Positions 1-38,816 of a DNA stretch of 38,816 nt are shown here, piece by piece. The stretch covers positions 1 through 38,816 of the IMG/VR virus record IMGVR_UViG_3300043100_000005; one strand, given 5' to 3'. The notes under the pieces were generated by a model. That model ran no database searches. It was not told the origin of the DNA and saw only the letters and a program-made list of their open reading frames with translations. The translations under genes were made by a program, and so were the position numbers. Within the stretch, counting starts at the first letter, position 1. Every line of letters begins with the position of its first letter. This DNA is from a virus.

Positions 1-158
1 TCATCGGGGGTGATCGACTGCTCGGGCACCGTGAAGGCGTCGCTGTTCCCGGTCGCCCCGTTCTGCGTGACGGCGGCGTTGTCGAGGACCTTGACGACTA
101 GCAGGATGCCGTTCTCGGAGCCCGACCCGGACGCCGTGGCGGTGACGGTGCGGGACAT
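1..158 (-). CDS. Phage structural protein, N-terminal part (runs off window)
   Basis: ATG at 158 opens a frame that continues past the left edge; 52 codons are visible. The peptide begins MSRTVTATASGSGSENGILL and is Ser/Thr/Gly/Val-rich with alternating hydrophobic residues, as in beta-rich tail appendage proteins. Its ATG lies one base after the TGA of the tailspike gene (TGACATG), so it is probably translated by coupling. It is the most distal gene of the minus-strand tail operon seen here. No specific family is recognised; a tail-fibre accessory or minor structural protein is inferred from position and composition. Confidence 0.6.
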   Translation of the reverse strand, partial: MSRTVTATASGSGSENGILLVVKVLDNAAVTQNGATGNSDAFTVPEQSITPD

Positions 159-159
159 G

Positions 160-1980
160 TCAGAATCCCAGGGCGTAGCCGAGGCACAGCCACTTGCCCT
201 TGGACGCCGAGTAGCGGAAGCTCACGGCGTCGACGTCGGCCGCCGTCGTGGACAGCGTCGGCGCGCCGGCCGTCCCGAAGTCGAAGCCCCCGGAGCCGGA
301 CGCCCACGCCACGGTGAAGCTGCCTCCGCTGCCCTGAGTCAGGTCGAACTCGATGACCTGGCCGGAGACCGGGTTGGACGGCGCTGCGATCGTCGCCGTC
401 GAGGCGGTGAGGGTCAAGGTGAAGACGTTCCCGAGCGCCGCATTCACCGCTACCGACGACCCGAAGGTGAGAGCCGACACGGCGGGCGCGAGGTAGCCGC
501 CGAGCGTGCCGCCGGACTTCGGGAGGGCCGGGCCGGAGTACGGCACGCCCTGGCTGACCAGGGCGATCGTGTTGCTCGCGTCGTCGTGAGTGACCCCGGC
601 GGCGGTCTTCAGCCAGGAACTGGAGAAGCACATGCCCGCGGAGCTGCTCACCTGGGACGCCCCGTACTGCGGGTAGTTCCCGGTCGAGTCCTCCTGGGTA
701 ACGCAGCCGGTGCCGATCACCTGCTCCTTGCAGCCGGACGCGGCGAACCCCGCATAGCCGGCTGACGTGCTGGCCTGCCCGTCCTGCTGCGCTACGCAGC
801 CCGTCAGCACGTACAGGCCCGGCGTGCCGCCGCCGCCGCCGGAGTCGTCGAACAGGAAACCGTTCTCTGCGTTGAGATGGGTTGAGCAGGCGGTCAGGAA
901 CTGGACCTGGTACGCGCCGATGCCGCCGAAGTGGAATCCCTGGCCGCCGTTGTTCTCGCCCTTGCAGGCGGTCCAGCGGGAGTTCACGCCGTAGTTGACG
1001 TACCACCCGTCGACATCGTTTTCGGAGCTTTCGCAGGCATCGAACCATGAGTCGGCCAGTTCGGACAGGTAGACGCCGTTCCCGGCGCGGGAGGCGGAGA
1101 ACTTGCAGTTCGTGACCTGCCAGTCGTCGGGGATCTTGCCGCTCGTCGCATCCGTGACGAACCGGAGGCAGTCCGAGGGCGGCCGGTGGACGCACACGCC
1201 CCGGATGAAACCCGCGCCCCACGCCCCGTCCACGAGGATGCCGTAGACGGTGCCCGATGACAGCTCGTAGCCCTCGATCGTGAACCCGGCGAGGTCCACC
1301 CCGTAATACTGGGTGCCGGTCGTGTTGGTCATGTCGATCGCGGCGGACCCGGTGAACCCGGCGGCCATCACGATCGTCGTGCCGCCGCTGGCACCGACGC
1401 CCGCCGAGTAGTTGTCGTTCTCCGACGCCGACCACCACTGGGCACCCCAGAGCCGCGACTGCGACACCGGCGTGATCGGCGCGTTGATGTAATAGGGGGC
1501 GGACAGCGGGGCCTGGACGAGCTGTACCGCGCCGCCGCTGGCGAGTCCCGCGTTGATCGCTGCCGTGTCCGTCGCCCCGGTCGAGTCGCCGGACGGGAAG
1601 ACGTAGCGGAACAGGGACTTGAGACCGCCGAGCGGCAGCGAGTCGTCCATGATGTACCACAGGCCGTACGTGGCGCTGTACTGGTAGACCTGGCCCTGGT
1701 TCGCCAGTGTGAGGGTCGCGGACGCGCCGCCCCCGGACTCGTTGAACCGGTCCGTGCCCAGGGTCGCCACCGTCAGGACATTGGTCCCGTTGGTCGCGAT
1801 GATCTTCACAGCGACGCGTGACCCGTCGGACGGACCCTCGGGGAGCGTGACCGTGAAGCCGCCGCCGGAGATGTTGCACGGCACCAGGTTGCCGGGCACC
1901 GCGGAGTACGCCGAGGACTGGACGGCTACCGGGGAGACGCCCATCTCCGCGCCGCCGAAACCGTACACGTTCGCGACCAC
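160..1980 (-). CDS. Tailspike / tail fibre with right-handed beta-helix (pectate-lyase-like)
   Basis: 606 residues, GTG start preceded by an AGGGGGG Shine-Dalgarno-like tract. Residues about 1-110 form a beta-rich head that probably joins the tail. From about residue 130 (FPSGDSTGATDTAAINAGLA) the sequence has the typical opening of phage pectate-lyase-like beta-helix proteins, followed by repeated short strands with N, G, C and W turns up to about 450. The last 120 residues are a separate beta domain ending CLGYALGF. Such proteins are receptor-binding spikes, often polysaccharide depolymerases; the enzymatic activity is inference, as no catalytic residues can be assigned. It is the last complete gene of the tail module, where host-recognition proteins usually lie. 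Confidence 0.8.
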   Translation of the reverse strand: MVANVYGFGGAEMGVSPVAVQSSAYSAVPGNLVPCNISGGGFTVTLPEGPSDGSRVAVKIIATNGTNVLTVATLGTDRFNESGGGASATLTLANQGQVYQYSATYGLWYIMDDSLPLGGLKSLFRYVFPSGDSTGATDTAAINAGLASGGAVQLVQAPLSAPYYINAPITPVSQSRLWGAQWWSASENDNYSAGVGASGGTTIVMAAGFTGSAAIDMTNTTGTQYYGVDLAGFTIEGYELSSGTVYGILVDGAWGAGFIRGVCVHRPPSDCLRFVTDATSGKIPDDWQVTNCKFSASRAGNGVYLSELADSWFDACESSENDVDGWYVNYGVNSRWTACKGENNGGQGFHFGGIGAYQVQFLTACSTHLNAENGFLFDDSGGGGGTPGLYVLTGCVAQQDGQASTSAGYAGFAASGCKEQVIGTGCVTQEDSTGNYPQYGASQVSSSAGMCFSSSWLKTAAGVTHDDASNTIALVSQGVPYSGPALPKSGGTLGGYLAPAVSALTFGSSVAVNAALGNVFTLTLTASTATIAAPSNPVSGQVIEFDLTQGSGGSFTVAWASGSGGFDFGTAGAPTLSTTAADVDAVSFRYSASKGKWLCLGYALGF

Positions 1981-1996
1981 GGCCCCATCCCCCCTC

Positions 1997-2002
1997 TAAG
2001 CT
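1997..2002 (+). promoter_or_regulatory. -10 box (TAAGCT) of leaderless island 1
   Basis: TAAGCT lies exactly 6 bases before the ATG at 2009, so transcription would start at or next to the start codon. There is no Shine-Dalgarno sequence. The same geometry recurs before eight other plus-strand islands in the window. No clear -35 box is seen. Confidence 0.6.
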
Positions 2003-2008
2003 GACGGG

Positions 2009-2413
2009 ATGGACATGGCAGCGGTGATCGCGTTCGCCGAGGCCCGGCTAGCCGAGGACGAGGCGCCAGCGAAGGCAGCACAGCTTCGCTTCCCCGGCCC
2101 GTGGGAACAGGCAGAGAACACGAACTCGCCGCTGCTGTCAGCGGTGACCCTCTACGACTCCCGCGATGAGTCGGTCGGCGTGATCAGGGGCAGCTACGCC
2201 GCCGCCCACATCGCCCGACACGACCCGGCGCGCACCCTCCGCGAGATCGAGGCTAAGCGGCGCATCCTGGAGCGGCATCGCGGATGCGGAGACGGCTTCG
2301 GCTATTGCGCTGACGGCGGCCACGACCGGGACGACGGCGGGTGCGCCGAGCTGGCCGACGCACTATCCGCCTGGAGCGACCACCCGGACTACCCGCAGGA
2401 GCTGAAGCCGTGA
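2009..2413 (+). CDS. DUF6221 family protein
   Basis: 134 residues. The order of motifs matches DUF6221 proteins common in actinobacteria and their phages: an N-terminal acidic helix (MDMAAVIAFAEARLAEDEA), a GPW motif, HIARHDPARTLREIEAKRRIL in the middle, a small cysteine region, and a C-terminal HPDYPQELKP. Molecular function is unknown. First gene of plus-strand island 1, back to back with the tailspike gene (28 bases between start codons). The start follows a TAAGCT -10 box by 6 bases, suggesting a leaderless mRNA. Two related genes occur at 6137 and 27573. Confidence 0.85.
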   Translation: MDMAAVIAFAEARLAEDEAPAKAAQLRFPGPWEQAENTNSPLLSAVTLYDSRDESVGVIRGSYAAAHIARHDPARTLREIEAKRRILERHRGCGDGFGYCADGGHDRDDGGCAELADALSAWSDHPDYPQELKP

Positions 2414-2715
2414 GCGACAAGATGACCTGCCCCGGCTGCCACGCCGAAAGCAGCAGCATACTCATGGCCGTCAACGACGACCTCCCGTGCCCCTTCTGCG
2501 GGCTGTCAGCCGACGCCATCCTGGAGATAGGCTCCGTGCGCCGCAAGAAGGCCGACGAGCAGCTGAAAGAGCAGCTTGAGACCGCCCTGGCCGAGCGGGA
2601 CCGGGCCCTGACCGAGGCAGCCAAGCTCCGGGGCGCCGTCGAGGGCGCGCGGCACGCCCTCGGGTGCGAGTTCCCTTACGTGCCGCACGACGCGCCCAGC
2701 CCGAAGCGGACGTGA
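2410..2715 (+). CDS. Zinc-ribbon plus coiled-coil small protein
   Basis: 101 residues from GTG at 2410, which overlaps the preceding stop as GTGA; the upstream gene ends in a typical KP* junction. Two CxxC pairs, CPGC near residue 7 and CPFC near residue 26, look like a zinc ribbon. Residues about 42-80 (rich in E, K, R, L and A) form a likely coiled coil. Resembles small proteins of actinophages with no known function. Translation is probably coupled to the DUF6221 gene. It ends 31 bases before the stop of the convergent virion gene. Confidence 0.75.
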   Translation: MSDKMTCPGCHAESSSILMAVNDDLPCPFCGLSADAILEIGSVRRKKADEQLKEQLETALAERDRALTEAAKLRGAVEGARHALGCEFPYVPHDAPSPKRT

Positions 2716-2746
2716 CCGCTTCCGCGACGCCGGCCGCAGCCCCGTC

Positions 2747-3046
2747 TCAGGCCAGTTTGCCCATGATTACGTACGACTGCAGCGCCCCGACCGGTGCGAG
2801 GATCACCGCGTCATTCGCCGCCGGCGTGTAGCTCGCCAGATAGGCGAACGGCCCGCTCAGGGCCGGCGACCCGTTCACGTACACCTGCGGATTCCCTGAC
2901 GTGTATGAGGCACTGACGACGCCGGGCAGCATCATCAGCGGGAACCCCGAGTCGATGCCGGCGGTGCGCGTCTCCAGCTTGGTGACACGCTTCTGCAGCG
3001 CGGTCAGCGTGGCCGAGAACCGCTGCAGGAGCGGCGCCGGGTACAT
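2747..3046 (-). CDS. Small tail/baseplate protein (coiled coil plus beta domain)
   Basis: 99 residues from ATG at 3046 with a GGAGGTGG tract about 12 bases upstream; the longer open frame above this start is shadow sequence of the divergent gene. Residues about 5-35 (LLQRFSATLTALQKRVTKLE) are a predicted coiled coil. The rest is beta-rich with an AANDAVILAPVGALQSYVI motif, a pattern of short OB-like beta domains in tail-tip proteins. It lies between the hub-like protein and the tailspike, so a connector at the tail tip is likely by inference. Confidence 0.65.
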   Translation of the reverse strand: MYPAPLLQRFSATLTALQKRVTKLETRTAGIDSGFPLMMLPGVVSASYTSGNPQVYVNGSPALSGPFAYLASYTPAANDAVILAPVGALQSYVIMGKLA

Positions 3047-3070
3047 GGTCAGCCGGGCCACCTCCAGCGC

Positions 3071-3076
3071 TAGAGT
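3071..3076 (+). promoter_or_regulatory. -10 box (TAGAGT) of leaderless island 2
   Basis: TAGAGT is followed by 6 bases and the ATG at 3083, the same leaderless geometry as in the other islands. It falls in the 36-base gap between two divergent start codons. Confidence 0.6.
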
Positions 3077-3082
3077 CAGCGC

Positions 3083-3413
3083 ATGACTGACGGTGAGCAC
3101 ACGACGGCGAAACTGGCGCGGGCGCTGGAACCGATCATCGCGATACCGAGAGAGATGGTGGAGCGGGCGAAGGCCGGGTATTACCACGATTTCATGTCGC
3201 CTCTGGATTTCCCGGAGACGCAGCTTGTCGCGGACCTGCGCGCCGTCGCCGCGAACCGGTCGCTGGCGCGCTCGGCCCGGCAGGAGATCGAGAAGCTGGC
3301 GCAGCGGGCCGTCGCCGGGGAGTTCGACGCCAGCCGTGAAGAGTCTGAGGTGTGGGCGGCGTCGCCTGAGGGTCAGCAGGCGATGGCGGACCTCACCCGG
3401 ACACGCCGGCCAG
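3083..3413 (+). CDS. Small actinophage-type protein (end uncertain)
   Basis: Begins MTDGEHTTAKLARALEPI. Residues about 20-100 (MVERAKAGYYHDFMSPLDFPETQL, then EESEVWAASPEGQQAM) look like a compact helical actinobacterial phage protein of about 100-110 residues. Start chosen because the ATG follows a TAGAGT -10 box by 6 bases; no Shine-Dalgarno. The frame has no stop and stays open to 4780 across the antisense side of the tail hub gene, which is clearly not one protein. The end given is an estimate, placed where a second gene appears to begin in another frame. Function unknown. Confidence 0.55.
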
Positions 3414-3850
3414 ATTCGCCGCTACGAGCCGACGAGGGAGGTCTCCACCGTCCGCACGGGTCTCAGCTACCGGGCGGGGATGCGGTGAAAGCGTGTGCCG
3501 ACCTCGCGGACCGTACCGGTGCGAAGTCGTTCGAGTGCGGCTATCTGCACGATGACGTCCCCGCCTCGGAGGCGGCCTGGTACGCGACGGCGGTTTTCCG
3601 TGGTGCGAAGATCACCGCCGAGGACAAGGCGTCACCCGCGGAGGCGTGTCACGAGCTGGCGGTCAGGCTGCTGTCCGGCGGCCAGTGCCAGCACTGCAAG
3701 AAGCTCATCACCCTGAACCCGCTCGGGGCGATGGCGCGGGACGTGACGCTCGCGGACGGCAGGACATGGACGGCCGCCGAGCAGTCGAAGGCCGGCCTGT
3801 GCCACTGGCGGCGCGATGGCGCCCGGCGGGATCGCGGGTGCGGCGCCGGC
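3414..3850 (+). pseudogene. Frame-disrupted small protein gene (zinc-finger-like C-terminus)
   Basis: The coding look changes frame. A plausible N-terminus (IRRYEPTREVSTVRTGLSYR) lies in the frame of positions divisible by 3 and stops at 3486-3488. The rest (KACADLADRTGAKSFECGYL ... CQHCKKLITL ... AGLCHWRRDG) lies in the frame of the upstream gene, from GTG at 3485, which overlaps that stop as GTGA. A -1 change at the GGGG run near 3476-3479 would join them. Either the gene carries an indel, or two coupled short ORFs exist. No stop marks its 3' end before the convergent tail gene. CxxC and CHW motifs suggest metal binding. Function unknown; end approximate. Confidence 0.45.
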
Positions 3851-5053
3851 TTACGTGGCTGTCACCGCGCTCGTGGCCAGCTGAATGTACTCCGACTGGC
3901 TAGGACCGGACGGATACCACGTCCACCCGGTGATCCGCACTTCCTGCTGCAGCCCCGGCTCCCCGTTTTGGCCGGCCGGGTGCATGGGCGACGTGAACGC
4001 GAGCATCGCCGAGTCTCCGAGCTGGATGTCGGCGAGACGCGGGTAGCCGGAGCCTCCGACGTTCACCGTCGGGGTCGTCATCCCCGAGGTGGTCAGCGCC
4101 ACCTGCCCCTGGGCGAACGCGTTGACCTGGGACTGCTCGGTCACGACGCTGCCCTGCCACGACACGACGGACTCGAAGACCGGGTAGGTCGCCAGGTCGG
4201 CCAGGTCAGCCCCGTACGGGTAGACGCTCAGCCAGGTGAGCTCCGCCCCGTTCGGCGGTGCCGTGGCCCACACGTAGTTCGAGCTCTGCGACCCGGTGAC
4301 GGTCCACCCGTAGTCGAGCGCGTTGCCCGGGTAGGTCAGCACGATGCCGCTGTCCGCGAGCGGCCTGCCGAGCTGCGTGTAGCCGAGCCGGAGACTGACC
4401 TCCAGCTCGCCGGCGGCGCTGAACCCAGGCTGGAACCAGTACTCGAGGTTGCCGCTGGCGCACATGTCCGACCACGCGGAGCTGACCTGAGTGAGGTCGG
4501 AGTAGGTGTAGCTGGCCGTCCACGGCACGCCGGACGTGATCCCGGACGGCAGCGTCACCCGCGCGATCCTGCCCTGCGACGCCATCAGCGCCAGGTACCC
4601 GGCGGGACGCGTCGCCGGAGGGGAGACGCCCCCGGTCGCGATGTAGCTGGACTGCTTCGTCAGCCCGTACTGGGCCAGGTCCAGGAACGCGGTGAACAGG
4701 TCAACGGCCTGGTACTCGATCGTGTCGGAGATCAGCCGCTTGCCGTAGACGGCGTCGACCGTCTGGGCGCTGACCGATAGCGTGCCCTGCGCCATGGACA
4801 TCTGCGGCCAGTCCAGCTGGATCCCGGCCCACACCGGCCAGCCGTCGGCGAGCGCCCACAGGATCGCCCGGCGGCAGGTGAGCGCCCGGAGGAACGGGGC
4901 GTTGACCGCGGCTGCCTGGTTGAGGTCCAGCGCCCCGGTCAGGGTGCCGGTGCCGTTGAGGTTCGCGGACACGGACTGGATGTCCAGCGGGAGGTCGTCG
5001 CACAGCACCTGGCCGGTCAGCACATCGGTCGACGCGACCTTCCAGGCGACCAT
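3851..5053 (-). CDS. Minor tail protein, tail-hub-like
   Basis: 400 residues, ATG at 5053 directly after the upstream TAA (TAAATG), indicating coupled translation. N-terminal residues about 1-110 (LTGQVLCDDLPLDIQSVSANLNGTG, then CRRAILWALADGWPVWAG) resemble the first domain of actinophage tail hub proteins of the ReqiPepy6 Gp37-like type: a beta domain in which the bound ligand plane is described by paired strands. The remainder is aromatic-rich beta structure ending with an ITGWTWYPSG motif. Position among distal tail genes supports a hub or baseplate role. Family assignment is moderate and from memory. Confidence 0.65.
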   Translation of the reverse strand: MVAWKVASTDVLTGQVLCDDLPLDIQSVSANLNGTGTLTGALDLNQAAAVNAPFLRALTCRRAILWALADGWPVWAGIQLDWPQMSMAQGTLSVSAQTVDAVYGKRLISDTIEYQAVDLFTAFLDLAQYGLTKQSSYIATGGVSPPATRPAGYLALMASQGRIARVTLPSGITSGVPWTASYTYSDLTQVSSAWSDMCASGNLEYWFQPGFSAAGELEVSLRLGYTQLGRPLADSGIVLTYPGNALDYGWTVTGSQSSNYVWATAPPNGAELTWLSVYPYGADLADLATYPVFESVVSWQGSVVTEQSQVNAFAQGQVALTTSGMTTPTVNVGGSGYPRLADIQLGDSAMLAFTSPMHPAGQNGEPGLQQEVRITGWTWYPSGPSQSEYIQLATSAVTAT

Positions 5054-6106
5054 TTACAGGCCGGCCGGCTCGACGCGCAGGTAGGGCGCCCCGTAGGAGT
5101 TGGGGTTAGGGTTGATCGTCGCCGTCGATCCTGCCACCCCGAGGGTGATGGTGTGGGCTGCGGCGGACGGCGTGGTGCCCGCTGCCGGCGAGGTGTAGAC
5201 GATGCCCTCCATGCAGGCCCACCCGCTGGCCGCTACCGTCTGCAGGGCTTCGTCGATGATGGTGCCGTCGAGGGACGTGGCGACGGACACGACAGTGCTG
5301 CCGGTGGCGGTGATCAGCGGTATCCGCCAGGAGATCTTCAGGTCGGTCACGCCGTCAGTGGTGACCGACGCCGACAAGAGCGTGAGGACGCCTGTGTGAA
5401 GTTCGAATACCGGCGTGTAGATCTCGTGGACGGGTGCCCACGGCAGGACGCGCGCCTGCTTGCTGCCGCCCGTGTTCGTGTTGTGGTAGAACGACTCGCT
5501 GGCCTTGTCGTAGCCGAGCTGCCCGACGTAGCCGGTGACGCTGCCCTTCGGGGCCACCAGGATGCCGCCCGCCGCGGTAGTGAACGGCCGTTCGTCGGTG
5601 ATCATCCCGGACGTGACCGTCGTGGTGGCCGCCGGGATGGTGAGCTGCGCGAGGGTGATGCTGTTCGCCGGCGCGGACGGCGCGGACGGTGACGCGGCCG
5701 CGGTGCCGGTGATGATCGTGACCGCGCCGAACGATGAGGACGTGCCCACATCGGAGACGTAGGCGGCCACGATGTCAATACGCGCGTTGACCGGGTCGGC
5801 GGTCTGCACGGTGAGGGTCGCCTGCTGGGCAAGCTTCGACACGTAGCCGCCCGCCGCCGGGGTGCCGGTGTTCTGGACGACGTACCCGCCTGGCTGCACG
5901 GCGACGGTCATCGCGCCGCCTGCGGACACCTGAAGGCCCGCGCCGCCGATCACGCCGCTGAGCACGCCGGTGACGGACCCGGTGACGATGCCCTCGTCGT
6001 AGAAGTAGGCCGCGGGGCCGCTGAGGCGCAGGTCGTTGCCGCCGTTGCCGTCGTACGTGCAGCCTTCGAGCCATTGCGGCTCGCTGGTCACAACTGAAGT
6101 CGCCAC
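5054..6106 (-). CDS. Minor tail protein / receptor-binding-type fibre
   Basis: 350 residues, GTG start after GGGGGT. Residues about 50-80 (GGAGLQVSAGGAMTVAVQPG) and ARIDIVAAYVSDVG followed by LAQLTIPAATTTVT and MITDERPF are typical of a baseplate-associated family in actinophages where a small N-terminal beta domain precedes variable C-terminal receptor-binding modules. The C-terminal 130 residues are a separate beta sandwich. Located between the Dit-like and hub-like genes. Host-surface attachment is inferred. Its start codon is only about 30 bases from that of the divergent DUF6221 gene. Confidence 0.65.
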   Translation of the reverse strand: MATSVVTSEPQWLEGCTYDGNGGNDLRLSGPAAYFYDEGIVTGSVTGVLSGVIGGAGLQVSAGGAMTVAVQPGGYVVQNTGTPAAGGYVSKLAQQATLTVQTADPVNARIDIVAAYVSDVGTSSSFGAVTIITGTAAASPSAPSAPANSITLAQLTIPAATTTVTSGMITDERPFTTAAGGILVAPKGSVTGYVGQLGYDKASESFYHNTNTGGSKQARVLPWAPVHEIYTPVFELHTGVLTLLSASVTTDGVTDLKISWRIPLITATGSTVVSVATSLDGTIIDEALQTVAASGWACMEGIVYTSPAAGTTPSAAAHTITLGVAGSTATINPNPNSYGAPYLRVEPAGL

Positions 6107-6123
6107 CGGACCCCCGTTTCAGG

Positions 6124-6129
6124 CAGAGT
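6124..6129 (+). promoter_or_regulatory. -10 box (CAGAGT) of leaderless island 3
   Basis: CAGAGT, 7 bases before the GTG at 6137. It deviates from TAnnnT at the first base but keeps the spacing seen in the other islands, and it helps choose 6137 over the GTG codons at 6128 and 6131. Confidence 0.45.
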
Positions 6130-6136
6130 GGTGGAC

Positions 6137-6619
6137 GTGGACGGAGACTTCGCGGCGTTCCTGGATGCCCGCTACGACGAGGCCGGGGCGCTGGCGCAGG
6201 CGGCGACGGCCGGCCCGTGGAAGTACCAGGTGTTCCGCCGCGACGAGGGGCACCGGGAGTGGGTCATGTGCGGCAGGAGCAGCCCGTACGGCGTGATGAT
6301 CGGAGACGCCGGGATCGGGTGGATGCCCTCGACAGGCATCCCGGATCCCGACTTCATCGCCGCGTGCGACCCGGCGCACCGGCTGCGGGACATCGCGCTC
6401 AAGCGCGCCATCCTCGCCGAGCACGCGCAAGTCAGGGCGGACAGCGACGAAGAAGACGAAGAAGGGGCCACCGGATGCCGGGTGTGCGACTGGGACCGCG
6501 ATTGCGGAGAGGTCCGGCCGGCCGGCCGGCCGTGCGTCACTGCACGCCAGCTCGGGACCGAGTTCAGCGACCACCCCGATTACCGCCCCGGCTGGGCACC
6601 GGAGGACAGCCCTGGATGA
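6137..6619 (+). CDS. DUF6221 family protein
   Basis: 160 residues from GTG at 6137; in-frame GTGs at 6128 and 6131 are possible but would put the start inside the putative promoter. The start (VDGDFAAFLDARYDE), AGPWKY, a DPAHRLRDIALKRAILAEHA helix, a central cysteine region (CRVCDWDRDC) and the HPDYRPGWAP end follow the DUF6221 layout. An acidic run (SDEEDEEG) separates helix and cysteine region. Function unknown. First gene of island 3, with two coupled genes behind it. The divergent tail fibre gene starts about 30 bases away. Confidence 0.85.
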   Translation: MDGDFAAFLDARYDEAGALAQAATAGPWKYQVFRRDEGHREWVMCGRSSPYGVMIGDAGIGWMPSTGIPDPDFIAACDPAHRLRDIALKRAILAEHAQVRADSDEEDEEGATGCRVCDWDRDCGEVRPAGRPCVTARQLGTEFSDHPDYRPGWAPEDSPG

Positions 6620-6824
6620 GCTGATCGCGAGAGAGCCGAAGTGTCCCCGCTGCCAGTCTCCGCGCTGGGTCTCAGTCTCACTGGATGGCGGCTGGACGCG
6701 CCGGGCGCAATGCGTGCCGTGCGGGGCGCTTCACGAGCCGGTCATCGGTCCCGGTTACCTGTCGAGCCGGTACGGCGATCCCGGCGCGACCCACCCGGAC
6801 TACCGGCAGGAACGGAAGCCGTGA
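6612..6824 (+). CDS. Small zinc-ribbon protein with DUF6221-like tail, CTG start
   Basis: 70 residues: DELIAREPKCPRCQSPRW, then QCVPCG, ending HPDYRQERKP. Two CxxC pairs suggest a zinc ribbon. The C-terminal decapeptide is the one that ends DUF6221 proteins. No ATG, GTG or TTG exists in frame before the conserved part. The best start is CTG at 6612, placed 5 bases after GGAGGA and overlapping the end of the previous gene by 8 bases. A lost base in the ATGAGCTGA context would be the alternative explanation. The next gene overlaps its stop as GTGA. Confidence 0.65.
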   Translation: MDELIAREPKCPRCQSPRWVSVSLDGGWTRRAQCVPCGALHEPVIGPGYLSSRYGDPGATHPDYRQERKP

Positions 6825-8269
6825 ACGAGTCGCGCGGTCACTGCTCTGGCCGGGCAGGTACGTGCACCGCCGCGCCGGAATACATCTGGACCGGGTCGCA
6901 CGGAGGCGAGTACGGCCTGTGCGCCCGGTGCTGCGCGGAATGGCGCGAGCAGGTGCGAGGCTTTCCGCGAGTGCCCTAAGCTCCAGCAGTCCGCGAAATA
7001 CAGCGTGGCGCTGCACCCGCTCCCGGTACTGCCGCCCAGCTCGATCGCGTTGCTTCCCGGCTCCAGGTCCCACCATGCGCTGCTGATGTCCGCCGGCCAG
7101 TAGGTGCCGGTACCGGACGGCATGCCCGGCACCGTCGACACGGCGGACGGATTCACCCAGGTCTCGCGGTTGAGGAAGTCGACGACGGCGATGCTGCCCG
7201 AGGGGAGCGTCAGCGTCGACCACGACACGGTCTCGCCGGTCGTGAGGTTCGCCAGGGCCGGCCCGGTGACCGGGCCGGTGATCACCGCGACCGGCGGCGA
7301 GCCGAAGTTCCCGAGATTGACCGCGACCGCCGACCCCGGCGGCGCGCTTGAGTCCAGGGTGAACGGGACCGTGAACGGCACCGTCATCCCGCCGCCGCCG
7401 CCGGACGGCACCGGGGTGATCGTCAGCGTCTTGCCTGCCGTCGCGTACTTGCGCATGTCAGGCGCGACGAGCCCGATGGTGAACGTCACGTCGCACAAGG
7501 TCGGGTACGCCTCGGTGAGCTGCCCGGACCGGCGCACGCGGGCGACCTTGCTGACCGGCTCGTCATACCGGAGTGTCGCCAGGTCCGACACCGGGACGGC
7601 CTGCTGGAGCAGCGCCCGTGCCACATCCCGCAGTGCCTGCGTCGGGGCCGACGCGGTGACCGTCAGCGTCAGCGTCCGCGCGGCATAGTACTGCGGGGAC
7701 GCCCACGCGCCGTGGTCGCCGGAGCGGGGGATCACTCCGGCGCCCTGCACGGGAGGGCCGTCCCATCCGGTGATCTTCTGCCACAGCCACGCGATGCCGT
7801 TGCCGTCCACCTGGCCGAACTCGATGTCAAGCCCGGCGGCGGGATAGATCAGTCCGCCGGTCCAGTATCCGAGGTCCCCTGCGGGCACCGGCGGCGCGTA
7901 GCCGCCGCTGACCCAGAAGTTCTCGCTGCCCGGGTATGAGCCGTCGCCGTAGCCGATGCTCCAGTTCGCGACGTAGCTGCCCTCGGGGACGCTGGCGGGG
8001 ATCTGCCAGGTGCACGAGTAGACGCCCGTGCTGACCCGCCACACCTGGCCGGCGGTCTCGGACGATGCGCCCTGGTAGGTGAACGGGCCCGCGACGTCGG
8101 GGGCGAAGCCCAGCTCCGACCCGTACGTGATGTCCAGCTGCACCGAGGAGGGGTCGGCGAGGACGCCGCCGATCCAGAAGTCCACGGTGAGGGTGACCGG
8201 CTGCCCGGCAACCCCGGTCGTCTCCGTCTCGCCATAAGTCGGCCCGTATTCCGGGGTGTAGACGCCCAC
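6800..8269 (-). CDS. Distal tail (Dit-like) protein with N-terminal Ig-like domain
   Basis: 489 residues, GTG at 8269 four bases after the upstream stop. Residues about 15-125 look like an Ig-like or BppU-type beta domain (GQPVTLTVDFWIGGVLADPS). Residues about 130-290 carry the Dit hallmark: DIEFGQVDGNGIAWLWQKI, GAGVIPRSGDHGAWASPQYY and RTLTLTVTA. From about 295 a galectin-like C-terminal half includes WWDLEPGSNAIEL and TLYFADCW. The natural C-terminus of this family would be near CW (about residue 430); here about 60 further residues of low-complexity reading run antisense to two plus-strand genes. It forms the ring that joins the tail tube to the tip. Confidence 0.75.
   Translation of the reverse strand: MGVYTPEYGPTYGETETTGVAGQPVTLTVDFWIGGVLADPSSVQLDITYGSELGFAPDVAGPFTYQGASSETAGQVWRVSTGVYSCTWQIPASVPEGSYVANWSIGYGDGSYPGSENFWVSGGYAPPVPAGDLGYWTGGLIYPAAGLDIEFGQVDGNGIAWLWQKITGWDGPPVQGAGVIPRSGDHGAWASPQYYAARTLTLTVTASAPTQALRDVARALLQQAVPVSDLATLRYDEPVSKVARVRRSGQLTEAYPTLCDVTFTIGLVAPDMRKYATAGKTLTITPVPSGGGGGMTVPFTVPFTLDSSAPPGSAVAVNLGNFGSPPVAVITGPVTGPALANLTTGETVSWSTLTLPSGSIAVVDFLNRETWVNPSAVSTVPGMPSGTGTYWPADISSAWWDLEPGSNAIELGGSTGSGCSATLYFADCWSLGHSRKASHLLAPFRAAPGAQAVLASVRPGPDVFRRGGARTCPARAVTARLVHGFRSCR
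6821..6979 (+). CDS. Small cysteine-rich protein
   Basis: 52 residues from GTG at 6821 (GTGA overlap with the previous stop; GGAACGGAAG upstream). Cysteines at about residues 8, 15, 34, 37 and 38 (HC, TC, CARCC) and a YIWTGSHGGEYGLCARCCAEW core look like a small metal-binding fold. Last gene of island 3. Its whole length lies antisense to the 3' part of the distal tail gene at 6800-8269, which has no stop before 6800. Function unknown. Confidence 0.6.
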   Translation: MNESRGHCSGRAGTCTAAPEYIWTGSHGGEYGLCARCCAEWREQVRGFPRVP

Positions 8270-8272
8270 GCG

Positions 8273-9478
8273 TCACGCCACCCGGTACCACAGGCTCGCG
8301 GCAGGCTCCCAGATGTAGGTGACCGCGGTCCCGGCCGCGATCACGTCGCTCGTCCCGTCCGCCACGTTGCTGGTCCCCGCGGCGGCGAACGTCATGCTGT
8401 ACGCGCTCGTGTTGATCAGCGTGACCCGGATGGACGCCGACTGCGGGGCGGTCAGCGCGGGCGGCGCGGCCGTCAGCGACGGGGCGGACAGGATCAGCCC
8501 GGTCACGGCCCCGGCGGCGGTCAGCGGGTACGAGTCGTACTGGTAGTTCCAGGTGATCGCGGCGCCCGTCGTGAGCGTCGCCGTCGCGGCAGGCCCCGGG
8601 GCGGTCCCCTGGCGGCACCAGGCGACCTGATGGGACCAGAACAGCGGGTTGGACGTCGCGTTGCCCGCCAGCGTCGTGTAGCCGCCCAGGCTGTCGATCA
8701 CGTACACGTAGCCGGCCCGGAACGTCCGGGACAGCGCCAGGACCTCGCCGAGCTGCGCCAGCGTCGTGACTTCCTCGATAATGTGGAAGTACCGCGACGC
8801 CGCGTAATAGGGCAGCCAGTCCGGCTGCGACGCGGCGTACTCCGTCGTGTAGTACGTGTACGTTTCCTCGCAGGTGCACAGGATGTCGCACGTGCTCATG
8901 TATGACCGGTCCGGGATGTCGCCGCAGTTGAGGAGGACGATGCATTCGCCGGTGTTCTTGGCCTTCACGTAGTTGTAAAGCGACAGGTAGTACGGCTGGC
9001 TCGCGACCAGATAGGCGCCCTCGTCGAAGAAGATCCCGTCGAGCGCCGGGTAGTACGAGTACCACGTGTCGACCATGCTCTCGACGGTCGCGAGGACGTC
9101 GTCCCCGTAGCCGGTGGGCACGTACCCGACCGCGTAGATCCCGGCCGCGTGCAGGATGTTGATCTGCGCGGTCCAGTCATCGGTGTAGGTGCCGGGCCCG
9201 TTGTCGGCGTTGAGGATGACGATGGACGCGACCGGGCCTGCGGCCTGGATCGTCTGGTAGTCGCCGTTGGCCAGGTAGTACGTCGGGTACTCGTAGAGGG
9301 GGACGACGATCCGCTGGGCACCATCCCCGGCGGCCTGCCGCGCGAAGTAGCCGGGCGGCAGCGGGCTTCCCGGTGGTGAGTTCGTGACGCGGGCCAGGAC
9401 ATCCGCCACGTCATCCATGTCAGCCGCGGGATTGCCCTGGCCCGTCTGGCGGGTGTCGGGCGGGATGGTCGCGGACAT
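8273..9478 (-). CDS. Spherulin4-family (GH135-like) tail protein
   Basis: 401 residues from ATG at 9478 with GGAGGTGGGCC directly upstream; an earlier GTG at 9499 is less likely. Residues about 55-290 match the spherulation-specific family 4 TIM-barrel: RIVVPLYEYP, ASIVILNADNGPGT, AGIYAVGYVPTGYG and DGIFFDE, the last with the acidic residues expected of the catalytic site. The C-terminal 110 residues are an Ala/Thr-rich beta domain. Related enzymes cleave galactosaminogalactan-type glycans; a role in degrading host surface polysaccharide is inference. Lies between tape measure and Dit, so it is probably part of the tail tip. Confidence 0.75.
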   Translation of the reverse strand: MSATIPPDTRQTGQGNPAADMDDVADVLARVTNSPPGSPLPPGYFARQAAGDGAQRIVVPLYEYPTYYLANGDYQTIQAAGPVASIVILNADNGPGTYTDDWTAQINILHAAGIYAVGYVPTGYGDDVLATVESMVDTWYSYYPALDGIFFDEGAYLVASQPYYLSLYNYVKAKNTGECIVLLNCGDIPDRSYMSTCDILCTCEETYTYYTTEYAASQPDWLPYYAASRYFHIIEEVTTLAQLGEVLALSRTFRAGYVYVIDSLGGYTTLAGNATSNPLFWSHQVAWCRQGTAPGPAATATLTTGAAITWNYQYDSYPLTAAGAVTGLILSAPSLTAAPPALTAPQSASIRVTLINTSAYSMTFAAAGTSNVADGTSDVIAAGTAVTYIWEPAASLWYRVA

Positions 9479-9503
9479 GGCCCACCTCCGGGACGGCACC
9501 TGC

Positions 9504-9509
9504 TAGATT
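9504..9509 (+). promoter_or_regulatory. -10 box (TAGATT) of leaderless island 4
   Basis: TAGATT followed by 7 bases and the ATG at 9517, in the 38-base gap between divergent start codons. Confidence 0.6.
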
Positions 9510-9516
9510 CCGCCGC

Positions 9517-9735
9517 ATGGCGCTGATTCGGAAGAAAGACGAGATCGCACCGGAAGGGGTGCGGATCCGCCGCGGCGACGGGAGTACCGTCGACTGCGAC
9601 ATGCTCCGCGACCGGGACGGCTGCGCGATGTGGCTCGCGGTGCCCGTTCAGCACATCGGCATCAAGCCGGGCGACAGCCTGGAAGTCGGGATGCTGCCGG
9701 CGCGGTCGATCATCCGGGTCGATGTGCCGTCATAA
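9517..9735 (+). CDS. Small hypothetical protein
   Basis: 72 residues, MALIRKKDEIAPEGVRIRRG at the start, then a compact beta-like segment (STVDCDMLRDRDGCAMWLAV) and GDSLEVGMLPARSIIRV at the end. No cysteine pairs, signal or membrane segment. The gene stands alone as island 4; the start is set by the -10 box 7 bases upstream and there is no Shine-Dalgarno. It ends 34 bases before the stop of the convergent tape measure gene. I do not recognise its function. Confidence 0.65.
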   Translation: MALIRKKDEIAPEGVRIRRGDGSTVDCDMLRDRDGCAMWLAVPVQHIGIKPGDSLEVGMLPARSIIRVDVPS

Positions 9736-9769
9736 AGTTCCCTGCGACCGGGGCAACACCCCTGCGCCC

Positions 9770-12700
9770 TTACGCCCCGCCGACTGCCATGGCCAGGCGC
9801 CGCTCGATCTCCGCCATCTGCTCGGCGTTCGGCAGCTGCGTGCCCGTGAAGTTCACCGTCACCGGCGGCCGGGTCCCGCCGACGGACTGCCCCGAGGTCA
9901 TCTGCTGCACGAGCCTGAGGAACGCGGCCGACTGGTCCGGGGTCAGGACCGCTTCCGGCTGCCCGGTGAGGTTCGGCGGTCCCGTCATCCACCCGCCGGC
10001 GTCGAAACTGCCCCAGCCCATCGCGTGGTAGACGGCGTTCGCCGAGGACATCCGCTGCGGCAGTGACGCGGACAGGTTCGCGGGCTTCTCGTAGTAGTCC
10101 TGGTACAGCAGCGCCGCGTTGCTCGGCGACGTGGCCCGGTTGACGATCCCGAGGCCGCCGCCCCACGACAGGATCGCGTTGAGCTGCGTCATCAGGTCCG
10201 CCTGCGCATTGCCGGTGATGTAGCCGGGCGGGTAGGGCGTCCACTGGATCAGGCCGCCTCCGCCGCCGCCGCCGATCTCCAGGATCTCCGGGTCGCCACC
10301 CGACTCGGCGTCGATATTTCCTGTTATGCCCGCCGCTGCGTACTTTGTCGCACCGTGGGAGGCGAGGAACGACGCGATCGGCTTCCAGTTGGCCGGCAGG
10401 CTCCCGGTCGCCCCGCTGCTGCCGCCCGGCAGGCTCCCGCCTCCGCCGGACACCGACCCGGACAGCTTCTGCGCCAGATCGGTGATCAGCGCCTTCGGGA
10501 TGCCGGTCATGATCTTGCCCAGATCACCGGCGGCGCCGGTGCCGATCATCTTCGCAGCCGCGTTCGTGAACGCCGCCGTGTTGCCCGTCGCGATGGCCGC
10601 GACCATCTTCGCGATGTCGAGCGCCCCGCCGATTGCGCCGGAGACCGCATGCCCGGCGTCGCTGGCAGCGTGCGACAGCCAGTCCGGGACAAGGCCGCCA
10701 CCGGCGAACATCCCCGCCGTCGCCACGTGCTCGGCGGGACGCTCGGCGGTGTGCTTGCGCAGTTCCTTGAGCGGCAGCTTCAGGGCCATCTTCGCCACCG
10801 CGTCGTGACCGCCGGGTGCCGCCGATGACGGCGGGTACGCCTTGTTGAGCGCGTCGATCGTGGGCTTCCCGCCGACCGCCCGGGTCGCCTGCGGGGTCAG
10901 GATCCCCTCGCCGCCGCTCACCGCCGCCAGGTGATTGTCCCTCCCCGGCGACCAGCCCGGCACGACGCCGCCGCGCGCCAGCGCGGGGATGACCGGGAGC
11001 TTCAGCGACCCGAGGCCGATCGCCTTGACGACCGAATCCCACAGCTTCGCGATGCCGTCGTCGTACACGGTGCTGATCAGGAAGTTCACCGGCGTCTTGA
11101 AGACAGATTCGAGTTTGCCCCACACCGTGCCGAACCCGGAGACGAACGTGCGCGCCCCCGACTCGATGCCCTGCCATACCGGGTCGAAAACGTTGTGCCA
11201 CATCCACAGGGCCGCGTTCTCCAGCCCGGCGATATCGGTCTTGATGTCCTGGATGACCGGCGCGATGCCGCTGGAGTACAGCCGCTGCGCCCCCGCCGAG
11301 ATCCCCTGCCATACCGGGTCGAGCACGTCATGCCACAGCCAGTCCGCCACGTCGCCGATCTGGCGGAACCCGGTCCCGAAGTCCGTGCTCAGCTCGTCCA
11401 GCGCCCCGGACGTGAACTCGCCGAAGGCCTTCGCGACGGGTGCGAGGCCGCCGGTGCTGAGCCCGAGGAGTGCCGCGACCGCGCGGCCGATCACGTCGAT
11501 CACCTTGCCGGTCCCGGTGACGAGCCGTGCCAGCGGCGGCAGGATGAACCCGAGCTCGGCGGAGGTCAGCCGCAGGTTCGCCCGCAGGCCCGCTGCGAGG
11601 ATGTCAGCGAACCCGGTGATCAGCGGCATCAGCGACTGGAGCACGGGCACCAGCGCGGTCGCGAGCTGCGCGATCATCTGCCCGAGCTGCGGCAGCACCG
11701 GGGCGAGCGCGACAGCGATCTTGCTCACCGCCTGCCCGAGAACACCCAGCAGCGGGCCCACCCCGACAAGTGCCGCGGCGAGGCCCTGGCCGAGTGCCCC
11801 GGTCAGCGCCCGGAACCCGGGCAGGAGCGCCGAGAGGGCCGGTGCCAGCGCGGACGCCAGTGCCCCGATCACCTGCCCTAGCGGGCCGCCGATGGCGGCC
11901 AGGGCCGACCCGAGGGTAGAAAACACGGACGACAGCGACGAGGTGAACGGGGCGAGGCCCTTCTCCAGCCCGGTGAGGCCGTCCGCCAGGCCGGCCAGCA
12001 GGTTCGCCAGCCCGTCGACCGCGCCCTTCTTGCTGCCGACGACGGCGAGTTCCCGGATGAACCCGGCGAACGCCGGGAGCACGATGTCAGTGAACCGGAT
12101 GCCGTTGCTGATCAGCCCGTCGAGGACCTTCGCGAACGCGGGCGTCTGCATCTGCTTCCCGAACGCCCCGAACGCGCCCGAGATGGCGGCGCCCATCCGG
12201 CCTACCCCGGACTCGATCGAGGGCAGCAGCGACTTGATGCCCTGCAGCCAGATCGTCATGCCGGGCAGCACCGTGTTCTGCGCGATGCTCTCCAGGGTCC
12301 GGAACGCGGGCTCGAGGCCGAGGAAGACGTTGACGAACGCCCGGCCGGCGGGGGTGAGCTTGCTCATGTCCAGGGCGAACTGGTTCGCGCTGGAGTTGGC
12401 CGTGGACATCATCGACGCCCACTGGAGCTGCTGCTCCTTGATCGTGTTCGTCACGTTCTGCTGGGCGATCGCGACGGACTGGGCGTCCATCTTCTGCTGG
12501 TACGCCGCCTGCTCCTGTGCCGACGCCACCTGCATCTGCGCCTGCTTGACCTGCTCGGCGTTGTTGAGCTCAACGTTGGTGACGTTGACCTGGGCGTCCT
12601 TGTAGGACTGCAGTGAGTCGGTGAGGGAGTCCTGCGCGGCCAGGAGCGCCTGCTTGGCCTGGATCACGACCTGCGACCCGTCGACGCCCTGGGAGTTGGC

Positions 12701-13963
12701 CAGGTTCGCGGCGGTCTGCGCGTCCGACTCGCTGGCGGTCGCGTCGGTGACCTGCTGCTTGGCCTGTGCCACGGCCAGGGCCGCCTGCTCGCGGTCAAGA
12801 TCGGTCGAGTAGGCGTTCTGATTGACGAGCAGCTCGTTGTATTCCGCCTGCTGCACCGCCAGGCTCGCGGACTTCACGTTCAGTTTCGCGTCGGCCAGGG
12901 CGTCGTTTTCCTGGACGATCGCCTCGCGGGCCGACACGTACGCCTGCCCGAGGTTGTACTGCGCCTCGCCGAGGTTGTACGTGGACTGCTGGACCTGCTG
13001 CTGCGCCTGCCCGACAGCCTGGATCGCCTGGACCTGCGCCGCGGCGGCGTTCCGCTCGGTGCTGGCCAGGTTCATCTGCGCCTGCTCGATGGACTGCGCG
13101 GACGTGATCTGGTCCTGCGCGGACTGCTCGGATGCCTGGGCGACGCCCTGCTGCGCCTGCTGCACCTGGACGGAGTCGGAGAACTGCTGGGCGGCGAGTT
13201 GCTGGCTCGTCATCCCGACGTTCTGCGACGCCTCATGGCTGGCCTCGAGAGCTTTCGCGATCCCGGAGAACGCCAGGTACCCGGTGCCGCCGAGCAGTCC
13301 CAGCCCGGTCGCCGCGCCCGCGAACCCCGGCGACAGGGCGGCGAGGCCGGTCGCGATGCCGCCGATCATCCCGCCGGGAAAGTCCGGCACGGAGAAGCCG
13401 CCGCCGCTTTCGTCTTCCTCGTCCTGCAGTGCCTTGATCTGCGCCTGCAGGGCGGCGATCTTCATCTCGGCCGGGGTGGCGTCCGCGTCGATGGTGATGC
13501 CCTGCTTCTGCAGCCGCAGGATCGCAAGCTGCATCTTCAGGTCATCGATCGCCCCCTTGGCGGAGGCGTCGTCCGCGCCGATCTCTACCTCGGCATGGGA
13601 GCCGTCAAGGTCATCGCGGCTGGCCTTGACGTCATCAAGGTCGGCCTTGGCCTCATCGGCGTCGGCGGCGACCTTGAGACTGGCGTCGCTGCCGTCTAGC
13701 TCGTTCCGGCTGGCCTTGACGTCATCAAGGTCGGCCTTGGCCTCATCGGCGTCGGCGGTGACCTTGATCTCGGCCTTGCTGCCGTCGAGGTCGTCTTTTT
13801 TCTCCCTGACCTCATCGAGGCCGTCTTTCGCTTCCTCGGTGTCGGCGGTGACGGTGATCTTGACCTTGCCCTCGACGCCCTCGGTCGCTTCCTGGACCTT
13901 GGCTTCGAGTTCCTCGGCGAAACCGTCCAGATCGGGCGATACCGTGACGTAGGCACTGGCGAT
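9770..13963 (-). CDS. Tape measure protein with tail lysozyme domain
   Basis: About 1,398 codons. The coding frame extends upstream of the ATG at 13534, through four 30-residue repeats, to GIASAYVTVSPDLDGF, a typical tape-measure beginning, at about 13966. It sets tail length and fills the tail tube. A Gln/Ala-rich coiled coil covers about residues 190-510, hydrophobic Gly/Ala/Leu segments (GLAALSPGFAGAATGLGLLG and the region about 650-860) follow, and near the C-terminus ITGNIDAESGGDP with GLIQWTP marks a phage tail lysozyme domain. The start is problematic: ATG at 13996 has a strong Shine-Dalgarno and is in frame, but an ochre codon at 13967-13969 intervenes. ATG 13988 would need a +1 shift. 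The 5' end given is where coding evidence begins. Confidence 0.85.
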   Translation of the reverse strand: MASAYVTVSPDLDGFAEELEAKVQEATEGVEGKVKITVTADTEEAKDGLDEVREKKDDLDGSKAEIKVTADADEAKADLDDVKASRNELDGSDASLKVAADADEAKADLDDVKASRDDLDGSHAEVEIGADDASAKGAIDDLKMQLAILRLQKQGITIDADATPAEMKIAALQAQIKALQDEEDESGGGFSVPDFPGGMIGGIATGLAALSPGFAGAATGLGLLGGTGYLAFSGIAKALEASHEASQNVGMTSQQLAAQQFSDSVQVQQAQQGVAQASEQSAQDQITSAQSIEQAQMNLASTERNAAAAQVQAIQAVGQAQQQVQQSTYNLGEAQYNLGQAYVSAREAIVQENDALADAKLNVKSASLAVQQAEYNELLVNQNAYSTDLDREQAALAVAQAKQQVTDATASESDAQTAANLANSQGVDGSQVVIQAKQALLAAQDSLTDSLQSYKDAQVNVTNVELNNAEQVKQAQMQVASAQEQAAYQQKMDAQSVAIAQQNVTNTIKEQQLQWASMMSTANSSANQFALDMSKLTPAGRAFVNVFLGLEPAFRTLESIAQNTVLPGMTIWLQGIKSLLPSIESGVGRMGAAISGAFGAFGKQMQTPAFAKVLDGLISNGIRFTDIVLPAFAGFIRELAVVGSKKGAVDGLANLLAGLADGLTGLEKGLAPFTSSLSSVFSTLGSALAAIGGPLGQVIGALASALAPALSALLPGFRALTGALGQGLAAALVGVGPLLGVLGQAVSKIAVALAPVLPQLGQMIAQLATALVPVLQSLMPLITGFADILAAGLRANLRLTSAELGFILPPLARLVTGTGKVIDVIGRAVAALLGLSTGGLAPVAKAFGEFTSGALDELSTDFGTGFRQIGDVADWLWHDVLDPVWQGISAGAQRLYSSGIAPVIQDIKTDIAGLENAALWMWHNVFDPVWQGIESGARTFVSGFGTVWGKLESVFKTPVNFLISTVYDDGIAKLWDSVVKAIGLGSLKLPVIPALARGGVVPGWSPGRDNHLAAVSGGEGILTPQATRAVGGKPTIDALNKAYPPSSAAPGGHDAVAKMALKLPLKELRKHTAERPAEHVATAGMFAGGGLVPDWLSHAASDAGHAVSGAIGGALDIAKMVAAIATGNTAAFTNAAAKMIGTGAAGDLGKIMTGIPKALITDLAQKLSGSVSGGGGSLPGGSSGATGSLPANWKPIASFLASHGATKYAAAGITGNIDAESGGDPEILEIGGGGGGGLIQWTPYPPGYITGNAQADLMTQLNAILSWGGGLGIVNRATSPSNAALLYQDYYEKPANLSASLPQRMSSANAVYHAMGWGSFDAGGWMTGPPNLTGQPEAVLTPDQSAAFLRLVQQMTSGQSVGGTRPPVTVNFTGTQLPNAEQMAEIERRLAMAVGGA
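13499..13858 (-). repeat. Four tandem 30-residue (90-base) repeats in the tape measure N-terminus
   Basis: Units at 13858-13769, 13768-13679, 13678-13589 and 13588-13499. Consensus (I/L)KVTADADEAKADLDDVKASR followed by DELDGSxAE. The two middle units share an identical stretch of 52 bases (plus-strand 13617-13668 and 13707-13758), so this array expanded recently or is kept uniform by recombination. Confidence 0.85.
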
Positions 13964-13989
13964 GCCTTAATCGGAAGCCTTCCGGCATC

Positions 13990-14018
13990 CTGACATCACC
14001 CCCTCCGGCGGGGGTCAG
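13990..14018 (-). promoter_or_regulatory. Stem-loop covering the tape measure Shine-Dalgarno
   Basis: On the mRNA strand CTGACCCCC, a GCCGGA loop region and GGGGG pair, with an outer CTGAC/GTCAG helix and a 4-base bulge. The GGAGGGGG Shine-Dalgarno and the ATG at 13996 are inside the structure, so it could lower translation initiation of the tape measure gene. Inferred from complementarity only. Confidence 0.4.
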
Positions 14019-14023
14019 CCGCC

Positions 14024-14332
14024 TCAGCCGAAGGAAAATATGCCGCGGAACGCCGGGTCGGCCTGGATCGTCGCCCGCGTCCCCGGATTGACCTGCCGCG
14101 ACGGCGCGGCACGGCGCGCGGGCTGCGGCGCTCCCCGGGGTGTCTCGTGTGCTTGCATCACCCGCGCCCGCATCACGCCCTCGTACGCGGGCAGCCGCCA
14201 CGCCAGCCGGAAGAACCGGGCACCCGGCATCGACCAGATGTCATCCACCCGGTGGATCGCCGACATGTCCGACTCGATGTCGGCGAGATGATCACGGACC
14301 CACTGCAGCTGCGCCATCCGGCGCGTCAGCGG
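14024..14332 (-). CDS. Tail assembly chaperone, T domain made by -1 frameshift (G-T)
   Basis: The frame reads PLTRRMAQLQWVRDHLADIE and ends GIFSFG. It contains an internal ATG at 14317, but the expected product is the G-T fusion. Ribosomes on the G gene slip -1 at CCCAAAC (14338-14332) and continue here, giving about 240 residues in total. The segment contains WSMPGARFFRLAWRLPAYEGV, consistent with tail chaperones in the position just before the tape measure gene. G-T binds the tape measure protein and brings in major tail protein. Independent start at 14317 is possible but has no good ribosome-binding site. Confidence 0.75.
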   Translation of the reverse strand, partial: PLTRRMAQLQWVRDHLADIESDMSAIHRVDDIWSMPGARFFRLAWRLPAYEGVMRARVMQAHETPRGAPQPARRAAPSRQVNPGTRATIQADPAFRGIFSFG

Positions 14333-14338
14333 TTTGGG
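14311..14338 (-). promoter_or_regulatory. Programmed -1 frameshift signal (tail chaperone G to G-T)
   Basis: CCCAAAC is in the correct phase (xxC CCA AAC) two codons before the G stop. A 7-base spacer (CGCTGAC) and a hairpin GCGCC-GGAT-GGCGC follow. This matches the known X XXY YYZ rule and the conserved G/G-T arrangement of long-tailed phages. Confidence 0.8.
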
Positions 14339-14742
14339 GACTCCTCATCCTCCAGCGCGCCCATCGTCTTGTCCCGGCACACCTCGACGAGCCGCAGGTA
14401 GTCCTTCCACGTCACGGCTTTCTCCCGCATCAGCCGCCGCAGCACCGCCCACCCGTCATCGCCGAGCATCGCGCCCATGAAGTAGTCCTCGGCGTACGCC
14501 TCGCCGCGTACCGCCCCGATGTGCATCGCCTCGATGGCGATACCGGGACCCGGGTCGGCGGGGATCGTGTACGGCACGTCGTCGACGTAGAACAGCGGCT
14601 CCCGTTCCTCCTCGGCAGGCTCCGCGGGGATGGTGAAGCGCGGCGCGCCGGCAGCCGGGGGCTGCGGGGGTGCCGCGGGGATCGCTGGCCGGGGCGCGCG
14701 GGCCGGGCGCGGTCTCGCCCCGGCCTTGACTGTTGCTGCCAT
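14326..14742 (-). CDS. Tail assembly chaperone G
   Basis: 138 residues, ATG at 14742 after AAAGGGAGCA. Residues 1-45 are a Pro/Ala/Arg-rich basic leader; residues about 50-130 (FYVDDVPYTIPADPGPGIAI, LGDDGWAVLRRLMREKAVTW, WKDYLRLVEVC) are typical of actinophage tail assembly chaperones. Placed between major tail protein and tape measure, with the -1 frameshift site near its end. It is non-virion and guides tail tube assembly around the tape measure. Confidence 0.85.
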   Translation of the reverse strand: MAATVKAGARPRPARAPRPAIPAAPPQPPAAGAPRFTIPAEPAEEEREPLFYVDDVPYTIPADPGPGIAIEAMHIGAVRGEAYAEDYFMGAMLGDDGWAVLRRLMREKAVTWKDYLRLVEVCRDKTMGALEDEESPNR

Positions 14743-14843
14743 TGCTCCCTTTACGGGTCGCGGGCGGACTGGGACATGCGGAAGCCCGGCGCGGGATCTG
14801 CTCCCGGTACCGGGCCACGATGGACGATACGGGCGCGTTAGCC

Positions 14844-15446
14844 CTAACTGTCCTCATCGGTGATGTGCACCGGGTTGATTGAGGTACTCACGAAATACGC
14901 CGTGAACGTCACATCAAGTGACTCTTGCGTCTTTTTGTCATACGCCAGCGTCGCCTTGACCTGCGACAGCACCTTGCGGACGATGATGCGGCGGAGCGCG
15001 GGGAGTCCCGTCGACAAGGCGGGTGCCCACCCGTAGATGCACAGCGCCACATACGACGGCTGCGTGGACGTCGCGCCCACCGGGATGTCGAACGTGTTGT
15101 AGCCGCTGCCGGAGCCGGTGATCCCGATGCCGTTCATCGCCGTGTTCAGGTTCGCCAGCGTCATCTCCGACATCTTCGTGGCGACCGTGATCTTCGTCTC
15201 GGTCAGCCGCGCGCCCGGGGACATGGTGAGCTGGTCGACCGAGAAGTCGGTGTAGGTGAGATCCGCCTCGAAGGTCACGCCGCCGTCAGTCGCGCCGATG
15301 TCTGCCCACGGCGACGCGGGAGGCGTCGTGTAGCCCTGCGGGGAGACGACCGCATCGGTCGGCTCGGTGGTGCCGAACGGGGCGACGAAGAATCCGGACG
15401 TCGGACCCATAATCAGGTTTACCGCATTGACTCCGATTGGGATCAT
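14844..15446 (-). CDS. Major tail protein (tail tube)
   Basis: 200 residues. The motif order VNAVNLIMGPTSGFFVAPFG, then DGGVTFEADLTYTDFSVDQL and a C-terminal LDVTFTAYFVS strand matches tail tube proteins, and the gene lies directly before the chaperones. ATG 15446 is used because the preceding VNAVNLIMGP stretch is conserved-like; its AAGGGG is very close to the start, and ATG 15410 is the alternative. An intrinsic terminator-like hairpin stands 37 bases upstream of the start. Confidence 0.85.
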   Translation of the reverse strand: MIPIGVNAVNLIMGPTSGFFVAPFGTTEPTDAVVSPQGYTTPPASPWADIGATDGGVTFEADLTYTDFSVDQLTMSPGARLTETKITVATKMSEMTLANLNTAMNGIGITGSGSGYNTFDIPVGATSTQPSYVALCIYGWAPALSTGLPALRRIIVRKVLSQVKATLAYDKKTQESLDVTFTAYFVSTSINPVHITDEDS

Positions 15447-15477
15447 CCCCTTTGGGCGGGCCGTTTACCGGCGCATG

Positions 15478-15501
15478 AAAAAAGCCCGCACGCTGGCGGG
15501 C
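15478..15501 (-). terminator. Intrinsic terminator-like hairpin upstream of the major tail protein
   Basis: On the minus strand GCCCGC-CAGCGT-GCGGGC is followed directly by TTTTTT: a perfect 6-bp GC stem with a U-tract. It is between the gene ending at 15528 and the major tail protein start at 15446. It could stop part of head-gene transcription or act as a stabilising 5' hairpin. Confidence 0.7.
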
Positions 15502-15527
15502 CGGAAGACGGGAGTGCGGTAAGCGGG

Positions 15528-15896
15528 TCAGTAGACGCCGACGTTCTGCAGCAGGGCGACAGTCACCGCCGAGACGGTCCCGAACGTCACCTCGATGAGG
15601 TTCCCGGGCTGCACGTCCTCGTCACCGGGGAACGGCCCGATCACGTTGATCGCAGACGAGACCAGCGCCGGGGTGAGGGACGTCACCGGCTCGCCCTCGA
15701 CCGTGGTCCCGATCGCGATGGAGCACGTCGAGCCGCCCGACGTGACGTTCGCGTACAGCACTTCCTTGCCGGTGTTCGTGAACGAGACGCCCGTGTAGCC
15801 GGTGAGCACCCCGGCAGCCAGCAGGCTGGTGAGGTTCAGCGGCGCGCTCGCCCCCGTCTTCGGGAGCTGTGTCGCGGTGAGGGACAGCAGTGCCAT
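15528..15896 (-). CDS. Small virion protein before major tail protein
   Basis: 122 residues, ATG at 15896 with AGGAGCCTGACCG upstream that overlaps the end of the previous gene. A single beta-rich domain (VSFTNTGKEVLYANVTSGG, IEVTFGTVSAVTVALLQNVG) with no helices of note. Such 110-130-residue proteins are found next to the tail tube gene in actinophages; head decoration or tail appendage is possible. Function not recognised. A terminator-like hairpin follows it. Confidence 0.7.
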   Translation of the reverse strand: MALLSLTATQLPKTGASAPLNLTSLLAAGVLTGYTGVSFTNTGKEVLYANVTSGGSTCSIAIGTTVEGEPVTSLTPALVSSAINVIGPFPGDEDVQPGNLIEVTFGTVSAVTVALLQNVGVY

Positions 15897-15899
15897 CGG

Positions 15900-16070
15900 T
15901 CAGGCTCCTTCGGTGGTCTTGCCGGACGGCTTCGCCGCGGCGGTCTTCGGGGGCGCGGCGGGGGTCTCGTCCTCGATGAGGAGTCCCTGGCTGCGCAGGC
16001 CGGGCAGCTCGTGGTCCTCCACCTCGATCGGGTCGGCGAACATGGTGACCCGGACCTTCTGCTTGGCCAT
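15900..16070 (-). CDS. Very small hypothetical protein of the head-tail region
   Basis: 56 residues from ATG at 16070 with GGAGCATCC upstream. MAKQKVRVTMFADPIEVEDH is followed by ELPGLRSQGLLIEDE and a Pro/Ala/Lys tail. The longer open frame upstream is shadow of the tail terminator gene. Similar tiny proteins sit between tail terminator and tail tube genes in actinophages. The upstream gene ends 11 bases before its start; function unknown. Confidence 0.7.
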   Translation of the reverse strand: MAKQKVRVTMFADPIEVEDHELPGLRSQGLLIEDETPAAPPKTAAAKPSGKTTEGA

Positions 16071-16081
16071 GGATGCTCCGT

Positions 16082-16582
16082 TCAGGTCAGCACGTCGCCG
16101 GGGGTGCGCCACACGACCTGCATGTCGCACAGGTAATGGGCGTAGTCGGCGGCGTCGGCGTAGTCGCGGCGCGGCTCGGTCAGGAAGTACGCGCTGTCCA
16201 CGACGGCGGACGGGTAGGCGACGCCGTTCGCGGTCAGGGTGAGCAGCCGGTTGAAGCCGGTGCGCTGCAGGGTGGCGTAGCGGATCGTCTCGATCAGCAC
16301 GTTCGCCATGCCCCACGGGGGCTTGTTACTGCCGGGCACGGCCGCCCACGCGTCGACCTGGAGGACGGGTTTCTTCACCGGCAGGTACGGGTCAGGGCTG
16401 CCGCCGACGACGGAGATCGTCACGAACCCGGTCTGGATCCACGAGGCAGGCTTGCCTTCAGGGGTCACGTCGGGGGGGAGGGTGGTGGCGACCATCTGCG
16501 GCGAGAGACCGTCAATTGAGGCGATCCACGCAGCCACGACCAGTTCTGAGGTCGCCAGGAGGGGGAGCGCGGGGGCGGTCAT
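16082..16582 (-). CDS. Tail terminator / tail completion-type protein
   Basis: 166 residues, ATG at 16582 after AGGGAGGCGATCC. The sequence WIASIDGLSPQMVATTLPPD, GFVTISVVGGSPDPYLPVKK and PVLQVDAWAAV is typical of proteins that cap the tail tube and join it to the head. It lies after the gp10-like gene and before the tail tube gene, as expected for a tail terminator. Its start codon is back to back with the plus-strand gene at 16627 (44 bases between). Confidence 0.7.
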   Translation of the reverse strand: MTAPALPLLATSELVVAAWIASIDGLSPQMVATTLPPDVTPEGKPASWIQTGFVTISVVGGSPDPYLPVKKPVLQVDAWAAVPGSNKPPWGMANVLIETIRYATLQRTGFNRLLTLTANGVAYPSAVVDSAYFLTEPRRDYADAADYAHYLCDMQVVWRTPGDVLT

Positions 16583-16614
16583 GGATCGCCTCCCTGGCTA
16601 AGGTGAGCGCGGTC

Positions 16615-16620
16615 TACGAT
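16615..16620 (+). promoter_or_regulatory. -10 box (TACGAT) of leaderless island 5
   Basis: TACGAT followed by 6 bases and the GTG at 16627. Confidence 0.6.
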
Positions 16621-16626
16621 GGCCCG

Positions 16627-17181
16627 GTGGAACGCAGAACATGGACAGTGACGGACAAGGCGGCGTGGGGTCCGGGGCCATGGCGGGATGAGCCCGACAA
16701 GGAGCAGTTCACCGACGAGGCCACCGGCCTGCCGTGCCTGATCGTGCGGAACTCAGCTGGCGCCCTGTGCGGTTACGTGGGCGTCGGCGAGGGTCACCCC
16801 TGGTTCGGGAAGGACCCCGGCGACCTGGAGACCCGCACTGCCTTCGAGGTCGACTACGCGGATCTCTGCCAGGAAGGCCCGGAGGCGGAGACGATCTGCC
16901 ATGTCCCCGCGCCCGGCGAGCCTGACCGGGTCTGGTGGCTGGGGTTTCACTGCAGTCACGCATGGGATATCTCGCCCGGCATCGAGGCCCGCGAAGAATC
17001 CCTGCACGGCTGGGAGCCGGTCAGGCTCGCCGGCGCGTCGTACAAGACTGCCGCCTGCGTCAAGGCCCTGTGTGCGGTACTGGCGGCAGATGCGGTCGCG
17101 GCAGCGCGCTCTAGTCGCCGCGCTCTTGATAGAGCGCAGGGCGCAGGAAACTGTGCGGGGGGACCGATTCGGGGCCTGTGA
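16627..17181 (+). CDS. Hypothetical actinophage protein (WGPGPW / VWWLGFHC type)
   Basis: 184 residues from GTG at 16627, 6 bases after TACGAT; the longer frame to 16516 is shadow of the tail terminator gene. WGPGPWRDEPDKEQFTDEAT, GLPCLIVRNSAGALCGYVGV, ETICHVP and RVWWLGFHCSHAWDISPG form a pattern I know from many actinobacterial phage and mobile-element proteins of unknown function. Conserved Cys and His may bind metal. The last about 25 residues extend antisense over the 3' end of the gp10-like gene. Single-gene island 5. Confidence 0.8.
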   Translation: MERRTWTVTDKAAWGPGPWRDEPDKEQFTDEATGLPCLIVRNSAGALCGYVGVGEGHPWFGKDPGDLETRTAFEVDYADLCQEGPEAETICHVPAPGEPDRVWWLGFHCSHAWDISPGIEAREESLHGWEPVRLAGASYKTAACVKALCAVLAADAVAAARSSRRALDRAQGAGNCAGGPIRGL

Positions 17182-17578
17182 CACGAGTTGACGGGTGAAA
17201 CACCCTATGTCCCATTTCTACAAAAAGGGCATATGTGCGGCCTTCGTCCTCGACGTGGTGCACGGCCCGCGTCGTCAGCGACCCGGCGTTCCGTCCCGGG
17301 TCCGGGTGCGTGAGCGATGCCGTCCGCTCACTGAGCCGTCCCGGCCTGCGTGAGACGTACAGGTTCCCGTCGCTGTCCTCGCCGCCGCCGGACGCCGACA
17401 CGATGATGTCCTCGTCCTCCATGTGATGCTCGATGGAGGCCTTGAGAGCGCCGGTACGCACCGGGCAGTAGCGGCGGGCATCGTCGGCGATGTCCGGGCC
17501 GAGGCGCTCGTCGCCGAACGTCTCCCACGCGGACATGACCTGCTCGCGCCATCCGGGGTCGATCTCGACACGGGCCAC
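17111..17578 (-). CDS. HK97 gp10-like head-tail protein
   Basis: 155 residues from GTG at 17578, 6 bases after GGGAGG. The signature DARRYCPVRTGALKASIE, followed by TYALFVEMGHRVFHPSTRV and SFLRPALYQ, is the HK97 gp10 family, which works at the head-tail junction. Between the 17798-18214 gene and the tail terminator. The 3' end overlaps the opposite-strand gene by 71 bases. Confidence 0.85.
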   Translation of the reverse strand: MARVEIDPGWREQVMSAWETFGDERLGPDIADDARRYCPVRTGALKASIEHHMEDEDIIVSASGGGEDSDGNLYVSRRPGRLSERTASLTHPDPGRNAGSLTTRAVHHVEDEGRTYALFVEMGHRVFHPSTRVTGPESVPPHSFLRPALYQERGD

Positions 17579-17594
17579 GAGAGCCTCCCTCGGG

Positions 17595-17600
17595 TACGTT
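17595..17600 (+). promoter_or_regulatory. -10 box (TACGTT) of leaderless island 6
   Basis: TACGTT, then 6 bases, then GTG at 17607. Confidence 0.6.
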
Positions 17601-17606
17601 CGGGAC

Positions 17607-17801
17607 GTGGTGGTGACACAGGAGCGCACGACGTGCCGGCGCCGGCGACCGCAGGACGAGTTCTTCACCGCCGGGAAGCAGCCCGGCACGGGGCGCCGGG
17701 TGCCTATCTGGCGCCCGTGCCGGGAGAAGCCGTGGGATAACCCTGACGATCCCGGCGAGACCCACGACGCCGACGTGCTCGAGTCCGCGCGACGGGCCTA
17801 G
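17607..17801 (+). CDS. Small hypothetical protein
   Basis: 64 residues. Three GTG codons in a row (17607, 17610, 17613) could start it; the first is 6 bases from the -10 box. TQERTTCRRRRPQDEFFTAG, then GRRVPIWRPCREKPWDN: a basic N-terminus, two cysteines and an acidic tail. The protein is short but coding-like, and it is placed exactly between two divergent/convergent virion genes (28 bases from one start, 4-base overlap with the other stop). Function unknown. Confidence 0.6.
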   Translation: MVVTQERTTCRRRRPQDEFFTAGKQPGTGRRVPIWRPCREKPWDNPDDPGETHDADVLESARRA

Positions 17802-18214
17802 GAGACTGCCGGGAGGTCACCTTCCGCACCGACGGCCAGCATGCGCACGGGCAGCGTGACGGTGACCGTCACCATTTCCCTCTGCGGATGAAAGTCCAGC
17901 TCGTGCAGCTTGATGCCGCCCTGGGTGAGCACCGAGACGCCGTTGATCCGCACGTCGTCCGGGACGATGATCGTCGACGCCATGCTGTCATCGCTGGTGG
18001 TCCGCCCGCGCTCGATGATCTCCATGGTCACCGCGAGCGGGGGCTTAGCGCCGAACGCCTCGCGGCGTGCCCGCTGGAGCGACAGGATCAGCCGGTCCAG
18101 TTCGTGCGCCGAGAACTCCGGCTGGCCCGCGCCAGCCTGGCAGCAGCCATCGGACCAGGCGACCTCGAAGTCCGCGCCGTCCTCGTCACGGCTCTTGAAG
18201 ACCTCGCGGGGCAT
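17798..18214 (-). CDS. Head-tail region hypothetical protein
   Basis: 138 residues, ATG at 18214 after GGAGACTT. N-terminal FKSRDEDGADFEVAWSDGCC, a helical section about 35-55 and a beta C-terminus (IIVPDDVRINGVSVLTQGGI, MVTVTVTLPVRMLAV). Located between the head closure protein and the gp10-like protein. I do not recognise a family; a minor connector role is inferred from gene order. Confidence 0.65.
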   Translation of the reverse strand: MPREVFKSRDEDGADFEVAWSDGCCQAGAGQPEFSAHELDRLILSLQRARREAFGAKPPLAVTMEIIERGRTTSDDSMASTIIVPDDVRINGVSVLTQGGIKLHELDFHPQREMVTVTVTLPVRMLAVGAEGDLPAVS

Positions 18215-18261
18215 AAGTCTCCGATCTCTACGGGCTCATCCGCGCTGGTGACGCCGGGCGG

Positions 18262-18684
18262 TTACGTGTCCCCGGCGACAGCGACGCCGGACCTGAGCCG
18301 CAGCGTGAGGATGGTGCGCGGCGGATAGTACCCGAGACCCGGCTCCTGCTGCAGGTCCTCGATCATGTAGGCCCATCCCGTGGCGGGATCAACGATCGTG
18401 TCCGTCTCCTCGACGCCGGCCCATCCGGGCATGATGCACTTGATCGCCCGGATGACGGACAGCCGCTGGGTGGCCGGGTCGAACGCGCTCTGCGACGTCT
18501 CGGCGATGGCCGCCGGGACCCCCGTCAGGTACGGCGTGCCCACGTCAGACTCGTCGCCGTAGGCGTTCGCCGTGGTGCCGCGGAGAACGGTCACCCTGCG
18601 GTTCATGAACCGCAGCACCGAGGACGACCCGGCGCCGGAACCGGGGCTTCCGCCGCCGGGTGACGGCGGCCGCGCCCTGGCCAT
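18262..18684 (-). CDS. Head closure / head-tail adaptor protein
   Basis: 140 residues from ATG at 18684, overlapping the upstream stop as TGATG. After a Pro/Gly/Ser-rich leader of about 24 residues it reads FMNRRVTVLRGTTANAYGDE, LTGVPAAIAETSQ, then a beta core with GWAYMIEDLQQEPGLGYYPPRTILTLRL. This is the pattern of SPP1 gp16/HK97 gp7-like stopper proteins. Follows the connector gene, the usual order. Confidence 0.7.
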   Translation of the reverse strand: MARARPPSPGGGSPGSGAGSSSVLRFMNRRVTVLRGTTANAYGDESDVGTPYLTGVPAAIAETSQSAFDPATQRLSVIRAIKCIMPGWAGVEETDTIVDPATGWAYMIEDLQQEPGLGYYPPRTILTLRLRSGVAVAGDT

Positions 18685-19607
18685 CACATAATCCGTTTGA
18701 ACGGATCGAGTGCCATCTCGCTCTCGGTCGCGAGCGACCCGAGGCCGCCGGGGAGCATCCCGGATGAGGACTGGGCGGCGATCGCCGTGATCGCCTCCAG
18801 TGCCATCACCGCCGCCGTCAGGGCCGCGGCGTGGAGGGCGGCGAGCGGGATCGCGGTGAACACCGCGCCGGGGCCGTGGGCGAACTCCAGTGGCGACGCG
18901 AGGGTGAGCGTCCCCGGTCCCGCCTGCACCGTGCCGCCGGCACCGGGAAGCTGCACCGGAGCGGTCGCCGCCGCTGCGGTGACCGACGCGCATTCGGTCG
19001 CCGGGCCGTCGAGAATGAACCCGGCCCATCCGTCCCACCCGGTCACGTCGTCGACCGGCACGGACTCCGCGCCCGCGTCGACCTGCCCTGTGACGCCGGC
19101 ATGCGGGTAGCCCGAGGTGGCCGACAGGGAGACGAGCAGGCCGCCCCTGCCGTAGTCCCGGTTGATGTAGCGGGGCGCGATGTCGACCGCGCTGCCGCCG
19201 GACGGCCCGTACACCGGGTTGCCTGAGGCCGGCTGCAGGACCGGCGTGCGGATCCGGCACTGGTTCGCGGGGACCGGCGTCCACTGCGGCGGGAATGCTC
19301 TCGCCTGCGACACCTGGACCGCGTTGACCGCGATCACCGGCCACTGGCGGGTGATCAGCGTGGCGATCCCCGTGTTCCGGTCGACTGCGACGCGGGGCAT
19401 CCCCGGCCCGGGGATCTGCTCGGTGACCGCTACTGCACGCAGGGGCTGCCCGAGGTAGCCGTCGACCAGGGACGTGGCTGTCTGGCAGGTGATGGCGAGC
19501 TGCGCGTGCCGCGTCACCGCGTCGGCGGTCAGGGCCGGGACCACGTCCCAGGCCAGTCCGGCGGGCTGGTTAAGGAGGATCTGCGGCGTTACGTAACTCG
19601 TCGCCAT
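18684..19607 (-). CDS. Head-tail connector (adaptor) protein
   Basis: 307 residues, ATG at 19607 after GGAGGGCAGC. The start TPQILLNQPAGLAWDVVPAL, the helix LAITCQTATSLVDGYLGQPL and the strand-rich RWPVIAV-like section (ITRQWPVIAVNAVQVSQARA) resemble adaptors that bind the portal. It is larger than the usual 100-200 residues because a beta domain (about 140-240) is inserted before a C-terminal hydrophobic helix (AALHAAALTAAVMALEAITA). Confidence 0.7.
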   Translation of the reverse strand: MATSYVTPQILLNQPAGLAWDVVPALTADAVTRHAQLAITCQTATSLVDGYLGQPLRAVAVTEQIPGPGMPRVAVDRNTGIATLITRQWPVIAVNAVQVSQARAFPPQWTPVPANQCRIRTPVLQPASGNPVYGPSGGSAVDIAPRYINRDYGRGGLLVSLSATSGYPHAGVTGQVDAGAESVPVDDVTGWDGWAGFILDGPATECASVTAAAATAPVQLPGAGGTVQAGPGTLTLASPLEFAHGPGAVFTAIPLAALHAAALTAAVMALEAITAIAAQSSSGMLPGGLGSLATESEMALDPFKRIM

Positions 19608-19635
19608 GCTGCCCTCCGCCGCCTATGCTCGTGAT

Positions 19636-19751
19636 CGCGGGAGGCTGGGGGCCGTACAGGAATCAGGCACCGTGCGGGCCGGCAGGCGCCTAGGTCGCCG
19701 GACGCCCGGAGATCGGAGTTTGCGGGTTCGAGTCCCGCGCGGCCTCCCGCG
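19636..19751 (+). other. tRNA-like element (T-arm and acceptor-like stem)
   Basis: A perfect T-arm, GCGGG-TTCGAGT-CCCGC, lies at 19722-19738. The ends of the element are a perfect 10-bp inverted repeat, CGCGGGAGGC (19636-19645) with GCCTCCCGCG (19742-19751), extending inward by one T-G pair. A GCC...GGC stem with a GG-containing loop at about 19651-19667 could be a D-arm. The span (about 108 bases between acceptor ends) is too long for a normal tRNA, and I could not find a convincing anticodon loop. It may be a decayed tRNA, a tRNA mimic, an att core or an RNA-processing signal. Confidence 0.4.
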
Positions 19752-19753
19752 CC

Positions 19754-19759
19754 TAGCAT
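19754..19759 (+). promoter_or_regulatory. -10 box (TAGCAT) of leaderless island 7
   Basis: TAGCAT, then 7 bases, then ATG at 19767. It follows immediately after the tRNA-like element. Confidence 0.6.
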
Positions 19760-19766
19760 TGGCCCC

Positions 19767-20255
19767 ATGAGCGAACCACTCGCGCAACGCCAGGATCTGA
19801 GCGAGACCGCTGAGTCATACACCTGCGCCAGCTGCGGAGGCGCGTTCACCAAGGGCCGGAGCGATGAGGACGCGATGGCCGAGGCCAGGTCACTGCTGCC
19901 GGCCGACCTTGAGCCGCCGCTGAGGCCAGGGGGTCCGGCCGCGCCGCACTTCTCGCCGCTCCGCAATCCCGGTACGCGATCTGCCGCGCCGCGCTACGTG
20001 CCCGGCCCGCTGCCCGCAGGCATGGCGCGGGTCGTGCTGGACGAGGACTACTACACGGGCCCCGGCTTCACCGACTACCATGCCGGGTCATCCGAGAGCC
20101 CCTGCCGCGTGTTCGACATCCCGCAGGAGCAGCGCGACCGGTGGCAGGCTGCCATCGATGCTTACTACGCGATGCAGGAGGAGATCGAGGCGCTCACCGA
20201 GGACCGGTCCCGCAATCCCCTCCCGGTGCCGTCGCCAGGGCTGCCGCCGGTCTAG
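19767..20255 (+). CDS. Two-module hypothetical protein with zinc-finger-like N-terminus
   Basis: 162 residues. YTCASCGGAFTKGRSDEDAM and AEARSLLPAD (about 18-48) look like a short zinc-finger and helix unit found in small phage proteins. A Pro-rich linker follows (about 48-80), then a C-terminal unit FDIPQEQRDRWQAAIDAYYA with MQEEIEALTEDR, a helical hairpin. It could be a fusion of two small phage proteins. Single gene of island 7; the last 4 bases overlap the convergent gene. Function unknown. Confidence 0.7.
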   Translation: MSEPLAQRQDLSETAESYTCASCGGAFTKGRSDEDAMAEARSLLPADLEPPLRPGGPAAPHFSPLRNPGTRSAAPRYVPGPLPAGMARVVLDEDYYTGPGFTDYHAGSSESPCRVFDIPQEQRDRWQAAIDAYYAMQEEIEALTEDRSRNPLPVPSPGLPPV

Positions 20256-20470
20256 CCGCTGTCGCCTGCCAGCCACGCGCCCGGGTCGGTGCACAGAACC
20301 AGCGTCACCTTTTCCGGCATCACCCCGGAGCGTTCCGGCCAGCTCTTGATGAACTCGCCGATCGCGGCCAGGTGCGAGTCGTCGGCGGCGGCAGCCCACG
20401 GGCCGTAGGTCTCCTGCCGGGACTCGCCGTCATCCCACTTAACCTGGACGACGAGGAACTGTGCGCCCAC
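20252..20470 (-). CDS. Small hypothetical protein of the head module
   Basis: 72 residues from GTG at 20470, three bases after the upstream TGA. AQFLVVQVKWDDGESRQETY at the start, then a helix (DDSHLAAIGEFIKSW) and a strand (KVTLVLCTD). An alpha/beta mini-protein, no family recognised. It is the only non-beta gene of this head stretch and may be an accessory protein read in the virion direction. Confidence 0.6.
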   Translation of the reverse strand: MGAQFLVVQVKWDDGESRQETYGPWAAAADDSHLAAIGEFIKSWPERSGVMPEKVTLVLCTDPGAWLAGDSG

Positions 20471-20473
20471 CCG

Positions 20474-20908
20474 TCACCGCCCGAACAGGCTGAACGACAC
20501 GCCGCTGAACACCGGGGACGTCCCCGTCAGCACCCACCGGATCCGCCCGTTGTAAGTCAGGCTGTAGCCGTCGGAGATGTTGCCGTACACGGTGCCGGGG
20601 AAACCCAGCGTCGCACCCGAGATCGCGGTCGCGTTGCTGACCAGGCACCAGTTCCCGTACGCATCCTCGACATCGAAGAACACCGCCAGTTCCGGCGTCG
20701 TGCCCGACACGGCAGTGACGCCGACGACCAGCAGCCCGTTGGACACCGACGACACGTCGATCACGCCGCCGCCGGCCTGGCTGACCTGGTTCGTGATGTC
20801 CGCTGTCACCGTGTCGGAACTGGCGGCAAGAGTCAGCTCGCAGGCACGGAACAGTTCCTGCGTGGCGGTGAAACCCGGCTCGGGAACACCGGCGCGGGCA
20901 GGGGGCAT
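20474..20908 (-). CDS. Beta-rich head-region structural protein
   Basis: 144 residues, ATG at 20908 with a near-perfect AAGGAGGACCG. One beta domain: ITNQVSQAGGGVIDVSSVSN, TPELAVFFDVEDAYGNWCLV, GTVYGNISDGYSLTYNGRIR and a final VSFSLFGR strand. Likely a capsid or tail-fibre decoration protein by composition and place, with no specific family. Strong ribosome-binding site fits high expression. Confidence 0.65.
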   Translation of the reverse strand: MPPARAGVPEPGFTATQELFRACELTLAASSDTVTADITNQVSQAGGGVIDVSSVSNGLLVVGVTAVSGTTPELAVFFDVEDAYGNWCLVSNATAISGATLGFPGTVYGNISDGYSLTYNGRIRWVLTGTSPVFSGVSFSLFGR

Positions 20909-20936
20909 CGGTCCTCCTTGAAAACGGGGGCGTCCG

Positions 20937-21326
20937 CTAGCAGCCGATAGCCGTCTGCGTGGCGATCGCCGTGGTCGTCCCGGCCCACTTCACGTACCAG
21001 CCGGCCGGGAGGCGGAAGCTGATCAGCTGCCCTGCGGTCACGGACGAGCTGGGCAGGATCGTGTTCGCCGGCGTCGACGTGGGACCGATCGCGACCGTGG
21101 TCGCCGTCCCGGAGGTGGTGACGGCCAGGTAAACCATGTAATCCCGGGTCGTATCGCTGAGCTGCGCTGCGGTGCCGGCCGCGAAGGCGGGAGCAAGGAC
21201 CGGCGCGGACCCGGCGGTGTTCGAGCCGTCACCGAGGCTGAGGACGCCGGTAAGGGTCTCGGGGCTGGCGGGGGACTCCGCCTGCAGGGGGCCGTTGCCG
21301 CCGCCGCCTACGATTGCCGTGGGCAT
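20937..21326 (-). CDS. Beta-rich head decoration-type protein
   Basis: 129 residues, ATG at 21326 after GGAGGTTCAATC. Gly-rich N-terminus, then RDYMVYLAVTTSGTATTVAI, LISFRLPAGWYVKWAGTTTA: a small beta sandwich. The neighbour at 20474 has a similar style. Capsid surface or decoration role is inferred. A tight GC hairpin (21348-21365) stands 21 bases before the start. Confidence 0.65.
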   Translation of the reverse strand: MPTAIVGGGGNGPLQAESPASPETLTGVLSLGDGSNTAGSAPVLAPAFAAGTAAQLSDTTRDYMVYLAVTTSGTATTVAIGPTSTPANTILPSSSVTAGQLISFRLPAGWYVKWAGTTTAIATQTAIGC

Positions 21327-21347
21327 GATTGAACCTCCATGAGGTCA

Positions 21348-21365
21348 GCGCGGGCAAGCCCGCGC
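21348..21365 (-). other. Hairpin upstream of the 20937-21326 gene
   Basis: GCGCGGG and CCCGCGC pair perfectly around a 4-base loop. No U-run follows. 21 bases separate it from the start codon. Confidence 0.55.
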
Positions 21366-21383
21366 GGAGAGGGGAAACGGGGG

Positions 21384-21827
21384 CTAGCCGGCCTTGGGGG
21401 CCGGGGTCTTGCGCTTCGCGGCGGACCTCCCGGTGTCCCCGGCGTCATCTGAGGGGCCGCCCTCCGGGGCCTCCGCCGGCTGCTCCGGGGCTGCGGGGAC
21501 GCTGGCGGCAGGCGAGCCGCCCTGGGCGAGCTGCATGGCGGCGAGCTGCGTCATGACCTCAGTGAGCTGCCGGGTCAGGGCCGCGTTGGTCTCCATGACC
21601 TCCAGCATCGACGCCGGGTCACGGCGGCGGGCCATCTCCATGCCGTGCAGCCGGCCGGCCCGCTCCTCCTCGGTCTCCCACAGCTTGCGTCCCTTGACGC
21701 CGGTGGTGGCCAGCACGTCCGACACGTCGTCAGGGAAGGCGAACGAGCCGTCGTCCGGGTCGGCCTCGAAGTGGCCGTACCCGGGATCCTCGTGGGCGAT
21801 CGCGCCGATCAGTGAGTACAGGCGCAT
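21384..21827 (-). CDS. Head-region protein following capsid
   Basis: 147 residues from ATG at 21827 with AAGGAGCC upstream; the longer frame is shadow. MRLYSLIGAIAHEDPGYGHF, then SFAFPDDVSDVLATTGVKGR and LWETEEERAGRLHGMEMARR, a helical part with a Gln/Met-rich heptad-like stretch (ALTRQLTEVMTQLAAMQLAQ) and a disordered Ala/Pro/Lys tail. Resembles conserved proteins located after the capsid gene in actinophages. Function unknown. An 11-bp hairpin lies 27 bases before its start. Confidence 0.7.
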   Translation of the reverse strand: MRLYSLIGAIAHEDPGYGHFEADPDDGSFAFPDDVSDVLATTGVKGRKLWETEEERAGRLHGMEMARRRDPASMLEVMETNAALTRQLTEVMTQLAAMQLAQGGSPAASVPAAPEQPAEAPEGGPSDDAGDTGRSAAKRKTPAPKAG

Positions 21828-21854
21828 GGGCAATGGCTCCTTCGGGCATGGCGG

Positions 21855-21883
21855 AGGCCCGGGAGAATCAGCCTCCCGGGCCT
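21855..21883 (-). other. 11-bp perfect hairpin upstream of the 21384-21827 gene
   Basis: AGGCCCGGGAG and CTCCCGGGCCT with a 7-base loop. No U-tract follows on either strand. 27 bases upstream of a start codon. Confidence 0.65.
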
Positions 21884-21901
21884 TGATGGCGGGTCTTGGT
21901 C

Positions 21902-22051
21902 TTATGCCGCAGGATCGCGGCGGTACTTCCGCAGCCTCAGGTTCTCGCACCAGCCGCGCGCGAAGACCGGCTTGCGGCATGGCATGCCGTCCTCGGTCAT
22001 CGGGTACGGGTCGTCCTTACGGGCCAGGGTTCCTTCTGTAGCGTGGTCCAC
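21902..22051 (-). CDS. Small basic cysteine-containing protein
   Basis: 49 residues from GTG at 22051 with CGGGAGAGACAGGC upstream. TEDGMPCRKPVFARGWCENL followed by RLRKYRRDPAA; two cysteines ten residues apart and a very basic end. Short, but the Shine-Dalgarno and the change of composition at the GTG support it. It sits between two strong hairpins, directly after the capsid gene. Function unknown; nucleic-acid binding is conceivable. Confidence 0.5.
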   Translation of the reverse strand: MDHATEGTLARKDDPYPMTEDGMPCRKPVFARGWCENLRLRKYRRDPAA

Positions 22052-22088
22052 GCCTGTCTCTCCCGGTTGGGTCGGGGGTTTCGGGCTA

Positions 22089-22120
22089 GGCCCGGTCAGC
22101 GGTGACACACTGGCCGGGCC
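22089..22120 (-). other. Stem-loop after the major capsid gene
   Basis: GGCCCGG and CCGGGCC pair, and the stem extends inward through TCAG/CTGG with one wobble to about 11 bp, with a 10-base loop. It is 68 bases past the capsid stop on the minus strand and 37 bases before the start of the 49-residue gene. No U-run; it may be a U-less terminator or an mRNA-stability element. Confidence 0.5.
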
Positions 22121-22187
22121 GCTCCCATTCCTACCGAGATCCCACCGTAGCGAGCAACGCAACATGCGCTAGTTCAGGTTTCCCCAG

Positions 22188-23684
22188 TTAGGCGACATTA
22201 GAAAGAGTTGCCATGGCTACCGGCGCGCGGTTGCAAAAAGCGCTCATACTGCGAATTTCAAACTCTTTCCTCGGCCCGCCGCCCTTGACGCCCGCGACCC
22301 TCGAGATCCCGTAGTCGAATTGCGCGGTGTCGCGGAGGCATCGCTGGGCGATGACGTTCTCGATTTCGGCCTGGGGGAACGGCACCCGGTCGGTGCGGCC
22401 GATGATGGTGCCCGGGGGCAGGCTGACGTGGACCTCGATCGGGACGGTGACGTTGGCGGAGGTGTTGATGATCTCCCCGACGCGGCCGCCGGCGGTGACT
22501 GAGATACGGCCTGCCGAGTCGGTGTTCAGGAAGGTGGTCGCCGACCCTGAGCCGACGATCAGGTTGGCGATTTCCTGGGCCTGCGCGGCGTTCATCATCA
22601 GCGCCGTCGGGGAGCACTTCACGCTGTTCCACAAGCTCAGGAAGATGTACTCGGCGATCTCGTTGACCGACCCGCCGGTGAGGGTGAGCGCGGCGCCGTT
22701 GAGTGAGGTCCACACCGACGGGTTGGGGGTGCCGGTGCCGGGCTGCGCCCACTGGCCGGTGGGCGTGTAGTCGCCGCTGAGGCTGGCGAGGAACCCGTCG
22801 TAGTCCTTCGGGTTGCCGGAGCCGTTGTCGGCTGCCGCGTTGTAGGTCGGGGTCCCGGCGGCGCCCTGCCACATCGTGGACAGGTCGGGGAGGCCCGGGA
22901 GTGCCTGTGCCTGGGTGATGACCTTGGTCATGGTGACCGTGTTGGTGGTCGTCGACGTGTAGTAGTACCAGGTTGTTCCGCCGTTGCTGGACTGGAACCA
23001 GTCGTACAGGACGGCGCCGCGGGTCGCGGCGGTGGAGGCGGTGAGGGAGTTGGCCGACCCGGACCCGAACGTGGTGCTGTTGGAGTTGCCCTGGCTGTTG
23101 CCGGATCCGTAGTAGTAGCCTGATCCGGTCCTGGCCGCGACGCCGACGTACACCTGGACGGCGCCGATGGAGCCGCCGGAGCCGACCTGGGTGATCGACG
23201 GTGCTGCTGCGGCGGCGAGGGGGAAGGACTGCGCGCCGAGCTGCTTGCGGTCGTCCCCGATGAGGCACTGGTTCAGGGTCTGGAAAGTCGCCAGCGCGTA
23301 GGGGTCGGTGTACCCGCGGGCGAAGTCCACGGAGTCCTGCGTGACGTTCCCGGAGTAGCCGGTCGGCATGTACTTCGCCTGGAAGTCCTGCTCTTCGAAC
23401 GTCGCCTCGTTCGCCGCGTAGTCGACGCCCATGGCGGGGTCGAGCTGGCTGGAGTTGACGTTCATCAAGCTACGCCAGACCGCGAACGGGTTGCCGTCTT
23501 CCGGTGTCTCCCGGGCGACCAGGTCGCGGAACGGGGTGACGACGGGGACGAGCGAGACCAGCGACGACAGGTCGTAGCCGTAGAAGCCGGACGACGCGTA
23601 GATCCCGGCCGCCGCGGCGGCCTTGGCGATCCTGTCGGCGCCTTCCAGGGTTTCCTGGGTGATTTCCTGCATTCCTGCGGTCAT
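22188..23684 (-). CDS. Major capsid protein, HK97 fold, with inserted Ig-like domain
   Basis: 498 residues, ATG at 23684 after GGAAGGAGGCACCG. Residues 1-160 carry the N-arm and E-loop region (LVPVVTPFRDLVARETPEDG, GYTDPYALATFQTLNQCLIG); about 330-498 hold the P- and A-domain parts, with LTGGSVNEIAEYIFLSLWNS and DRVPFPQAEIENVIAQRCLR. Between them, about 163-258, is a Ser/Thr/Gly/Tyr-rich beta insertion (TRGAVLYDWFQSSNGGTTWY) that looks like an Ig or fibronectin-like module on the capsid surface. It follows the scaffold-like gene. A hairpin lies 27 bases before the start. Confidence 0.85.
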   Translation of the reverse strand: MTAGMQEITQETLEGADRIAKAAAAAGIYASSGFYGYDLSSLVSLVPVVTPFRDLVARETPEDGNPFAVWRSLMNVNSSQLDPAMGVDYAANEATFEEQDFQAKYMPTGYSGNVTQDSVDFARGYTDPYALATFQTLNQCLIGDDRKQLGAQSFPLAAAAAPSITQVGSGGSIGAVQVYVGVAARTGSGYYYGSGNSQGNSNSTTFGSGSANSLTASTAATRGAVLYDWFQSSNGGTTWYYYTSTTTNTVTMTKVITQAQALPGLPDLSTMWQGAAGTPTYNAAADNGSGNPKDYDGFLASLSGDYTPTGQWAQPGTGTPNPSVWTSLNGAALTLTGGSVNEIAEYIFLSLWNSVKCSPTALMMNAAQAQEIANLIVGSGSATTFLNTDSAGRISVTAGGRVGEIINTSANVTVPIEVHVSLPPGTIIGRTDRVPFPQAEIENVIAQRCLRDTAQFDYGISRVAGVKGGGPRKEFEIRSMSAFCNRAPVAMATLSNVA

Positions 23685-23711
23685 CGGTGCCTCCTTCCGG
23701 GGGCATGCGAA

Positions 23712-23741
23712 AGCCCCCGCGGCGCGCTGGCCGTGAGGGCT
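23712..23741 (-). other. Hairpin upstream of the major capsid gene
   Basis: On the mRNA strand GAGCCC pairs with GGGCTT, with an inner CGGC/GCCG stem, followed by TTC. It resembles the hairpin upstream of the major tail gene but has only a short U-run. Confidence 0.5.
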
Positions 23742-23789
23742 CGGCTGATGCTGTTCGGGGGGGTGCCGGGCCGTCGGCGGCCCGGGCTG

Positions 23790-25991
23790 CTAGAGCTTGC
23801 GGGGGCCTGCGGCGTGGACCGCGGCGAGCGCCGCGGCCGCATCGCCCTGCATGCTCTTGGCGATCTGGTCCTGCCGGCGCGCGTCGGGGGCCTCGTACAG
23901 TTCCCGCTTGCGGGCCAGGGCCTTGGCCACGTCGACCTGCGAGGCGCCGCCGTGGTCCTGGCCGCGGAACTGAGGCGCGGGCGGCGGCGCTGCATCCCGG
24001 GGCGGTGTCGCGCCGTTGCTGAACACGCCGGGGACCGCGGGCTGCTCTTCCACGTTGGCGACGCGGGCCTTGAGGACTTCTATTTCCCTGGCCTGTGCGT
24101 CGCTGCCTGCGGTGACCGCCTTGGTGACGGCCTCCAGGTACTGCGCCTGCTGGGCGGCGAACGCGGCCTGCGCGTCGGCGATGCCCTTCAGGATGTTCTC
24201 CATCGTTGCCTCCTCAGGGCTGCGTGCCGACTTGCCGACGGCACTGGCGGGGGTTCCCGCGTCGGCGGACGGCTGCGGCTCCATGTCGTCGGGGTCCGCG
24301 GCCTGGGCTGCGGGATCGGGGGCGTCCTGCGTGTCCCCGGGGTCCGGTGCGCCGGCCCCGGCGACCGGCTGGATGGCGCTCGCGGGCACCACGCCGATGA
24401 GGTCGCCGTCCTGATCGAACACGGCGGTCAGCGTGTCGCCGGAGCTGCCGCCGTCAGCCTTGGCGATGCTGGTGCGGATAACGTCCTGGCTGGTGATGCA
24501 CTGGCGGCCGGCCCGGTCGTAGACCACGACCTGGAGCGCCGACTTGACGACCGTCCGGCCCGCGGCGTCACCGGGGAGCGCGGCCTGCGGGCCGTCGCCG
24601 GGGAGTGCCGCGTCAGGGCCCGTGGCTCGCGGCTGCCCCGTCCCGGTCGTCCCGCCCGCATTGACGGGGCCGGTGTTACGGGCCTGCTCTTCCGGCGCCG
24701 CGGCTGCGGCGCCTTCCTTCGCCACCGGCGCCGCCGGGGCCTCTCCTGCGGTCTTGGCTGCGGGCATCCCCGCCTCCTTCTGGGACTTGGCAACTGGGGC
24801 ATCAGGCAGTGAGGCGAGAACTTTCTGCAGGGAGTCGACGGCACCGCGGATCGCGGCCTCGTTCGGCGCGGACAGGACACGGCCGGCCTTCTTGACTGCG
24901 GCGAACGTCTCGATGACCTTCAGGTCGGCGGGCCGCACGAACCCGGCCGCCTTGGCGATGCCCTCCATCTCCATCGCCCCGCAGTCAGCCTCGGACTGCT
25001 CGCCGACGGCGTACGGGGCCAGGACGCTGATGGCGTAGTCGAGGGCGCAGCCCACGTCCTGCAGGTCCCAGGCGTTCTCCTGGTCGTCGGGGTCCGCGCT
25101 GGCCGCCTCGAGCATTTCCCGCTCGGCGAGGAGCCCGATCGCGTACCCGGCCCTGGCCAGGATCGCGGTCCACTTGCAGGCGGTTGCGGCGTCGATGGCC
25201 TCCCATGCGGGGGAGCCGGGGTCGGTGGGGTCGCCGGGAACGTCCGGGTCATCCGGCGCGGCGAGCGGCACCGTCGGGTCCAGGCCGTCGATGCCGTCAT
25301 CTAGCGGGGCGGCGTCGCCTGCGGCGTCCATCAGGTCCTTCGCGACGGCAGTCACGGGCGGCTCCTCTTCCTTGCTCACGGGCTGCTTGAGGCTGCCGTC
25401 GGCGTTCCAGTTACCCGGGATCTCGGAGGACGCCCCGAGGTCGTTCGCCCGGCGGATGACGTACGCCCTGATGTGGTCGTGGTCGGGACCGCCGCGGCCG
25501 ACAGCGTGGACGGCTTTCCCGAGGTCGTCCTTGTCGCCGATCGGGTAGGCGGGGTCGCCGGCCTCGTTCTTGATCGCATGGCCTGCGGCGAGCATCTTCC
25601 GCTTGTCATCGGCGGAGTACTTCGCCTTCACGACCTGCTCGTAGAACTCGGCGGGGGCCTCGTCGCGGCCAGCGATCGCGGCCTTGTGGATGAACGAGGC
25701 GATGTCTCCCGGGGAGCCGGTCAGGGTGAGGCCGTTCGGGGTGACGAACCGCTCCCGCTCACGCTCCCTGGTGGCAGTCGAGTCAGGCACGTAGCCTCCC
25801 GTGGTGGTGTCTTGAGGTCCGGACTTGCCGATGAGGCTGCGCACGAAATCCGGCTCCAGCAGGCCCGCGCCAGCGTCCTGCTTGGCAATGAGGAACCGGG
25901 GGATGCCATTGGCCCCCTTGCCGACCAGGTCGACGCGAGGGAAGTCGGCGTCGACCAGCTCGGTGAACTCCTCCTCGCTGGCAGTCGTCAC
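23790..25991 (-). CDS. Scaffold-like protein with DUF6582-type domain
   Basis: 733 residues, GTG at 25991 after GAGGGAGGCCCC. Residues 1-40 (DFPRVDLVGKGANGIPRFLI) are typical of capsid-assembly proteins in actinophages. Residues about 120-195 (VVKAKYSADDKRKMLAAGHA, YPIGDKDDLGKAVHAVGRGG) match DUF6582. A helical region about 270-400, a long Ala/Pro/Gly-rich disordered section, a beta segment at about 500-555 (VVYDRAGRQCITSQDVIRTS) and a C-terminal coiled coil (about 615-660, LKGIADAQAAFAAQQAQYLE) follow. It stands between the protease and the capsid gene, the place of scaffolds. The coiled-coil end probably does the scaffolding. Confidence 0.75.
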   Translation of the reverse strand: MTTASEEEFTELVDADFPRVDLVGKGANGIPRFLIAKQDAGAGLLEPDFVRSLIGKSGPQDTTTGGYVPDSTATRERERERFVTPNGLTLTGSPGDIASFIHKAAIAGRDEAPAEFYEQVVKAKYSADDKRKMLAAGHAIKNEAGDPAYPIGDKDDLGKAVHAVGRGGPDHDHIRAYVIRRANDLGASSEIPGNWNADGSLKQPVSKEEEPPVTAVAKDLMDAAGDAAPLDDGIDGLDPTVPLAAPDDPDVPGDPTDPGSPAWEAIDAATACKWTAILARAGYAIGLLAEREMLEAASADPDDQENAWDLQDVGCALDYAISVLAPYAVGEQSEADCGAMEMEGIAKAAGFVRPADLKVIETFAAVKKAGRVLSAPNEAAIRGAVDSLQKVLASLPDAPVAKSQKEAGMPAAKTAGEAPAAPVAKEGAAAAAPEEQARNTGPVNAGGTTGTGQPRATGPDAALPGDGPQAALPGDAAGRTVVKSALQVVVYDRAGRQCITSQDVIRTSIAKADGGSSGDTLTAVFDQDGDLIGVVPASAIQPVAGAGAPDPGDTQDAPDPAAQAADPDDMEPQPSADAGTPASAVGKSARSPEEATMENILKGIADAQAAFAAQQAQYLEAVTKAVTAGSDAQAREIEVLKARVANVEEQPAVPGVFSNGATPPRDAAPPPAPQFRGQDHGGASQVDVAKALARKRELYEAPDARRQDQIAKSMQGDAAAALAAVHAAGPRKL

Positions 25992-26026
25992 GGGGCCTCC
26001 CTCACGGGGCTACGGTGAGTGGCGGG

Positions 26027-26032
26027 TATGAT
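26027..26032 (+). promoter_or_regulatory. -10 box (TATGAT) of leaderless island 8
   Basis: TATGAT, the closest to consensus TATAAT in the set, 6 bases before ATG at 26039. It decides the start over the GTG at 26015. Confidence 0.65.
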
Positions 26033-26038
26033 GCGCGG

Positions 26039-26599
26039 ATGCTTCGGGAGGTGCCTAGCGTGATCTGGCTGACACTGTTCACTGCGGCGGGGGTGGCGGC
26101 GACGTTCTGGCTCGCACTGGCGACCCGCAGGCTTGCTAGCAGTGCTGACCGGCAGATCAAGAACGACATTGAAACCCGCGAGTACTACTGGCAGCAGGAG
26201 GCCGCGAAGGAAGAGAGCGCGGCGCGAGAGCGGCGGCGGCGTGATGCGGAAAGCGTCATAGTCGAGGCGACGACGCAGCAGGTTGATCTCAGGTTCCCGG
26301 CTAGTTACCAGATCAAGCAGGTGCGCAGCATGCTCCTCGCCCCGGGCACCGGGCGTGGCTTCTCCGCAAAAGGGTTCCATCACCCCGTCCAATGGGTAGC
26401 GCCGGGACACTGGCGGCAGCCCGTCAATCAGAAGATGGATGACGGCTTCAACCGCCACGCATTCGAGTGGACAGATCCCGATGGGGTGCGGTGGGTCAAT
26501 CTGGACGGCAAGATCACGCGGTGCGTCCCGGGTGCCGAGCGCATCGAGAGTGCGGCGTGGCGACTTGACGTGGAACTGCGGACGGGTCCTCCGGAGTGA
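26039..26599 (+). CDS. Membrane-anchored hypothetical protein
   Basis: 186 residues. One N-terminal membrane segment (about residues 8-28, SVIWLTLFTAAGVAATFWLA) followed by a basic then charged helical region (DRQIKNDIETREYYWQQEAA, ESAARERRRRDAE) and a soluble domain with FNRHAFEWTDPDGVRWVNLD. Topology is probably N-out/C-in by the positive-inside rule. Not a holin or known superinfection protein by any motif I see, but an anchored cytosolic protein expressed from its own promoter would suit a host-takeover or exclusion role. That is inference. It ends one base before the convergent protease stop. Confidence 0.7.
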   Translation: MLREVPSVIWLTLFTAAGVAATFWLALATRRLASSADRQIKNDIETREYYWQQEAAKEESAARERRRRDAESVIVEATTQQVDLRFPASYQIKQVRSMLLAPGTGRGFSAKGFHHPVQWVAPGHWRQPVNQKMDDGFNRHAFEWTDPDGVRWVNLDGKITRCVPGAERIESAAWRLDVELRTGPPE

Positions 26600-26600
26600 C

Positions 26601-27188
26601 TCAGGAACCCCGGCTGACGCGCCGCCTGCGGGCCACGCCCTGAGGCGAGTACCCCGAGATCAGCCCCCGCTTGTACATGTCCCACGCGGGAGGGTCCAGC
26701 ACAGAGCCGATGAGCCAGTCACCGGACTTGACCACGATCCCGTCGCCGCAGTCCAGGTCACCCCACCGCCAGATGAACGTCTCGACAGGCGTCGCCGCGC
26801 CCTCCGTGCCGTCCATGTGGAACGCGCCGACGTGCGGCCCGGAACGCATGAACGACCATGCTGCTTTTTCGAGCTCGGCGGCGGTGAAGAAATCACGGGC
26901 GCCGTCCGCGCCCTTGGCGATGCGCAGCTCCGGGCCGGCCTGGTAGGCGACGCCGAGCAGGAAACGCTGCTCTTCGACGGTCTTGCAGACCTGGAGCGAC
27001 GGGCCGGGGCGGGCGCCCTCCGGCACCGGCACGCCCGGCGCGGCCTCGACGTGCAGCTCGTCCCCGAGAGCACACCCGCACACGCAGTTCCCGGCCCCTG
27101 ACGTGACATCGCGGGCGTAGACGTGAGGCTCGGCGTACTCGTTCGGGAACGGGCCGATGGAGCCCTCGCAGCCGGGGATGCCGTCCAT
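26601..27188 (-). CDS. XkdF-like prohead protease
   Basis: 195 residues from ATG at 27188, after GGGGGTGACCGC. After a Cys-containing leader (GAGNCVCGCALGDEL), residues about 75-195 match the XkdF putative serine protease domain: EEQRFLLGVAYQAGPELRIA, FFTAAELEKAAWSFM, HVGAFHMDGTEGAATPVETF, GDWLIGSVLDPPAWDMYKRG and ISGYSPQG. It should process scaffold and capsid. Position between MuF and scaffold genes agrees. Confidence 0.8.
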   Translation of the reverse strand: MDGIPGCEGSIGPFPNEYAEPHVYARDVTSGAGNCVCGCALGDELHVEAAPGVPVPEGARPGPSLQVCKTVEEQRFLLGVAYQAGPELRIAKGADGARDFFTAAELEKAAWSFMRSGPHVGAFHMDGTEGAATPVETFIWRWGDLDCGDGIVVKSGDWLIGSVLDPPAWDMYKRGLISGYSPQGVARRRRVSRGS

Positions 27189-27203
27189 GCGGTCACCCCC
27201 TGG

Positions 27204-27209
27204 CAGAAT
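27204..27209 (+). promoter_or_regulatory. -10 box (CAGAAT) of leaderless island 9
   Basis: CAGAAT, 7 bases before the ATG at 27217. First position is C rather than T. Confidence 0.5.
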
Positions 27210-27216
27210 CGGGCGC

Positions 27217-27576
27217 ATGAGCGAAGAAGACGCGCCGGAGGGTTACAAGCTGCTGCTGGTGCCGGCGGAGCGCATCGAGCAGACCGAAGCCATGCGCCGC
27301 GACGGCAACGCGTACGTGATCCGCGACAAGCACGGCGTCGCCTGCCTGGGGCCGTTCGAGGTGGTGGGTGAAACGGACTCGGTCGGGCGGATGGTTATGT
27401 CCGGGCAGGTGTTCGACGGCATCATCGTAAAGCGGGGGCCTGGTGGCCCTGGCAAGCGCCAGCGCCTGACCTGGAACTTTTCTGCCGACCCGCCGCTGTG
27501 GACGTGCTCAAGCTGCGGGAGCGGGCTCGTGGGCGGCATCCTGGCGCATCACGACTCATGCACGGAGGTGCGATGA
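27217..27576 (+). CDS. Small protein with C-terminal zinc-finger motif
   Basis: 119 residues. MSEEDAPEGYKLLLVPAERI is followed by a beta-type domain and, at the end, C97xxC100 with H111, H112 and C115 (WTCSSCGSGLVGGILAHHDS), a likely treble-clef-like zinc site. First gene of the four-gene island 9. The next gene starts at its stop (ATGA). Function unknown. Confidence 0.7.
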   Translation: MSEEDAPEGYKLLLVPAERIEQTEAMRRDGNAYVIRDKHGVACLGPFEVVGETDSVGRMVMSGQVFDGIIVKRGPGGPGKRQRLTWNFSADPPLWTCSSCGSGLVGGILAHHDSCTEVR

Positions 27577-28016
27577 GCGACGAGCTAGTGACCTGGCTGC
27601 GCCGCGAGATCGAGGGCCGGCGCGCACTCGCCTTGAACGCGGTCACGGTCGAGGCGGATGTGCATGCCGGGGCGGTCACCGTTCCCGCCGAGCCTCCCGC
27701 CGCCTCATCGGCGTGGCGCGAGCAGTCCAGCGGCGTCCTCGTGACCAGTGAGGGCCGCGAGGATGATGCCTGGTACGGGACGTGGGCGATGGGCGATTCG
27801 CGCCTGACGCGGCTCATCGCGGCGAACGACCCGCGTGACACGATCGCCCGGTGCGAGGCAGAGCTTGCGATCCTGGACCTGCACGCCAGCAACGATTACG
27901 AGCGTTACCCCGAGTGCGTCCACTGTGCCGTCGAGGCGTTCCCGTGCCGTACAGTCCGCCACCTCGGCTACGGCTACCGGCACCGTCCGGGCTACCGGGA
28001 AGAGTGGAAGCCGTGA
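27573..28016 (+). CDS. DUF6221 family protein
   Basis: 147 residues from ATG at 27573 (ATGA overlap) with GGAGGTG 5 bases upstream. MSDELVTWLRREIEGRRALA, then ANDPRDTIARCEAELAILDL with CVHCAVEAFPC and the HRPGYREEWKP end, the DUF6221 plan. The nearest relatives here are at 2009 and 6137. The CxxC pair supports metal binding. Function unknown. Confidence 0.85.
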   Translation: MSDELVTWLRREIEGRRALALNAVTVEADVHAGAVTVPAEPPAASSAWREQSSGVLVTSEGREDDAWYGTWAMGDSRLTRLIAANDPRDTIARCEAELAILDLHASNDYERYPECVHCAVEAFPCRTVRHLGYGYRHRPGYREEWKP

Positions 28017-28318
28017 GCGGCGGCAGCTACCACTACCTCTACTGTCACGTCAGCGGCCTGGAGAAGCAGCGGGACGACATCGAGCGGATGGCGCGGAGGC
28101 TGGAGGCATCCGGCTACTACGGTCCGGCGAGAGCAACCCGGAACGTCCTTGTCCTGCTCGACGGAGCCGAGCTGGCCGCGCAGGCCCTTGAGGATGTCTG
28201 GGCCGCCGTCGAGTGGGCCGACTCGGGGGATTCAGGCGAGGATCAGGTAGCGGCGGCGGCCGGGAAGTTCAGCCCGTGGCCGCCGCCAGCACCAGGAGAC
28301 ACGGACCGTGAACGGTGA
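28013..28318 (+). CDS. Small actinophage hypothetical protein
   Basis: 101 residues from GTG at 28013, overlapping the DUF6221 stop as GTGA. SYHYLYCHVSGLEKQRDDIE, RMARRLEASGYYGPARATRN, then LEDVWAAVEWADSGDSGEDQ and FSPWPPPA: all-helical with an acidic end, a family I know from many Streptomyces phages. No known function. Coupled translation within island 9. Confidence 0.8.
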   Translation: MSGGSYHYLYCHVSGLEKQRDDIERMARRLEASGYYGPARATRNVLVLLDGAELAAQALEDVWAAVEWADSGDSGEDQVAAAAGKFSPWPPPAPGDTDRER

Positions 28319-28736
28319 ACCGGAAGAACTCATCCCGTACGACCTGAGCGCGGACCCTGAGTACTACGTGCGCGTACCGCCAGGATGGGCAGGCTTCAGG
28401 AACGTGCTCCCGCGCACGGCACCCGATCACCCGGCGCTCAGGGCCGCGCGCCGGGGCTGGGAGCTGGCTCAGACCGGAGGCGAAGCCGGGATGGCGGAAT
28501 GGATGGAGGAGCAGATGGCGGCCTTCGCGCTGATGAAGGACCTGTTCTGCGGCGCGCCCCTGCTGCCGCTCCCGCCATGCCCGCGTGATTACTTCCGGGG
28601 CAGCGGCATCGCGGTTCATCCGGCTGAGATCGCGTACTTTGATCCGCTGCAAGGACCGCAGCCGGCGCGGTGCGCCCGTGAGCCGCATCCTGGCAGTCCG
28701 TGGCACTGGGACGGGCGCGGGACGTGGTTCCGCTAG
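28308..28736 (+). CDS. Hypothetical protein, last gene of island 9
   Basis: 142 residues from GTG at 28308, with AGGAG about 9 bases upstream; overlaps the previous gene by 11 bases. Tyr/Pro/Trp-rich (EELIPYDLSADPEYYVRVPP, GSPWHWDGRGTWFR) with a Met-rich helix in the middle (AGMAEWMEEQMAAFALMKDL). No family recognised. It ends 25 bases before the convergent cysteine-rich gene. Confidence 0.7.
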   Translation: MNGEPEELIPYDLSADPEYYVRVPPGWAGFRNVLPRTAPDHPALRAARRGWELAQTGGEAGMAEWMEEQMAAFALMKDLFCGAPLLPLPPCPRDYFRGSGIAVHPAEIAYFDPLQGPQPARCAREPHPGSPWHWDGRGTWFR

Positions 28737-28761
28737 CCCGCTCGCCGCGCTTCCCGTCCCG

Positions 28762-29004
28762 TCAGCAGGCAGGGCACGGCATCCCGGCACCGCCGCAATG
28801 ACAGGCCCCGTGCTCGCACAGCAGCTCGCGGCACGGCACTTCCGCGTCGCCCGGAGACGGCCTGTCGCAGCACATGCCGCCCCACGGGCGCCCGGGGTGG
28901 CACTCGCAGACGTGGCCAGTGTCCCGGCAGGACTGGCACCGGGAAGCCGGCACATCACCCGTGGCGGGAGTTTCCGGCTCGCGGATGCCGGGTTCGAGCG
29001 TCAT
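28762..29004 (-). CDS. Cysteine-rich (DnaJ-zinc-finger-like) small protein
   Basis: 80 residues from the second ATG at 29004, since AGGGAG is right before the ATGATG pair; 29007 and 29028 are alternatives. It has 14 cysteines: CQSCRDTGHVCECHPGRPWG, MCCDR, then CRELLCEHGACHCGGAGMPC and PAC. The CxxCxGxG-like spacing resembles DnaJ zinc-finger or zinc-ribbon mini-proteins of actinophages. Placed between MuF and the protease gene; the convergent island 9 lies beyond it. Function unknown. Confidence 0.7.
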   Translation of the reverse strand: MTLEPGIREPETPATGDVPASRCQSCRDTGHVCECHPGRPWGGMCCDRPSPGDAEVPCRELLCEHGACHCGGAGMPCPAC

Positions 29005-29024
29005 CATGCTCCCTGGGAGGGGGG

Positions 29025-29804
29025 TCATGACGCCGGCACCGTTGCGCACCGGCAGCCATCGTGAGCAGGTTCCGTAAGGTCACCCGAAGGGAACGGGTCG
29101 CCCACGCGGACAGGCCCGGCTGCGGCGTTCGCGTCGCAAACGGGACACACTCCGGCGTCCCCCTCCGTGATCCAGGCATGGCGCTCAACCTGCCGGTGCC
29201 GGTACCACGCCAGCGCCGCCGCGCCGATCGCGGTCACGATCTGCCCGAGCGCCCCGGCTGCCGCTTTCACGGTGTCGGCCAGTGCGGTAATCAGCGTCTT
29301 GCCGGCCGCCGCCGCGGACAGCCCGGCCGCCGCGCCCTCGGCGAGCAGCCGCCCGAGCGTGACCGCGATGCCGTGCGCCATCTGCTGCGCTGCCTGCCCT
29401 GCGCCGGCGAGCGCCGCGGCGAGCTGCGGGCCGAGGCCGAGGTTCCCGACCGCCGCCGTCGCCTCGGCCGACGCGCCGGGCTTCCACTTCCCGGCCGCCG
29501 GCTTGCCGCCGTCCGTCATCACCTGGCCGGAGACCGCGCCGATCAGCCAGCCGTCCGTGATGATGCCGGGCATCAGCGGGGCCAGCGCCGCGGCGAGATC
29601 CGGGCCGCTGTTGCCGAGCCACAAGGCTGCGGCGGCGGTCGCGTCGCGTTTCTTCTGGCCCTGCTGCGGCGGGTTCGCCGCGGCGTAGGCGTCCGCGAGG
29701 CGGGTCGCCTGCGCTTCGGTGAGCGACGCCGACAGGGCTTGCGTGATCTGGCCGCCCCAGTAGTCAGCGGCGGGGAGGTCTAGAGCCCATCCGGGCCACT
29801 CGCT
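29025..29804 (-). CDS. MuF-like head morphogenesis domain, expressed as portal fusion by -1 frameshift
   Basis: 259 residues beyond the slip. Reads SEWPGWALDLPAADYWGGQI, an Ala-rich helical body, and a C-terminal MuF motif: CPVCDANAAAGPVRVGDPFP, then HDGCRC. The frame has no ATG or GTG in its first 60 codons; the only usable codon is TTG at 29624, which would cut away the aromatic-rich N-terminal part. The frame is open back to the CCCAAAA heptamer in the portal gene, where a -1 slip would create a portal-Nudix-MuF protein of about 1,081 residues. MuF proteins sit at the portal inside the head and are ejected or help assembly. Confidence 0.75.
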   Translation of the reverse strand, partial: SEWPGWALDLPAADYWGGQITQALSASLTEAQATRLADAYAAANPPQQGQKKRDATAAAALWLGNSGPDLAAALAPLMPGIITDGWLIGAVSGQVMTDGGKPAAGKWKPGASAEATAAVGNLGLGPQLAAALAGAGQAAQQMAHGIAVTLGRLLAEGAAAGLSAAAAGKTLITALADTVKAAAGALGQIVTAIGAAALAWYRHRQVERHAWITEGDAGVCPVCDANAAAGPVRVGDPFPSGDLTEPAHDGCRCATVPAS

Positions 29805-32269
29805 TTTGGGGCCGCATCAGCCGCCTTGGCAACCTTACCGGTCTGCGCCGCAACACTGTCATCAGGTGAAGCGCAGCCGAGAGCGGCCGTCACGGCGCCG
29901 ATGCCGGCGAGCAGCTCGGGCCGTACCGCCGGGTTGCCGGGGATTGTCGCCGGATCCCACCATGCAATGGATTCGGCCTGGTCGCCATCGGGGTCATCCG
30001 GGTCCGGGATCATGGTGCCCGAGCGGACGGGCACCATTGCCTCGCGCTCGATCGTCCACACGATGCCCTGGTAGATACCGGACGTCCACGAGCCGGTCTG
30101 CACTCCGGGGGCGCACGCCGTCCCCGTTTCCTCCTGCCACTCCCGCCACGCGGCGGCCAGCGGCGACTCATCGCCTTCGATGTGGCCGCCCGGGAATTCC
30201 CAGGTCCCCGCCGCCGGGTCGTCGGCACAGAGTGCCCGCTGGAGCATCAGCACGCGGCCGGTGTCCGCGGCGAGGACCGCCAGGCCGGCGACCGCGACTT
30301 CACCGGCGTCCTTGCGGACGGCCAGCCGGCCGGAATCGTTGAGGTTATGAGCGGCGGTCTTGCCGACGGCGGTGAACGGGAAGTCGCGCCACTCGCGCTC
30401 GCGGCGGCGCGCCTGCCGGTAGGCGCAGAACACGGCGAGCTCGGACTTGGCGACCCGCTCGCGGTCGCCGTCTTCCTCGCCCTCATCGCCCCGGTCAAGG
30501 TCGTAGCCGTACAGGCCGGTCTCCGCCGTGATCCCCGTTGCCGGGGCCGCGCCGTCGCCTTCCTTGGCCACCGGCTTACTGCCGTCGCCGTCGTCCGCGC
30601 CTGCCGGCTCGTCCGCCGGCATCGGCTGGGACGGGGGCATCGGGGGCAGTGCGCCCGGCCCGTACTCTTCCACCGCAAGCGGCGTCCCGAGGACAGGCGG
30701 GTTGGAGATGACCCCCTCAACGTCGCTGAACGCCGTGTCCGGCAGCACCGCATCGGCGGCGGGGGCGGCGGTCTCCGGGTCGATCTTGCCGGCCAGGGCG
30801 AGGAACGAGTTGAGCGGGATCGGGCCGCCGCGTTCGGTAAAGAAGATCCTGCCCACCCTGCGCTGCTCGTCGACGGGGAGGCCGAACCGCATTTCCCTGA
30901 TCTCGTCCGCGTCCACGACGGCGGACTGAATGTAGATCTGGTCCGACTGCGCCTGCACGAGACGGTCATCCTGGTCTTCGCCGCGGTCCCACTCGAATTT
31001 AACCGGCACCCGGATGTCGTCATAAAGGAACTGGCTGAGGATTTCCTCGGTATATTCCATCAGCGGCAGCTCGCCGGCCTTGTGGGCGACGTCTGCCTGG
31101 CTTTCCCCGGTGGAGTAATTCGAGGAGTCCGTGAATCCCAGGTCTGTCGGGACGACGTGGTAGCCGGCGCAGGTCTTGCGCATCATGAACAGCGAGAACG
31201 CGTCAGTGAAATCCCGCTCGTTAGTCCACGAAATGGAACTCCCGCCGGGCATCCACCTGATCTGGTGTTTCCTCGCCGCGTCTCCGTACATGAAACTGTC
31301 CCAGTAGCCCTGGAAAAGCTCAATCTGATCCGGTGTCCACGATTCCGGCGAGCTTGCGAAAGCCTCCGGGATATTTCCTTCCGTGTATCTCTGAAGGAAG
31401 TGGATCTGCGTCCGGATGTCCGTGTTGGCATTCAGGATGACAAGCTCGATCGGCGGCTGCCCGTAAATCGAGTCATTGACCGGGCGCATCGGCTCGTAAA
31501 TGAGGTCGTCGGGTGTCAGCCAGTTCCAGATCAGCCCGTTGACGATCTGGACGTGGCTTGGCGCCGGGGCCCCGGGCTCGTCGCCCCAGTAATCGAGGAG
31601 CGGCGCGAGAGTCGTGCCGTCAATTGTTTTCAGGCCGGTGCAGCGGCCGGCCCTGTTCCGGAGGCGGAAGAGCGCCCCGGCGTCGTAGGCGAGGACGTCG
31701 TACAGCCAGCGCGCCAGCCAGTTTTTGAAGTGGTGGCGCCCGTCGGGCTTGCGGAGTACCTGCTTGGCCAGCTCGACAGCGCCGGTCACGTCACCGCTGT
31801 AGCCGTCGGCGGGGACGAGCCGGTACTTGACGGACCGCAGCGTGTCGATGCGGTGCCAGATGCACATGCCCGCCACGTCATAGGCCCTGATAAGGCCCCG
31901 CAGCGTCTCGAAGCTGACCCGCTCGTGGAGCCGCGGGCGGGTCGCCACGTTGACGCTGGCGGGGAAGTCGCGGGTGCGGGGGGTGCGGGAGTACCCGTCG
32001 AACGGCGGGAGGGGCGTACCCGGGGCGAACGGCGACCCGGGGGTCATCTGCTGGAGCGCCTCGGACGCCTCGATGCCCGGGGGGACTCCGGTGCCGGACA
32101 TCTTGGCGACGGCTGCCGAGGGCACGACGACGGGGGCTGCTGCGCCGAGCTGCTGCCGCTGGGCGGCGAGCATCCCGGCGACCTGCTCGGCCGTGTAGGT
32201 GACGCCGCCCGGGCCGGTGTAGGCGGAGGGGCGGATCGCGCCGTGCGGCCGGCCTCGGCGCTTGCCCAT
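29780..32269 (-). CDS. Portal protein with C-terminal Nudix hydrolase domain
   Basis: 829 residues from ATG at 32269, 6 bases after GGGGGAGG; the longer frame is shadow of the plus-strand gene. Residues about 90-560 are a portal: DVAGMCIWHRIDTLRSVKYR, TPDDLIYEPMRPVNDSIYGQ, LILNANT-type helices, RDFTDAFSLFMM and EEILSQFLYDDIRVPVKFEW. An acidic, Pro-rich linker follows. Residues about 655-800 are a Nudix domain; the Nudix box is complete: GHIEGDE, seven residues, then REWQEETG (695-717), with E713 and E714 positioned for metal binding. A -1 slip near the end adds a MuF domain. Portals form the 12-mer DNA channel; a Nudix domain here would place up to 12 hydrolases at the vertex. Confidence 0.85.
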   Translation of the reverse strand: MGKRRGRPHGAIRPSAYTGPGGVTYTAEQVAGMLAAQRQQLGAAAPVVVPSAAVAKMSGTGVPPGIEASEALQQMTPGSPFAPGTPLPPFDGYSRTPRTRDFPASVNVATRPRLHERVSFETLRGLIRAYDVAGMCIWHRIDTLRSVKYRLVPADGYSGDVTGAVELAKQVLRKPDGRHHFKNWLARWLYDVLAYDAGALFRLRNRAGRCTGLKTIDGTTLAPLLDYWGDEPGAPAPSHVQIVNGLIWNWLTPDDLIYEPMRPVNDSIYGQPPIELVILNANTDIRTQIHFLQRYTEGNIPEAFASSPESWTPDQIELFQGYWDSFMYGDAARKHQIRWMPGGSSISWTNERDFTDAFSLFMMRKTCAGYHVVPTDLGFTDSSNYSTGESQADVAHKAGELPLMEYTEEILSQFLYDDIRVPVKFEWDRGEDQDDRLVQAQSDQIYIQSAVVDADEIREMRFGLPVDEQRRVGRIFFTERGGPIPLNSFLALAGKIDPETAAPAADAVLPDTAFSDVEGVISNPPVLGTPLAVEEYGPGALPPMPPSQPMPADEPAGADDGDGSKPVAKEGDGAAPATGITAETGLYGYDLDRGDEGEEDGDRERVAKSELAVFCAYRQARRREREWRDFPFTAVGKTAAHNLNDSGRLAVRKDAGEVAVAGLAVLAADTGRVLMLQRALCADDPAAGTWEFPGGHIEGDESPLAAAWREWQEETGTACAPGVQTGSWTSGIYQGIVWTIEREAMVPVRSGTMIPDPDDPDGDQAESIAWWDPATIPGNPAVRPELLAGIGAVTAALGCASPDDSVAAQTGKVAKAADAAPKASGPDGL
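29785..29810 (-). promoter_or_regulatory. Programmed -1 frameshift signal (portal to MuF)
   Basis: CCCAAAA (29810-29804) is in the portal phase xxC CCA AAA, eight codons before the portal stop. A 7-base spacer GCGAGTG and a GCCC-GGAT-GGGC hairpin follow. The plan is the same as at the tail chaperone site (CCCAAAC, 7 bases, hairpin with the same GGAT loop). Confidence 0.7.
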
Positions 32270-32300
32270 TCGCGCCTCCCCCGGCTGCGAGAACGGGCGG

Positions 32301-32801
32301 GTGAGCGATGAGACGTGCCGCCACTGCGGGCGCCGCGGCGCTGAGGCCTTCGCCGGGACTGCCGGCCGGAAGCCCGGCGCGCACCTGTGCCACCCGTCTG
32401 ATGCGTCCCTGCCGGACTGCTGCCGGCGGGTGACGGTCTGGGCCGAGCCGCTCGGGGCACTCCAGGTGTTCTTCGGCGACGGCCCGAAGCCTGCGGGCAC
32501 CGGGAAGATCATCAGCGCACGGGAGTACGCGGAGGCGTACCGCCGGTGGCGCCAGTCGCTGCCGCATGACCCGGTGTGGAACCTGATCCCCCGGACCGGG
32601 CAGGCGGTCCCGTGGGAGTGCGACTGGCACGGGACGATCGCGACTGTGCTGTGCGCGGAGTGCCGCCGCGAGCATGCCGGGTACCTGGAGCGGGGCATGT
32701 GGGCGCCGTCGGTCCCGCCCCCCGCAGAAGGGCTGAATCAGCTACCGGGGGCGGAAGAGTCAAGGCCCGGGGCGGACGGCGGTCAGTCCTCGCTGCCGTA
32801 A
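32301..32801 (+). CDS. Cysteine-rich hypothetical protein
   Basis: 166 residues from GTG at 32301. TCRHCGRRG, then LCHPSDASLPDCCRRVTVWA, an ISAREYAEAYRRWRQSLPHD helix, WECDWHGTIATVLCAECRRE: about eight Cys and several His that may bind two zinc ions. It is the only island whose start has no TAnnnT box 6-7 bases away, nor a clear Shine-Dalgarno. The end overlaps the convergent 41-residue gene by 19 bases. Divergent from the portal start by 31 bases. Function unknown. Confidence 0.65.
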   Translation: MSDETCRHCGRRGAEAFAGTAGRKPGAHLCHPSDASLPDCCRRVTVWAEPLGALQVFFGDGPKPAGTGKIISAREYAEAYRRWRQSLPHDPVWNLIPRTGQAVPWECDWHGTIATVLCAECRREHAGYLERGMWAPSVPPPAEGLNQLPGAEESRPGADGGQSSLP

Positions 32802-32908
32802 CAGCAGCCGCAGTTCCGGTCGCGGCACCGGGAGCACTGGCCGCGATCGCAGAACGGGCAGATGTATTCCGGTGCGGCGGTGGCGTCGCCGTTCAACGGT
32901 TCCTCCAT
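32783..32908 (-). CDS. 41-residue cysteine-rich mini-protein
   Basis: ATG at 32908 follows the TerL stop without a gap (TAGATG), the classic setting for coupled translation. The peptide MEEPLNGDATAAPEYICPFC continues with CSRC and CGCC: seven cysteines in 21 residues, like a small zinc ribbon. Lies between large terminase and portal, where many phages hold an HNH nuclease or small regulator; no HNH motif is present. Function unknown. Confidence 0.65.
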   Translation of the reverse strand: MEEPLNGDATAAPEYICPFCDRGQCSRCRDRNCGCCYGSED

Positions 32909-34495
32909 CTACCGGATCGCCCTGAACGCCGCGTCCCTGGCCAGCTTCAGCAGCAGCGCCGGGTCCGCGGTCGCGTGCGCCTCGGCGACATGCCTGCACC
33001 GTTTCCCGTGCGTCCCGGCCTGGCAGTCGCACCGTCCGTCAGCGGTCACCGTGTAGTCCCGCTGCCCGTCGCTCGAGCGCACCAGCCATGTGCCTGGCTC
33101 CGGTCCGTCCGTCACGGCCGGGCGGCCGGCAGGCTCCCCGGACTGCGCCGGCTGCGGTTCGCCGGCCGCGGTGATGCCCGGCGTACCGGGCGTTTCCTGC
33201 GCCTGGGTGCCCTGCGCTTCCCCGGCTTTGCGCTTCGCCCATGCCAGCCATGCGTCTGCCCCGAAGTTGCCCGTCAGCTCAGTCACGGCCCACACCAGTG
33301 CGTCGAGGCGGTCCGGACTCGTCCCGTCCTGCGGAGTCCACGTCGTCATCTGGTCTTCGAGCTTGGCCAGCGCGCCGACGTGGTGGATACGGTGCTTCTC
33401 GTAGGCGGCTGACACCGGCTCGGCGCGCTGCACCTTGCCCCGCGATGCGGTGATGACCTTCACCGGGACCGCGGAGTCAACCTGGCCGATCGTCGAGGCG
33501 ACCATCGCGCCGCCGTAGTTGACCTCGGCGATGATCCGGTCCGCCGCGAACTCGCAGAACGCGGCGACCGCCCGCGACGCCCAGCCGTGCGGGGACAACT
33601 TGCACGAGCGGTCCGCCAGGATGTACACGTCGCCGTCGACACCCAGGCCCGCGACGACGATGCCCTGCTCGTCGCTGTGCGGCCCGTCACCGCCGGAGGG
33701 GTCCACCGCGACGACGATCCGGCTCATGTCCGGCGGGGCGCCTACCCGGTCGCCGTCGATCATGGCGACGGTCCACAGCGCGCCTTCGACGTCTTCCAGC
33801 AGCTCGCCGAGCAGTTCCTGGCGGCCGATGCGGGTGCCCTCGTAGGCGGTGAGGACTTCCTCGCGGAATGACGGGGCCAGGTTCGCCAGGTTGTCGTACG
33901 TGGAGCCGCGCGTGACCGCCGTCGACTTGCGGCCCAGGATCGTGCGGATCAGGGCGACGGGTTTGGGTGTCGTCGTCGCCACGCACCGCGGGTCGCTCCC
34001 GAGCCGGAGTCCCAGCATGAGGTTGTTCCATGCCGTGTCCAGCACGTCGCCCTTGCGGGCATCGGTCCACGCCGCGGGCTCGTCACACCACGCGTAATGG
34101 TGCTGCGGGCCGCGGAGCTGGGAGGGGACCTCGGCTGAGTAGGCGTAGGCCGTGGAGCCGTTCGGCCACGTCAGGCGGCGTTTCGTCGACTGGTAGACGG
34201 GCGTGTTCTCGCGGGCGACCGCGAGGATGCCGGACTCGCCTTCGATCATGACGTCGCGGACGTCGGCGGGGGTGCGGCCGACGAGCGCGATGCGGACTCC
34301 GGGGCTGGACTGCGCTTTCTCGTTGACCCACTCGGCGGCGCTCCGGGTCTTGCCTGCGCCGCGCCCGGCGATGAAAGCCCAGGTAAGCCACTGGCCGTCC
34401 GGCGGGAGCTGCTCGGGCCGGGCGGTGTTCCGCCATTCCGGCAGTACGGGACCGTTCCATCCGGCGGCGGCGGCCTCGAAAGCCATCGCCGTCAC
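32909..34495 (-). CDS. Terminase large subunit with C-terminal SWIM-type zinc motif
   Basis: 528 residues, GTG at 34495 with GGAGGTCCCTC upstream. ATPase: Walker A GRGAGKT (44-50), Walker B YAWCDE (D138, E139), coupling region CVATTTPKP (171-179). Nuclease: VAVDPSGGDG (D265), AEVNYGG (E324) and DRLDALVWA (D398). After a Pro/Gln/Gly linker (about 425-465) comes DYTVTADGRCDCQAGTHGKR followed by CRH: C489-x-C491-x8-C500-x-H502, the SWIM zinc-finger pattern. It pumps DNA into the prohead and cuts it. The added zinc motif is not part of the standard family and may bind DNA or a partner. Confidence 0.9.
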   Translation of the reverse strand: MTAMAFEAAAAGWNGPVLPEWRNTARPEQLPPDGQWLTWAFIAGRGAGKTRSAAEWVNEKAQSSPGVRIALVGRTPADVRDVMIEGESGILAVARENTPVYQSTKRRLTWPNGSTAYAYSAEVPSQLRGPQHHYAWCDEPAAWTDARKGDVLDTAWNNLMLGLRLGSDPRCVATTTPKPVALIRTILGRKSTAVTRGSTYDNLANLAPSFREEVLTAYEGTRIGRQELLGELLEDVEGALWTVAMIDGDRVGAPPDMSRIVVAVDPSGGDGPHSDEQGIVVAGLGVDGDVYILADRSCKLSPHGWASRAVAAFCEFAADRIIAEVNYGGAMVASTIGQVDSAVPVKVITASRGKVQRAEPVSAAYEKHRIHHVGALAKLEDQMTTWTPQDGTSPDRLDALVWAVTELTGNFGADAWLAWAKRKAGEAQGTQAQETPGTPGITAAGEPQPAQSGEPAGRPAVTDGPEPGTWLVRSSDGQRDYTVTADGRCDCQAGTHGKRCRHVAEAHATADPALLLKLARDAAFRAIR

Positions 34496-34558
34496 GAGGG
34501 ACCTCCGCCAGCGTTACCGTTCAGTATTCGCGCGGCCCGCGAAAGCGCGGCACCGCGG

Positions 34559-35197
34559 CTAGTTCGCTGACGCCATCACCGCGGCCCGCCGCAGTTCTTC
34601 AGGCACTACGACCGGCAGCAGCGCCGATTGCTCCCCGGTCAGGTTCAGCCTGGCCAGGATGCGGCGGATGACGTCGTTCAGCAGGGCGCCCTGTGCTTCG
34701 GCGAGCTTGACGCGGCGTTCCTCGATGCCCGCCGAGATCGCCGCTTTGGTCACGTCGACCAGGTGCTTGCGTTCCCGGTAGTACAGGTCCAGCCACATGG
34801 ACGGTTTCGCCGCGTACGTGGTGTCGGTGCCGGGGAACTCTGTCGCGGACTTCTCCGACTGCTCCGTGATGCCCCACACGAGGTCGTCCTCTTCGAGGTC
34901 GCGGACTTTCTCCCGCAGCCATGCGACGTGGCCGGCGGTGCAGCGGACCTCTTCGAGGAGGGCGTCGGCCGGGGAGATGTCCCGGGGGAGGCCGTAGGTG
35001 ACGACCGCCTTGCGGGCCTGCTCCATCGCCGCGGCCTCTGCTATGACGGTCACCGCCTGCTCGCCCAGGTGCATCCGGCAGCTGTCCGAGCCTGCCACGG
35101 CGGGGCCGTGGCAGGCTCCGCGTCCCCGGCTGCGGGGCTTGACGCATTCGCGTCTGCGGTGCTGGTCGCACCACCGGCCGTGTCCGGGGGGTTGCAT
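34559..35197 (-). CDS. Terminase small subunit-like protein
   Basis: 212 residues from ATG at 35197 with GGGAGG 9 bases before. The N-terminus (WCDQHRRRECVKPRSRGRGA, CHGPAVAGSDSCRMHLGE) has four cysteines and several histidines, a known zinc-binding start of actinobacterial small terminases. Residues about 65-130 carry the helices LPRDISPADALLEEVRCTAG and HVAWLREKVRDLEEDDLVWG. The C-terminus (ISAGIEERRVKLAEAQGALL, IRRILARLNLTGEQ) is an oligomerisation coil. It recognises packaging sites and is followed by TerL. Confidence 0.8.
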   Translation of the reverse strand: MQPPGHGRWCDQHRRRECVKPRSRGRGACHGPAVAGSDSCRMHLGEQAVTVIAEAAAMEQARKAVVTYGLPRDISPADALLEEVRCTAGHVAWLREKVRDLEEDDLVWGITEQSEKSATEFPGTDTTYAAKPSMWLDLYYRERKHLVDVTKAAISAGIEERRVKLAEAQGALLNDVIRRILARLNLTGEQSALLPVVVPEELRRAAVMASAN

Positions 35198-35319
35198 GGG
35201 GCGTCGCCTCCCGGCAGGGGTTGCATGGGGCCGGGGGGTGCCCGCGCCTCCCGCTACTGGACGGTCACGTTGAGGACGGTGCCCGCTGTCCCCCGGAGGG
35301 GGCGGTGAGGCGTGGGGCG

Positions 35320-35601
35320 TCAGGCCGCGAGTCTCATGTCTGCCGTATCGCGGGCCGGGGTGTCGTCGTGGTCCTCGTCGCGGCTGCGCGGCCTGTTGAT
35401 CCACAGGACGAGAGCGAGCCAGCCGAACAGGGACAGGAAGCAGGCGGCGATGACGATGGCGTGCAGCACAAGGGGGCCGATCAGAGGGATTTCAGCAGGT
35501 GAAGGGCCGAGTGGCCTGTATCCAAGCTTACCGCTTGCCGTCCGTGTGCCGGGTTGCGCGGGGCGCGGCGGGGAAGTCGCGACCGGGGGCTCGCGTGTCA
35601 T
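35320..35601 (-). CDS. Small single-pass membrane protein
   Basis: 93 residues from ATG at 35601 (no clear Shine-Dalgarno; GTG at 35583 is an alternative). A disordered Pro/Thr/Arg-rich N-terminus leads to one membrane helix (about residues 40-68: GPLVLHAIVIAACFLSLFGW plus LALVLWIN) and a charged tail (RPRSRDEDHDD). Size and single helix would permit a holin-like role, but no endolysin is nearby and holins are not normally placed before terminase. Function unknown. Confidence 0.55.
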   Translation of the reverse strand: MTREPPVATSPPRPAQPGTRTASGKLGYRPLGPSPAEIPLIGPLVLHAIVIAACFLSLFGWLALVLWINRPRSRDEDHDDTPARDTADMRLAA

Positions 35602-35717
35602 CCGGGCGCGGCGCGTCGTACCTGTGGCTGCGGGACCGGCCCCGTGCCGCCGTGCCGCCGTGCCGGCCGCGCTGTTCGCCTGTGCCCGCTCGCTGCGGTG
35701 CGGGACCTGCCGGATGC

Positions 35718-37367
35718 CTAGGGAGTGACGGTCAGCATCCGTGACTGGCTCACGGTGGTGATCGTGCACCCGGCACCGTCCGGAGACGCCTCGTAGCAGG
35801 TGTCCGCAGCGGTCACGTACGACGTGCCGGTGATGGCGTGACTGGCGCTCCCGGCGTCGGCGAAGTTCCCGGAGTCGGCTGCCATGATCGCGGCGAGCGG
35901 GATGGCCTCGGCGAGGCGCGCCATGTCGGCTGCGGGAACCGCGAGGGCGGTGAGGATGTCCGCGAGGCGGGCGGTGTCACGGGCGGCGACCGAGAGCCGT
36001 GGCGCGGTATCGGTGAGGTGTGCCGTGTCGGGGACGCCGAGGGCGCGGGACGGTGTGCCCTCGGCGAGATGAGCGGAGTCGGCGCCCCGGAGCGCGATGC
36101 CCCCCGTGGCATCGGTCAGGTGCGCGGTGTCCGCAGCCCCGAGACGCGGGCCGGATGCCGTGTCCGTGAAGTGCGCGGTGTCGGCGGGAGGGGCGACCTT
36201 CGGTCCTGCGGCAGTGTCCGTGAGGTGGCCGGTGTCGGCTGCCGCCAGTCCCGGTCCTGCGGCAGCGTCGGTGAAGCGGGCAGTGTCGGTGATGACGACG
36301 GCGGTCCTGGTGAAGGTGTCCGACAGGTGGCCGGTGTCGGCTGCCGCTACCTTCGGGCCGGATGCGGCATCAGTGAGATGCGCCGTGTCGGCGGGGGGCA
36401 CGACAGTCAGCCCCGCCGTCGTGTCCGTCAGGTACGCGGAGTCCCGTGCGGCGACGAACGTGCCGGAGTTGTAGGCCGTCCCGGGCCGGGGCGCGGTGAA
36501 TGCCGGGGCGTACTGCCACGCTCCGGGGGATGCCATGCCAGGCGGCATCAGGGGTGCCGGGGTATTTGGGGCAACATCGAAGGCCGGCATCAGCGACGTG
36601 AGCATGCCGACGATCTCGCCTGATCCGCCGGGGCCGAAGATCCAGTTCACCTGCGGTGACTGACGGCCTGTGGCGATGTACCAGCCGACCCCGGAGAACT
36701 CGGCGGTCCAGCCTGTGCCGTTGCTGCCGAAGCAGGTCATCACGTTCCAGTGCGGCTGCCAGATGACCTCTCCGCAGCCGTTGGGGAAGATGACGAAGGC
36801 GATGACCAGTTCCGGGGATGCCGTCATCTTCAGCGAGTTGACCAGGGCGAGCCCGTTCCCGGAGGACCCGAACACGCCGCCGCCGCTCCCGGCCGCGCCG
36901 TTCTGGCATATGGTCTGGTCGAGCACGAGATAGGGCGAGGCCCTTCCCAGGCAGGCAGCCGGGCAGCCCATGACGGTGATCTGCGGCAGCGGCCCGAAGC
37001 CGTTTCCCGGCACCGTGATGACATCGGTGCCGGCGGTGAGCGGGCGCGGGTTCGGGCAGATCCACTGGGAGCCGCCGACCCCGGCGCCGCGCTCCTGCAC
37101 CATCACGTAGCTGTTGTTCTGCGTGTCGGTCGGGTTGCTGCCCGGGCTGACGGCTCCCAGGGAGTACGCGCAGCAGATCACGATGGTGTCGCCCGGCTTG
37201 GTGGATACCAGCGGGGTAACGGTGTACGGGCCGCCGCCCGTGGCCAGCGGCGGGACGGACTGCGCGATCAGGTACGGGGCGTTCGCCTGCGGAGCGTCGT
37301 TTCCGAACGACGCCGGGGTAAACGGGAACGCGGCCGGGGAGATCAGCCCTGGGGGTACCGCAGCCAA
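35718..37367 (-). CDS. Structural protein with 17-residue repeat array
   Basis: 549 residues from TTG at 37367, with GGGGAGGGGCA just upstream; no ATG or GTG is closer. Residues about 25-260 are a beta-rich domain with eight cysteines (PGDTIVICCAYSLGA, SQWICPNPRPL, CFGSNGTGWTAEFSGVGWYI), of a type seen in phage appendage proteins. Residues about 307-512 contain twelve imperfect repeats (consensus ADTAHLTDxxxGxxVAA). A short beta tail with two cysteines (TCYEASPDGAGCTITTV) ends the protein. It lies upstream of terminase among other appendage genes; fibre or adhesion function is inferred. Confidence 0.7.
   Translation of the reverse strand: MAAVPPGLISPAAFPFTPASFGNDAPQANAPYLIAQSVPPLATGGGPYTVTPLVSTKPGDTIVICCAYSLGAVSPGSNPTDTQNNSYVMVQERGAGVGGSQWICPNPRPLTAGTDVITVPGNGFGPLPQITVMGCPAACLGRASPYLVLDQTICQNGAAGSGGGVFGSSGNGLALVNSLKMTASPELVIAFVIFPNGCGEVIWQPHWNVMTCFGSNGTGWTAEFSGVGWYIATGRQSPQVNWIFGPGGSGEIVGMLTSLMPAFDVAPNTPAPLMPPGMASPGAWQYAPAFTAPRPGTAYNSGTFVAARDSAYLTDTTAGLTVVPPADTAHLTDAASGPKVAAADTGHLSDTFTRTAVVITDTARFTDAAAGPGLAAADTGHLTDTAAGPKVAPPADTAHFTDTASGPRLGAADTAHLTDATGGIALRGADSAHLAEGTPSRALGVPDTAHLTDTAPRLSVAARDTARLADILTALAVPAADMARLAEAIPLAAIMAADSGNFADAGSASHAITGTSYVTAADTCYEASPDGAGCTITTVSQSRMLTVTP
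35832..36449 (-). repeat. Twelve imperfect 17-residue (about 51-base) coding repeats
   Basis: Units such as ADTAHLTDAASGPKVAA, ADTGHLTDTAAGPKVAPP and ADTAHFTDTASGPRLGA follow each other. The DTAHLTD core is most constant, the rest varies. The last three units are degenerate. Length of the array probably varies between relatives. Confidence 0.8.
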
Positions 37368-37413
37368 TGCCCCTCCCCGCCCGGGGGTGTGCCGTCTTGG
37401 TCATGCGTAAGGG

Positions 37414-37947
37414 CTAGCTCAGCGCCTCGATGTAGGCGTCCTCGCAGGTGATCGTGTTCGACGACGACTGCGTGCCCCACGCCGCGCCGACCGTGAGCGC
37501 GTTCGCGGTGGTCGTGTTGACCGTGATCGGCTGCGTCTGCGAGCTGGGCAGCGCGTAGTCGGTGTAGGCGGTCAGCGAGGAGCCGACCGAGGCGCGGCCG
37601 TTGCACCACAGCGTGCCTGTCGTGCCAGTGCTGCGGACGTAGAGGTCCAGGAAGAACTGCCAGGGATAGGACGCGGCGCCCGAGGCTGTCGCGTTGGTGC
37701 CGGTCACGGCTAGCGCTGTCCCGGCGACACCGCCGTAGTATCCGCCGAGCGTCAGCGTCGGGTTGGAGGTGGTCGAGTAGATCCCGGAGGCGGTGATCCT
37801 GAGCCGCTGCCCGGCGTACAGGTAGTTGGCGGGCAGGATGAGCTGCGGCACCGGGGAGATGTCGGTCAGGGTGGTGGAGTTCGTGAGCGGTGTGCCGGCC
37901 CCGACTCCGGGGACGTTGAGCACGCCGCGCCATGACTGGAGAGGCAT
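37414..37947 (-). CDS. Beta-rich phage structural protein
   Basis: 177 residues, ATG at 37947 after GGGTGAAAAT. LTNSTTLTDISPVPQLILPA, YLYAGQRLRITASGIYSTTS, YPWQFFLDLYVRSTGTTGTL and ITVNTTTANALTVGAAWGTQ form a single jelly-roll-like domain as in minor tail or head-fibre proteins of actinophages. A GC hairpin with a U-rich tail is 28 bases before the start. Function inferred from composition and neighbours only. Confidence 0.65.
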   Translation of the reverse strand: MPLQSWRGVLNVPGVGAGTPLTNSTTLTDISPVPQLILPANYLYAGQRLRITASGIYSTTSNPTLTLGGYYGGVAGTALAVTGTNATASGAASYPWQFFLDLYVRSTGTTGTLWCNGRASVGSSLTAYTDYALPSSQTQPITVNTTTANALTVGAAWGTQSSSNTITCEDAYIEALS

Positions 37948-37975
37948 ATTTTCACCCGTTTCATGGCGTGAAGAA

Positions 37976-37999
37976 AGCGCCCGGCCGCCCGTCGGCGCT
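37976..37999 (-). terminator. Terminator-like hairpin upstream of the 37414-37947 gene
   Basis: On the minus strand AGCGCC and GGCGCT pair around 12 bases, followed by TTCTTC. Weak U-tract. Between the stop at 38025 and the start at 37947. Confidence 0.45.
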
Positions 38000-38024
38000 C
38001 AATGTCTGGATCGGGCCGAATGCC

Positions 38025-38615
38025 CTATAACGAGAGACTGATGGTCACAGTCGCGGTCCATGCCGCCCCGGAACCCTTGGTTCCGAGGTTCGCGCTGGTG
38101 GCGTGATTGACGAGCGTGCTGCCGACCGTCGCGCCGCTGGAAACTGTGGGTACCGATACGTCGATTCCCCACTCGTTCCAGTTGAAGTTCCCGTTCGCCG
38201 CCGAAAACGTCGCGACGAAACTCATCGTGTCGTTCGCGTAGGTCGTGGTGGCCTGCGCGACGCTGGCCACGGCCTGGAACCACCGGTTCGATGACCCCGC
38301 CGCCGCCGACAGGTCCGTATCCGCCCGGGCCGCCGTACCGCCCCCGTTGCCCATCCCGACGCGGGTAGTCGCGGAGCCGCTGAGTGCCTGCTGGCCGAGG
38401 CCGAGGATCAGGGACGTGATCGCCCCGAGTCCCGCCGTGGTGACCAGGTTGCCCCGCCAGTCGGCTACGTCGTCCGGTGAGCCGAGGGTGAGCATCTGCT
38501 CATGGGACGGCTCGGGGGTGCCGAACGCGGCGCACGCCTCCCGCACCTGCTGCGGGCTCCACTTGTCGACGTGCAGGGAGGCGTTCCACTTCACGTCATC
38601 AGTCGCGACGGTCAC
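38025..38615 (-). CDS. Phage structural-type protein
   Basis: 196 residues from GTG at 38615 with GGAAGAGGA upstream; the longer frame to 38759 overlaps the next gene and is shadow. N-terminal HVDKWSPQQVREACAAFGTP is followed by DVADWRGNLVTTAGLGAITS, then a long beta domain: RWFQAVASVAQATTTYANDT, MSFVATFSAANGNFNWNEWG, and NHATSANLGTKGSGAAWTAT. NWNEWGIDVS is typical of short appendage proteins at phage virion surfaces. No named family. Confidence 0.65.
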   Translation of the reverse strand: MTVATDDVKWNASLHVDKWSPQQVREACAAFGTPEPSHEQMLTLGSPDDVADWRGNLVTTAGLGAITSLILGLGQQALSGSATTRVGMGNGGGTAARADTDLSAAAGSSNRWFQAVASVAQATTTYANDTMSFVATFSAANGNFNWNEWGIDVSVPTVSSGATVGSTLVNHATSANLGTKGSGAAWTATVTISLSL

Positions 38616-38653
38616 AGGGGGTCCTCTTCCTGGCGGAGCGAACGAGAGGGGGG

Positions 38654-38816
38654 TCAGGCGGCGACGATCGCGGGGACGACCGTGAAGATCCCGCGCAGCA
38701 GGGATGTCACGTTGCCGCCCGGGTCGGTCATGTCCAGCTCGTAGTTGCCGGCGCTCCACACGTAGCCGGATGTCACGGCGGCGGCGATGACCAGGGTGAT
38801 CGTGCCGGCGGTCCCG
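38654..38816 (-). CDS. Beta-sandwich phage protein, C-terminal part (runs off window)
   Basis: The last 53 codons of a gene are present, ending TGA at 38654. GTITLVIAAAVTSGYVWSAG, NYELDMTDPGGNVTSLLRGI, FTVVPAIVAA. The Y-x-L-x-(M/V)-T-D-x-x-G-x-V-x-x-L-L-x-G-x-F-x-V pattern resembles the LtfC/p132-type beta-sandwich proteins found in actinophages; from memory and with low certainty. It is transcribed with the virion genes. Confidence 0.5.
   Translation of the reverse strand, partial: GTAGTITLVIAAAVTSGYVWSAGNYELDMTDPGGNVTSLLRGIFTVVPAIVAA

Follow-up and report, generated by a model that had tools for sequence, protein, structure and literature searches.

A conserved slippery heptamer ahead of the MuF domain points to programmed -1 frameshifting in phage portal genes

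Introduction

The locus described here bears on the question of how MuF-bearing phages put so few copies of MuF at their portal vertex, and it poses another: how is a MuF domain translated when it directly follows a portal gene, lies in the -1 frame and has no start codon near its beginning? The subunits of a portal ring are generally taken to be all alike, and a portal gene with two products would touch on that picture. The stretch of DNA that we analysed, called the window below, is IMG/VR record IMGVR_UViG_3300043100_000005, positions 1-38,816 (38,816 nucleotides), with a G+C content of 70%, and its portal-MuF region lies at 29025-32269 (-). A preliminary description of this DNA proposed that ribosomes slip into the -1 frame at a CCCAAAA heptamer near the portal stop and so extend some portal proteins by MuF. 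Here we examine the junction in the window phage, follow it through related loci and weigh the other ways in which such a layout could arise.

Results

Layout of the portal-MuF junction in the window phage

The zero-frame product of the portal gene (29780..32269, -) starts at ATG 32269 and ends at the stop TAG 29782-29780, giving a portal protein of 829 aa with a C-terminal Nudix domain. Pfam matches in this product to Phage_portal (2.6e-13) and NUDIX (7e-16) are both over the gathering cut-off, and PF04860 (Phage portal protein) scores 50.3 bits against a curated cut-off of 39.1. Near the end of the gene lies the slippery heptamer C CCA AAA (29804..29810, -), which reads GCC CCA AAA GCG in phase with the portal frame and is immediately followed by G, as it is in 74 of the 77 relatives introduced below. 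A 7-nt spacer, GCGAGTG (29797..29803, -), and a candidate 3' stem-loop, GCCC-GGAT-GGGC (29785..29796, -), come next. The MuF (SPP1 gp7-like) domain is encoded in the -1 frame (29025..29804, -); this frame opens four codons upstream of the slip, where it is preceded by TGA, and from the slip it continues for 259 open codons, beginning SEWPGWALDLPAADYWGG, to a stop at 29025. The predicted trans-frame portal-Nudix-MuF protein (29025..32269, -) has 1,081 aa. An XkdF-like head protease gene (PF14550) is also found in the head module, at 26601-27218 (-).

These results agree closely with the preliminary description. The heptamer is perfectly phased near the portal stop, exactly at 29810-29804, and the fusion has the predicted size of about 1,081 residues. 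The MuF frame, described as open back to the heptamer and free of ATG and GTG ahead of its conserved-looking section, offers no ATG, GTG or TTG until TTG 29624, codon 60 after the slip. The placement of the heptamer before the portal stop was also right, but the distance of eight codons was a loose count, as seven sense codons separate the heptamer AAA from the TAG. The tail assembly chaperone signal noted in the same genome (14311..14338, -) does share the layout: it consists of C CCA AAC at 14338-14332, a 7-nt spacer and the stem GCGCC-GGAT-GGCGC, with an identical GGAT loop.

Identity and predicted fold of the MuF segment

With the MuF domain alone as query, no match was found in phage records or genome contigs, and relatives were reached by portal-based and alignment-based searches instead. 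In-frame portal-MuF fusions have a C-terminal part to which the 259-residue -1 segment can be aligned over its full length. PF04233 (Phage_Mu_F) matches 16 of the 25 aligned members, and the segment of Arthrobacter phage Sonali reaches the cut-off of the SPP1 gp7 family (TIGR01641); the window's own domain falls under the TIGR01641 cut-off (5.7e-4), yet aligns throughout. At the family level both a family match (PF04233, TIGR01641) and the Cys-x-x-Cys ... His-x-x-Cys tail expected of MuF are found. An AlphaFold model of the window segment has a mean pLDDT of 95.9 and shows ordered helices from residue 6 after the slip, and a Foldseek search of this model against the PDB gave no significant match.

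The predicted fold bears on the idea that ribosomes reinitiate behind the portal stop and make MuF as a protein of its own, from TTG 29624 or some unusual start within the -1 frame. Overlapping phage genes commonly use reinitiation, and a TTG is indeed present at 29624. However, this TTG lies within helix three of a fold that is predicted with confidence and starts right after the slip, so that initiation there would remove two helices and part of the third. None of the 11 loci with a split gene has a plausible MuF start close to the junction: the first start codon past the slip, where one is present in range, comes after 38-78 codons, within the conserved domain, and lacks a clear ribosome-binding site. 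In 66 other relatives the domain is fused in frame to the portal. Among the relatives we saw no case in which the heptamer had been lost and MuF formed a separate gene with its own ATG. We consider a separately initiated MuF protein very improbable.

Conservation of the heptamer among relatives

About 100 related loci were obtained by protein-based scans of IMG/VR and bacterial genomes, and Arthrobacter phage Sonali and Mufasa8, both members of the window's portal-MuF family, were taken from phage records. Removal of near-duplicates left 77 relatives, the window included, a set chosen for bearing one of three heptamers, and in these 77 the heptamer stands in phase at the junction, as CCCAAAA in 71, GGGAAAA in five and CCCTTTA in one. 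This is the comparison that the preliminary description had suggested as a check.

The conservation is seen most clearly at the level of nucleotides. The gene regions of the 77 relatives add up to 242,827 bases and contain CCCAAAA 71 times, always at the junction and in the same phase. Elsewhere in these genes lysine is written AAG 1,607 times and AAA 194 times, CCA makes up 294 of 6,043 proline codons, and the other Pro-Lys pairs, 74 in number, are never written CCA AAA. Column entropy is 0-0.35 bits over eight nucleotides (CCCAAAAG) and rises to 1.3-1.9 in the flanks. It could be argued that Pro-Lys is kept for the sake of the protein, as a linker or a protease site, and not for the ribosome, and 71 of the 77 relatives do have Pro-Lys at this place. 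Against this stand the codon choice, which no other Pro-Lys pair shares, the C in the wobble position before the heptamer codons, and the exceptions themselves, which are Gly-Lys (GGA AAA) and Pro-Leu (CCT TTA) and so retain the heptamer but not the residues. GGGAAAA alters all three X bases jointly and CCCTTTA all three Y bases, and the X XXY YYZ class stays the same. Since the class of the heptamer is constant while the residues vary, and since its codons are rare in these genes, it is the nucleotides and not the residues that are conserved, and a purely protein-level constraint is extremely unlikely.

Ten portal-bearing loci do not have one of the three heptamers. Four of them (L018, L020, L058 and L095) are on contigs that end before the junction. 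MuF has been lost or replaced in L041, L048 and L068, where it is missing, reduced to a Cys-rich tail or exchanged for another domain, and none of these three has the heptamer. L102 and L103 are Bacillota prophages with a different heptamer, and L050 has MuF in frame and no heptamer. In the distant loci L145 and L146 an in-phase heptamer was likewise not found, which together with L050 indicates that the signal is not indispensable. Portals that are more distant still (THSA-485A, Polewnik and MMB025) have no clear junction heptamer and carry MuF-like Cys-His tails in frame. The pattern of the 77 relatives recurs in loci fetched later (L132, L133, L136, L137, L139, L140 and L142). An apparent absence of the heptamer in L047, L073, L009, L014, L083, L085, L092, L094 and L137 came from too narrow a search range and was not real. 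Host-genome searches by order and class returned only the starting genomes.

Two architectures that exchange the default frame

Two layouts are found among the 77 relatives. In the split layout, seen in 11 loci including the window, the portal frame stops 9-25 codons past the CCA codon and MuF follows in the -1 frame, never in +1. In the in-frame layout, seen in the other 66, MuF is fused to the portal frame, and it is the -1 frame that stops, 1-25 codons after the slip, with a median of 4 codons, where other codons in these genes give a median of 54. The MuF Cys-His motif accordingly lies in frame 0 in 56 loci and in -1 in another 10; no locus has it in +1, and in the loci outside this count the motif is cut by the contig end or is a variant. 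Three features of a -1 site of the X XXY YYZ type are found together at these junctions, namely a heptamer in phase, a -1 frame open to a domain or to a near stop, and conservation beyond that of the protein. As MuF is either in -1 or in frame with an early -1 stop, a slip would yield portal with and without MuF in either architecture. The proposal that frameshifting serves to extend the portal by MuF consequently would hold for the 11 split loci, but not as a general role, because in the 66 in-frame relatives a slip would end the protein early.

A tree built from 520 columns of the portal core shows nine changes of layout, at least seven of them on well-supported branches. This is a quick tree in which some branches are long, and any recombination that separated portal from MuF would raise the number of changes. 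The window's nearest relative, L009, is 88% identical over the portal and is an in-frame fusion with the same heptamer; where the window has Nudix, it has a 2'-5' RNA ligase-like domain. An in-frame neighbour this close could suggest that the window has an ordinary portal-MuF fusion whose frame was broken by gene decay or by a mistake in sequencing or assembly. But the same junction as in the window is present in two other IMG/VR contigs, the eleven split loci are distinct and all in -1, two isolate genomes have a split portal-MuF with another heptamer, and the heptamer is kept in the in-frame class, which errors would not lead one to expect. Error or decay is hardly credible as an explanation. 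In actinobacterial phages the split form is known here from metagenome contigs alone, several of which are independent.

The domain between portal and MuF varies (Nudix, 2H phosphoesterase, both or none), and the heptamer stands constantly before MuF. A domain resembling 2'-5' RNA ligase or 2H phosphoesterase replaces or adjoins Nudix in L009, L083, L085, L047 and L137. The more distant L142, L144 and L146 have the order portal-MuF-Nudix, with CCCAAAA before MuF kept in L142 and L144. In L092, L094 and L137 what follows the junction heptamer is not the usual MuF type but a different, longer C-terminal domain, which is helical and has a Cys-His tail. The portal ORFs of L017 (1380-2549) and L021 (5840-6934) contain insertions of 365-390 aa; that of L017 matches Hint and intein C-terminal splicing domains and that of L021 gives a weak Hint match, and both are probably portal inteins, located at differing sites. 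The spans of the matches in L054, L078, L081, L082, L086, L089 and L091 suggest more of these.

Stem-loops and other elements around the heptamer

The 7-base spacer and the GCCC-GGAT-GGGC hairpin of the preliminary description are both present, but in the window phage the hairpin by itself is weak evidence. About 15% of the in-phase positions in the window gene have a stem as good as that of the junction, and much of it is attributable to codons for a conserved WPGW motif. In many relatives the stem is strong. Stems scoring at least 15 and placed 4-10 nt downstream are found at 42% of junctions versus 5.5% of other in-phase positions, and in a subset of 11 the pairing of a 7-bp stem reaches 98.7%, compensatory changes are seen at two positions, and a shift of the partners against each other abolishes the stem. 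Stem strength in in-frame and split loci (47% versus 9% above threshold) did not differ significantly in a rank test (p = 0.22). An upstream Shine-Dalgarno-like match of the AAGGCGG type is present at 60% of junctions versus 16% in the background, which conserved Ala-Lys-Ala codons may explain.

The position of these stems, 4-10 nt downstream, suits slippage of the ribosome. Slippage of the RNA polymerase at the A run would give similar products, as described for Thermus dnaX (PMC5009743), and has to be weighed as another source of the second form. Yet the run is of four A only, the entire C CCA AAA is conserved together with its phase, and GGGAAAA and CCCTTTA serve as alternatives, so we judge transcriptional slippage very unlikely.

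A different heptamer in two Bacillota prophages

L102, a prophage of Alicyclobacillus contaminans, and L103, a prophage of Sporolactobacillus kofuensis, have a portal that is about 37% identical. Their portal ORF ends in ...TTT TTC TGG and a stop, with a T TTT TTC heptamer three codons ahead of the stop. In -1 a MuF-like frame extends over 344 codons in L102 and 324 in L103. A GTG directly after the slip is a possible start in L102 and has no counterpart in L103. That such distant loci have another heptamer at the same place argues for the two-product output as the thing under conservation.

Discussion

Our analysis leads to the conclusion that the portal gene very probably carries a programmed -1 site before MuF, by which one mRNA would give two portal proteins sharing their N-terminus, one with and one without MuF. 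The frameshift reading put forward in the preliminary description gains strong support from what the relatives conserve: the heptamer and its phase, the -1 direction and the lack of start codons. For the window phage it predicts the short portal-Nudix protein from ordinary reading and the 1,081-aa portal-Nudix-MuF protein from a -1 slip. In most relatives the ordinary frame would give the long form, and a slipped ribosome would meet a stop within a few codons and release the short form. By analogy with established X XXY YYZ sites, the Pro- and Lys-tRNAs would slip in tandem from CCA AAA to CCC AAA. That ribosomes slip here, that both forms are expressed and that they stand in a certain ratio is what we infer from the sequences.

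It is less certain, and we only suppose, that the virion takes up both forms and so has a mixed portal ring, and that this may serve to restrict or fix how many MuF domains the portal vertex carries. The preliminary description expected the fusion at the lower rate; the repeated swap of the default frame hints instead that neither form would be very rare, or that efficiencies would have been re-tuned after each flip. We are evenly divided over a fuller proposal, in which the ring is deliberately mixed, a slip of substantial efficiency sets the subunit ratio, and this ratio is near parity or tolerant, hence the seven to nine default flips. A conserved signal for two portal products would imply that in some phages the portal is mixed by design. 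The relatives also form a natural series in which the frameshift signal is retained and the roles of the frames are swapped, which is useful for studying the evolution of recoding. Present annotation misses the predicted -1 products at about 80 loci, among them in-frame "portal-MuF fusion" genes that look intact. For example, the records of Sonali and Mufasa8 annotate portal-MuF as a single in-frame gene and leave the heptamer and the early -1 stop unannotated.

The preliminary description named no portal-MuF fusion made by frameshifting, and a search of open-access journal papers that combined portal or MuF with frameshifting or stoichiometry found no report of one. The word "portal" is absent from the available part of a 2016 review of recoding. 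Portal-MuF gene fusions themselves are known from Microbacterium phages EA3, EA5, EA8 and EB (PMC7302621), and one is annotated as gene 3 of Arthrobacter phage Sonali. These have the domain pair on one protein, as in the window, but are annotated as single in-frame genes. In SPP1, a few copies of gp7 (MuF) reach the procapsid via the portal protein gp6 (PMC6316719). Portal and MuF cooperate there as well, but as products of two separate genes and with no frameshift.

Close precedents for the mechanism come from other phage genes. The -1 frameshift of the tail assembly chaperones gpG and gpGT (Xu, Hendrix and Duda 2004, cited in PMC7302621 and PMC6316719) is a conserved slip in a morphogenesis gene of tailed dsDNA phages, and its heptamer type and layout are those of the signal at window position 14338. 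It belongs to the tail module and extends a chaperone, whereas the portal-MuF signal is in the head module and would extend the portal itself. Virion proteins in two forms are described for phages A2, PSA, A118/A500 and T3, and for SPP1 as gp17.1* (PMC5009743; PMC6316719). They resemble the portal-MuF case in that a structural protein has two forms, with frameshift and in-frame extension being interchangeable. Those capsid and tail extensions are mostly Ig-like or other domains on major shell or tube proteins, however, and here MuF is on the portal.

Outside phage genes, a close comparison is dnaX of E. coli and other bacteria, whose tau and gamma products are likewise made from one gene by a -1 slip and have a common N-terminus. 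As in the 66 in-frame relatives, the long form of dnaX is read in frame and the slip leads to an immediate stop, and according to PMC5009743 some bacterial dnaX genes are reversed, with the frameshift making the long form. The gene and the heptamer are different, and here the default frame swaps repeatedly within one phage gene family. Products near 1:1 are expected of a dnaX-type slip, and the likeness of portal-MuF to it is one of anatomy only. Compared with these systems, the predicted portal-MuF frameshift puts a known mechanism to a new use; its signal is widespread within a single phage family and shows an unusual evolutionary exchange of frames.
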